NCBI GenBank assembly: GCA_022841365.1
Contig: JALHRP010000034.1
Location: 1-44,133, forward strand
Reading direction: 5' to 3'
Length of the DNA: 44,133 nt
From: Chitinophagaceae bacterium
Lineage (GTDB): Bacteria; Bacteroidota; Bacteroidia; Chitinophagales; Chitinophagaceae
Part shown: positions 1-44,133 of the stretch, piece after piece
Layout of the letters: the number at the start of each line of letters is the position of its first letter
How positions within the stretch are numbered: the first letter of the stretch is position 1
Program-made: the position numbers and the translations under genes
The notes under the pieces: model-generated
Database searches by the model: none
What the model was told of the DNA's origin: nothing
The model's input: the letters and a program-made list of their open reading frames with translations, nothing else

Positions 1-666
1 CCACACATCTCTTCCTTTGAGCATAGATACCGGTGTTCTTGTTCTCGTATAAACAATTACTTTCTTTACTGTTTTGTTACCAATCAGTGCATCATCAATT
101 ACACTTTTTAACGGAATTGTTTTTTCGCCTCGATAAGCACCATCGCAGGTAACAATAAATTCGGCTTGTGCATCATATAAACGATCGGCAATACTTTGTG
201 CACTGAAGCCACCAAAGATTACACTGTGTATGGCACCGATTCTTGCACATCCCAAAACTGCATACGCCAACTCCGGTACCATGCCCATATAAATACATAC
301 ACGATCTCCTTTCTTAACACCGTTGTTGATGAGGACCTGTGCAAACTGACAAACACGTTTGTGTAAACGGTTGTAGGTAACAACACGAACACGTTCATCC
401 GGGTGATTGGGTTCCCAGATGATAGCAGGCTGATCGCCCAACTTTTCTAAATGACGGTCAATACAATTCTCCGTGATATTAAGCTTAGCGCCTTTAAACC
501 ATTCTATTTTTGGTTCCTTAAAATTCCACTCCAACACCTTGTCCCATTTTTTTCTCCAATGAAAATGTTGAGCAATATTTCCCCAGAAAGCTTCGGGATC
601 GTCTACACTTTTTTTATAATCGGCATGGTATTGTTCAAGCGAAGTAATTTGATAAGGATAACTCAT
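1..666 (-). CDS. acs: Acetyl-CoA synthetase, N-terminal 222 residues (runs off the left edge)
   Basis: Acetate--CoA ligase activates acetate with ATP and CoA to acetyl-CoA in the cytosol. Reading leftward from the ATG at 666 gives an open frame of 222 codons to the window edge. It begins MSYPYQITSLEQYHADYKKS and contains the family's N-terminal segment with FWGNIA (about 28-33), W-F-K-G-A-K-L-N (about 57-64) and the nucleotide-binding-domain stretch with GDRVCIYMGMVPEL, GCARIGAIHSVIFGGFS and EKTIPLK. The full protein is normally about 640 residues, so roughly one third is present and the catalytic AMP-forming core lies outside. It is divergent from an MHS-type carboxylate/solute transporter, which suggests a shared role in acetate or small organic acid use. 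The ATG fits the usual family start. Identification is very secure; only the 3' part is missing. Confidence 0.96.
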   Translation of the reverse strand, partial: MSYPYQITSLEQYHADYKKSVDDPEAFWGNIAQHFHWRKKWDKVLEWNFKEPKIEWFKGAKLNITENCIDRHLEKLGDQPAIIWEPNHPDERVRVVTYNRLHKRVCQFAQVLINNGVKKGDRVCIYMGMVPELAYAVLGCARIGAIHSVIFGGFSAQSIADRLYDAQAEFIVTCDGAYRGEKTIPLKSVIDDALIGNKTVKKVIVYTRTRTPVSMLKGRDVW

Positions 667-725
667 AGCAAACAATTAATAAAAATGAATTCACAAGTTA
701 AATCAAAATAAACTACAGACTGTTT

Positions 726-737
726 GTAAACGTTTGC
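726..737. promoter_or_regulatory. Palindrome AAACGTTT in the acs/MFS divergent region
   Basis: The 117-bp region between the divergent acs and transporter genes contains GTAAACGTTTGC, with a perfect AAACGTTT core at 728-735. A dyad centred on CG is typical of LacI-family operators, so this could be a carbon-source operator acting on both genes. The motif is seen directly; the regulatory role is inference, and a single 8-bp palindrome can occur by chance. Confidence 0.3.
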
Positions 738-783
738 GTAACCGGGTAGCAAAATGAAACCTGCAATTCATTAATTTCAGTAC

Positions 784-2322
784 ATGAACCAAAACAACAA
801 AGGCATCTGGAAAGTGATCGGTGCTTCATCGCTGGGTACGTTAATTGAATGGTACGACTTTTATATTTTCGGCAGTCTGGCAACAGTTATTGCCGGTCAG
901 TTTTTCCCAAAAACAAATCCAACTGCAGCATTGCTTTCAACGCTTGCAACATTTGCAGCAGGTTTTATTGTTCGTCCGTTTGGTGCGCTGGTGTTTGGAC
1001 GTTTAGGTGATCTTATCGGCCGCAAACATACCTTTCTGCTAACGCTCATGATCATGGGTGGCGCAACATTCGGTATTGGATTAGTACCGAGTTATGAAAG
1101 CATTGGCTTTGCTGCACCGGTGATTGTTTTAATTCTGCGGTTGTTACAAGGTCTGGCTTTAGGTGGTGAATATGGTGGTGCTGCAACTTATGTAGCTGAG
1201 CATGCACCTGTAAACAAAAGAGGATTTTATACTTCATGGATACAAACCACTGCAACTCTAGGCTTGTTTGTTTCACTTGGTGTGATTTTACTAACAAGAC
1301 ATAATCTGGATCCTGATTTAACTAAATCCATTGCAAAGTTTAACGATTGGGGATGGCGTATTCCTTTTCTTGTTTCTATACTGTTGGTAGTAGTTTCAAT
1401 CTACATCCGATTAAAGATGAACGAATCGCCCCTGTTTGAAAAACTAAAAAAAGAAGGTAACGTTTCTGTAAATCCGTTAAAAGAAAGTTTTGGACATAAA
1501 GCCAATTTAAAAATGGTATTGCTTGCATTGTTTGGTGCCACTATGGGGCAAGGTGTCATCTGGTATACCGGTCAGTTTTATGTACAAAGTTTTTTAGAAA
1601 ATCAATGTCGTTTAGATTTTGATCAAAGCAGGATGATTGTGTTATGGGCCATAGTATTTGCAACACCTTTTTTTGTAGTGTTTGGAAGCCTGAGTGATAA
1701 GATCGGCAGGAAATGGATCATGATGGCGGGCATGCTGGCAGGCATTTTATTTTATCGCCCGCTGTTTTCTGTTTTTGTAAAAGATACTGATGTAAAGGAA
1801 TGGGTGAAGCAGGATGTACTCTTGATTCAAACAGATACCACTTTGCTTAACAATAATAATCTGCAGCTGAAGCAAATCAATTCATCCTACAAAAATTATT
1901 ATGGTGCAACGTTTACAAAAATTGAAACGGATACATTAACTCCAAACGGATCGCAATCTGTTTATAAAAAAGATACAACTCCCGTTTTCATCAACAAAAA
2001 ACTGGGGTTAGAGAAATACATCAAATTTATTTTTCTTGTTTGGCTCATGATTGTTTTTGTAACCATGGTTTACGGACCCATTGCCGCTTTTCTGGTAGAA
2101 CTTTTTCCAACTAAGATTCGCTACACTTCTATGAGTTTGCCTTATCATATTGGCAATGGTGTGTTTGGCGGATTAACACCGTTTATTGCAACACTGCTCA
2201 CCACCATTTATACTGGCGATCCATTGACAGGGCTTTGGTACCCCATTATCATTGCCGCACTATGTATGATCATTGGCAGCTTATACATCAGTAATAAAAT
2301 TGATCCAAACGTTAACGATTAA
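784..2322 (+). CDS. MFS transporter, metabolite:H+ symporter (MHS/ProP-like) type
   Basis: Inner-membrane secondary transporter, 512 residues with about 12 membrane segments. The MHS subfamily signature is visible: W-Y-D-F-Y-I-F-G in TM1 (about 23-30), R-P-F-G-A-L-V-F-G-R-L-G-D-L-I-G-R-K around 64-81, and the second-half copy GSLSDKIGRK near 294-303. MHS members carry organic acids, betaine, proline or shikimate with protons; the substrate here cannot be read off. A hydrophilic insertion of about 80 residues (about 333-413, rich in Asn, Thr and Lys) lies between TM9 and TM10, on the periplasmic side by topology. The start ATG is preceded by an A/T-rich stretch without a Shine-Dalgarno sequence. 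A small membrane protein follows 10 bp downstream and acs is divergent, so acetate or related acids are plausible substrates. Confidence 0.88.
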   Translation: MNQNNKGIWKVIGASSLGTLIEWYDFYIFGSLATVIAGQFFPKTNPTAALLSTLATFAAGFIVRPFGALVFGRLGDLIGRKHTFLLTLMIMGGATFGIGLVPSYESIGFAAPVIVLILRLLQGLALGGEYGGAATYVAEHAPVNKRGFYTSWIQTTATLGLFVSLGVILLTRHNLDPDLTKSIAKFNDWGWRIPFLVSILLVVVSIYIRLKMNESPLFEKLKKEGNVSVNPLKESFGHKANLKMVLLALFGATMGQGVIWYTGQFYVQSFLENQCRLDFDQSRMIVLWAIVFATPFFVVFGSLSDKIGRKWIMMAGMLAGILFYRPLFSVFVKDTDVKEWVKQDVLLIQTDTTLLNNNNLQLKQINSSYKNYYGATFTKIETDTLTPNGSQSVYKKDTTPVFINKKLGLEKYIKFIFLVWLMIVFVTMVYGPIAAFLVELFPTKIRYTSMSLPYHIGNGVFGGLTPFIATLLTTIYTGDPLTGLWYPIIIAALCMIIGSLYISNKIDPNVND

Positions 2323-2332
2323 ACTCAACAGC

Positions 2333-2578
2333 ATGAATAAAATAAAACGATTGGCAGGCATTCTCTGGATAGTCATTGGTCCGCTGGCAGCTTTTTATCT
2401 TATAAAAACGGCCGTGCAGGAAATTGCAGCCAAACCTACAGTTGATACCAAAATCCAGTGGTTTGTTTTTGCAGGGGTGTTTATACCCATTGCAATCGGC
2501 ATGATGATTTTCGGGTACTACGCTTTAAAAGGGGAGTATGATCATTTACCCGAAAGCTCAGAAGAGTTAACAGACTGA
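2333..2578 (+). CDS. Small two-TM membrane protein downstream of the MHS transporter
   Basis: An 81-residue protein with two hydrophobic segments (about 8-25, ILWIVIGPLAAFYLI, and about 45-65, WFVFAGVFIPIAIGMMIFGYY) and a short acidic C-terminus (PESSEELTD). The frame stays open back into the transporter gene, but the ATG at 2333, ten bases after the transporter stop, gives a sensible start at the TM1 flank (MNKIKRLAG). Small proteins of this look follow MHS-type transporters in other Bacteroidota, so it may be an accessory subunit or stabiliser of the transporter; that role is inference. No catalytic motif is visible. Confidence 0.75.
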   Translation: MNKIKRLAGILWIVIGPLAAFYLIKTAVQEIAAKPTVDTKIQWFVFAGVFIPIAIGMMIFGYYALKGEYDHLPESSEELTD

Positions 2579-2696
2579 AAAAATAACACAGGCTAAGCAG
2601 CGAAACTGAAACGGGCATGGTCTTTTTTACGTGAAAGAACTGAACCCATTCCCTATTGGTTAGTTCGATGTCTGTTCATATGGTTGGTTTTTTATC

Positions 2697-2726
2697 AAGC
2701 CCCTGTTTTTCAACAGGGGCTTTTGA
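2697..2726 (+). terminator. Rho-independent terminator after the transporter pair
   Basis: A perfect 11-bp stem, AAGCCCCTGTT (2697-2707) with AACAGGGGCTT (2712-2722), has a 4-nt loop TTTC and is followed by a T run. It ends the MFS and small-protein transcript and insulates the secreted protein gene downstream. Confidence 0.85.
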
Positions 2727-2765
2727 TTAGGTTTAATCACTATTTTTAGAACCGTTTATATTACA

Positions 2766-4667
2766 ATGAAGAAATTGGTTATTACTTTCTGCGGCGCTCT
2801 CAGTTGTTTGTTTTTGTTTAACATCACTGCTAAGGCACAATGCTCAGGCAATGTGTTATTTGCTGAAAATTTTGGAGGGTCTCCTGCTACGCCTTTAACA
2901 GGCACCCGTCTTGCTCCCGGCATTACAACCTATTCTTTTGATTCACTGGGACTCATTAATGATGGCGAATATGGCATTCGTAAAACAACAGCAGATATTG
3001 CAACGGGCAATTCACAATACCCTTCCTGGCACGTTGGCACCGACCGTAGCGGCGGAAACATGATGATAGTGAATGCCGATTTTACAGCCGGTAAATTTTA
3101 TGAAACCAGAGTTTCAAATCTCTGCTCGGGTTCACAACTTTATTTTTCTGCATGGGCTGCCAACCTCATCAGACTTGGATCTAACGATCCATTGGATCCT
3201 GTGCTTCGTTTTGAAATCAGCAGTGCAGTTTCCGGAACAGTGCTTGCAAATTTTATTACTCCTGCCATTCCCCGTTTCAGTTCTTTTACATGGACACAAT
3301 ACGGATTTAATTTTTCCTTGCCTGCCGGAGAGAATTCTGTCATACTCCGCATCTTTAACAATCAACCCGGCGGACAAGGCAATGATCTTTGTTTAGATGA
3401 TATTGAATTTACATTATGCGGACCAGCCATCAATCCGGTAGTGAACGGCACTTATCAAAACAACAATACCACCTGCACCGGTACCTCTGTATCATTTGCA
3501 GGCAATGTTGCTTCCGGTTTTTATCTCAATCCAACTTATCAATGGCAATTCAATGATGGAACAGGCTGGGTAAATATTCCCGCCGCTACAACTCCCAACT
3601 ATACACTTAATAATGCTCAGCTGAATAACAGTGGCAGTTATCGTTTACTGGTAGCCGAAAGCGGCAACATCAATTCAACTAATTGCAGGGCCGTATCGCC
3701 ACTTATACCACTCACAGTATTTGCACCGGTTACTCCGGTTTTGCAAAGCAACCAACCTGTGTGTGAAAAAGATACACTGCGTATTTCAACAACTACAAGT
3801 GCGCTGCAATACATGTGGAAGAAAAGCACCGTCAGTTACCCCGTTGATAATGACACCTTACAACTCTTGAATGTAATGGTTGCAGATGGAGGAATTTATT
3901 CACTGGATGTAGTTACAAACGGCGGATGCAGCAGCTCGGCTTCTATTGCCGTTGCTGTAAGATCCAATCAACTGCAACGAACCATTCCTGCAGATACAAT
4001 GCTCTGCGATGCACAAACGCTTTCTGTTAATGCACAGCAACCGCTTGCAACCATGTATTTATGGAATGATGGAAGTACAGCTCCGCTCCGCATGCTGACA
4101 GATACAAGAACATATACCCTGCTTACAAGCGACGGTGTATGCAAACGCACAGACAGTTTTGCCATAACAAGAAACTTTACACCTTCGGTTTATTTAGGAA
4201 ATGATACCACGCTTTGTTTCAACGAGCCGTTAACACTTGTTGCAACACATCCGTTGGCAGATGCTTATTTGTGGAGTACCAACAGCAGCGATTCGTCCAT
4301 CAGTGTTACAACAGCCGGAACTTATACGGTTGCAGTGGGGAATGCCTGTGGCGTTGCAATAGATGATATTGTAATTGACTTTAAGGATTGTGCCGATATG
4401 ATCTTTGTGCCCAACGCCTTTACACCAAACAAAGACCGGTTAAATGATGTGCTGTATGCAAAAGCGTTTTTCCAGGTGGACGAATTTAAATTCAATATTT
4501 ATAACCGTTTCGGGCAAATGATTTTTAGTACCAACTCTGTTCTTACAGGATGGAATGGCAACATTAACAACCAGCAGGCCCCCACAGGATTATACACATG
4601 GACCATTCAATACAAACGCAACAATAAAATATATCAGCAAAAAGGAACTGTACTCGTTATTCATTAA
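2766..4667 (+). CDS. Secreted Ig-like repeat protein with type IX (type B) C-terminal sorting domain
   Basis: A 633-residue exported protein. Residues 1-25 form a Sec signal peptide ending TAKAQ. Residues about 26-215 look like a beta-sandwich domain with LCLDDIEF at its end (carbohydrate-binding/MAM-like layout). Residues about 220-545 hold Ig/PKD-like beta repeats with recurring Y-x-W and D-x-G-x-Y motifs. The C-terminal 85 residues match the gliding-motility-associated C-terminal domain (type B T9SS signal): F-V-P-N-A-F-T-P-N, then D-x-L-N-D, IYNRFGQMIF, G-W-N-G and G-L-Y-T-W, with the final strand GTVLVIH. It is therefore expected to cross the outer membrane through the type IX system and be released or anchored. 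Its ligand is unknown; adhesion or matrix binding is the usual guess. A TATTTTTA box lies about 20 bp before the start. gldA follows directly. Confidence 0.88.
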   Translation: MKKLVITFCGALSCLFLFNITAKAQCSGNVLFAENFGGSPATPLTGTRLAPGITTYSFDSLGLINDGEYGIRKTTADIATGNSQYPSWHVGTDRSGGNMMIVNADFTAGKFYETRVSNLCSGSQLYFSAWAANLIRLGSNDPLDPVLRFEISSAVSGTVLANFITPAIPRFSSFTWTQYGFNFSLPAGENSVILRIFNNQPGGQGNDLCLDDIEFTLCGPAINPVVNGTYQNNNTTCTGTSVSFAGNVASGFYLNPTYQWQFNDGTGWVNIPAATTPNYTLNNAQLNNSGSYRLLVAESGNINSTNCRAVSPLIPLTVFAPVTPVLQSNQPVCEKDTLRISTTTSALQYMWKKSTVSYPVDNDTLQLLNVMVADGGIYSLDVVTNGGCSSSASIAVAVRSNQLQRTIPADTMLCDAQTLSVNAQQPLATMYLWNDGSTAPLRMLTDTRTYTLLTSDGVCKRTDSFAITRNFTPSVYLGNDTTLCFNEPLTLVATHPLADAYLWSTNSSDSSISVTTAGTYTVAVGNACGVAIDDIVIDFKDCADMIFVPNAFTPNKDRLNDVLYAKAFFQVDEFKFNIYNRFGQMIFSTNSVLTGWNGNINNQQAPTGLYTWTIQYKRNNKIYQQKGTVLVIH

Positions 4668-4669
4668 GC

Positions 4670-4689
4670 AGGAAGTGCTTCCTTTTTTT
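4670..4689 (+). terminator. Short hairpin with T tract after the T9SS protein
   Basis: AGGAA (4670-4674) pairs with TTCCT (4679-4683) around GTGC, and seven T residues follow (4683-4689). The stem is short, so this is probably a weak terminator between the secreted protein and gldA. Confidence 0.5.
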
Positions 4690-4693
4690 CATT

Positions 4694-4701
4694 TATTTTT
4701 G
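4694..4701 (+). promoter_or_regulatory. gldA promoter -7 box TATTTTTG
   Basis: This is an exact match to the Bacteroidota -7 consensus TAnnTTTG, 16 bp before the gldA ATG. The implied leader is only about 10 nt. No clear -33 TTG is present; that position overlaps the preceding hairpin. Confidence 0.5.
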
Positions 4702-4717
4702 ACACAAACTCAGCAGC

Positions 4718-5611
4718 ATGTCCATTGAGGTAAAGAACCTGGTTAAAATTTACGGCGAACAAAAAGCAGTGAACGGCATTTCATTTAAAGTGAATAAAGG
4801 AGAGATCGTTGGTTTTCTAGGGCCCAACGGTGCTGGCAAGAGCACCACCATGAAAATGATCACAGGCTATCTGCAGCCAACATCAGGCAATGCAGTCGTG
4901 TGTGATGTTCAGGTGAACGAACATCCCATCAGCACCAAACAAAAAATCGGCTACTTACCCGAAAGCAATGCATTGTATGTTGACATGTATGTGAGAGAGT
5001 ATTTAGAATTTGTTGCAGAAGTGCACCGGATTCAAAATCCAAAAAACAAAATCCAAAAAACAATTGAGCAAGTTGGGTTAACTCCTGAAGCACATAAAAA
5101 AATCAGTCAGCTTTCAAAAGGATATAAACAACGTGTTGGTTTAGCAGCAGCTTTGATTCATGATCCGGAAGTATTGATCTTGGATGAACCCACCAGTGGA
5201 CTTGATCCTAACCAGATTATTGAAATACGTGAAGTGATTAAACAATTGGGTCAAAACAAAACGGTTTTGTTTTCATCACACATCCTGCAGGAAGTACAGG
5301 CAATTTGTGATCGTGTAATCATTATCAATAAAGGAACTATCGTAGCAGATGATCAGCTATCGCATTTGCTGAAAAAAGTGCATGCAGGAGAAGTAATTCT
5401 TGAATTAAAAGAAGATGTAGATGAAACCATCTTCAATCAAATTGCAAATGGCACACGCATCAACCAAACAACCTGGAAATTTAAAACGGATCATCCGGAA
5501 GAATTAAAAAAACAATTGCTTACAATTTCTTTAGAGAAGAATCTCAATATTTTATCTATAAGAAGTGATAGCAGTTCTTTGGAAGATGTGTTCAGGAGTT
5601 TAACTTCGTAA
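4718..5611 (+). CDS. gldA: GldA-like ABC transporter ATP-binding protein
   Basis: Cytosolic ATPase of an ABC transporter, 297 residues. Walker A is GPNGAGKST (35-43), the Q-loop region is GYLPESNALY (about 93-102), the signature is LSKGYKQR (about 132-139), and Walker B is VLILDEPT followed by the D-loop SGLDPNQ and the switch histidine in FSSHILQEV. The N-terminus (MSIEVKNLVKIYG), the length and the 90-residue C-terminal extension ending SLEDVFRSLTS fit GldA, the ATPase of the GldFGA transporter needed for gliding in Flavobacterium. The permease genes gldF and gldG are not adjacent, which is common because gldA is often unlinked. A generic ABC-2 exporter ATPase is the alternative. Its 3' end overlaps the convergent DUF4126 gene by 20 bp. 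Confidence 0.85.
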   Translation: MSIEVKNLVKIYGEQKAVNGISFKVNKGEIVGFLGPNGAGKSTTMKMITGYLQPTSGNAVVCDVQVNEHPISTKQKIGYLPESNALYVDMYVREYLEFVAEVHRIQNPKNKIQKTIEQVGLTPEAHKKISQLSKGYKQRVGLAAALIHDPEVLILDEPTSGLDPNQIIEIREVIKQLGQNKTVLFSSHILQEVQAICDRVIIINKGTIVADDQLSHLLKKVHAGEVILELKEDVDETIFNQIANGTRINQTTWKFKTDHPEELKKQLLTISLEKNLNILSIRSDSSSLEDVFRSLTS

Positions 5612-6158
5612 TCAGCTTCTTCACTATCCAACCAATCAACAACAACATCAGCACTGCAATAACAACCGGTATTGCAAAAGCCAATGCAGTGCCGCCAACT
5701 GCTGCAACGTTTTCTCCGGTTGCTACAACTGCATTTCCTGCACCGGCAGTTGTTTTACTGCTAAACAAACGCAGCAATCCTGTTCCTGACTGAACTGTTC
5801 CTGCAGCTGCACCACCACTCACCAATGCCAGCACCCATTTTACAAAGGGGCTGAATTCAGCAATGGGTAAAAAAGAAGCAGCTAATACTGTTCCTGCTGC
5901 AACAGCAAGTGGTGTAGCAATGGTATCGAGTAAATTATCTACAAAAGGAATATAGTATGCTGCCATTTCCAATACAGCAGCTGTTGCAAAACAAATCAGT
6001 GCAGGCAGGCCGGCCATCCACTGCATATCAACCGGCAAATTGAACCAATGCAGATAAGCCGCAACACTTGCACCCAGCATCGGTACAAAAACTCTGAAGC
6101 CGCAACATGCACTCAACGCAATACCCATCGCAATAGAACTGATCATTTCTGTATCCAT
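5592..6158 (-). CDS. DUF4126 family membrane protein
   Basis: A 188-residue inner-membrane protein with about five hydrophobic segments, small residues (Gly, Ala, Val) and a C-terminal Lys-rich tail (IVKKLITKL). The N-terminal ALSACCGFRVFVPML and the middle FVDNLLDTIATPLAVAAGT are typical of DUF4126. Its function is unknown. The gene converges on gldA with a 20-bp tail overlap and no room for a separate terminator. Its start at 6158 is about 150 bp from the enolase start, giving a divergent arrangement. Confidence 0.8.
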   Translation of the reverse strand: MDTEMISSIAMGIALSACCGFRVFVPMLGASVAAYLHWFNLPVDMQWMAGLPALICFATAAVLEMAAYYIPFVDNLLDTIATPLAVAAGTVLAASFLPIAEFSPFVKWVLALVSGGAAAGTVQSGTGLLRLFSSKTTAGAGNAVVATGENVAAVGGTALAFAIPVVIAVLMLLLIGWIVKKLITKLNS

Positions 6159-6203
6159 ACAATCGTTTGTTATACTTAAAAATAATCATTTCACTGCTTA
6201 TAA

Positions 6204-7598
<1,395 letters not shown>

Positions 7599-7608
7599 CA
7601 GTTGAATG

Positions 7609-7679
7609 TTTCAGGTTTAAAGTTGAAGGTTGTATATGAACCTTCAACTTTAAACAATTCAACTTTAAACTTCTGAAAT
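7609..7679. repeat. Nested inverted repeat between eno and the ftsB-like gene
   Basis: The left arm GTTTAAAGTTGAAGGTT (7615-7631) pairs perfectly over 17 bp with 7639-7655 around a 7-nt loop. A second copy of the right half (TTCAACTTTAAAC, about 7659-7671) is followed by CTGAAA, which can pair instead with the outer left TTTCAG. Two mutually exclusive foldings are therefore possible. There is no T tract, so it is not an ordinary terminator; it looks like a dispersed palindromic intergenic repeat. Confidence 0.7.
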
Positions 7680-7971
7680 GAAATTCCTAACCCATATACC
7701 ATCTGTTTTAAAAAACAAGTATCTGTTAACCATCATTGGTTTTACCATCTGGATGCTGTTTATTGACCGGAATGATTTTCTAACCCAGATCGGTCGTTAT
7801 CAGAAGCTTTCTGAATTAAAAACCAACACCTCCTACTATAATAAGAAGATTGATGCTGCCAAAACCGAGCTGGAAAAGCGCAAATCGGACCCCTCGGCCT
7901 ACGAACGGATTGCCCGTGAAAAGTATTATATGAAGAAGGATAATGAAGATATTTTCCTTTTTAACGAATAA
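7678..7971 (+). CDS. FtsB/DivIC septum-formation initiator family protein
   Basis: A 97-residue bitopic protein. One membrane helix (about 17-32, LLTIIGFTIWMLFIDR) is followed by a coiled coil (about 38-72) and the family's C-terminal block with Y-E-R-I-A-R-E-K-Y-Y-M-K-K (about 75-87) ending EDIFLFNE. FtsB/DivIC proteins bind FtsL and FtsQ/DivIB in the divisome and help activate septal wall synthesis. Location directly after eno is the same as that of ftsB in many bacteria, which supports the call. The start ATG overlaps the end of the palindromic repeat. Confidence 0.9.
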   Translation: MKFLTHIPSVLKNKYLLTIIGFTIWMLFIDRNDFLTQIGRYQKLSELKTNTSYYNKKIDAAKTELEKRKSDPSAYERIAREKYYMKKDNEDIFLFNE

Positions 7972-8064
7972 ATTTCCAGCTTCCTGTACAATACAAGTCT
8001 TTAAACGGCGTTTTTAAACAAAGCATCCTCTGAAAAGCCCCTTCACCAAAAAACAGGATTGCTT

Positions 8065-8298
8065 ATGTCACATAACTTTACACCGGAAGACTTGTTACAA
8101 TACCTCTATAAAGAAACCACAGCCGAAGAATCAGCCGCAATTGAAAAGGCTATGGCTGAAGACTGGACCCTCAGGGAAAAGTTTGAAGTGATTAAAAAAG
8201 CGGCTCATCGTCTCACTAAATTTACGTTTTCGCCCCGCACAGAAACAGTTTTGAATGTGCTGAAGTATGCTCATAAAGAGGTTGCAGAAAAGCATTAA
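8065..8298 (+). CDS. Small helical protein of unknown function
   Basis: A 77-residue hydrophilic, mostly helical protein (MSHNFTPEDLLQYLYKETTA...). I chose the ATG at 8065; a TTG six bases upstream is the only extension. It has no Cys, no membrane segment and no known catalytic motif. The first 30 residues resemble the N-terminal helix of anti-sigma/zinc-finger-like regulators (DLLQYLYKETTAEESAAIEKA) but without the zinc ligands, so a regulatory partner role is only a guess. It lies between the ftsB-like gene and nth with a 48-bp gap to nth. Confidence 0.6.
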   Translation: MSHNFTPEDLLQYLYKETTAEESAAIEKAMAEDWTLREKFEVIKKAAHRLTKFTFSPRTETVLNVLKYAHKEVAEKH

Positions 8299-8346
8299 TT
8301 CTCCAAACTGATCTTTCGCTAATTTCGCCTTCACTCAAATTTCAGG

Positions 8347-8988
8347 ATGACGATTAAAGAACGTTACAAGGCGGTTATTGACTATTTTACTGAGTTTGCT
8401 CCCAATGCAGAAACCGAGCTGTTGTACGACAATCCTTATCAGTTACTTGTTGCTGTTATCCTCAGTGCACAATGCACCGATAAACGGGTAAACTTAACCA
8501 CTCCTTCCATCTTTGAAACATATCCTGATGCAGAAAGTATGAGCAAGGCAAGGTTTGAAGAATTGTTTCCACTCATCAAAAGCATTTCATACCCCAACAA
8601 TAAAACCAAACATTTAATTGGCATGGCGCAAAAACTCATGAACGAGTTTGGCGGCGAAGTTCCTTTAACTGTTGATGAACTGGTAACACTGCCGGGTGTG
8701 GGAAGAAAAACAGCGAATGTGATTACATCGGTAATAGATGCACAACCCAACATGGCGGTTGATACACATGTATTTCGTGTAAGCAAACGCATTGGTCTGG
8801 TAAAGCAAACTGCTACCACTCCTTTAGCAGTTGAAAAAGAACTGATCAAACATTTTCCAACAGAGTTGGTACACAAAGCACATCATTGGTTGATCCTGCA
8901 CGGACGTTATACCTGCCTTGCACGCAGTCCTAAATGCAGAGAGTGCGGATTGCAGCAAGCCTGCCGTTATTTTCAAAAAAATAATTAA
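8347..8988 (+). CDS. nth: Endonuclease III (DNA glycosylase/AP lyase)
   Basis: Base-excision repair enzyme removing oxidised pyrimidines and cutting abasic sites. Length 213 is normal. The helix-hairpin-helix is LPGVGRKTANVI (115-126) with the catalytic lysine K121, and the catalytic aspartate is D139 in AVDTHVFRV. The C-terminal [4Fe-4S] ligands are C190, C197, C200 and C206 in the expected C-x6-C-x2-C-x5-C spacing. A TAATTTCG sequence (8320-8327), one base off the TAnnTTTG box, lies 20 bp before the start and may be its own promoter. Confidence 0.97.
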   Translation: MTIKERYKAVIDYFTEFAPNAETELLYDNPYQLLVAVILSAQCTDKRVNLTTPSIFETYPDAESMSKARFEELFPLIKSISYPNNKTKHLIGMAQKLMNEFGGEVPLTVDELVTLPGVGRKTANVITSVIDAQPNMAVDTHVFRVSKRIGLVKQTATTPLAVEKELIKHFPTELVHKAHHWLILHGRYTCLARSPKCRECGLQQACRYFQKNN

Positions 8989-9175
8989 TCATTGCCGTTA
9001 CTCCAAAAATAAAAAGTGGTTTTTACTAACGCTTTAGCCTAGCCGATTCAACTAATAGTGATCATAATTGCAGATTGCCTGATCCACCAATCAAGGGCAT
9101 CAGTACAGAAACTGTTTAGACTTGCTTACCGGAAAAGCTATTGAAGTTGAACGCCAAAAAAAATTATCCGTTTTT

Positions 9176-9240
9176 GTTAAACAACTTTTCAAGTCTTTCG
9201 TTTTGTTTAACCCGTTAGACCTGTTTTTTAAACAAACAGG
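9176..9240. promoter_or_regulatory. Three alternating TTGTTTAA half-sites upstream of the rhodopsin
   Basis: The 272-bp gap before the rhodopsin holds GTTAAACAA (9176-9184), its exact inverse TTGTTTAAC (9203-9211), and TTAAACAAA (9228-9236). The last lies within a second dyad, CCTGTTT (9220-9226)/AAACAGG (9234-9240). Half-site centres are about 27 and 25 bp apart and alternate in orientation. The last site ends 24 bp before the ATG at 9261. No TAnnTTTG box is present in this gap. Cooperative binding of a regulator is plausible; its identity is not readable. Confidence 0.45.
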
Positions 9241-9260
9241 AAATTTTCACATCAAAACGA

Positions 9261-10010
9261 ATGCATATGTTCCGGACATTTCTCCTCGAGATGCAACCAA
9301 TTGCCAACGACAATTATGTTGCGTTTACTTTTTTTGTAGGCACCATGGCCATGATGGCAGCCTCTGTGTTTTTCTTTTTTGAATTAAACAATACAGACAA
9401 GAAGTGGCGTACTTCTGTACTTGTATCGGGCCTCATTACTTTTATTGCAGCTGTGCATTATTATTACATGCGTGGTTACAATTTAGAAACGGGTCAGTCG
9501 CCTACTTTTTTCCGTTATGTAGACTGGTTATTAACTGTACCGCTGATGTGTGTTGAGTTTTATCTCATTACAAAGAAAGCCGGTGCAAAGCAAGGTTTGT
9601 TATGGAAATTAATTGCTGCATCAGTAGGTATGCTGGTAACAGGATATGTTGGTGAAGCCATTTATCCTGAAGAAAGCGTAAGCTGGGTTTGGGGCGCTAT
9701 CAGCGGTCTGTTCTACTTCTACATTGCATACTTAGTATGGTTTGGTGAAGTAGCAAAGCTTGCAGGTGATGCAGGACCCGATGTTGCAAAAGCAACAAAA
9801 ACATTAGCCTGGTTTGTACTTGTAGGTTGGGCGATTTATCCTTTAGGTTATATCCTCGGTACCAAAGGTGGTTTGTTTGGTCTGGAGTTAGTTGCAGACC
9901 GTGCAGCAGCAACAGCAGCCATGGATATTGTTTACAACGTTGGTGATGCTGTAAACAAAATTGGATTTGGCCTTGTGATTTATGCACTATCAAGAAAAGC
10001 ATCTGCTTAA
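9261..10010 (+). CDS. Proton-pumping microbial rhodopsin (proteorhodopsin/xanthorhodopsin type)
   Basis: Seven-helix retinal protein, 249 residues, that uses light to export protons. In helix C, RYVDWLLTVPLMCVEF carries the DTE motif: acceptor D88, T92 and donor E99. H66 in helix B sits 22 residues before D88, as the histidine partner does in proteorhodopsin. K233 in DAVNKIGFG binds retinal, with D229 as second counterion. The tuning site (position 105 in green proteorhodopsin) is M96, which predicts green absorption. In helix E, W144-G145 aligns with W155-G156 of xanthorhodopsin, the glycine that opens the carotenoid-antenna fenestration. The start may be 9261, 9267 or 9291; no signal peptide is obvious. 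crtY and blh follow, supplying beta-carotene and retinal. Confidence 0.96.
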   Translation: MHMFRTFLLEMQPIANDNYVAFTFFVGTMAMMAASVFFFFELNNTDKKWRTSVLVSGLITFIAAVHYYYMRGYNLETGQSPTFFRYVDWLLTVPLMCVEFYLITKKAGAKQGLLWKLIAASVGMLVTGYVGEAIYPEESVSWVWGAISGLFYFYIAYLVWFGEVAKLAGDAGPDVAKATKTLAWFVLVGWAIYPLGYILGTKGGLFGLELVADRAAATAAMDIVYNVGDAVNKIGFGLVIYALSRKASA

Positions 10011-10029
10011 AAAATAAATTGATTGAATG

Positions 10030-10063
10030 AAGGGTCTGCAAATGCAGGCCCTTTCTTTCTTCT
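10030..10063 (+). terminator. Intrinsic terminator/attenuator between rhodopsin and crtY
   Basis: AAGGGTCTGC (10030-10039) pairs with GCAGGCCCTT (10044-10053) over 10 bp with one G-T wobble around AAAT. A pyrimidine-rich tail follows (TTCTTTCTTCTT). It sits 20 bp after the rhodopsin stop and 6 bp before the crtY ATG at 10069. It probably terminates most transcripts, letting some read into crtY-blh. Confidence 0.7.
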
Positions 10064-10068
10064 TACAC

Positions 10069-11196
10069 ATGCAGGCAAACCAATACGATATTATTTTTAC
10101 AGGAGGCGGTGCCGCCTGTCGTATGTTACTCTACTTTCTCAGCAAAAAAAAAGGGTTTAACCGTTTACGTATACTAGTACTGGAAGAAGAAAATACAACA
10201 GCAGAAAAAACCTGGTGCTTCTGGGAAACAGAAAACAATCCTTTTCAACAGCTCGTAAACAAAGAATGGAAGGAGTTGAAATTTGATGCAAAACAAATCA
10301 ACATCAAACAAAGCATTCAGCCATTCACTTATTCGTGCATTAGTGGTTCTGCTTTTAACCAATACTTCAATGATGTTTTTTTTACTCATCATTCCAATAT
10401 TCATATCCTGCACGAAAAAATCAACAGCATCAGTAAGGAAGAAAATACTTACACCATAGGTACAGCAACACAACAATTCAACACCGCCCGGATTTTTAAC
10501 AGTGTGCCTGCACTGGTTGCAGATACGCCACAGCAAATGTGGCAACACTTTGAAGGCTGGTTTATAAAAACTGAAACAGCCTGGTTTGATGAGCAGGCAG
10601 CATCCTTAATGGATTTTAGCGATTATGAAAGTGGACCATTTGGTTTTTTATATGTACTGCCTTTTAATGAACACGAAGCATTGATTGAATATACGTTCTA
10701 CTCCAGCGAAGTATATGACTCTTCTGTGTATGAAAATAAGATCAGGAATTTTCTTTCACAGAAAAACTGCGCAGCCTATACTGTAACTAAAAAAGAGAAA
10801 GGAAAAATTCCGCTGTACAGAGAAAAGATACATCAGCAAACAAAGGATGGCATCATCAACATTGGTGGTGCAGGCGGATTAATTAAACCTTCAACCGGTT
10901 ACGCTTTTCTGCGCATGATGGAAGACTGTAAACAAATTGCCGATTCATTTGAAACCAATCATCTGAAACGCAGAACAAGACATCAGCGGTTTTTATTTTA
11001 CGATCATCTGCTGCTTAAAATTATTCAGGAAGATCCTTCCTGCGCTGTAGCCATTTTTAAACAACTGTTTCAGCAGCAACCGCTGCAGCGTATTCTGAAA
11101 TTTTTAAATGAAGACAGTTCTCTGCTTGATGAACTGAAAATTTTTGCAGGATTACCATGGACGCCGTTTTTAAAACGAATCTCTTTGTTTAAATGA
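10069..11196 (+). CDS. crtY: Lycopene beta-cyclase, CrtY type
   Basis: FAD-dependent enzyme cyclising lycopene to beta-carotene at the membrane. It is 375 residues from the ATG at 10069. The upstream in-frame ATG at 10027 would put the terminator hairpin inside the coding region, so I prefer 10069. Visible features are the dinucleotide-binding start YDIIFTGGGAACRMLLYFL (about 6-24), T-W-C-F-W-E near 48, QHFEGW (about 147-152), FLYVLPFNEHEALIEYTFYS (the family's conserved core), EKGKIPLY, and GGAGGLIKPSTGYAF near 270-284. The stop overlaps the blh start as ATGA, implying translational coupling. In context it provides the precursor of retinal and possibly of antenna carotenoids. Confidence 0.92.
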   Translation: MQANQYDIIFTGGGAACRMLLYFLSKKKGFNRLRILVLEEENTTAEKTWCFWETENNPFQQLVNKEWKELKFDAKQINIKQSIQPFTYSCISGSAFNQYFNDVFFTHHSNIHILHEKINSISKEENTYTIGTATQQFNTARIFNSVPALVADTPQQMWQHFEGWFIKTETAWFDEQAASLMDFSDYESGPFGFLYVLPFNEHEALIEYTFYSSEVYDSSVYENKIRNFLSQKNCAAYTVTKKEKGKIPLYREKIHQQTKDGIINIGGAGGLIKPSTGYAFLRMMEDCKQIADSFETNHLKRRTRHQRFLFYDHLLLKIIQEDPSCAVAIFKQLFQQQPLQRILKFLNEDSSLLDELKIFAGLPWTPFLKRISLFK

Positions 11197-12101
11197 ATAA
11201 GACACTGCTGCATACCTGTATCCTGTTGCTTACTGTTGTGCTGTTACTGCTCACCAGAAATTCCTGGCAGGGCAGCTCAGCTGAATACCTGATAGCAGTT
11301 GCAGGGATTTTTATTGCAGGTATACCACATGGCGCCATGGATCATCTCACGGCTTCATTTATTGAAAAAGAAAAATTTAAACTCATCCGTTATCTGCTTC
11401 AATATATTTTATCGGCACTGATTTATCTGTTGGTCTGGTTGTTTGCACCGGGCATTGCCTTGCTCCTGTTTCTGTTGTTAACAGCATGGCACTTTGGTGA
11501 AACGGATATGTTGAGCTTCAGCAACAAACAACCAACGCCGGTGATCATTTTTATGTATGGATTATGCTTACTCATGTGGCTGCTGCTGAAAGATCCATCT
11601 GTTACTTTACAATGGATACAGCTTGTTTCAGGCAATCAGGACGCTGTAGTGGCCATCATGAACATTCTGGAACAGGTACCACATTTGCTTTGGTTTGTTG
11701 TAAGTGCAGTGCTTCTTTTCAGTAGTGTGTTCAAGCAACGGGATCAATGGATGAGTGTATTTATTTTTCTGTTGTTTATGTATACAACCGTTTATACTTC
11801 ACTCATTCTTGGGTTTGTTCTTTATTTTACCGGCTGGCACAGTGTACAGGCATTACAACATATCCGTTTCTCGGTATTTAAACAGGCGGGTATTAAAAAG
11901 CTGCTGTTCAATGCTGTGCCTGCTACCTTGGGATCTGTTGTGCTTTTGTTGTTGATTATGAAATATGGAAAAGCTGAATGGATGCAGAGCAGCAGCCTGC
12001 CTTCGTTATTTATTTTGCTTTCTGTTTTAACATTGCCGCATATGGCAGAGATGCACAGATTGTATAAGTGGAAATTGTCTGCATCAAAAGAAAGAAGATA
12101 A
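11193..12101 (+). CDS. blh: Brp/Blh-type beta-carotene 15,15'-dioxygenase
   Basis: Integral membrane non-haem iron enzyme that cleaves beta-carotene into two retinals. It has 302 residues and about eight hydrophobic segments. The family's iron-binding histidines are in GIPHGAMDH (about 43-51), AWHFGETD, GWHSVQALQH and LPHMAEMHRLY near the C-terminus. It starts inside the crtY stop (ATGA overlap), and the pair completes the retinal pathway from lycopene for the rhodopsin upstream. Earlier steps (crtE, crtB, crtI) are not in the window. Its stop lies one base from the end of the convergent RidA-like gene, with no terminator visible. Confidence 0.93.
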   Translation: MNKTLLHTCILLLTVVLLLLTRNSWQGSSAEYLIAVAGIFIAGIPHGAMDHLTASFIEKEKFKLIRYLLQYILSALIYLLVWLFAPGIALLLFLLLTAWHFGETDMLSFSNKQPTPVIIFMYGLCLLMWLLLKDPSVTLQWIQLVSGNQDAVVAIMNILEQVPHLLWFVVSAVLLFSSVFKQRDQWMSVFIFLLFMYTTVYTSLILGFVLYFTGWHSVQALQHIRFSVFKQAGIKKLLFNAVPATLGSVVLLLLIMKYGKAEWMQSSSLPSLFILLSVLTLPHMAEMHRLYKWKLSASKERR

Positions 12102-12102
12102 A

Positions 12103-12549
12103 CTACAATTTAGGAAAATGTGCAATCAATTCAATTTCCAATTTTGCATCAGGCATATATAACCGCACAATCTGCACCCATGTTGCTGCAGGAAAATCTC
12201 CTTTGTAAAATTGTTTACGTACAAAGTTGAACTGTTTCATCAATTCAATATCAGTAGTGTACAGATTTTCTTTTACCACATGCTGAAAGGTTAAGCCATA
12301 TTGTTTGAGTGAGCGTTCAAGTGCGCTGTATAAACGCTTCACCCCTTCCTCAGTAATATCTGTTGCTACCGTTCCTGAGATGTATAACACATCACCTACT
12401 TTTACGGTTTGTGCATACCCTGCCGATGTATCCTGTTTATTTGGATTGCCCCAATGCCATTTTTCTTTTTCAATGGGTGGTTTGATTTTTTGTGCAGTTG
12501 TTGAAACCGAAAGAAGCAGGAATAAAGCAATGAATAAGTTTCTGTTCAT
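12103..12549 (-). CDS. Exported RidA/YjgF-like protein lacking the catalytic arginine
   Basis: A 148-residue protein with a signal peptide (MNRNLFIALFLLLSVSTTAQ) and one YjgF/RidA domain: VGDVLYISGTVATD, L-E-R-S-L-K-Q-Y-G-L, V-V-K-E-N-L-Y-T-T-D and LEIELIAHF. I chose the ATG at 12549 because it puts the signal peptide at the N-terminus; the frame runs seven codons further. Canonical RidA enamine/imine deaminases have Arg105 (E. coli numbering) in P-A-R-S-C-V-E-V. Here the same stretch reads P-A-A-T-W-V-Q-I, so the arginine is replaced by alanine, although the glutamate of the E-I-E motif is kept. It is therefore probably not a RidA deaminase, but a periplasmic member of unknown function. Confidence 0.85.
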   Translation of the reverse strand: MNRNLFIALFLLLSVSTTAQKIKPPIEKEKWHWGNPNKQDTSAGYAQTVKVGDVLYISGTVATDITEEGVKRLYSALERSLKQYGLTFQHVVKENLYTTDIELMKQFNFVRKQFYKGDFPAATWVQIVRLYMPDAKLEIELIAHFPKL

Positions 12550-12583
12550 GATTATAAGATTTAGAGGCAAGATAAATGCCGCT

Positions 12584-12626
12584 TTTAAAAAAAAACAAAA
12601 AATCCATCAACGGCTATTGATGGATT
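12584..12626 (-). terminator. Leftward terminator downstream of the cyclase-like gene
   Basis: AATCCATCAA (12601-12610) and TTGATGGATT (12617-12626) form a perfect 10-bp stem with a 6-nt loop. On the minus strand it is followed by a long T-rich tail (complement of 12584-12600). It separates the cyclase-like gene from the RidA-like gene. Confidence 0.85.
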
Positions 12627-12651
12627 AAAACATTAAAAAGTCTGATGCCAC

Positions 12652-12754
12652 GGTTCGTGTCTGCACGAACCTGAAAAAATTTACTGCCACTCTGAAAGGT
12701 TTGCGAATTGAAATGAGTGGATAAAACACATATTGGTTCGTAAAGACACAAACC
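12652..12754. repeat. Pair of related GGTTCGT...AACC dyads
   Basis: GGTTCGTG (12652-12659) pairs with CACGAACC (12664-12671) around TCTG. A degenerate 20-bp copy with the same ends, GGTTCGT and AACC, lies at 12735-12754; by eye 14 of 20 positions agree. Both lie just downstream of the cyclase-like gene. The rest of the 273-bp gap (12550-12822) holds nothing else I recognise apart from the terminator. Confidence 0.4.
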
Positions 12755-12822
12755 AAGTCAAGATCTCTAACTTATTTATAACTATTTTAAAACTGTAATA
12801 ACTTTATCAGGCCTTTTGAAAT

Positions 12823-13542
12823 TTATCGATCAGACCTCCGAACGAAGTTCATGTATGACTCTGTATTATCAATATATTTTCGAAGATACCCAGAAGTTCT
12901 TCCCCTTAAACCATCGATGGAATTTAACAATTTTAGAAAATCAAGATTATCTTTTTCCTCTTGAAATGTATTGTCTGCACTCATTGGATAAATTGTTAAA
13001 TGATAGCTTGATCCATTTTTCAATGGACACAAATATTTAGACAAGAAAAGTGAGTCTATAATATTTTTTTGACCACTTATTTCCTTTTCTGCAGTAGCAT
13101 GAACAATAATTCCATAAAACATTAATTCTTCTTGTAACAAATAACTATCAATAAGAGGTTGTCCAAAGAAAATTGACTTCTCAGTATCTAAAGTCATCGT
13201 TCCAAATGCTATTGCTCCTTTAAAAGGGATATTTTGCGTAAATAAATCTTCAGTTATACAAGCAATTGTACAAATAAAATCATGAAGTGAGTCATATGAA
13301 TCGTCTTTTGAATAAATCATTATACTGTCTGAATAATTTGTTGTGGTTACTAATTTTTCATTCTTATTCTTCCTCCCAGCCCATTCCACATCTTCAAAAA
13401 GCTTCGTGCTTTCCACTATTTTCAACATCATTTTATAAATTTCTTGATGCGTGTTCTTTAAGACCATGTCTTTAAACCCCATTATATCTATAAACCCTAC
13501 ATATCTTTTACATGTCACTTCCCAATTTTTATTAACTAGCAT
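12823..13542 (-). CDS. Class III nucleotide-cyclase-like protein (stand-alone, cytosolic)
   Basis: A 239-residue protein without signal peptide or membrane helix. Its first 150 residues follow the layout of a class III adenylate/guanylate cyclase domain. Strand 1 YVGFIDIMGFKDMV (14-27) has metal-binding-type D19, the hairpin TTNYSDSIMIYS (67-78) has D72, then GAIAFG (109-114) and FFGQPLIDSYLLQE (125-138) resemble the G-x-x-x-G and Y-F-G-x-x-V-N-x-A-A-R-L motifs. The substrate-selecting residues cannot be assigned. The C-terminal 90 residues are unassigned. The gene is AT-rich relative to its neighbours and bounded by terminators on both sides, suggesting recent acquisition. Alternatives are an inactive cyclase homologue or a sensor. 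No adjacent effector gene is seen. Confidence 0.5.
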   Translation of the reverse strand: MLVNKNWEVTCKRYVGFIDIMGFKDMVLKNTHQEIYKMMLKIVESTKLFEDVEWAGRKNKNEKLVTTTNYSDSIMIYSKDDSYDSLHDFICTIACITEDLFTQNIPFKGAIAFGTMTLDTEKSIFFGQPLIDSYLLQEELMFYGIIVHATAEKEISGQKNIIDSLFLSKYLCPLKNGSSYHLTIYPMSADNTFQEEKDNLDFLKLLNSIDGLRGRTSGYLRKYIDNTESYMNFVRRSDR

Positions 13543-13575
13543 GCTGAAATTATTTATGGATCAAATAAATTATTT

Positions 13576-13608
13576 AATCAAAAAGCGATAGTCATTAAAC
13601 TATCGCTT
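13576..13608 (-). terminator. korA terminator (leftward)
   Basis: AAGCGATAGT (13583-13592) and ACTATCGCTT (13599-13608) form a perfect 10-bp stem with loop CATTAA. On the minus strand a T run follows. It ends the korA transcript before the cyclase-like gene. Confidence 0.85.
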
Positions 13609-13653
13609 CTAATATCAACGGGTGTCAGATTAATAATTATAACCAACAGCGCT

Positions 13654-15498
13654 TTACAACCACTTCCCAATCTCCTCAATCAACTCTCCTTTTGTAATTG
13701 GTACGCCTTTAATCTTGTTGTATCCTTTTGCATCTACAAAATAGACATCACGGATAATGCGGATCAACTGCCCGTTATTGATTTCAGGAATAAGAACGGT
13801 TTCATAATTGCTTAATATCTCGCCGAGGTTTTTCGGGAACGGACGCACATAACGCAGATGTGCATGCGCTGCTGATTTGCCCTGCGCCTGCAACTCTGCA
13901 CAGGCACTTTTAATGGCGCCATAAGTACTGCCCCATCCCAACACCAATACTTTACCCGTTGCTGGTCCGCTGTCTAATTTCTGCAACGGAATATAATCAG
14001 CAATCATGTCAACCTTTGCCTGTCTTGTTTTTACCATGTGCTGATGATTCTCTGCATCGTAACTGATGTTACCGGTAATGTCTTGTTTCTCCAATCCGCC
14101 AATACGATGTTCCAATCCCGCTGTACCGGGTATAGCCCATGGACGAACTAATTTTTCATCACGCTTATAAGCCAGTAATTTTTCTTCGCCTTCATCAAGT
14201 CCCTGTTTAAACGAAACTTTTATTTCGGGTAAGTCGGCACTTTGCGGATAGCGCCAAGGCTCTGCTCCATTGGCAATATAACCATCGCTTAGGAAAATAA
14301 CCGGTGTCATGTGCTGCACTGCAATACGCACTGCTTCATACACCGCATCAAAACAATCTGCAGGTGTTGATGCAGAAATAATGGGCATGGGACATTCACC
14401 GTTTCTTCCATAATATGCCTGCATCAGATCGCTTTGTTCGGTCTTGGTAGGTAAGCCGGTTGATGGACCTCCACGTTGTATATTAATGATGAGTAACGGA
14501 ATTTCCAGCATCACTGCCAAACCCATGGCTTCGCCTTTTAATGCTATACCGGGTCCACTGCTTGTGGTAACACCCAATGATCCGCCATATGCAGCACCAA
14601 TGGCTGATGTGATGGCAGCAATTTCATCTTCGGCCTGAAATGTTTTTACTGCAAAGGATTTGTATTTACTTAAATCGTGTAAAATATCACTTGCAGGAGT
14701 AATTGGATAAGAACCAAGAAACAATTGCAATCCGCTTTTTTGGCTGGCGGCGATCAAACCCATACTTACTGCCTGGTTACCCATAATGGAACGGTACATG
14801 CCGGGCTCCATCTTTGCTTTTTCTACTTTATAGGTAGTGGTAAATGTTTCGGTGGTATCACCATAATTATATCCTGCCTTCAGCACACGGATATTGCTTT
14901 CCATGATATCGGGCTTCTTGCTGAACTTCTCTTTTATAAAGTTGATGGTATTCTCCATTTCACGGCTGTACATCCAGTAAAGAAAACCAAGTACAAACAT
15001 ATTTTTTGCCCGGTCTTTTTCTTTCATGCCCATCGTCATATCACTCAATGATTCACGGGTCATTTTAGTGACATCCATTTTAAAAACCTCGTAGTTAGAG
15101 AGGCTGTCGTTCTCCAATGGATTTTCACCTTCGGGATAATTGGCCAGGCGAAGGTTCTTTGCATCAAAACCATCGGTATTCACAATGATTTTTCCGCCTT
15201 TTTTCAAGGCCGTAAGATTTGCTTTGAGTGCAGCGGCATTCATAGCCACCAGTACATCACAAGCATCGCCGGGTGTAAATACACTATCGCTGCTGAAACG
15301 AAGCTGGTATCCACTCACACCCGCCAGTGTTCCTTGCGGAGCACGGATCTCTGCAGGGAAATCGGGGAAGGTGGCAAGATCAATCCCCATTAAAGCGGTA
15401 TTGTTGGTAAACTGGCTGCCGGTGAGCTGCATTCCATCGCCACTGTCTCCGGCAAACTTAATAACGACGTCGTTTAATATTTCCTGGTTTCTTGTCAT
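13654..15498 (-). CDS. korA: 2-oxoacid:ferredoxin oxidoreductase, fused gamma-alpha subunit (KorA type)
   Basis: Subunit of 2-oxoglutarate (or related 2-oxoacid) ferredoxin oxidoreductase, which decarboxylates the oxoacid to acyl-CoA and reduces ferredoxin in the cytosol. It has 614 residues. The gamma-like domain (about 8-190) begins FAGDSGDGMQLTGSQFT. The alpha domain starts near 245 with GNQAVSMGLIAAS, then SYPITPASDILHDL, FQAEDEIAAITSAIGAAYGG, TTSSGPGIALKGEAMGL, QRGGPSTGLPTKTEQSDLMQ and the C-terminal RYVRPFPKNL. The TPP-binding KorB subunit, usually the next gene, is not present; a terminator and the AT-rich cyclase-like gene follow instead. A good promoter with almost no leader lies just upstream. 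Confidence 0.92.
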   Translation of the reverse strand: MTRNQEILNDVVIKFAGDSGDGMQLTGSQFTNNTALMGIDLATFPDFPAEIRAPQGTLAGVSGYQLRFSSDSVFTPGDACDVLVAMNAAALKANLTALKKGGKIIVNTDGFDAKNLRLANYPEGENPLENDSLSNYEVFKMDVTKMTRESLSDMTMGMKEKDRAKNMFVLGFLYWMYSREMENTINFIKEKFSKKPDIMESNIRVLKAGYNYGDTTETFTTTYKVEKAKMEPGMYRSIMGNQAVSMGLIAASQKSGLQLFLGSYPITPASDILHDLSKYKSFAVKTFQAEDEIAAITSAIGAAYGGSLGVTTSSGPGIALKGEAMGLAVMLEIPLLIINIQRGGPSTGLPTKTEQSDLMQAYYGRNGECPMPIISASTPADCFDAVYEAVRIAVQHMTPVIFLSDGYIANGAEPWRYPQSADLPEIKVSFKQGLDEGEEKLLAYKRDEKLVRPWAIPGTAGLEHRIGGLEKQDITGNISYDAENHQHMVKTRQAKVDMIADYIPLQKLDSGPATGKVLVLGWGSTYGAIKSACAELQAQGKSAAHAHLRYVRPFPKNLGEILSNYETVLIPEINNGQLIRIIRDVYFVDAKGYNKIKGVPITKGELIEEIGKWL

Positions 15499-15505
15499 AG
15501 CATTG

Positions 15506-15534
15506 CAAAATTAGGCGGGTTCAATCTATGAAAA
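15506..15534 (-). promoter_or_regulatory. korA promoter, near-leaderless
   Basis: On the minus strand TTG (15534-15532) and TAATTTTG (15513-15506) are separated by 18 bp, matching the Bacteroidota TTG-N(17-23)-TAnnTTTG promoter. The box ends 7 bp before the korA ATG at 15498, so transcription should start at or within a few bases of the start codon. Confidence 0.65.
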
Positions 15535-15687
15535 AATTAAACTCTATCCACAATCTTTTCTTTTAATATCAGGCAAAACGGAAAGAAATTTACTTCAGGC
15601 CTTGAATCCGGCAACATCCTGCCTGCATTCTTGACAGATAGCTGATCTTTGGATTAAAACTTGATCATTCTTATAAAAACAAAAACC

Positions 15688-15900
15688 ATGTTCAACTTAA
15701 AACAGATCTCTACATTTTTACTGGGCGCCGCTGCAGGCTATGGATTGTTTAAGTACAACAGCATGAGCGATGAAGAAAAACAGAAACTGAAAGAAGACCT
15801 GAAAGCGAAGGCTGAAAAAATTAAAGAAGAGGCCGAAAACATGTTCAACGATGTGTTAAAGAAAAAAGGCAGTAACGACGGCACACAACCGAATGTGTAA
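15688..15900 (+). CDS. Small YtxH-like membrane-anchored protein
   Basis: A 70-residue protein with a short hydrophobic glycine-rich N-terminal segment (ISTFLLGAAAGYGLF, about 6-20) and a charged, helix-forming tail rich in Lys and Glu (about 25-60). YtxH-type proteins have this glycine-zipper anchor plus coiled coil and are linked to envelope stress in other bacteria. I use the ATG at 15688; a TTG nine codons upstream extends the frame but adds no hydrophobic start. It sits 36 bp before the Bax inhibitor-1 gene and may share a transcript. Function not established. Confidence 0.65.
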   Translation: MFNLKQISTFLLGAAAGYGLFKYNSMSDEEKQKLKEDLKAKAEKIKEEAENMFNDVLKKKGSNDGTQPNV

Positions 15901-15936
15901 AAGAATCTTTATTTTTAGAACATAAAATAACTAAAC

Positions 15937-16692
15937 ATGGCTTTATTTAAATCGGGTAATCCAACACTAAGTGAAAAGCAATTTCAGCAAAGCATACCAG
16001 TAGACAGTGGTGAAACCATGACCGTTCGGGGAACGATGAACAAATTTGGTTTTCTGATGCTGATGGTAATGGCAGGTGCAGCTTTTGCATGGCAATGGTT
16101 TGATGCAGGAAAAGAAATTATGCCCATGATGTTGGTTGGCGCACTTGGCGGATTGGTTGTGGCATTGGTGATCACCTTTAAAAAAGAATGGAGTGGATAT
16201 CTGGCACCGGCTTATGCTCTGCTGGAAGGTTTATTTGTAGGAGCTATATCTGCTTATTTCAATTTTATATTTCAGGAAAAGTACCCCGGTATCATCAGTC
16301 ATGCAGTGCTTCTTACGTTTGCAGTTGCTGCCAGCATGTATCTGTTGTACACACTGCGGATTATTAAAGTAACTGAAAAATTTAAATCCATCATTTTTGT
16401 GGCTACAGCGAGTATTGCCTTCTTTTATTTATTAACATGGATACTCGGATTCTTTAATATCCGGTTTGAATTTTTAACTACAGGTTCAACTTTTGGCATT
16501 ATTTTCTCGCTTGCAGTTATTGTGATTGCAGCGTTGAATCTGTTACTCGATTTTGATATGATTGAACAGGGCTCAGCCATGGGCGCACCAAAGTATATGG
16601 AATGGTATGGTGCTTTTGGTTTACTGGTAACTTTAGTATGGCTGTATTTAGAAATCTTACGCTTACTGGCAAAAATGAACAGTCGAAAATAA
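15937..16692 (+). CDS. Bax inhibitor-1/YccA family membrane protein
   Basis: A 251-residue protein with about seven membrane helices from residue 37 onward and the family motif region LLLDFDMIEQGS (about 200-211) followed by YMEWYGAFGLLVTLVWLYLEILRLL. BI-1/YccA proteins are cation (Ca2+ or H+) leak channels or protease modulators in bacteria; which applies here is unknown. The N-terminal 35 residues are cytosolic and polar. A TATTTTTA box (15910-15917) about 20 bp before the start resembles the -7 element. A strong terminator follows. Confidence 0.88.
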   Translation: MALFKSGNPTLSEKQFQQSIPVDSGETMTVRGTMNKFGFLMLMVMAGAAFAWQWFDAGKEIMPMMLVGALGGLVVALVITFKKEWSGYLAPAYALLEGLFVGAISAYFNFIFQEKYPGIISHAVLLTFAVAASMYLLYTLRIIKVTEKFKSIIFVATASIAFFYLLTWILGFFNIRFEFLTTGSTFGIIFSLAVIVIAALNLLLDFDMIEQGSAMGAPKYMEWYGAFGLLVTLVWLYLEILRLLAKMNSRK

Positions 16693-16709
16693 TATTCAGA
16701 TATAAATAG

Positions 16710-16742
16710 AAATCCCCCCGATGCATCGGGGGGATTTTTTTA
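16710..16742 (+). terminator. Strong terminator after the BI-1 gene
   Basis: AAATCCCCCCGA (16710-16721) pairs perfectly over 12 bp with TCGGGGGGATTT (16726-16737) around TGCA, and a T tract follows. Confidence 0.93.
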
Positions 16743-16763
16743 TGCGTTCCTTTTTACAGGCTT

Positions 16764-17378
16764 TTAATATTTAAATGTGTTAAAGATTTTATTGGCAGTT
16801 GTTTCAAACGCATCACGTTCATCTTCTTTACTGATATAGGTTAACACATATCCTTTTCCATTAGCGATGGCAAATAATTGTTTAATCTGTATGTCATAAG
16901 TCATATCGCCATACTTGCCTTTGTAAATAATCTGATACGCTTTTGCACCGTTCCGGTTAAAATACATGCTGGACACTTCACGATAGCCTTTTACCATATC
17001 CCTTACACCATCCATATTTGTTTTTACATACTCTTCAATGGTTGTACCACCGCTGAGTGTTTCAATTTGCAGGTTGAGGTTTTGGCGGAATTTATCATTG
17101 TCGTTTTCTGCAGGTGATGTAATCTGTATCACCGCATTTTCTGTTTTGTCTTCAAATTTCCAGTCGCCGGGATAGCCAATGGTAAAACGACCCTGCGGAT
17201 CGCTGTACTTTTTTAATTCACTGCTGCTGTTGCTGCCTGTATTGCTGTTACCCGTATTTGTTACCGGCGGGTTATTGGGCTTTACATTTCCTGATGGTTC
17301 ATTTACAGGAATACGGGCCTGTGCACGGCTTTCTGCAACCAGTGATATTACAAGAAGGGTTAAAATGAGCGTACGCAT
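16764..17378 (-). CDS. Exported PsbP/DUF1795-like protein
   Basis: A 204-residue protein. The signal peptide MRTLILTLLVISLVAESRAQ is placed at the N-terminus by the ATG at 17378; the frame stays open 21 codons upstream, but those lie before the signal peptide. A Pro/Asn/Ser linker (about 24-55) leads to one compact domain beginning KKYSDPQGRFTIGYPGDWKF and containing ITSPAEND, NRNGAKAYQIIYKG, MTYDIQIKQLFAIANGKGYVLTY and FNTFKY. This pattern (oxidised/PGDW start, then G-x-x-Y-x-L-T-Y) is that of PsbP/DUF1795-type beta-sandwich domains. The role in the envelope is unknown. It converges on the BI-1 gene. Confidence 0.75.
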   Translation of the reverse strand: MRTLILTLLVISLVAESRAQARIPVNEPSGNVKPNNPPVTNTGNSNTGSNSSSELKKYSDPQGRFTIGYPGDWKFEDKTENAVIQITSPAENDNDKFRQNLNLQIETLSGGTTIEEYVKTNMDGVRDMVKGYREVSSMYFNRNGAKAYQIIYKGKYGDMTYDIQIKQLFAIANGKGYVLTYISKEDERDAFETTANKIFNTFKY

Positions 17379-17493
17379 GATTTTTACAATTGTGCTTAAA
17401 ATTACAAACTTGTTTTGCATAAAGCAATCAAAAAAAAACATTGCCCCTAAAATACCGTCTTACACGGATCGTTTTATTTTCCTTGTGCGGCTG

Positions 17494-17525
17494 TTGCAGA
17501 TAAACAAATAAAAACTCTACATTTG
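17494..17525 (+). promoter_or_regulatory. MATE gene promoter
   Basis: TTG (17494-17496) and TACATTTG (17518-17525) are separated by 21 bp, an exact match to the Bacteroidota promoter layout. The predicted leader to the MATE ATG is about 110 nt. Confidence 0.6.
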
Positions 17526-17640
17526 AGTTATTCATTCGAGGCATATGAAGCACTAAGTCGTCTTACAGACAAATCTCCCGTTGTAAAGTGAAACCATTCG
17601 TTTCACCGGTTATCAGTTTCCATAATTTAAATTTTTTTAC

Positions 17641-19041
17641 ATGACGACGAATTCTCCTAGTCAAAACAGGCTTGCCTATTATTATCAAACACTTAAACAA
17701 TCGCTCAGAGGCGAGCAACAGGATTATACACAGGGCAGCATACGCAAAGCCGTTTTTTTACTCGCCATTCCTATGATTCTGGAGCTGAGCCTGGAAAGTG
17801 TGTTTGCTGTGGTAGATATGTTTTTTGTTGGTAAGCTGGGACAAAATGCTATTGCAACAGTTGGGCTAACTGAATCGGTTGTTACAATTATATATTCTGT
17901 TGCCATTGGTTTAAGCACTGCTGCCACAGCTGTGGTGGCAAGAAGAATTGGCGAAAAAAATCCCGAAGCAGCTGCACATGCAGGTGCACAATCCATCATT
18001 ATTGCCCTGATTGCAACTGTGGTATTAAGTATTGCTGGAATTGTATTTGCTGCAGATGTACTGCGACTGATGGGTGCCAGTGCCGAAGTAATTAAAGAAG
18101 GCACTGTATTTACAAGAATTATGCTGGGCGGAAGTGTGGCCATAATGCTATTGTTTCTTATCAATGGAATTTTTCGTGGGGCAGGTGATGCTGCCATGGC
18201 CATGAAAAGTTTATGGCTTGCAAGTATCATCAATATTATTCTCTGCCCCATCTTTATCCATTTCTACGGATTAAAAGGCGCAGCTATTGCAACCGTTATT
18301 GGCCGGAGTACCGGTGTGCTGTATCAATGTTATCATCTGTTTAAAGGAAACGGATTATTGAAATTTCATGCACATCACTTTACATGGAATGCAAAAATCA
18401 TCCGTTCCATCATTAACATTGCATCGCCGGCAACCATACAGTTTATTATTGCAAGCGGCAGCTGGATTATTCTTGCAAGGCTTGTTGCTGAAACCGGCGG
18501 CACCACTGCATCGGCAGGTTATCAGATAGCCATCCGCAATGTGGTGTTTTTTATTTTACCTGCATGGGGCTTAAGTAATGCAGCGGCCACATTGGTAGGA
18601 CAAAACCTCGGTGCCAAACAAACAGAGCGTGCAGAAAAAAGTGTGTTGCTTACAGCCAAATACAATGTGTTCTTTATGAGTTTTGTAACGCTGCTCTTTG
18701 TATTTTTTGCCACACCCATCATTCGGTTGTTTACACAAGATGCGGCAGTAGTTGCATACGGAGCAAGATCCTTACAGATCATTGGAGCAGGATATATTTT
18801 TTATGGTATTGGCATGGTGATGACACAGGCACTCAACGGTGCAGGCGATACAAAAACACCAACCTACATCAACCTGATTTGTTTCTGGTTATTTCAAATT
18901 CCCGTTGCGTATCTGCTGGCAAAGGGTTTTGATCTGAAAGCAACCGGTGCATTTATTGCCATCCCACTTGCAGAAACAATGATTGCACTGGTAGCCTGGT
19001 ATTATTTTAAAAAAGGGAAATGGAAAATAATTCAGGTGTAA
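17641..19041 (+). CDS. MATE family efflux transporter
   Basis: Twelve-helix inner-membrane cation-coupled exporter of drugs or metabolites, 466 residues. The two homologous halves are visible. The first begins GSIRKAVFLLAIPMILELSLESVFAVVDMFFVGKLG (about 32-67) with the family motif P-M-I-L-E. The second begins IIRSIINIASPATIQFI near 255. Loops contain FRGAGDAAMAM (about 178-188) and its repeat LNGAGDTKTPTYIN, the classic MATE G-x-G-D pattern. NorM/DinF-like members are the nearest in feel. The 40-residue N-terminal extension is polar. It has its own promoter and ends at a palindromic terminator shared with the convergent lipoprotein gene. Confidence 0.93.
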   Translation: MTTNSPSQNRLAYYYQTLKQSLRGEQQDYTQGSIRKAVFLLAIPMILELSLESVFAVVDMFFVGKLGQNAIATVGLTESVVTIIYSVAIGLSTAATAVVARRIGEKNPEAAAHAGAQSIIIALIATVVLSIAGIVFAADVLRLMGASAEVIKEGTVFTRIMLGGSVAIMLLFLINGIFRGAGDAAMAMKSLWLASIINIILCPIFIHFYGLKGAAIATVIGRSTGVLYQCYHLFKGNGLLKFHAHHFTWNAKIIRSIINIASPATIQFIIASGSWIILARLVAETGGTTASAGYQIAIRNVVFFILPAWGLSNAAATLVGQNLGAKQTERAEKSVLLTAKYNVFFMSFVTLLFVFFATPIIRLFTQDAAVVAYGARSLQIIGAGYIFYGIGMVMTQALNGAGDTKTPTYINLICFWLFQIPVAYLLAKGFDLKATGAFIAIPLAETMIALVAWYYFKKGKWKIIQV

Positions 19042-19072
19042 GTTTTTCATTCTGTTTTATAAAGCTGATCTG

Positions 19073-19102
19073 AAAAAAAGGCAAGGTGTACACCTTGCCT
19101 TT
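19073..19102. terminator. Bidirectional palindromic terminator
   Basis: AAAGGCAAGGTG (19077-19088) and CACCTTGCCTTT (19091-19102) form a perfect palindrome around TA. The minus strand has a run of seven T after the stem and the plus strand only a short one. It most likely stops the leftward lipoprotein transcript and, more weakly, the MATE transcript. Confidence 0.85.
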
Positions 19103-19160
19103 ATCATGCCCATAATTATAATCAACAATCAACACCAACTGCTTGCTGTAAACTGAACAT

Positions 19161-19832
19161 TTAATCTTCAAACTCAACACTTGACATAAGGAACAAATTG
19201 GCGGTAATAATTCCATACAAATTTGCGTTAGAGTTTGCAGAGATCACAATTTCACCATTTGTTAAAGTTGCCGCTGCAAGTGCTACAGAGGTAATACCAC
19301 GGGACATAAATGAAAGATCCCAGTTAATGATGGCACTATAACCATTATTCTGGCCAATGACAACATTCTCACCTTCTACTTTAACTTCCATTGCATTGTT
19401 GTTACGGTAAACAATAGGCGTACCATTGTATGTACCTCTTAACTCCAGTGCTGCATCAGGCCCGTTTGGTGCAAGCTGAACATCAAATTCAACTTCTTCA
19501 TACGTACCGGGTGGCACATTGATGTTACCAAGTGTTGAAACCGATGCAAACAGATCAACTTTTTTACGTACCTCAGTTTCGTATTCAATTTCAGAGTTGG
19601 AATTCTCTGCTTCAAATTCAATAGAGGTAGTAGAAGCGAAACCGCTTGTCCAGTTAATGGTACCATCGGTTCTGCTGGCAGTACCTGCATCTGTACCCGA
19701 ACGGCTCGATACATCGCCGCTGCGGTTAGATGTTTTCATTTGATAGGTAATGCCTGACTCTTCTTTATTCTTTTTACAGCTGATCAATAATGCCATAGAA
19801 AGAATTGCTGCGGAAAATAATTTCATTTTCAT
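19161..19832 (-). CDS. Lipoprotein of unknown function
   Basis: A 223-residue exported lipoprotein. The ATG at 19832 (MKMKLFSAAILSMALLISC) gives a lipobox LLIS-C with the acylated Cys at 19, followed by KKNKEE; an ATG two codons on is also possible. The mature part is Ser/Thr/Asn-rich, then beta-rich with IEFEAENSNSEIEYETEVRK and PPGTYEEVEFDVQL, a pattern seen in surface or periplasmic lipoproteins that bind or cap beta-sandwich assemblies. No enzyme motif is visible. It stands alone between the MATE terminator and a 356-bp AT-rich gap. Confidence 0.75.
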   Translation of the reverse strand: MKMKLFSAAILSMALLISCKKNKEESGITYQMKTSNRSGDVSSRSGTDAGTASRTDGTINWTSGFASTTSIEFEAENSNSEIEYETEVRKKVDLFASVSTLGNINVPPGTYEEVEFDVQLAPNGPDAALELRGTYNGTPIVYRNNNAMEVKVEGENVVIGQNNGYSAIINWDLSFMSRGITSVALAAATLTNGEIVISANSNANLYGIITANLFLMSSVEFED

Positions 19833-20188
19833 AATGCTTAGATTTTTATTTGATGATTCATTGTTGATATACCTGTTTACCGGAAAAACAAGTATCATGC
19901 CAACATATTTTCTTTAAAACAGATCTGATATTACACAGATACCTGCTTATTAAAATCTGCTGCCCATTAATCGAAAAAAATTTTTATTTATTTTATTGAA
20001 GCTGTTAAAAAAACTAAACAACCGTATAAAGATTTTTTTCGTAGTAGAATAAATGAGTGCAAACAAGAAGTGGTTCTGCAGAAAAGTTTTTTTAAAAACA
20101 ATCATCTACGAAGTAAGAGGTAATTACAAAAGGATATTTGCACTGCACCTAACTTCAAAAGCTTTGCAGCAAAGGAATACAGCCCTTA
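19833..20188. other. AT-rich intergenic region
   Basis: 356 bp separating two leftward units. It is very AT-rich around 19975-20045. I find no tRNA, no strong hairpin and no TAnnTTTG box. The open frame at 20053-20265 on the plus strand runs into the antisense of the kinase gene and shows no protein-like pattern. Confidence 0.5.
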
Positions 20189-21250
20189 TTAAAACAACGA
20201 AGCGTTGTATTGCAGAAACCTTTCTTTTGCTGTCATGTATTTCTCCAGTAACATGGTTTGATTAAATGCACGGTTATAATTATGCAGATGATATGCTGCA
20301 GTGTAATAGAGATCATCATTTAAAAAATCTGTTAAAAAACGGATGGCCTGCATATAAATCATAAACTCACCGGCATAGAAAAAATATTTTTTTTCTTCAC
20401 GGGTTAATTCATTTCTCATTTCTGTATAATAGCCTTCGATGATGGCCCGATAAATTTCTTCACGTATTTCAATTTTACTGAAATCCTGTTCTTCTTCACT
20501 AACAGGTGAAAGATAGGTACGCATCATATCGCCCACATCACTGATAAAATAACCGGGCATCACTGTGTCCAGATCAATTACACACAACCCTTTTCCTTCT
20601 TCATTAAACAATACGTTACTGATCTTGGTATCATGATGTGTAACCCGTAACCTGAAAGACGGATTGTTTTTGATCTGTATGTACTCATCTGTAATACGGG
20701 AAAAGCTCATCAGCTTTTGAATCAATGCATCAGCAAATTTTATTCGCTGACTGTTCCCGTTTTCAACTGCATGTAGAAACTGCTGATAGCGGAGGTCAAG
20801 ATCATGAAACGATGGAATGGTTATTTTTAATTGACTGCTGTCGAACTGACTGAGCAGTTTTGTAAATCGTCCGAACTGAGCGGCTGCTTCTTTTGCAGGT
20901 TCTTTTGCGTTAACAACATTATATGTGTGCGATTTTTTTACAAATGGAAACAACCGGTAAAATTCTTCGTTATAAATCACCAGTGTACTTTCATGTAACG
21001 TTGCGATGGGTTCAACAAATAAATACTGCGGATGATGTAACTGCAGATAGCTGCCCATCCGTTTAATGTTATCTGATATAGCCTGCGGATCTGCAAATAC
21101 ACTGTGATTTACTTTTTGCAGAATATAGCACTCCTGTTCAACCGTTATTTTCCATGTTGCATGAATCAGACCGCTGCCAATAGCATCGGCTTTTACATTG
21201 TTACCTCCAATTCCATATTCAGCTAACACCGTTTGTAACAGTTGTTGCAT
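20189..21250 (-). CDS. Sugar kinase of the aminoglycoside-phosphotransferase fold (NahK-like)
   Basis: A 353-residue cytosolic kinase. Motifs of the APH/choline-kinase fold are visible: GSGLIHATWKI (about 26-36, nucleotide loop), ILQKVN (ATP-contact lysine), catalytic VTHHDTKISNVLF (about 208-220) and VIDLDTVMPG (about 229-238), then DVGDMMRTYLSP. The H-x-D-T-K-x-x-N-V plus D-L-D-T-V-M-P-G pattern is that of N-acetylhexosamine 1-kinase (NahK), which makes GalNAc-1-P or GlcNAc-1-P. The start lies 12 bp after the GH109 stop, so the two are co-transcribed. With the upstream GH109 hydrolase, symporter and mutarotase this fits a GalNAc-type salvage pathway. A generic phosphotransferase is the alternative. 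Confidence 0.78.
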   Translation of the reverse strand: MQQLLQTVLAEYGIGGNNVKADAIGSGLIHATWKITVEQECYILQKVNHSVFADPQAISDNIKRMGSYLQLHHPQYLFVEPIATLHESTLVIYNEEFYRLFPFVKKSHTYNVVNAKEPAKEAAAQFGRFTKLLSQFDSSQLKITIPSFHDLDLRYQQFLHAVENGNSQRIKFADALIQKLMSFSRITDEYIQIKNNPSFRLRVTHHDTKISNVLFNEEGKGLCVIDLDTVMPGYFISDVGDMMRTYLSPVSEEEQDFSKIEIREEIYRAIIEGYYTEMRNELTREEKKYFFYAGEFMIYMQAIRFLTDFLNDDLYYTAAYHLHNYNRAFNQTMLLEKYMTAKERFLQYNASLF

Positions 21251-21262
21251 CGGTTTATTTTT

Positions 21263-22615
21263 TTAATACGCATCATTCAATGCAAAAACCGGTTTGCGGT
21301 ACATCCATTGCCCGCCGGTAAAATCAGGAAACTCAACTGTTGCATTTCCTTTTTCAATAGAGAGTTCGCTTAAAGGTGTAATAGCACTCCAGGCCGCTGC
21401 ATCATATACATCCATGGCTGTTGCTGTTTTACGTTTCACCGATTCGATGAATGAATGAATTACATAAAAATCCATTCCCCCATGACCAGAACCTTGTGCT
21501 TCCTTGCTCCATCTTGCCCATAACGGGTGATCATATTTTTCCAACCATGTTTTTGCTTCATCCCATTGGTGTGGTTTCGATTTTCCTTCAATATGAATTC
21601 CTTTGGCAACATCCATCCACAAACCACCTGTTCCCTGTACACGAAAACCTAGAGAGTATGGTCTTGGCAAATTGGTATCATGTTGCAACAAAATGGTTTC
21701 GCCATTAGCACAACCTATACTAGTAGTAACAACATCACCTAACTTAAAATTGATTTTTGCATTGGGATGATCGGGTCCGCATTCTTTTACAATATGCTCA
21801 TGCAGTCCCCTTGCTTTTGAAGAGAAGGAAGAAAGATTTACAAAACGGTTACCCCTGTTGATGTTGATGTAATGTGCAATAGGACCAATGCCATGTGTCG
21901 GATACAGATCGCCATTGCGGTGAACACTGTGATGTGTTCTCCATCTTGCTTCGCTCCATCCTTTATCTCCAAACTCACAACCTTCGCCATAAGCCGTAAT
22001 ACCATTATTAAATTTTACTTCACGCAAATCGTGTTGATAGCCACCCTGCAGGTGCACCAGCTCTCCAAACATTCCCTGCCGCACCATGTTTAATACCGCC
22101 ATCACATCTCTGCGGTAACAAACATTTTCCAGCATCATTACATGAGCGTTGTATTTTTCCGCAGCTTTTACAACATCCCAATGATCCTGTAACGTAATAC
22201 CCAGCATTACTTCTGTACCAACATATTTAATACCTGCTTCTACAGAACCAATCACCATTTCTTTATGCCACTCCCAGGGCGTTGCAATGATGATGGCATC
22301 CAGTTCTTTTATCTCCAGCATTTTTTTCCATGCATATAAATCGCCGGTAAAAATCTGCGGCATTTTTTTTCCGCTCTTTGCAATCAGTTCTTTTGAACGG
22401 TTTAACATACGATCATCAATATCACAAATAGCAACCACTTCCACATCACTCCGTCTTAACAGGAGATCAAGATGATTTTGTCCACGTAAACCAACACCGA
22501 TGATGGCAGTTTTAATTTTTATTTCATTCCTGCCTGCAAACAAACTATCAGCAGGTATTACGGCAACAGAAGCTGCAGCCAAACCGGTATTGCGGATAAA
22601 CTCTTTTCGGTTCAT
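21263..22615 (-). CDS. GH109-type NAD-dependent glycosidase (Gfo/Idh/MocA fold)
   Basis: A 450-residue exported protein with a twin-arginine-like leader (MNRKEFIRNTGLAAASVAVI). The Rossmann domain starts IIGVGLRGQNH (38-48). The substrate domain holds GDLYPTHGIGPIAHYININR with Y238 and H241, which have the same spacing as Tyr225/His228 of the Elizabethkingia alpha-N-acetylgalactosaminidase. Further family stretches are GWSEARWRTHHSVHRNGD, LQHDTNLPRPYSLGFRVQGT and GHGGMDFYVIHSFI. GH109 enzymes remove terminal alpha-GalNAc by NAD-assisted elimination and re-addition. Neighbouring genes encode a sugar symporter, a mutarotase and a NahK-like kinase. A plain oxidoreductase of the same fold is possible but less likely. 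Confidence 0.85.
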   Translation of the reverse strand: MNRKEFIRNTGLAAASVAVIPADSLFAGRNEIKIKTAIIGVGLRGQNHLDLLLRRSDVEVVAICDIDDRMLNRSKELIAKSGKKMPQIFTGDLYAWKKMLEIKELDAIIIATPWEWHKEMVIGSVEAGIKYVGTEVMLGITLQDHWDVVKAAEKYNAHVMMLENVCYRRDVMAVLNMVRQGMFGELVHLQGGYQHDLREVKFNNGITAYGEGCEFGDKGWSEARWRTHHSVHRNGDLYPTHGIGPIAHYININRGNRFVNLSSFSSKARGLHEHIVKECGPDHPNAKINFKLGDVVTTSIGCANGETILLQHDTNLPRPYSLGFRVQGTGGLWMDVAKGIHIEGKSKPHQWDEAKTWLEKYDHPLWARWSKEAQGSGHGGMDFYVIHSFIESVKRKTATAMDVYDAAAWSAITPLSELSIEKGNATVEFPDFTGGQWMYRKPVFALNDAY

Positions 22616-22701
22616 ACAAGTATATTTAAAATGAAGGATTGAATATGGTGTAAAATACCGCCTGATGAACGGGTATCTATTGCTAAACTAAAATGATTCC
22701 G

Positions 22702-22741
22702 GATAAAAACAATACTGCAGCAGTAAATACTGCTGCAGTAT
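22702..22741 (-). terminator. Leftward hairpin between symporter and GH109 genes
   Basis: ATACTGCAGCAGTA (22712-22725) and TACTGCTGCAGTAT (22728-22741) are perfect 14-bp inverted arms. On the minus strand the stem is followed by TTGTTTTTAT. It lies after the symporter stop and before the GH109 start, so it may end or attenuate the transcript within the cluster. Confidence 0.6.
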
Positions 22742-22773
22742 ATTTATTCATCATTACGCAACCCTGCGTTCTG

Positions 22774-24477
22774 TTACCAGAAACGGAGGTAAATCGCCAG
22801 TATAATACTCAGCAGGATAATAATCATCACCATTATACGTGGTGAAACTTTATACATACTGCTGTCTACTTCAAGCGCCTGTACCTGTTGACGGCCTTTA
22901 GTATCTAACAGACTTACGATAATCATCAGCAATGTTGTAAAGAAAAATACCCAACCCATCTGAATAAGGAAAGGAATTTCGTATGCACCTGATGCAGTTG
23001 GATAAGCCGTGTACAGGAATGTTTCGTTTCCTGCAATGCCGGGCAAAAACTTATCAAACAATATTGCCAGTAACACACCGCCAATAATACCGGTAAGCGC
23101 TGCTTTTGAAGTGGTTTTCTTCCAGAAAAATCCTAACAGAAAAACAGGGAAGATGGCAGGTGATATATAGCCCGTATATTTTTGAATAAACTCAAAACCA
23201 CCTTTACCTCCAATACCCAATGCATCCTGCCAGTTTACAATAATGGCAATCACCAAAGAAATAATCACCACAACACGTCCTGTCCAAACCAGTTTTTGCT
23301 CCGTTGTATCTTTCTTGATATACTTTTTGTAAATGTCGAGTGTAAAGATGGTGGAGATGCTGTTGGCCTTGCCTGCAAGTGATGCAACAATAGCTGCTGT
23401 TAATGCTGCCATTGATAAGCCTCTGAGACCTTCGGGCAAAAATCCGAGAACAGCAGAGTACGCATTGTCTTCTCTAAACTCTCCGTTGGTAAGCATTTGT
23501 TGCTGCAACTCTCCATTTTGATGAAGCACATACGCAGCAATACCGGGCAATACCACAAGCAACGGCATCATGAGTTTTAAAAATGCAGCAAAAAGAATTC
23601 CTGTACGTGCTGTTTTTAAATCGGCACCCAATGCACGTTGTGTGATGTATTGGTTACAACCCCAGTAATTTAAATTGGCCACCCACATACCTGCAGTAAG
23701 CATGGCTAAACCGGGTAAGCTGGAATAATGATTGATCTGTTGTTGTGTTGCATCAGGGCCGGGTTTGTCAAAAATCATTTTAAAATGATCGGGAGCCGAT
23801 TTTAATAACTGTGAAAAACCTGCAAGGAAATCTTTTCCATAACCAAATTTTTCACTCACTACTGTTAGAGCAATGTATGATGTTACCAAGCCACCAATTA
23901 TTAATACCAGTACCTGAATCACATCCGTATATCCAATCACCTTCATACCACCCAGTGTAATAATTAAAGCAAACACTGCCAGTGCAATCATGATTAAATG
24001 AAAATGTGTACCACCGGTTAAATTATTAATGGCAATGGTTCCGAGATATAATATGGAAGTGAGGTTTACAAAAATGTAAAGGAATAACCAGAACACCGCC
24101 ATGATCATGGCCACCGTTTCATTGTACCTTGTTTTTAAAAACTGTGGCATAGTGAAGATGCGGTTCTTTAAATAGATGGGCATAAAAAATACAGCCACAA
24201 TAACCAAAGAAACGGCTGCCAGCCATTCGTAGGCCGATATGGCAAGTCCTAACCGGAAACCATTTCCCGACATACCAATAAACTGTTCAGCAGAAATATT
24301 TGATGCAATTAATGATGCCCCGATAGCCCACCAGGTTAACTGACCTTCAGCTAAAAAGAAATCAGTGGAAGATGCACCTTCCGTTTTTTTGCGCCGGTAA
24401 ACCCATATGCCGTAACTGGAAACAAGAATAAAGTAGATGATAAAAACAACGTAATCGGATGTTGCAAGTCCTCTCAT
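22774..24477 (-). CDS. Sodium/sugar symporter, SGLT (SSS) family
   Basis: A 567-residue inner-membrane symporter with about 14 helices. Residues aligned with the sugar site of Vibrio SGLT are kept: Q65 (in SAEQFIG; Q69 there) and E84 (in SAYEW; E88 there), both offset by four. Later stretches ANLNYWGCNQYITQRALGA and GFEFIQKYTGYISP match the regions holding vSGLT Asn260/Tyr263 and Gln428. It should bring a neutral hexose or N-acetylhexosamine in with Na+. It lies 63 bp after the aldose 1-epimerase gene on the same strand, a pairing typical of galactose-type sugar uptake. The ATG at 24477 gives a normal N-terminal extramembrane segment. Confidence 0.92.
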   Translation of the reverse strand: MRGLATSDYVVFIIYFILVSSYGIWVYRRKKTEGASSTDFFLAEGQLTWWAIGASLIASNISAEQFIGMSGNGFRLGLAISAYEWLAAVSLVIVAVFFMPIYLKNRIFTMPQFLKTRYNETVAMIMAVFWLFLYIFVNLTSILYLGTIAINNLTGGTHFHLIMIALAVFALIITLGGMKVIGYTDVIQVLVLIIGGLVTSYIALTVVSEKFGYGKDFLAGFSQLLKSAPDHFKMIFDKPGPDATQQQINHYSSLPGLAMLTAGMWVANLNYWGCNQYITQRALGADLKTARTGILFAAFLKLMMPLLVVLPGIAAYVLHQNGELQQQMLTNGEFREDNAYSAVLGFLPEGLRGLSMAALTAAIVASLAGKANSISTIFTLDIYKKYIKKDTTEQKLVWTGRVVVIISLVIAIIVNWQDALGIGGKGGFEFIQKYTGYISPAIFPVFLLGFFWKKTTSKAALTGIIGGVLLAILFDKFLPGIAGNETFLYTAYPTASGAYEIPFLIQMGWVFFFTTLLMIIVSLLDTKGRQQVQALEVDSSMYKVSPRIMVMIIILLSIILAIYLRFW

Positions 24478-24540
24478 AATGGTTGTAGTTTGCTGATGTG
24501 AACGAATATATAACTGACAAATTGATTGCTGCCTGACCTG

Positions 24541-25638
24541 TTATTCCTGAATAGAAAAACAATATACAGATTTTGTACTATATACTTCATCTGCATTTAA
24601 CCGGGTTGAGGGAAATGAAGGTTGATTAGGTGAATCGGGATAGTGTTGGGTCTCTAAACAAAAAGCAGTTCTGCAATCATCGGTTGCTCCTGATTTTAAT
24701 GTATGAGCCCCTTTCATAAAATTGCCGGTGTATAACTGAAGCCCCGGTTCCTCTGTGTATACCTGCATAACAATGCCGCTTTTATCACCCACAGCTTTTG
24801 CTGCAAACATAATACCGGCATGCATTTTAGGATTGAGCACAAAATTATGATCGTACCCGTTTCCTTTTATTAATTGCTCATGTGCGGTGTTGATGCGTGC
24901 ACCGATTTCTGTTGCTGTTCTGAAATCAAACGGAGTGTTTTCAACTGTTGCAATTTCACTTGTTGGTATTAATGTATCATTTACAGGGGTGTATTCATTC
25001 GAATTGATTGTGAGTACATGATTGGCTACAGAACCACTGCCTTCACCGTTTAAATTATAAAATGCATGATTGGTAAGGTTGATGACAGTATCCTTATCGG
25101 TAACTGCTTCGTATGAAATCATCAGTTCATGTTCATCAGATAGTGTGTAAGTAACTTTTACACGAAGGTTGCCCGGATAACCCTCTTCCATATTGGCCGA
25201 TATATAACTCAGTTGCAAACTGTTGCTGCTCTTTTGCACAACATCCCAAACAACTTCCTGAAATCCTTTTACACCACCATGCAAATGATTATTCCCGTTG
25301 TTACATTCTAATTGATATTGTTCTCCGTTGAGTTGAAATATTCCGTTTGTAATCCGGTTGGCATAGCGCCCAACAGTAGCACCGTAATAACGTTCACCCG
25401 ATTGCAAATAATGAGACAGTGAAGCAAACCCAAGAACCACATCGGTGAACTGACCGTTTTTATCCGGCACCAGCAAGCTCACCAGTCTTGCACCATAATT
25501 CGTGATGGCAGCTTTTGTACCGGCAGTATTTTGCAAAATAAATAAATCAGTTTTTTTTCCATCCAGGATCTGTTGAAAAGCTGATGCAGAGGGCAACTGC
25601 GGCAAAGGCTTTGAATAAAAAGAATCAGTACTGTGCAT
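24541..25638 (-). CDS. galM: Aldose 1-epimerase (mutarotase)
   Basis: A 365-residue protein of the galactose mutarotase family, which equilibrates alpha and beta anomers. Conserved pieces are NYGARLVSLLVPDKNG (about 46-61), YGATVGRYANRI, NNHLHGG (substrate His), NLTNHAFYNL (catalytic His), GYDHNFVL and FCLETQHYPDSPN with the catalytic Glu. No clear signal peptide is seen, so it is probably cytosolic. It is the promoter-proximal gene of the leftward sugar cluster; a 150-bp-upstream dyad ACAAGCGTTTGT may be an operator. Confidence 0.94.
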   Translation of the reverse strand: MHSTDSFYSKPLPQLPSASAFQQILDGKKTDLFILQNTAGTKAAITNYGARLVSLLVPDKNGQFTDVVLGFASLSHYLQSGERYYGATVGRYANRITNGIFQLNGEQYQLECNNGNNHLHGGVKGFQEVVWDVVQKSSNSLQLSYISANMEEGYPGNLRVKVTYTLSDEHELMISYEAVTDKDTVINLTNHAFYNLNGEGSGSVANHVLTINSNEYTPVNDTLIPTSEIATVENTPFDFRTATEIGARINTAHEQLIKGNGYDHNFVLNPKMHAGIMFAAKAVGDKSGIVMQVYTEEPGLQLYTGNFMKGAHTLKSGATDDCRTAFCLETQHYPDSPNQPSFPSTRLNADEVYSTKSVYCFSIQE

Positions 25639-26048
25639 GTTTCGTTCGATGGATAAAAGATGACGGTAAGAAGTTTGGGGGAAGTTACATTACACGATTT
25701 ATTTATGAAAGAATACTTTGCCCCACCACAGTTTTATTTTGTGTGCAAAGCATCCTTGTAAGATTTCATTGAGAAAATTTTACACAAGCGTTTGTAAGGA
25801 AATAATACAAATTGACGATTGCATCACTGCATCATGAAAGTAAAAGCATACAACATCGTAATAGCTGATCACTTGTTCCTTTCGATATTTATTATGATGA
25901 ATTACAGAGAAGAATTGTAACTGTCAAAAGAAAATCAACAGTTCAACTTAAACTAAAATTTTCGTAAGAAAAGAGGATGACATACTTAAAGAAGTACCCT
26001 CAAAGAAATAAAACCTTTAACTGAGGTTTAGTCCCGCTGCCGGCATAG
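25639..26048. other. Regulatory gap upstream of galM with candidate operator
   Basis: 410 bp without a gene. At 25784-25795 it holds ACAAGCGTTTGT, a near-palindrome centred on CG and of the type bound by LacI-family regulators, also readable as TTACA-N8-TGTAA. It lies about 150 bp before the galM start. No TAnnTTTG box or hairpin terminator is obvious. The rest is AT-rich sequence without recognisable features up to the tRNA gene. Confidence 0.35.
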
Positions 26049-26120
26049 TAGCCCGAACAAGAATCGAACTTGTATCTAGAGTTTAGGAAACTCCTATTCT
26101 ATCCATTGAACTATCGGGCC
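26049..26120 (-). tRNA. tRNA-Arg(CCT)
   Basis: The minus strand folds as a 72-nt tRNA. The acceptor GGCCCGA pairs with TCGGGCT (first pair G-U). The D arm is GTTC/GAAT. The anticodon stem GGAGT/ACTCT carries the loop TTCCTAA, hence anticodon CCT reading AGG. The T arm is ACAAG-TTCGATT-CTTGT, and the discriminator is A. The 3' CCA is not encoded, as is common in this phylum. Confidence 0.95.
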
Positions 26121-26256
26121 ACTTTGCCTGCGGGATATTTCAACTCCAAACGGCGTTGATCCGGGTTCACAGTAAACTGCGAAGCTGGTTGGCGGCAAAA
26201 ATAGTTGTTTCGCCTGTTTCAATAGCCAAATCTTCCAATTTCAAATATCGGTTCCC

Positions 26257-26264
26257 TACCTTTG
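26257..26264 (+). promoter_or_regulatory. -7 box TACCTTTG of the TPR gene
   Basis: This is an exact TAnnTTTG match, 19 bp before the ATG at 26284. No clear -33 TTG is present at the expected distance, so the support rests on the -7 box alone. Confidence 0.45.
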
Positions 26265-26283
26265 CTGCCCAATAAATAAACAG

Positions 26284-26943
26284 ATGAAATTTTTAAACGT
26301 ATACATCCGCTACAGACTTCCGCTGGCAATCATTTTCCTGATTGCCGCAATTGTAGTGAACTATTTTACCAGTTTCTGGCCATCGTTCATTTTGTACCTC
26401 ATAGCTGCCATCAGTCTGTTTGGTCATTTCTTTTTCGGACCACTCCGTCTTATTCAGGAATACATGGAAGCAGGTGATATGGAAGGTGCAGAAAAAATTC
26501 TCAATTCAGTTAAGTTCCCCGGTCTTCTCTTTAAGCCCATCCGCTCGGTTTATTATACATTGAGAGGCAATATGGCCATGATGAAACAGGATTATGATGG
26601 CGCCGAAGTAATGATGAAGAAAGGAATTGATCTGGGCTCCGGTTCTTCCCTGATGCAAGGTGCAGAAGGTGCAAGTATGCTGCAAATGGGAATGCTGGCC
26701 ATGCAGAAAAATAATTTTAAACAGGCCGAAAGCTATATTCGTCAGGCGTTACGTAAAGGTTTGCCCGATAAAGAAAACCAGGCCGCTGCCAACCTACAGA
26801 TGTGCAGTATTATGATGAACAAACGGGAGTTCAGAGCTGCGAAAGATTATTTCCGCAAAGCCAAGGCATTAAAACCCACTACTTCACAAATCGTTGACCA
26901 GATTAAACAAATGGAGAAATACATTTCCCGTTTACCGGGATAA
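26284..26943 (+). CDS. Membrane-anchored tetratricopeptide-repeat protein
   Basis: A 219-residue protein. Two closely spaced hydrophobic segments (about 12-52: LPLAIIFLIAAIVVNYF and WPSFILYLIAAISLFGHFFF) anchor it to the inner membrane. The rest is three to four TPR-like helix pairs (about 58-210), with GNMAMMKQDYDGAEVMMKKGIDLG, MQKNNFKQAESYIRQALRKG and MNKREFRAAKDYFRKAKALKP. TPR domains mediate protein binding; the partner is unknown. It is preceded by a TAnnTTTG box, with tRNA-Arg upstream on the other strand. An inverted repeat lies just after the stop. Confidence 0.82.
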   Translation: MKFLNVYIRYRLPLAIIFLIAAIVVNYFTSFWPSFILYLIAAISLFGHFFFGPLRLIQEYMEAGDMEGAEKILNSVKFPGLLFKPIRSVYYTLRGNMAMMKQDYDGAEVMMKKGIDLGSGSSLMQGAEGASMLQMGMLAMQKNNFKQAESYIRQALRKGLPDKENQAAANLQMCSIMMNKREFRAAKDYFRKAKALKPTTSQIVDQIKQMEKYISRLPG

Positions 26944-27360
26944 AAAAAGAGGCAGAAACGGCATTTAAAAATAGGTAGCTGTTCATTTCTGCCTCCGGTG
27001 TAGTAATCTTAAAACAGGTAAGCTGACTAATCAGCGGGTGTTAGGATAAACAACGGCTAAAACCTTCAACACTGTAAAATTAGAGGGAACCCATCTACTA
27101 AAAAATACCACTTATCGGGTATAGGGCAGGGTATAAAAAAAGCCGCCTTTAAAAAAGACGGCTGTATTACAGTACGGTCAATGCTGGATTTTAAAAACGG
27201 GTTCGTATTTGAACTGCTGAAAATTACTTGAAAACTGCATTCTGATTTTCATTCTTCGGGCATATCTTATTCTATTTTTCTCCACACTTTTCACATGCTC
27301 AGGTAAATGCTGCTACTTTTTTACAGGACAACCTTTCTCTGATAGAATTAACTTTGAAAC
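26944..27360. other. 417-bp gap with inverted repeat and orphan leftward terminator
   Basis: After the TPR gene, GAGGCAGAAA (26949-26958) and TTTCTGCCTC (26986-26995) are a perfect 10-bp inverted repeat with a 27-nt loop and no T tract. A minus-strand terminator lies at 27131-27163 although no leftward gene is annotated upstream of it. The only minus-strand frame ahead of it is a 24-codon one at 27178-27252. A small RNA or peptide is possible but unproven. Confidence 0.35.
27131..27163 (-). terminator. Orphan leftward terminator
   Basis: On the minus strand AGCCGTCTTT and AAAGGCGGCT pair over 10 bp (one G-T) around TTT, followed by TTTTTTATAC. The plus strand lacks a T tract. No known leftward gene ends here. 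Confidence 0.6.
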
Positions 27361-30300
27361 ATGTCGCTGAACAAACAAAAACTGGAACTGAAATTTACAG
27401 AAGAATACAACCGTTTAAATGAACAACAGAAACTGGCGGTTGATACCATTGAAGGTCCTGTAATGGTTATTGCCGGTCCGGGTACCGGTAAAACACAGAT
27501 TCTTGCCAGCCGCATTGGAAAAATATTACTGGAAACGGATGCGTTACCACAAAACATTTTATGTCTTACTTATACCGATGCAGGTGTGGTAGCTATGCGA
27601 AAAAGATTGCTGGGTTTTATTGGCCCCGATGCATACAAAGTAAACATCTATACCTATCACGCCTTTTGTAATGATGTGATTCAGGAGAATCTTTCTCAAT
27701 TTGAAAAAACTGCACTGGATCCGGTTTCTGAACTGGAGAAAACAGAATTGTTTAAAGAATTGATTGACTCCTTTCCAAAAAATCATCCGCTGAAACGTTA
27801 CCGTGGTGATGTATATTTTGAAATCAATAATCTTGACCGCCTGTTCAGCACCATGAAAAAAGAGGGCTGGACGCCGGCTTATATTCTTGAGAAAATAGAA
27901 AATTATCTCAACGATCTGCCAACAAGAGATGAATACATTTACAAAAAGAAATACAAACAATTTAATGCAGGTGATGTAAAACAAAATCTACTGGATGCGG
28001 AAACAGAAAAGATGGATAAACTCCGTGCTGCTGTAAATGAGTTCGACCGTTTTCAAACCATCATGCGCAAACGTAACCGTTACGATTTTGATGACATGAT
28101 TACATGGGTGATCAAAGCATTTGAACAAAACAAAAACCTGCTGGCCAATTACCAGGAGCAATATCAATATGTGCTGGTAGATGAGTTTCAGGATTCAAGC
28201 GGTACACAAAACAGAATTGTTGAACTGCTGATCAGCTATTGGGAAAACCCCAATGTATTCGTTGTGGGTGATGATGATCAGAGTATTTTCCGTTTTCAGG
28301 GCGCAAACGTTGAGAACATGGAAAAATTCAGAAACAGTTATGCAGCAGATTTATTTACGGTTGTACTTACCAACAACTACCGCTCCACCCAACCCATTCT
28401 GGATGTATCTAAATCCGTTATTAACCGGAATGAAGAACGCTTGATTAAAAAAATTAAAGGCTTAACAAAAGATCTGGTTTCATCCAATCAAAAACTACAG
28501 CAGCAGTTTCATCTGCCTTCCATTAAAGCATATGAAACGCAGCGGCAGGAAATGATTGATATTACCCTGCAGGTACAACAACTCATCAGCGAAGGAATTC
28601 CACCGGGCAAAATTGCCATCATTTATAAAGAGAATAAGTATGGTGATGAGTTAACGCATTATTTCAATCATCTGGGTATTCCGTTTTACAGCAAACGCAA
28701 CCTCAACACATTTGAAATACCACTGGCGCAAAAAATTATTTTAATCCTCAAATATCTTGCAGCCGAGCATGATGTACCCTATGGCGGCGATGAAATGCTG
28801 TTTGAAATTCTGCACTTCAACTGGTTTCACATTCCTCCTGTTGAAATTGCCAAACTGAGTGTTGAAGTAGCTTCCACGATGTTCAGTCAAAACAAAACAT
28901 CTATGCGCAGGCTCCTGCATGAGAAAGCACATGCACCTGCAAAAGATTTGTTTTCACAAAGTATTCATCATGGAATGAAGACAGCATCGGTTCTTTTTGA
29001 AAAACTGATTGCTGATGTACCCAATCTGACTCTGCAGCATTTGTTTGAAAATATTATCCGTGAAGCAGGCATATTAAAACATATTATGCAAAGCCCGGAT
29101 AAACACTGGCTGTTAAAAGTATTAACCGGATTGTTTGATTTTGTAAAAGAAGAAACCAGACGCAACCCGCTTTTAAGTTTAAAAGAACTGGTAAGTGTTA
29201 TTGAGTTGATGGAGAAAGAAAACATTCCTTTACCACTTGTACAGGTGAGCGGCAGTGAGAAAGCAGTGAATCTGTTAACAGTGCATGGTTCCAAAGGCCT
29301 CGAGTTTGCACATGTATTCTTTGCCGGCTGTAATGCCGGTTTCTGGGAAAAGAAACGCAAACCGGCAGGTGGTTATAAACTACCTGATACTATTTTTACC
29401 ACATCAACCGATACAACAGATAATAATGAAGAAGAACTGAGAAGACTGTTTTATGTAGCATTAACAAGAGCCGAAACACATCTCAGTGTTTCTTACAGCA
29501 GGTTCAAAAACGATGGTAAAGAAATGGAACCATCAATGTTTGTTGCAGAAATACAGGATGAACAGGATATAAAAACAACACCGGTTATTCTTACACAGGA
29601 AGCATTGAGTGCGTTTACAGCTTTATTATTTGGTGAAGCACAGGCACCTGAGATTGAAAAAACAGAAGAAGCCTTTATTGAACCCATACTTGAAAAGTTT
29701 GTGATGAATGTAACGGCACTCAATAATTATTTAAAGTGCCCGCTGGAATTTTATTTTAAAAATCTTATCCGCATCCCATCGCCCAAAAACGAAGCAACAG
29801 AGTTTGGCTCATCGGTACACTATGCGTTGGAACAGTTGTTTCTTAAATTGAAAGAAAGCAACACAGATGCATTTCATACCAAAGACCAATTCATTGCCGA
29901 CTTTGAATGGTACATGCATCGCCACCGTGAAAGTTTTACCAAAGAGCAGTTTGAACGCAGACTGGAATACGGAGTGGAAGTGTTGAGCAACTATTACGAT
30001 AAATACATTCACAGTTTTAATAAGATCGTTGCTATTGAACGCAACATACGTAATGTAATGATCAAAAGTGTGCCTATTAAGGGAAAGCTGGATAAGCTGG
30101 AGTTTGATGGCAAGCAGGTGAATGTGGTGGATTATAAAACAGGCGACTATGAAAAGGCACTGTCAAAAATGAAAGGTCCCAATGAGAAAGAACCCAACGG
30201 TGGCGATTACTGGCGGCAGGCGGTGTTTTATAAAATGCTTGTAGATAATTATGAACAGAAAGACTGGAAAGTAATCAGCACCGAATTCGATTTTATTGAA

Positions 30301-30513
30301 CCCGATAAAAAGAAAATTTATCACAAAGAAAAGATTATAATTACTCCCGCAGATATTGAAACCGTTAGCCAGCAAATCAGTTCTGTTTGGCAAAAAATAC
30401 AGAACAAAGAATTTTACATCGGCTGCGGCAAAGAAGACTGTCATTGGTGCAATTTTGTAAAAAGCAACGAATTGACAGTTGCTTTGCATGATTTGAATGA
30501 GGAGGAAGTCTGA
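27361..30513 (+). CDS. UvrD-family helicase fused to a PD-(D/E)XK nuclease with Fe-S cluster
   Basis: A 1050-residue DNA repair/recombination helicase-nuclease. Helicase motifs are Q-motif LNEQQKLAVD (about 19-28), Walker A AGPGTGKTQ (about 38-46), LCLTYTDAGVVAMRKR (Ia), VLVDEFQDSS (II), VVGDDDQSIFRFQGA (III), TNNYRST (IV), LLTVHGSKGLEFAHVF (V) and EELRRLFYVALTRA (VI). The C-terminal nuclease has D911, D924 and K926 (VVDYKTG). Cysteines C793 (LKCP), C1022, C1027 and C1030 have AddB/Cas4-like Fe-S spacing. In context it resembles a single-chain AddA/AddB-type enzyme for end processing. It stands alone, with no adjacent partner nuclease gene. Confidence 0.88.
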   Translation: MSLNKQKLELKFTEEYNRLNEQQKLAVDTIEGPVMVIAGPGTGKTQILASRIGKILLETDALPQNILCLTYTDAGVVAMRKRLLGFIGPDAYKVNIYTYHAFCNDVIQENLSQFEKTALDPVSELEKTELFKELIDSFPKNHPLKRYRGDVYFEINNLDRLFSTMKKEGWTPAYILEKIENYLNDLPTRDEYIYKKKYKQFNAGDVKQNLLDAETEKMDKLRAAVNEFDRFQTIMRKRNRYDFDDMITWVIKAFEQNKNLLANYQEQYQYVLVDEFQDSSGTQNRIVELLISYWENPNVFVVGDDDQSIFRFQGANVENMEKFRNSYAADLFTVVLTNNYRSTQPILDVSKSVINRNEERLIKKIKGLTKDLVSSNQKLQQQFHLPSIKAYETQRQEMIDITLQVQQLISEGIPPGKIAIIYKENKYGDELTHYFNHLGIPFYSKRNLNTFEIPLAQKIILILKYLAAEHDVPYGGDEMLFEILHFNWFHIPPVEIAKLSVEVASTMFSQNKTSMRRLLHEKAHAPAKDLFSQSIHHGMKTASVLFEKLIADVPNLTLQHLFENIIREAGILKHIMQSPDKHWLLKVLTGLFDFVKEETRRNPLLSLKELVSVIELMEKENIPLPLVQVSGSEKAVNLLTVHGSKGLEFAHVFFAGCNAGFWEKKRKPAGGYKLPDTIFTTSTDTTDNNEEELRRLFYVALTRAETHLSVSYSRFKNDGKEMEPSMFVAEIQDEQDIKTTPVILTQEALSAFTALLFGEAQAPEIEKTEEAFIEPILEKFVMNVTALNNYLKCPLEFYFKNLIRIPSPKNEATEFGSSVHYALEQLFLKLKESNTDAFHTKDQFIADFEWYMHRHRESFTKEQFERRLEYGVEVLSNYYDKYIHSFNKIVAIERNIRNVMIKSVPIKGKLDKLEFDGKQVNVVDYKTGDYEKALSKMKGPNEKEPNGGDYWRQAVFYKMLVDNYEQKDWKVISTEFDFIEPDKKKIYHKEKIIITPADIETVSQQISSVWQKIQNKEFYIGCGKEDCHWCNFVKSNELTVALHDLNEEEV

Positions 30514-30569
30514 ACCATGATTTATAGGATTATTAGGATTTGGAGGAAATGAATTCCTCTGAAAGAAGG

Positions 30570-30577
30570 TATGTTTG
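30570..30577 (+). promoter_or_regulatory. -7 box TATGTTTG upstream of the Ig-like lipoprotein
   Basis: This is an exact TAnnTTTG match 29 bp before the ATG at 30607 and 56 bp after the helicase stop. The nearest TTTG upstream (30539-30542) is 27 bp away, longer than the usual spacer. Confidence 0.4.
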
Positions 30578-30606
30578 CACTTTGTAAATGAAGCTGGTTG
30601 TTACAC

Positions 30607-32004
30607 ATGAAACGAATTTTCCCATTTATACTGATCATCTTTTGTATCTCATTAACCATGGTTCAGACCACAGGTTGCGCCAATATTGTTCCTCCGCTGG
30701 GCGGGCCGAGAGACAGTATTCCGCCTGTGCTGGTAAGTGCTTCACCAAAAGATTCTGCCTTACAGGTGAAAGATCAAAAACTGGTACTGACGTTTAATGA
30801 GTTTATTGAATTAAAAAACAGTTCGGAAGAAGTACTCATCTCACCCTACCCTGCCAAACAGCCACTGATTGAATCAAAATTGAAAACAGTAACGATTCGT
30901 TTAAAAGATTCATTAAGACCAAACACCACTTACAGCATCAGCTTTGGCAATTCCATTACAGATTTAAACGAAGGGAATGTGCTTAAAAAATTCCGTTATA
31001 TTTTTTCAACCGGATCACAGATAGACAGTAATGAACTGAGCGGTAAAGTTGTGCTTGCAGAAACAGGAAAAACAGACAGCACCATGTATGCATTGTTATA
31101 CAGTAAGCAGGAAGATTCTACTGTAGCAAAAGAAACACCACGCTATGTGGCAAAAGTTGATGCACAGGGAAATTTTCAGTTTACCAATTTGCCATCGGGC
31201 ACTTTTTATGTGTACGCATTGCTTGATGCTGATGGCAATAAAAAATACAACCAACCCATTGAACAGTTTGCGTTTCTTGATTCAGCCATTACTGTAACCG
31301 GAAATACAAAACCTGTTACCTTATATGCCTTTGCAGCAGAAAAAGAAAAACCAAAAGAGCCGCCACGTGTGGCACCGGCAAAGGGTGAAATCCGTTCTTT
31401 GATGAGCATCAACAATCTGGATGCAGGTGCACAGGATTTTATGGATAGTTTTAAACTGAGCTATCAGAAACCATTAAAACGTTTCGATACCGGTAAAATT
31501 CTTCTGTTTATTGATTCTGCAAAACGGGTGACGGATCTGTTTATTAAAAATGATACGGTCAATAAAAAACTCATTCTGTATACAACCTGGAAACAGGGAG
31601 CAGCCTATCAGCTTTTTTTAAATAAAGATTATGCAGCCGATACAACAGGACTGGCAGCAACAAGAAACGATACCATTACTTTTCGTGTAAAAACAGAAAA
31701 GGAATACGGATCTGTAAGAGTTCGTTTTAAAAATCTTGATACATCCCGGCATCCTGTTTTATTGCTGTACAGCAATGATCAGTTAACGGGCAGCTATCCA
31801 ATTTCCGGTAAAGAGTGGTACAGAAAATTATACAAACCCGGAAACTATCAGCTGGGTATTCTGTACGACACAAATCAAAACGGCATCTGGGATGCAGGTG
31901 AATACTTTGCCAAAAAGAAACGGCAACCTGAAATTGTGTTACAACTCAATAAAACATTTCAGGTAAAAGAAAACTGGGATAATGAACTGGAGATTACTTT
32001 CTGA
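30607..32004 (+). CDS. Ig-like (Big_5) domain lipoprotein
   Basis: A 465-residue exported lipoprotein. I use the ATG at 30607; a TTG start nine bases upstream is less likely. The signal peptide ends at the lipobox TTG-C (Cys about 23). Next comes NIVPPLGGPRDSIPPVLVSASPKDSA, a start widely seen in Bacteroidota lipoproteins, then a bacterial Ig-like Big_5 domain (about 40-130) with LTFNEFIELKN and PNTTYSISFGNSITDLNEGN. The middle (about 140-230) resembles a prealbumin/SdrD-like beta domain (GNFQFTNLPSGTFYVYALLDADGNKKY). Near the end, GILYDTNQNGIWDAGEYF is a Ca-binding-like loop. The function is unknown. Its stop is one base from the end of the convergent beta-barrel-like gene. Confidence 0.82.
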   Translation: MKRIFPFILIIFCISLTMVQTTGCANIVPPLGGPRDSIPPVLVSASPKDSALQVKDQKLVLTFNEFIELKNSSEEVLISPYPAKQPLIESKLKTVTIRLKDSLRPNTTYSISFGNSITDLNEGNVLKKFRYIFSTGSQIDSNELSGKVVLAETGKTDSTMYALLYSKQEDSTVAKETPRYVAKVDAQGNFQFTNLPSGTFYVYALLDADGNKKYNQPIEQFAFLDSAITVTGNTKPVTLYAFAAEKEKPKEPPRVAPAKGEIRSLMSINNLDAGAQDFMDSFKLSYQKPLKRFDTGKILLFIDSAKRVTDLFIKNDTVNKKLILYTTWKQGAAYQLFLNKDYAADTTGLAATRNDTITFRVKTEKEYGSVRVRFKNLDTSRHPVLLLYSNDQLTGSYPISGKEWYRKLYKPGNYQLGILYDTNQNGIWDAGEYFAKKKRQPEIVLQLNKTFQVKENWDNELEITF

Positions 32005-32005
32005 T

Positions 32006-33301
32006 CTACTTCTTTATAAAATTGAAATGATAGCCCAGTGAAAATAATTGTTCCTTTGGTCTTGAGTTGGTTGTGTTATCTATTTTTTGTCCCGGCCTGA
32101 ATGTAAAACGTACCGTATGCTTTTTCAACAGTGTTGCCTGTAAGGCACCGTACAGCAGCATATTGGTGCTTTGTGAAAGTTCATACTGGTCTCTGCCTAC
32201 AAGGCTGCCATTAATCTGCAGTTCGTTTGTTGTATTTGATGAGTTAGCCTGTAAAGCAAAATTTACATTGATACCCAAACCTGCCTGACCTTTCAGCACG
32301 GATGTTTTTATAACTGTAACCATTCCTTCACCGCCAACAAACAGATTTTTGTACTGGATCTGCATGGCTTCTGTTACCCGTTGATTTTGTTCGTTCACCC
32401 AATTATAAACACCGGTGGTATTGTAAGCGTACCCACCCATTAATAGTTGGATAGAAAGTACGGGAATATTTCTACCCGCAGAAAGTCTGTAACCCACATA
32501 CGGCATAAAGCTCACGGCATTGTTGAAATTGTACTTTCCCCAAAAACGGTGATCACTTTCAATTCTAAATGCAATAAATGCAAGCCCGGCTCCTGCAAAC
32601 AAACCATTTTCTTTTTTTAGTTTTTCGGCTTCTATTTCTACCATGTTTTTTTGCGTATCGTTATTAATGAGTTTAACCAGTTTAATCATATCATCATTTC
32701 TCCAGCCTGCTCTTCTTCTGAACATTTCTGCTTCTTCATCCTGGATGATGTAAGGCAAAAACTGCTCTCGGTATATAGAATTAGACTGCACCTGCATTGT
32801 GTTGCTGTTAAAAAACATCACATAACGTAATGGAAAAATAGAGTCGCTGCGGTCTTTCAAAAAATAGTGGTTCTTAATTTCATCTCTGTAAGAATACAAG
32901 GTTAATACTGTTCCCTTTGTAAGTTCACGCAGAAAAACCGCTTCGGTTAATTCCTGTTCGGTTTCATAGGCAGCATCTTTCAGATCGTTTACATCCAGTG
33001 AATTCATATAACGTTTTACTACAGCCGCATTATAGCTGTCTTTCCCTGTTATTTCAATTACACTTGCATTGGCAGGTGTAAGTTCATAACGTTTATTGAG
33101 CGAGTCTGTAAACACAATCATCTTCGGATTTCGGGCCCATGCACCATATTCTACAGTACCTGTTAATGACTGACCGTTTTTCAGCAATACTTTGCCCGGC
33201 TGATTCTGTTTTTTTTGTGCAAAAGATGAAAATGATAAAAGCTGTAGCGAAAAAAACACAATAACTGAACTAACAGCAGATCTGCAGAATAAATGTTTCA
33301 T
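32006..33301 (-). CDS. Exported protein with C-terminal outer-membrane barrel-like region
   Basis: A 431-residue protein with a signal peptide (about 1-28, ending SFSSFAQ). The N-terminal half is soluble: KVLLKNGQSLTGTVEYG (a small beta domain found in Bacteroidota envelope proteins), then a charged helical stretch (about 190-230) with RRRAGWRNDDMIKLVKLINND. From about 235 the sequence alternates polar and hydrophobic residues in strands (GLFAGAGLAFIAF, FMPYVGYRLSAG, LSIQLLMGGYAY) and ends in an aromatic residue-rich strand (LGYHFNFIKK), as expected for an outer-membrane beta barrel. I cannot name the family. It is divergent from recR with 51 bp between the starts. Confidence 0.65.
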   Translation of the reverse strand: MKHLFCRSAVSSVIVFFSLQLLSFSSFAQKKQNQPGKVLLKNGQSLTGTVEYGAWARNPKMIVFTDSLNKRYELTPANASVIEITGKDSYNAAVVKRYMNSLDVNDLKDAAYETEQELTEAVFLRELTKGTVLTLYSYRDEIKNHYFLKDRSDSIFPLRYVMFFNSNTMQVQSNSIYREQFLPYIIQDEEAEMFRRRAGWRNDDMIKLVKLINNDTQKNMVEIEAEKLKKENGLFAGAGLAFIAFRIESDHRFWGKYNFNNAVSFMPYVGYRLSAGRNIPVLSIQLLMGGYAYNTTGVYNWVNEQNQRVTEAMQIQYKNLFVGGEGMVTVIKTSVLKGQAGLGINVNFALQANSSNTTNELQINGSLVGRDQYELSQSTNMLLYGALQATLLKKHTVRFTFRPGQKIDNTTNSRPKEQLFSLGYHFNFIKK

Positions 33302-33352
33302 TGGTTCATTCGTTTAAAACAAAAGCAATATAATTATTATTTACTTTCGCTT

Positions 33353-33973
33353 ATGTCTTTCTCATCAACTTTACTTGAACAGGCAGTAAATGAATTTGCA
33401 AAACTTCCGGGCATTGGAAAAAAAACAGCGCTCCGTTTGGCATTGCATCTCATTAAGCAACCGGCAGAGGAAGCAAAGTTGTTTGCAGAAACCATTGCCG
33501 GTATGCGTAGAGAAATTACTTTCTGTGGCAAGTGTTGCAATGTATCCGATACCGCTATCTGCAACATCTGCAGCAACAGCTCCCGTAAAAAACAAATCAT
33601 TTGTGTAGTAGAAAATATCCGGGATGTAATTGCTATTGAAAGCACACAGCAGTTTAACGGTTTATATCATGTACTGGGCGGTGTTATTTCTCCATTGGAT
33701 GGTGTTGGGCCCGATCAGCTCAGCATTGAACCCCTGCTGCAACGCCTTAGGGCAGATGAAGTGGAAGAACTCATCTTTGCGTTAAGTCCAAACATTCAGG
33801 GCGATACCACATTGTTTTACATCAGCAAAAAAATGAAAGATCTGCCTGTAAAAATCACCACCATTGCAAGAGGAATTGCCTTTGGCGGCGAACTGGAATA
33901 TGCTGATGAATTAACACTTGCAAAAAGCCTGCAGAACAGGCAACCGGTTGCCAGTTATGTATCCATGAAATAA
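33353..33973 (+). CDS. recR: Recombination mediator protein RecR
   Basis: A 206-residue protein that with RecO and RecF loads RecA on gaps. The HhH motif FAKLPGIGKKTALRLALHL is at about 15-33. The C4 zinc finger is C58, C61, C70 and C73 (C-x2-C-x8-C-x2-C). The Toprim domain begins IICVVENIRDVIAIE near 80 and includes YHVLGGVISPLDGVGPDQL. The C-terminus has IARGIAFGGELEYADELTLAKSL. The frame is open upstream to 33293, but the ATG at 33353 gives the normal length and lies after a TACTTTCG promoter-like box. Confidence 0.97.
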   Translation: MSFSSTLLEQAVNEFAKLPGIGKKTALRLALHLIKQPAEEAKLFAETIAGMRREITFCGKCCNVSDTAICNICSNSSRKKQIICVVENIRDVIAIESTQQFNGLYHVLGGVISPLDGVGPDQLSIEPLLQRLRADEVEELIFALSPNIQGDTTLFYISKKMKDLPVKITTIARGIAFGGELEYADELTLAKSLQNRQPVASYVSMK

Positions 33974-34122
33974 AGACGGCACTTCTTCCGTCAATAAAAA
34001 AATCAGTTCTACAATTTTCAACGGGAGAAAATTCCGTTTCAAACATGCTTTTTCCCTGCTCGGTTGCTTATTCTGCATGAGCTTGCAATTTCAAAGCTAT
34101 TTTGTAGTTAATATATAATAGC

Positions 34123-34530
34123 ATGAAAATGGGAAAACGACTTTTACTGCTCTTTGCATTAATACTTCTTCTGGGCAGTTGTTATGTATGGTTTTTTATC
34201 TGGAACAAACCCCGCCAAAACATAAAAAATGCCGAAGCTGTAAAAGTGGAGGCTGCTGCGCTCTTTCAAGCGTACAGTACAAATGAACAGGCCGCCAACG
34301 CCATGTATATTGATAAGGTAGTTGAAGTAACAGGTACTGTTGCTTCTGTCTCAAAAAACAATGAAGGCAAAACAGTACTGATGTTGAAAACCGATGACCC
34401 GATGTTTGGCGTAAATTGTACAATGGAAGAAGAGATTAAAACAAAGGAAGGCGATCTGCTTACATTGAAAGGAATCTGCACAGGATATTTAACCGATGTG
34501 GTACTCATCAGGTGCTATAAAATAAAGTAA
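34123..34530 (+). CDS. Membrane-anchored OB-fold (tRNA_anti-like) protein
   Basis: A 135-residue protein with an N-terminal hydrophobic segment (about 6-26) containing LLLGSC, readable as a lipobox (Cys 20) or a TM anchor. The C-terminal domain (about 55-135) is an OB-fold of the tRNA_anti-like type: KVVEVTGTVASVSKNNEGK, LMLKTDDPMFGVNCTM, EGDLLTLKGICTGYLTDVVLIRC. Bacteroidota proteins like this are exported, so nucleic-acid binding is not implied. It starts the eight-gene run and overlaps none of its neighbours; the cytochrome gene begins one base after the stop. Confidence 0.72.
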   Translation: MKMGKRLLLLFALILLLGSCYVWFFIWNKPRQNIKNAEAVKVEAAALFQAYSTNEQAANAMYIDKVVEVTGTVASVSKNNEGKTVLMLKTDDPMFGVNCTMEEEIKTKEGDLLTLKGICTGYLTDVVLIRCYKIK

Positions 34531-34531
34531 C

Positions 34532-35221
34532 ATGAGGCGGCTTGTATTCATCAGTTTATTATTGGCTGTTTACCTGTATGCATGTAAACACAATTCATTA
34601 ATTCCCGGAGGAACTCCACCGCCCGGCATTACTCCACCTGCAGTTGGAGCAAGTATCATTTGTTTTGAAACAAACGTGCTTCCGGTTTTTGTAAGCAACT
34701 GTGCCAAGAGCGGCTGTCATGATGCCGTTACCAAAGCAAAAGGTTTGCGGTATGATAGCTATGGAGAAATTATGGTTACCATCAAGCCCAATGAGCCGGC
34801 CAACAGCGAAGCTTGGAAACTGATTATGGAAACAAGAGAAGATAAACGCATGCCTCCACCGCCAGCTTTGCCTTTGAGCAAAGCACAAAAAGATTCCATT
34901 TATAAATGGATTGTACAAGGCGCTTTAAACACAAGCAACTGCAGTAATAATTGTGATACAACGTTGTTTACTTATTCAGGTGCTGTGTTACCAACGCTTC
35001 AATCGAGTTGTATTGGCTGCCACAGCGGAACGGCTCCTTCAGGAAATATTGATCTCAGCACTTATGCCAATATACGCACTGTTGCTTTAAGCGGTCAGTT
35101 ACTGGGGGTTATTTCGCACAGTCCCGGCTTTCCACAAATGCCTAAAGGGGGTAATAAATTACCCGAATGTAAAATAACACAAATCAGAAAATGGATTGAT
35201 GCGGGTGCAGCAAACAATTGA
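34532..35221 (+). CDS. Diheme-type cytochrome c lipoprotein (first site C-x4-C-H)
   Basis: A 229-residue lipoprotein: lipobox LYA-C with Cys 18, then a Pro/Gly-rich linker. Two cytochrome c units follow. The first (about 44-137) has C57-x4-C62-H63, an uncommon haem motif, with candidate axial Met 107 (RMPPPP). The second (about 148-229) has the normal C160-x2-C163-H164 and Met 203 (QMPKGG). The overall style is that of planctomycete-type (PSCyt1) cytochrome c domains. It is periplasm-facing and should carry electrons. The second unit is closely similar to the whole of the next protein, pointing to duplication. It starts one base after the OB-fold gene. Confidence 0.82.
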   Translation: MRRLVFISLLLAVYLYACKHNSLIPGGTPPPGITPPAVGASIICFETNVLPVFVSNCAKSGCHDAVTKAKGLRYDSYGEIMVTIKPNEPANSEAWKLIMETREDKRMPPPPALPLSKAQKDSIYKWIVQGALNTSNCSNNCDTTLFTYSGAVLPTLQSSCIGCHSGTAPSGNIDLSTYANIRTVALSGQLLGVISHSPGFPQMPKGGNKLPECKITQIRKWIDAGAANN

Positions 35222-35231
35222 AACACAAATT

Positions 35232-35600
35232 ATGAAAATGAAATTAGCTACAGCATTCAGCTGCATGATATATGTTCTCTCTTCCTGCTATTACGATAAA
35301 GAAGAGCTGCTGTATGGTATTGAAAAATGTGATACAGTAAATGTAAAATACAGTGTACAAATTGTAAATACACTTACGGCTAATTGTCTCAGTTGCCATG
35401 GTGGTGATGCATCTGCAGGTGCAGGCATCAGACTCGGCACTTATGATGAAGTGAAAGCACAAGCAGTAAGCGGCACCTTGCTGAATGTAATTTCACACAA
35501 CCCCGGTTTTTCACAAATGCCGAAAGGTGGAGCCAAATTACCCAACTGCCGGATAGAAGAAATAAGAGCATGGATCCAAAACGGAACACCCAATAATTAA
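35232..35600 (+). CDS. Monohaem cytochrome c lipoprotein
   Basis: A 122-residue lipoprotein with lipobox LSS-C (Cys 19), then YYDKEE. One cytochrome c unit carries C52-x2-C55-H56 (NCLSCHGG) and candidate axial Met 96 (SQMPKGG). The C-terminal 35 residues (HNPGFSQMPKGGAKLPNC...IRAWIQNGTPNN) are nearly the same as the end of the preceding cytochrome. The ATG at 35232 was chosen; the frame extends 12 codons upstream into the previous gene. It is ten bases after the preceding stop. Confidence 0.85.
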   Translation: MKMKLATAFSCMIYVLSSCYYDKEELLYGIEKCDTVNVKYSVQIVNTLTANCLSCHGGDASAGAGIRLGTYDEVKAQAVSGTLLNVISHNPGFSQMPKGGAKLPNCRIEEIRAWIQNGTPNN

Positions 35601-35613
35601 CCATTGTAAACAA

Positions 35614-36183
35614 ATGAATATGAAAAAGACAGTCTTGAGTTTATTTGCCTCCCTGCTACTGATAACAGTTGCTGCACAGGAAGTTCATTTAACAAGGAAC
35701 GGGCAGATTACTTTTTTTTCAACTACAGCACTGGAAGACATCAAAGCTGCAAACAATGAAGTGTCCAGTGTACTCAATACAAAAACCGGAGCGTTGCAGT
35801 TTATTGTACTCATTAAAGGGTTTCAATTTAAAAAAATGGCGATGCAGGAACATTTTAACCAGAAGAGTTATATGGATTCTGATAAGTTTCCGAAATCTGA
35901 ATTTAAAGGAACCATTATCGATGTATCTAAAATAGATTTTAAAAAAGATGCTGTATATCCAGTAACGGTAGAAGGTAATTTAACCCTGCATGGTGTTACC
36001 AACAAAATAAAAACCTCTGGCAACATCACTGTAAAAGGAGGAAAAATAAGTTCGGCTTCTACATTTAAAATAAAGCTGGCCGATTACAAAGTTTCAGTTC
36101 CTTCATTTCAATCATCAAAAATTGCAGAGGTAATAGAAGTAACCGTTAACTGCAGTTACGATCCTTACCAGCCTAAGTCCTGA
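35614..36183 (+). CDS. YceI family periplasmic protein (first copy)
   Basis: A 189-residue protein with a signal peptide (about 1-22, ITVAAQ) and one YceI lipocalin-like domain: ITFFSTTALEDIKAANNEVSSVLNTKTGALQFIV, FNQKSYMDSDKFPKSEFKG, then VEGNLTLHGVTNKI and VTVNCSYDPYQ. YceI proteins bind polyisoprenoid chains such as quinone tails in a deep hydrophobic pocket. Beside two cytochromes c, quinone or isoprenoid handling in the periplasm is a reasonable guess. A second YceI copy follows two genes later. Confidence 0.88.
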   Translation: MNMKKTVLSLFASLLLITVAAQEVHLTRNGQITFFSTTALEDIKAANNEVSSVLNTKTGALQFIVLIKGFQFKKMAMQEHFNQKSYMDSDKFPKSEFKGTIIDVSKIDFKKDAVYPVTVEGNLTLHGVTNKIKTSGNITVKGGKISSASTFKIKLADYKVSVPSFQSSKIAEVIEVTVNCSYDPYQPKS

Positions 36184-36199
36184 TTTCAAACTTACTGTT

Positions 36200-37105
36200 A
36201 TGTTTAAAAAATTATCTGCTGCCGTCCTCCTTTCCTGCATATGCACATTTGTTTATGCACAGGATATTGATTTAAACCAAATGCTGGAAGAGGAACAGAA
36301 AAAAGAAGAGAAAGATAAGATCCGTTATACAGAAGCCACGTTTAAATCAACGAGGATCATCAATGGCCATTCGGTTGAGGTAACTCAAAAAGGAATTATG
36401 GATTTCAGAATTGCCCACCGTTTTGGGACCATCAATGGTGGTTTGTATGATCTGTTTGGTTTAGACAATGCCAGTATGCGGATGAGTTTTGATTTTGGAT
36501 TAACGCCCCGTTTAATGGCGGGTGTTGGCCGCAGTACGTATCAAAAACAATACGATGCATTTCTTAAATACAAGATCCTGCGGCAGAGCAGCGGTAAGCG
36601 AAACATGCCGGTGAGTCTGGCAGTAATGTCATCGGCCATGGTGCAAACCATGAAGTGGACAGATACCAGCCGGCCTAATTATTTTTCATCACGCATGTAC
36701 TATGCACACCAGGTAATTGTTGCTCGCAAGTTTTCTGAAAATACATCCATTCAGTTAATGCCCACATTGGTGCACTACAATCTGGTAAAACTGGCCGGTG
36801 ATCCGAATGATGTAATAGCCATCGGTATTGGCGGACGGCAAAAAATTTCTCCACGTGTCTCCATCAATGCAGAATATTATTACCAGGTGCCGGGCTATAA
36901 AATGCCCAACACTGCCAATTCATTTTCTGTAGGGGTTGATATTGAAACCGGAGGTCATGTATTTCAACTGCACTTTACCAATTCAAGAGGAATGACAGAA
37001 AGAACATTTATCAGTGAAACAGCCGGTAAGTGGAGCAATGGCGATATATTGTTTGGCTTTAATATATCGAGGGTTTTTACATTAAAGAAAAACAGGAAAA
37101 AATAA
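36200..37105 (+). CDS. DUF5777 family beta-barrel protein
   Basis: A 301-residue protein with a signal peptide (about 1-21, FVYAQ), a Glu/Lys-rich helix (about 24-40) and then strands typical of the DUF5777 family: HRFGTINGGLYDLFGLDNASMRMSFDFGLT, RLMAGVGRSTYQKQYDAFLKYK, QVIVARKFSENTSIQLMPTLVHYN, FQLHFTNSRGMTE and a final ILFGFNISRVF. An outer-membrane or periplasmic barrel is predicted. The pairing of YceI, c-type cytochrome and DUF5777 genes is a recurrent Bacteroidota arrangement in my recollection; no function is established. Confidence 0.82.
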   Translation: MFKKLSAAVLLSCICTFVYAQDIDLNQMLEEEQKKEEKDKIRYTEATFKSTRIINGHSVEVTQKGIMDFRIAHRFGTINGGLYDLFGLDNASMRMSFDFGLTPRLMAGVGRSTYQKQYDAFLKYKILRQSSGKRNMPVSLAVMSSAMVQTMKWTDTSRPNYFSSRMYYAHQVIVARKFSENTSIQLMPTLVHYNLVKLAGDPNDVIAIGIGGRQKISPRVSINAEYYYQVPGYKMPNTANSFSVGVDIETGGHVFQLHFTNSRGMTERTFISETAGKWSNGDILFGFNISRVFTLKKNRKK

Positions 37106-37148
37106 ACGGCTTTCCGTTACGTTGTTTAATTACACGTTAATTTTAAGC

Positions 37149-37694
37149 ATGCACTATGCAAGATTATTGATGGTTTTATTTATTTGCTGCTCAGCTTTTG
37201 TGCAGCCGTTGATATACACCAGTAATAATGGTTTGGTCAGCTTTCGGTCTGAAGCGCCTTTTGAATTAATCAATGCCAGCAGCAAAGAATTAAAAGGAGC
37301 ACTTGATTTATCAAAAAACAATTTTGCCTTCCGTATACGCATCCGTTCGTTTGAGGGATTTAACAGTCCCTTGCAAAAAGAACACTTCAATGAAAACTAT
37401 ATGGAGAGTGAAAAATTTCCCGAAGCTGTTTTTAACGGAAAAATTATTGAAACCATTGATTACAGTAAGAAAGGGAAATACAGCATCCGTGCAAAAGGCA
37501 AACTGATTATACATGGTGTGGAGCAGGAACGGATTATTAAAAGTGATCTTGAAGTAACAGAAAAAGGTATCCGCATCATCAGCCAGTTCAGTGTCCTCTT
37601 ATCAGACCACGCTATTCCTATCCCCAGAGTTGTAAAAGAAAAACTTGCCAACGAAATCAACGTCAGTATCAATACAGAACTGTATGCAAAATAA
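37149..37694 (+). CDS. YceI-like periplasmic protein (second, diverged copy)
   Basis: A 181-residue protein with a signal-like N-terminus (MHYARLLMVLFICCSAFVQP). The YceI pattern is recognisable: GLVSFRSEAPFELINASSKELKGALDLSKNNFAFRI, HFNENYMESEKFPEAVFNGK, AKGKLIIHGVEQ and ISQFSVLLSDHAIPIP. The start is 37149 (ATG); the frame opens nine codons earlier at a TTG. It is more diverged than the first copy, with a shorter N-terminal region, and may have a different ligand. Confidence 0.78.
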   Translation: MHYARLLMVLFICCSAFVQPLIYTSNNGLVSFRSEAPFELINASSKELKGALDLSKNNFAFRIRIRSFEGFNSPLQKEHFNENYMESEKFPEAVFNGKIIETIDYSKKGKYSIRAKGKLIIHGVEQERIIKSDLEVTEKGIRIISQFSVLLSDHAIPIPRVVKEKLANEINVSINTELYAK

Positions 37695-37703
37695 TCCTGT
37701 AAA

Positions 37704-40568
37704 ATGAGGAGCTCCCTCGTTATACTTTTATTCAGCTGTTTTTTACATAGCAACGCTCAGGTGGCTGCTGATGCACCTTTTACTTTCTGGCAACAAATGT
37801 TAAGTGAACAGGCTGCAGATGGCAAAATGCAGTGTATGATTTTTTCAAAAAACCATTGCATGTATATTGGTACAGCTTCAGGTATGTATCTATACAACGG
37901 TGTTACTGTTTCTGCTATCCCTTTAAAAGAAACCAAAACAGCAAATATTACAGCCCTGCACGAAGATGCAGATCAGGTACTGTGGATTGGTTTACAAAAC
38001 GGCAGCATCTTAAAACTTCACAACAAACAAAGTTTTCTTTTTAAACCACAGGAAGGAACACCTGCAAGCGCCATCAGTAAAATAATCACTGATAAAAAAG
38101 GCCGGCTTTGGTTTGCAACAAAAGGCGAAGGCGTTTATCTGCAGGATAACAATAAAATCTACAACATTAATACAGATGATGGTCTGGGTGATAATTATGT
38201 ATATGATCTGGAACTGCTGCCGGGCAATATCATTGCAGCTTCAACAGATAAAGGATTAAGCCTTTGCACATTTAATCAATCAAAAAAAAGTGTACAGAAT
38301 TTCAGTACCGCCAATGGTTTACCCGATAACATTGTTCGTTGCATCAGTACAGATCCAAACGACAGCAGCACTATCTGGCTTGGGTTTCAGCAGGGCGAAA
38401 TCTGTAAATTTTCTTTATCTACACGTAAGGTTCAATTGGTAACAGTCCCACAGTTAAAAGATAAACAGGTAAATGATTTGCTTATTCTTCATCAACAGGT
38501 ATGGGTAACAACAGACAACAGTGTTGTACAACTCAGCAGAGAGTCTCAACTCATCGGCACACAAAATCCCGGCAACCCATCACAACTTCTGGCTGATGCA
38601 GAAGCCAATATCTGGTTAATCAGTAAAACAGGATTGCTTAAAAATGCCGGGGAAAAACTGCAGTTAATTGCACAGCCCTTGCCCGCAGAAACCCCGGAGA
38701 TACATGATGTTTGGCAGGACGAAGAACAACATATCTGGTATAGTATTAAAGGTGCCATTGTTAAATATCATCCATCAAAAAAACAAAAAACAATTATTCC
38801 CTTACCGGGTGTAGATGATAAATCAGACATCACCAGTTTGTATGGCGATAAAGAAAATAATTTATGGATTGGCACCATGGGTAAAGGCATTTACCTGCTT
38901 AACACAAAAACGAATCTTGTAAAAAGAATGAACGGACTGCCCGGAAATGAGAGTATGAGTGTACTTTCTGTTACAGGGCGCAATAATAATATCTGGATCT
39001 CATCGCTGCAGGGAATCTATCATACCACTGTTACAAAAGATGACTATTTTTTTCAGAACCTTACCGAGCTCTCCGGCATTGGCATCAATTACATCTATCA
39101 TATTTATGAAGACAGTAAACAACGGGTGTGGTTTGCAACAGATGGAAAAGGTTTGGTGATGATGAACAACAACCGCTTTACACATTATGGCGAAAAGCAG
39201 GGACTTACAGCGAAAGTAATTTATTCTGTAACGGAAGATAAACAGGGAAATATCTGGTGTGCAGCTTTGCAAAAGGGATTGTACCGCTTTAACGAAAAAA
39301 CATTTACCAACTTTGGATTGGAGAAAGGATTGCCCGATCTGGATATTTCTTCACTGGATACCGACAACATGGGCAATGTGTTCTGTATCAGCAGAAGTGG
39401 TTATTTTTTGATTGATGCCGCAACCCAAACCGTTATTCTGCCGGGCAATGAATACAGGCTTGGCATATTTAATACTGATCTTAACAGCACAAGCCATACA
39501 GCATCAGGCGTATTGTTTCATACAGGCAATGGTATTTTCCATTACGCAAAACCTCCTTATCAGCAAACGAATCAGCCGCAAACATCCATCACGGCAGTAT
39601 CTTTATTTCTCAAAGAAATCAATACACCTGAACAGAAAGAGTTTGCTCATGATGAAAACAATTTTTCATTTGCATTTACCGGCGTGTATTTTTCAAACCC
39701 TGCGCTTGTACAATACCAATATAAGCTGGATGGTTATAATAATGAATGGCAGACCAGTAAAAATAACGAAGTCAATTTCCCAAAACTGCAACCCGGCACT
39801 TATACGTTCCGTGTGCGTTCATCTGTTACAGCAAATTTTGATCAGGCATCTGAAGCCTTTTATACATTCACTATACATAAACCTTTCTGGAAAGAATGGT
39901 GGTTTGTAGCACTTGCAATAGCGATCATTACAGGCTTTTTAATTTATGTCATCAAAGAGCGGGAAAAAGCTGCGCAAAAATGGCAACAGCTTCAAACGGA
40001 AAAACTGCAATCGCAATATGAAACATTAAAGAACCAGGTAAATCCGCATTTTCTGTTTAACAGTTTCAATACCCTGCTTAATGTAATTGAAGAAGATCCG
40101 CAGAAAGCGGTACCCTATGTAGAGCATCTCAGCGATTTTTACCGCAGCATTGTAAACATGCGTGAAAAAGATTTGATCCTGCTTGCAGATGAATTAAAAA
40201 TTATTGAGGATTACTTTTTTATCCAGAAGAAACGGTTCGGCACAGCACTGATATTTGAAAACAGTATATCAGAAAAAGAAAAAGTGCTCTACAGTATTCC
40301 CCCGCTCACACTTCAGTTGCTGGCAGAAAATGCCATTAAGCACAACGTTGTATCAAAAGACAAACCGCTGGTACTGGAAATGTATATCCGGGATGAACTA
40401 TTATTTGTAAGTAACAACCTGCATCAGAAATCAACCGGAGGAAAAAGCGAAGGCATGGGTTTGCAAAACATCAAAAACAGGTTTCAGCTCATTGCAGGTA
40501 AAGAAATAAAGATTGAAAAAACAACCACACATTTTATTGTACAACTTCCCTTAATTAAACGACCATGA
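37704..40568 (+). CDS. Propeller/LytS-type sensor histidine kinase
   Basis: A 954-residue membrane sensor. After the signal peptide (ending SNAQ) come about ten two-component regulator propeller repeats (about 50-600; W-I-G-T/L-W-x-A-T-x-G-x-G motifs such as LWFATKGEGVYLQD, LWIGTMGKGIYLL, VWFATDGKGLVMM), a Y_Y_Y domain (about 650-725; YQYKLDGYNNEW, FRVRSS), one membrane helix (about 732-750) and a His_kinase/HATPase region. The phosphorylated His is H782 in NPHFLFNSFN, and N-type ATP motifs are LAENAIKHN and GMGLQNIKNRFQ. It should sense a periplasmic ligand and signal to the LytTR regulator encoded next (4-bp ATGA overlap). Confidence 0.92.
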   Translation: MRSSLVILLFSCFLHSNAQVAADAPFTFWQQMLSEQAADGKMQCMIFSKNHCMYIGTASGMYLYNGVTVSAIPLKETKTANITALHEDADQVLWIGLQNGSILKLHNKQSFLFKPQEGTPASAISKIITDKKGRLWFATKGEGVYLQDNNKIYNINTDDGLGDNYVYDLELLPGNIIAASTDKGLSLCTFNQSKKSVQNFSTANGLPDNIVRCISTDPNDSSTIWLGFQQGEICKFSLSTRKVQLVTVPQLKDKQVNDLLILHQQVWVTTDNSVVQLSRESQLIGTQNPGNPSQLLADAEANIWLISKTGLLKNAGEKLQLIAQPLPAETPEIHDVWQDEEQHIWYSIKGAIVKYHPSKKQKTIIPLPGVDDKSDITSLYGDKENNLWIGTMGKGIYLLNTKTNLVKRMNGLPGNESMSVLSVTGRNNNIWISSLQGIYHTTVTKDDYFFQNLTELSGIGINYIYHIYEDSKQRVWFATDGKGLVMMNNNRFTHYGEKQGLTAKVIYSVTEDKQGNIWCAALQKGLYRFNEKTFTNFGLEKGLPDLDISSLDTDNMGNVFCISRSGYFLIDAATQTVILPGNEYRLGIFNTDLNSTSHTASGVLFHTGNGIFHYAKPPYQQTNQPQTSITAVSLFLKEINTPEQKEFAHDENNFSFAFTGVYFSNPALVQYQYKLDGYNNEWQTSKNNEVNFPKLQPGTYTFRVRSSVTANFDQASEAFYTFTIHKPFWKEWWFVALAIAIITGFLIYVIKEREKAAQKWQQLQTEKLQSQYETLKNQVNPHFLFNSFNTLLNVIEEDPQKAVPYVEHLSDFYRSIVNMREKDLILLADELKIIEDYFFIQKKRFGTALIFENSISEKEKVLYSIPPLTLQLLAENAIKHNVVSKDKPLVLEMYIRDELLFVSNNLHQKSTGGKSEGMGLQNIKNRFQLIAGKEIKIEKTTTHFIVQLPLIKRP

Positions 40569-41326
40569 TTCATTTACTAATTCTTGAAGATGAAGAACCG
40601 GCTGCAAAACGATTGCAGAAACTATTGCATGAAACCACACAGGAAGTTGAAGTGCTTGCTGTGCTGGACAGTATCAGTGCAGCAAAAAGCTGGCTGGCAA
40701 CGCATCCGCATCCGCAACTGATGCTGGTAGATATTCACCTGGCCGATGGAATCAGTTTTGAACTGTTTAAACAAATTGAAATCAACTGTCCCATCATCTT
40801 TACAACAGCTTATGATGAGTATGCGCTGCAGGCATTTAAACTAAACAGTATTGACTACCTGTTGAAGCCAATAAAAAAAGATGAGTTGCAACAGGCGTTA
40901 AAAAAGTTTACAAAATTAAAAGCTGCACAGCCCATGAATATTGATCAACTGTTGCAGGCAGTTGCACAAACACCGGCAGATAAATACCGCCAGCGGTTTG
41001 TGATTCGTTATGGTGAACATATCAAAACGGTTGAAACAAAAGAGGCCGCTTATTTTTATACTGAAGCACGTGCTAATTTTCTTGTAACAAAAGATGCCAG
41101 AAGGTATGTGATTGATTTTAATCTCGATCAGCTGGAGCAAATGCTCAACCCCGCTGAATTCTACCGTATTAACCGGCAGTTTATCATCTCCATACAATCC
41201 ATTGAAGAAATGAGTACCTGGACCAAAGGGAGAGTAATGATTAAACTGAAGCCGCCCACCAAAATGGAAACCATTGTGAGTACGGAACGATCGGCCGATT
41301 TTAAAAAATGGCTGGCCGGTGGATGA
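40565..41326 (+). CDS. LytTR-type response regulator
   Basis: A 253-residue regulator. The receiver domain (about 1-118) has acidic pair E8/D9, phosphoacceptor D56 (MLVDIHLADG), T80 and K100 (LLKPIKK). The LytTR DNA-binding domain follows (about 145-248): FVIRYGEHIKTVETKEAAYFYTEARANF, YRINRQFIISIQSIEEM and KLKPPTKMETIVST. The ATGA overlap with the kinase gene makes it its cognate partner. LytTR regulators bind imperfect direct repeats; the targets may include this same operon, which would be autoregulation, but no such site was identified. Confidence 0.94.
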   Translation: MIHLLILEDEEPAAKRLQKLLHETTQEVEVLAVLDSISAAKSWLATHPHPQLMLVDIHLADGISFELFKQIEINCPIIFTTAYDEYALQAFKLNSIDYLLKPIKKDELQQALKKFTKLKAAQPMNIDQLLQAVAQTPADKYRQRFVIRYGEHIKTVETKEAAYFYTEARANFLVTKDARRYVIDFNLDQLEQMLNPAEFYRINRQFIISIQSIEEMSTWTKGRVMIKLKPPTKMETIVSTERSADFKKWLAGG

Positions 41327-41425
41327 TTATTCCTGCTCAGCACAGTAAACAACCTGATCAGTGAACAAATCTTGCTGGTATAAAACAATTGCATCACTTT
41401 TATCGTATAATATAAAAACAAAAAC

Positions 41426-41815
41426 ATGAAAGCTATTCTCTATATGCTGATCCTTTGCAGCAGCCTGCTCACTGCCTGTCAAAAGCAAAATGACGACAAT
41501 ACAACTACGGTTGATCTTACTGCAGGTACCTGGCGTGTAAGTTATTACTGGGATGAAAAAGATGAAACAAGCGATTTTACCAGTTTTAGTTTTATGTTTC
41601 TCAGCAATGGAACATTGATGGCACATACAAGCTCAGGCGCTGCTGTTACCGGAACATGGAGCCAAACAAGCACCAAACTCATCATCAGCTTTACAGATCC
41701 CGTTCTCAGTGAGTTGAACGATGACTGGATGATTACCGAAAAAACAGCCGCCAGCATTAAACTGAAAGATGATAACCCTGCACAGGACGATCAGCTTCAT
41801 TTTACAAAAAATTAG
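41426..41815 (+). CDS. Lipocalin-like lipoprotein
   Basis: A 129-residue exported lipoprotein: lipobox LLTA-C with Cys 18 (LCSSLLTACQKQNDD). The mature domain has the lipocalin-like pattern TAGTWRVSYYWDEKDETSDFTSFSFMFLSNGTLMA, then GTWSQTSTKLIISF and WMITEKTAASIKLKD, a G-x-W-x-V start and alternating strands. Small Bacteroidota lipoproteins of this design are common and of unknown ligand. It is 99 bp after the response regulator, so it may be a separate unit. A strong terminator follows 39 bp after the stop. Confidence 0.75.
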   Translation: MKAILYMLILCSSLLTACQKQNDDNTTTVDLTAGTWRVSYYWDEKDETSDFTSFSFMFLSNGTLMAHTSSGAAVTGTWSQTSTKLIISFTDPVLSELNDDWMITEKTAASIKLKDDNPAQDDQLHFTKN

Positions 41816-42116
41816 TCCCGTATAAAAATCCAACTCCATTCCTTGCTATAGTAGGCCGCACCGCTTGTTGGTGCGGCTTTTTCATTTACATTTGCACATC
41901 ATTCAGGCGGATTTGTTTATTGTTCGGCCAAACGGAACTAATAAACGTCAACAAAACTCTCAACCGGTTTTCCCAAACGTTTATAGTTCAATTTGCCTGT
42001 TTGTAGTATGCAACACTGCAACCTTCAACATCTGTTGTGAACTTGCGCTGTTTTTATTTATACTGTCAACTGTTTTTGCTTTCAGGCAACAACAGCCGGC
42101 AGCAAATTATTGAACT
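41816..42116. other. Gap before the methionine synthase gene
   Basis: 301 bp holding a strong terminator (41855-41884) and one AAACGTTT palindrome (41975-41982), the same core as near acs. I looked for cobalamin and SAM-I/SAM-II riboswitch signatures, which often precede metH, and saw none. The frame at 41865-42113 is not protein-like. Confidence 0.4.
41855..41884 (+). terminator. Terminator of the lipocalin-like gene
   Basis: GCCGCACC (41855-41862) pairs with GGTGCGGC (41870-41877) around a 7-nt loop, followed by five T. It closes the lipoprotein transcript. Confidence 0.9.
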
Positions 42117-43253
42117 ATGGACATCAGAAAAGAACTCGAAAAAAGAATCCTCGTTATTGATGGTGCCATGGGCACTATGATCCAGCGGCATAAACTGCAG
42201 GAAGCCGATTACCGTGGCGAACGTTTCAAAGACTGGCATTGCGATGTAAAAGGCAATAACGATCTGTTGAGCATTACACAACCGCAGATCATTACCGGTA
42301 TTCACAAACAATATTTAGATGCAGGTGCCGATATTATTGAAACCAACACATTCAGCAGTACCAGTATTGCTCAGGCCGATTATGATATGCAATCATTGGC
42401 CTATGAATTAAATGTTGCTTCAGCAAAATGTGCAAGGGCAGCCATTGATGAATACAAAATCCAAAACCCAACTAACCAGGATCCAAAATTTGTTGCCGGT
42501 GCTATCGGCCCGTTGAATAAAACTTTATCACTTTCACCCGATGTAAATAATCCGGGTTACCGTGCAGTTACGTTTGATGAAGTGGTAACTGCTTATTACG
42601 AACAGATCAAGGGGTTAGTTGATGGCGGTGTGGATGTATTGTTGATTGAAACGATTTTCGATACACTCAATGCCAAAGCAGCCATCTTCGCTATTAAAAA
42701 ATATTTTCATGAGCATCCATTAAATCCATCCGCCGCTGGCGGAAGGACTTCTTCAATCGCACAAAGTGAGGTTAACGAAGAACAACAAAATCTCAGAACG
42801 GATGGGGCTGTGCAAGGACAAATCCCCCCTTTGGGGGGTGGGGGGGCCGAACTGCCGATCATGATCAGCGGAACGATCACTGATGCAAGTGGAAGAACCT
42901 TGAGCGGACAAACACTTGAAGCGTTTTATATTTCCGTGATGCATGCAAATCCATTAAGTGTCGGCTTGAACTGTGCATTGGGTGCACATGAAATGCGTCC
43001 GCATATTGAAGAGTTATCGCAGATCGCTTCTTGCTATGTATCTGCTTATCCTAACGCCGGTTTACCAAATGCAATGGGTGAGTACGATGAAAATCCGGAA
43101 GACACCGGACACTATTTAGAAGAGTGGGCAAAAGAAGGCTGGGTGAATATTGTTGGTGGATGTTGCGGTACCACGCCTGATCACATCAAACATATTGCAG
43201 ATCATGTAAGGAAATTACAACCGAGAGAATTACCGGTAGTGGAACAAGTTTAA
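42117..43253 (+). CDS. metH: Methionine synthase N-terminal module (homocysteine S-methyltransferase), with in-frame insertion
   Basis: A 378-residue protein equal to the homocysteine-binding module of cobalamin-dependent methionine synthase, as a separate polypeptide. Seen: [80 protein letters not shown], and zinc ligands C286, C349 and C350 ([14 protein letters not shown]). The 63-residue spacing between C286 and C349 equals the spacing recalled for E. coli MetH (247 to 310), but C286 is 39 residues later. The extra residues lie about 203-244 and match a palindrome-rich insertion in the DNA. The catalytic core is otherwise intact. The cobalamin- and folate-binding half is encoded downstream after the GxxExxY unit. 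Confidence 0.93.
42721..42848 (+). repeat. Palindromic repeat insertion inside the metH N-terminal gene
   Basis: In-frame stretch with two hairpins: TCCGCC (42729-42734)/GGCGGA (42738-42743), and CCCCCC (42824-42829)/GGGGGG (42833-42838) followed by another run of G (42840-42846). It encodes a low-complexity, Gly/Ser/Gln/Asn-rich segment that ordinary MetH proteins lack. It resembles the dispersed GC-rich palindromes of Bacteroidota intergenic regions, here inside a gene. The exact insertion limits are estimated. Confidence 0.7.
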
Positions 43254-43259
43254 CAAACG

Positions 43260-43732
43260 TTGAACCACGAAGACACAAAGTTCTCAAAGTAACACGAAGG
43301 ATATGTATAAAACTCTAAGCGAACGGGAAGAATTCCTTGCAAGACAAATCGTTGATATAGCTATCAGGGTTCACAAAGAGCTTGGCCCCGGATTATTAGA
43401 AAGTGTGTATGCAAAATGTTTTTATTTTGAATTAACACAAAGAGAAATATCCTTTCAAAAAGAAAAAGAAGTTCCTGTTATTTATCAAACGTTAAAAATA
43501 GATGACGGACTTCGCTTAGATCTTTTAGTTGATAATTTAATTATTGTAGAGTTTAAAGCACATGAAAATTTTCATCCTGTTTGGGAAGCGCAAATTCTGA
43601 GTTACCTGAAATTGTCTCAGAAAAGATTAGGCTTCCTTCTCAACTTCCATGTGCCTTTAATGAAAGATGGAATTAAACGGATAATCTTATAAACTTAGTG
43701 CCACTTTGCGCCTTTGCGTCTTAGTGGTTCAA
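43260..43732 (+). mobile_element. GxxExxY unit with ~40-bp imperfect inverted repeats
   Basis: A 473-bp unit between the two metH halves. The left end (43260-43299) starts TTGAACCACGAAGACACAAA. The right end (43694-43732), read on the other strand, starts TTGAACCACTAAGACGCAAA. The first nine bases are identical, and about 32 of 40 positions agree with one indel. Both ends show a CAAAG-type motif repeated every 8-10 bases. The GxxExxY gene fills almost the whole interior. No clear target duplication could be confirmed (ACAA-like bases flank both sides). Confidence 0.65.
43303..43692 (+). CDS. GxxExxY family protein (PD-(D/E)XK-like fold)
   Basis: A 129-residue protein with the name-giving motif GLLESVY (about 30-36), preceded by [12 protein letters not shown] nuclease-like core follows, [15 protein letters not shown] (about 71-85), with the acidic residues and lysine of a PD-(D/E)XK site, then [11 protein letters not shown]. 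The C-terminus is [18 protein letters not shown]. Members occur in many copies in Bacteroidota genomes by my recollection; the function is not established, and nuclease activity is a fold-based guess. The gene fits tightly between the inverted repeats (start 4 bp inside the left, stop 2 bp before the right). Confidence 0.9.
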
Positions 43733-43741
43733 ACAATACAT

Positions 43742-44133
43742 ATGAGCGTTATAAAACCATACAGCCGCTTTTCAGGATTAGAACCATTAGTTGTTCGACC
43801 CGAAACTAACTTCTTAAATGTAGGTGAGCGTACCAACGTAACCGGTAGTAAAAAGTTTGCACGCCTTATTCGTGAAAACAAATACGAAGAAGCGCTAAGC
43901 ATTGCCCGCCAGCAGGTAGAGAACGGTGCACAGATCATTGATGTAAACATGGATGATGCATTGCTCGATGGTGTACATGCCATGACCACGTTCATCAACC
44001 TGATGCAAAGCGAACCCGACATTGCGAAGATTCCGTTGATGATTGATTCATCAAAATTTGAGATCATTGAAGCAGGTTTGAAATGTGTGCAGGGAAAAAG
44101 TATTGTAAACTCCATCTCCATGAAAGAAGGAGA
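43742..44133 (+). CDS. metH: Methionine synthase C-terminal module (partial, runs off the right edge)
   Basis: Open from the ATG at 43742 through 130 codons to the window end. It begins [16 protein letters not shown] and contains the folate (pterin)-binding domain of Met[21 protein letters not shown] (about 24-43), [18 protein letters not shown] (about 61-78) and [29 protein letters not shown] (about 99-127). The cobalamin-binding and reactivation domains should follow outside the window. With the N-terminal module on its own gene, the enzyme is a two-polypeptide MetH, a known layout in Bacteroidota. The start lies 10 bp after the right end of the GxxExxY unit, so that unit's insertion affects the operon spacing. 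Confidence 0.93.

Follow-up and report, generated by a model that had tools for sequence, protein, structure and literature searches.

Between two metH genes in a 44,133-nt stretch of DNA from a Chitinophagaceae bacterium (contig JALHRP010000034.1; hereafter the window) lies a single gene of 129 codons, belonging to the GxxExxY family and enclosed by inverted arms of about 40 bp. Do gene and arms form one mobile unit and, if so, what moves it? The unit occupies 43260–43732, and its parts and neighbours are as follows.

42117–43253, forward strand: host gene upstream, homocysteine S-methyltransferase half of metH (site context; profile matches)
43260–43299, forward strand: left word-arm, TTGAAC overlapping four words at 43266–43272, 43274–43280, 43283–43289 and 43293–43299, with spacers of 1, 2 and 3 nt
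43303–43692, forward strand: GxxExxY gene, 129 aa, PD-(D/E)XK fold, ATG at 43303, stop codon at 43690–43692
43694–43732, reverse strand: right word-arm, four words (in forward coordinates) at 43720–43726, 43712–43718, 43704–43710 and 43694–43700, with spacers of 1, 1 and 3 nt
43742–44131, forward strand: host gene downstream, start of the remaining metH part (pterin-binding domain; profile matches), cut by the window end

The left arm ends 3 nt before the start codon, and 1 nt separates the stop codon from the right arm. Over their outermost 21 nt the arms are 90% complementary, and each contains four 7-nt words of the form CNCNAAG. An inverted-repeat scan of the window at one threshold returned the element arms and one small hairpin at 7615–7655 (a short perfect hairpin, GTTTAAAGTTGAAGGTT, with 17-nt arms and a 7-nt loop); at the same threshold, no arms were found in one block-shuffled window. 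Coordinates, profiles and arm scan agree with the first-pass annotation, in which a nuclease-fold gene of 129 codons had been described as tightly flanked by imperfect inverted repeats of about 40 bp. The CAAAG repeats that it had placed every 8–10 bases are present, and in place of loose spacing they form 7-nt words with regular spacers. The end word AACCACNAAGNCNCAAAG has two exact copies in the window, one at each end of the element; with up to three mismatches allowed it matched 4 times where 2.0 would be expected, a chance-level number (20 of 100 shuffles). The unit lies between protein genes and not in 23S rRNA, with no rRNA match in window positions 42100–44133, and an Rfam identity was rejected on a match at chance level.

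The encoded protein matched NCBIfam TIGR04256 (GxxExxY; 135.2 bits, cut-off 35) and Pfam PF13366 (PDDEXK_3; 128.9 bits, cut-off 22), the only profiles in those two collections to do so at E 0.001. Rpn nucleases are PD-(D/E)XK proteins, and membership of that family (PF04754, Rpn/transposase_31) was rejected, with no profile match at E 0.001. G30, E33, Y36, D73, E83, K85 and Q97 are invariant in 54 GxxExxY sequences; Y101, nearly invariant in the first 22 sequences, is absent from the invariant list of the 54. E33, D73, E83, K85 and Q97, with Y101, are the PD-(D/E)XK set with a QxxxY-like pattern, the latter being typical of the RecB/Cas4/lambda-exonuclease branch. The AlphaFold2 model of the window protein is confident (mean pLDDT 93.4). 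Foldseek against the PDB gave weak matches only, the best being to LHK-Exo, lambda exonuclease and SSO0001 (E 0.013 to 0.04), of which we take the last to be a Cas4; a sequence search for solved chains gave one match, at E 0.6. From these comparisons we infer that the protein is probably a nuclease. GxxExxY genes were found in 50 of 99 genomes that sample the phylum evenly. There was no match in 50,697 phage records and none in PHROGs, 7 of 72,556 plasmid records had one, and a link to defence was rejected on weak Cas4 and PtuA matches only. The protein tree, which is built on 125 columns, mixes phyla and therefore suggests that GxxExxY genes may have spread horizontally.

For comparison of the two ends, the 220 nt upstream of each gene were matched to the reverse complement of the 220 nt downstream at 115 loci. 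Of these, 35 came from the own genome and its relatives, and the other 80 were the best of at least 569 confirmed relatives in a named collection, a sample that leans to the window's kin. Five loci with short or masked flanks were dropped. An own-end match of at least 32 was reached at 57 of the remaining 110 loci, compared with 3.8% of swapped pairs, and 53 loci fell below 32. For the comparison within genomes, 40 further loci were brought in; of 75 loci, L004–L006 and L041 were left out and two were dropped for short or masked flanks. This left 69 loci in 28 genomes, of which 36 reached 32. Among swapped pairs the share was 1.6% when both arms came from one genome (190 swaps) and 2.5% otherwise (4502 swaps). 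Where a genome contained more than one element, 54 of 57 elements beat their own same-genome mean swap (p = 4e-13).

The words were then counted with a two-sided criterion: three or more CAC/CGC/CGG words within 120 nt, with both sides represented. Such words were found at 79 of 115 GxxExxY loci and at none of 97 stretches 700–820 nt away; the remaining 36 loci comprised 8 with other words (AACGG, GATT), 13 with words on one side and 15 with none. The first-pass suggestion that the flanking words recur around GxxExxY genes elsewhere is borne out by these counts and by the matched ends. Records with matched ends came, among the matches listed, from Bacteroidota, Planctomycetota, Pseudomonadota, Chloroflexota, Acidobacteriota, Verrucomicrobiota, Spirochaetota and a Nostoc. 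The end words vary between elements, while both ends of one element agree; this had gone unnoticed at first pass, as had the gene-less hairpins and single arms with such words and the like architecture of S23 genes, all described below.

Letter by letter, this agreement was examined in the 80 of 155 elements that have at least two C[AG]C..AG words (first letter C or T) in both arms. Positions 3, 6 and 7 are fixed here by the search pattern, and were nearly fixed in a separate alignment that was itself seeded by the pattern in one arm. At position 5, opposite arms agree at 0.79; in comparisons with other elements the figure is 0.36 within the genome and 0.46 in general. The corresponding values at position 2 are 0.80, 0.42 and 0.52. 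Positions 4 and 8 are nearly free, with 0.50 and 0.41 between opposite arms, 0.43 and 0.27 within the genome and 0.37 and 0.35 in general. Spacers recur as well. Counted from the outer end, with GxxExxY arms and hairpins pooled, the first is 1 nt in 127 of 160 chains, and in 134 of them the second is 1 or 2 nt long; for the third, 61 of 77 chains have 3 nt, 24 of these from G022 (relatives are denoted by G numbers, loci by L numbers).

Pairing of the arms as a stem would be expected to leave a trace in the free letters of words that face each other. An apparent excess at positions 4 and 8 in an earlier alignment was biased by the alignment step, and the letter and facing tests are relied on here. 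Across 31 GxxExxY elements, facing and non-facing words agree at 0.53 and 0.47 at position 4 (p = 0.40) and at 0.51 and 0.45 at position 8 (p = 0.40). Since the free letters of facing words agree no more than those of non-facing words, stem pairing or arm-to-arm copying is unsupported, and stem pairing was rejected as the force that keeps the arms alike. Thirteen hairpins of G022 do have a facing excess at position 8 (0.43 versus 0.26, p = 0.03), which fits a family-specific spacer. Because the spacers recur, the letters are element-specific and the free letters carry no pairing signal, our reading is that the words are recognized singly by a putative sequence-specific factor in a set register.

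The letters also follow the protein. On the protein tree the position-5 letter needs 9 changes against 22.9 when shuffled and the position-2 letter 14 against 23.5 (0 of 300 shuffles as low for either), and the position-4 letter needs 24 against 27.8 (6 of 300). With sequences filtered at 70% identity, position 5 needs 6 changes versus 13.8 (0 of 300), and positions 4 and 8 each gave 15 of 300; the position-5 signal is weak at 60% (5 versus 6.2, 49 of 300) and gone at 55% (300 of 300). Position 2 keeps some signal at 60% (7 versus 9.4, 21 of 300) and 55% (4 versus 6.6, 6 of 300), and its choice of A or G tracks locus GC (mean 0.45 for CAC loci, 0.53 for CGC loci). The four CGG-word elements lie on one side of a branch with FastTree support of 96. 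By these patterns gene and arms travel together; because the position-5 tie is lost at the 60 and 55% filters, it may reflect co-inheritance only. A direct code between residues and letters, with candidates in the first helix such as position 14, was rejected, as the position-5 link vanishes at lower identity.

The metH gap was followed through 14 genomes of the genus, the own genome included. Seven contain GxxExxY elements, one a lone arm and one another gene, and five are without an intact arm. The seven elements, all with arms, fall into three unlike protein groups: those of G000, G012, G004 and G001, with proteins 88–95% identical; that of G013, 56–60% identical to this group; and those of G002 and G008, 78% identical to each other and 36–56% to the rest. 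The single arm is in G010, and G009 has a YhcG-like nuclease gene with DUF1016_N and YhcG_C domains. Gaps of 22–56 nt with no intact arm are found in G003, G005, G006, G007 and G011, those of G003 and G007 looking like a decayed arm. Outside the genus, a lone arm lies beside metH in G017 and G029, and the gap holds an S23 gene in G043 and, in G053, a GxxExxY remnant below the family cut-off. G013 and the window share 98% identity over the start of metH at the protein level but only 56% in GxxExxY, so that these are separate arrivals or replacements. The C-terminal half of metH is an open frame of its own in the genus, 900–934 codons long, with and without an insert (the own copy is cut by the contig end). 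Close relatives that lack the element have the same two genes, so metH was already in two parts before the element arrived and was not split by it; the location between the halves of metH, given at first pass, stands. Two minor features of the upstream gene may be recorded: an in-frame stretch at 42720–42850 in which CCGCCGCTGGCGG and CCCCCCTTTGGGGGG are repeated, NCBIfam profiles for metH matching in two stretches, and LPDAS tandem repeats in the metH N-half of G009.

Hairpins with the window's words and no gene are also found in the own genome, for example one of 76 bp at G000:C4:113536-113611. The CAC-type pattern gave 376 hits in 23 of 59 relatives, and its reversed control 13 hits in 11 genomes. 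Of 42 genomes that have a GxxExxY gene, 22 contain words (5 of the 22 by a single hit), as does 1 of 17 that lack the gene (p = 0.0009). With at least three hits the counts are 16 of 42 and 1 of 17 (p = 0.013), with at least five 11 of 42 and 1 of 17 (p = 0.15), and with at least three outside the window's genus 6 of 28 and 1 of 17 (p = 0.23). Counted by genera the figure is 11 of 28 with the gene (p = 0.017), single hits carrying much of the co-occurrence. As single hits are at the level of the reversed control, the apparent co-occurrence of words and gene is suggestive at most. CGG-word hits per genome average 7.0 with a CGG-type gene and 2.6 without (p = 0.048), a weak difference between six and nine genomes. 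A profile search of the 17 gene-negative genomes found no GxxExxY gene over the cut-off.

Two genomes are rich in words. G029 has 25 hits and no GxxExxY gene; in six stretches read there, arms surround unrelated interiors and arms in direct orientation occur, and because of these unrelated interiors a fixed-unit model does not fit in G029. G022 has 157 hits, mostly CACTAAG words among the matches listed, and of its three GxxExxY loci the two that were read both lack CACTAAG arms. Thirty G022 loci were read and yielded 15 distinct two-armed hairpins. Three of these hairpins (L328, L345 and L347) have a common interior at unrelated flanks, and therefore the hairpin was copied as a unit. Target duplications, a further mark of mobility proposed in the first-pass annotation, failed to appear: for the 15 G022 hairpins the values are 2.27 nt for own and 1.79 nt for swapped pairs, not beyond chance, and none was evident by eye at the five sites described next. 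By eye, the arms of L279, a GxxExxY locus of G022, resemble a second repeat type seen at L324, L337, L341 and L342.

Five hairpin sites were followed across the genus. At site 4, hairpins with the window's words are present in G000 and G012 and other word-hairpins in G001 and G002; G010 (L216) and G011 (L217) have an S23 gene with 7-nt arms, adjoining an apparent right-end remnant of a former CAC-word hairpin, and G003, G007 and G013 have short gaps. Sites 5 and 3 hold unlike word-hairpins in different species, or none. Site 2 has a hairpin in G001, G003, G004 and G010 but not in G002 or G011. In G007 and G013 it is occupied by some 800 nt of other sequence; G000 and G012, matched by their left flank alone, look alike. 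At site 1 the hairpin is kept in G001, G003, G004, G007, G010 and G013. There (L239–L241, L243, L196) an ORF opens with an in-frame CAC-word hairpin that by eye reads like a signal peptide, with a basic NRTTKSQRHK followed by a hydrophobic FFVLLSVLSAFVV; its place is taken in G011 (L242) by another array, one of ACTTTTT words. Gene-less copies with both ends are thus dispersed and the hairpins polymorphic, and single arms also occur. Presence and absence at orthologous sites were seen at the metH gap and at hairpin sites 2–5, although some empty sites may be deletion remnants. The comparison of empty and filled sites recommended for this element accordingly found both kinds; repeats confined to this gene, or one arrangement in all relatives, had been named as grounds for doubt, and in fact arms recur around other GxxExxY genes and empty sites exist.

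S23 genes (TIGR02436), which encode four-helix bundles, were found to have the same design. In the same relatives, 30 S23 loci were fetched, of which two were too short, and some are apparently orthologous copies and so not all independent; 15 of 28 have an end match of at least 32, compared with 2.4% of swaps. A 7-nt period is present in 54% of 56 S23 arms and 0% of shuffles. In the same lag test 8% of 225 GxxExxY arms scored at lag 8, against 0.9%, followed by lags 10 and 9; they are far less regular than S23 arms because their spacers vary.

Taken together, the paired ends, their recurrence, presence and absence at orthologous sites, the common hairpin interior and conservation at the level of words make it almost certain that 43260–43732 is a paired-end element. 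It is a discrete miniature element, whose family includes gene-less hairpins (arm, short loop, arm) and single arms; it is real and recurrent, in the style of REPINs and MITEs, with an unusual protein and end design. On the best reading it operates in the manner of REPIN/RAYT or MITE systems, though through another protein. Each word would be recognized by a sequence-specific factor, for which the GxxExxY protein itself is the likeliest candidate; its active site, of lambda-exonuclease/Cas4/RecB type, may nick or trim the hairpin. Processing could take place while the hairpin is single-stranded, on the lagging strand for example, and would allow copies to enter other intergenic sites with no target duplication; hairpins that lack a gene would be served in trans. 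That GxxExxY is the mobiliser is our tentative proposal, to which we give slightly less than an even chance: G022 and G029, with many arms and no cognate gene found, count against it, as do the weak co-occurrence of words and gene, the unrelated G029 interiors, the failure to find target duplications and the 53 loci below 32, and as S23 genes, which are non-nucleases, have the same design, catalysis by the resident protein may not be needed.

The two arm-rich genomes and the S23 design also favour a different division of labour, in which the hairpins are moved by another enzyme, from host replication or repair or a transposase, and GxxExxY genes merely ride between the arms. The weak co-occurrence of words and gene, and a metH gap that also accepts an S23 gene (G043) and a YhcG-like nuclease gene (G009), point the same way. 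Against it, end words track the protein clade down to the 70% identity filter, and they differ among elements within a genome, which a single shared host enzyme leaves unexplained. The best known candidate enzyme fares poorly too. Y1 transposase genes occur in 45 of 59 relatives, yet none of 30 Y1 loci has two or more CAC/CGC words on both sides, for which reason RAYT was rejected as the mover; 9 of 29 Y1 loci have matched ends of their own, by eye GC-rich palindromes, and there is no Y1 match in G007 and G035, which have 14 and 3 word hits. No known transposase lies inside the unit, as had been remarked at first pass. A passenger role for the gene is on this balance rather unlikely, while deserving serious weight.

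Less probable still is homing, in which the nuclease would cut a gene-less arm or hairpin and repair from a gene-bearing element would copy the gene in between the arms, in the manner of homing endonucleases, the arms being a target and not transposon ends. The metH gap does hold a lone arm in G010 and, beyond the genus, in G017 and G029, and some gaps look decayed; its GxxExxY proteins are unlike (36–60% between groups) beside metH starts 83–100% identical to that of the window, and an empty hairpin and a filled element have the same two arms. Homing requires target words that match beforehand, yet the words are element-specific, and the six sites compared gave no orthologous pair of an empty and a gene-filled hairpin. 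We regard it as a poor prospect beside the REPIN-like or MITE-like reading, and consider it very doubtful that the unit acts at the RNA level, with arms that form a transcript stem for processing or stability, as in 23S rRNA intervening sequences, and with mobility incidental. The element transcript does fold with its arms paired (−119 kcal/mol, z = −3.96), and the S23 ORF of the Coxiella 23S intervening sequence also lies between terminal inverted repeats (PMC4990558). The free letters at positions 4 and 8 have no facing-word excess in the 31 GxxExxY elements, however (position 8 of the G022 hairpins does, p = 0.03), and arms also occur singly and as direct repeats. That hairpins lie between genes would suit ordinary terminators or inverted repeats arisen by chance, a reading that can be dismissed with near certainty in view of the shuffled-window, distance and same-genome-swap controls, the 376 pattern hits against 13 reversed, the position of the window element between two metH genes and the hairpin inside an ORF.

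How does a paired-end element of this REPIN-like or MITE-like kind compare with known systems? In REPIN/RAYT systems short arms occur as singlets and inverted doublets, the latter as extragenic hairpins, and the gene is flanked by the same repeats (PMC3116915). GxxExxY-type repeats likewise occur as singlets and hairpin-forming inverted doublets that also flank the gene. The protein here, by contrast, has a PD-(D/E)XK fold (PDDEXK_3) and is not a Y1 (HUH) transposase; the arms are 7-nt word arrays with recurrent spacers, whereas those of the relatives' Y1 genes are by eye GC-rich palindromes; and the arm words change with the element. Terminal inverted repeats, dispersed gene-less copies with both ends and presence or absence at orthologous sites recall MITEs, from which the family differs in its single arms, in the lack of a known transposase and in that no target duplication was found (15 G022 hairpins; sites 1–5 by eye).

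Intervening sequences of 23S rRNA occupy a helix of that molecule and are excised by RNase III. They carry a small S23 ORF between terminal inverted repeats and are called selfish, with mobility suggested (PMC4990558). S23 genes of the relatives also have word arms; the present unit differs in lying outside rRNA, in its unrelated protein and in words at 8–10 nt, not 7. Rpn (recombination-promoting) nucleases are comparable as a nuclease family tied to RecA-independent DNA mobility (PMC5350276), and a preprint presents them as phage defence (PMC10327210); GxxExxY belongs to another family. The TAACTGA heptamers known from Beggiatoaceae, cyanobacteria and Bacteroidetes are 7-nt words, mostly intergenic as here; they are direct repeats with a single inverted case, and their author raised the possibility that a repeat-binding protein might itself be the mobile element (PMC4679880). 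That text has no mention of S23, four helix or nuclease. The open-access literature searched yielded no description of such elements and no described GxxExxY function.

The tie between GxxExxY and paired word-arms gives a testable role to genes present in half of the phylum sample. If the proposal is true, the family would be a PD-(D/E)XK-linked counterpart of REPIN/RAYT, would explain many of the repeats seen between genes in Bacteroidota and other phyla and, with the S23 family having the same architecture here, would connect to the old puzzle of 23S rRNA intervening sequences. More speculatively, and with rather less confidence than is given to GxxExxY as mobiliser, word-array hairpins may form a general class of minimal mobile DNA with inverted arms of short tandem words. 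Each class would be tied to one small word-reading protein, and the protein family would set the word period, which is 8–10 nt with the nuclease fold of GxxExxY and 7 nt with S23 four-helix bundles. Classes would compete for the same intergenic spots in operons, replace each other between species and sometimes be domesticated, one apparently now being a signal peptide.

Some loci depart from the usual arrangement. L004, L005 and L006 are GxxExxY genes of the own genome from a distant subgroup (31–34% identity), with GATT-type words at two of them. At L350 (G087) two adjacent GxxExxY genes occupy one gap, and their end words are by eye unlike. A GxxExxY domain is fused to the N-terminus of a RecQ helicase (L348, 298–2934; L349, 2504–5140), in G083 in a protein of 878 aa confirmed by profile, and the fusion may have arisen by insertion upstream of recQ. 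An ORF of G109 is on reading closely similar to this fusion, and G093 has a match in a frame of equal length.
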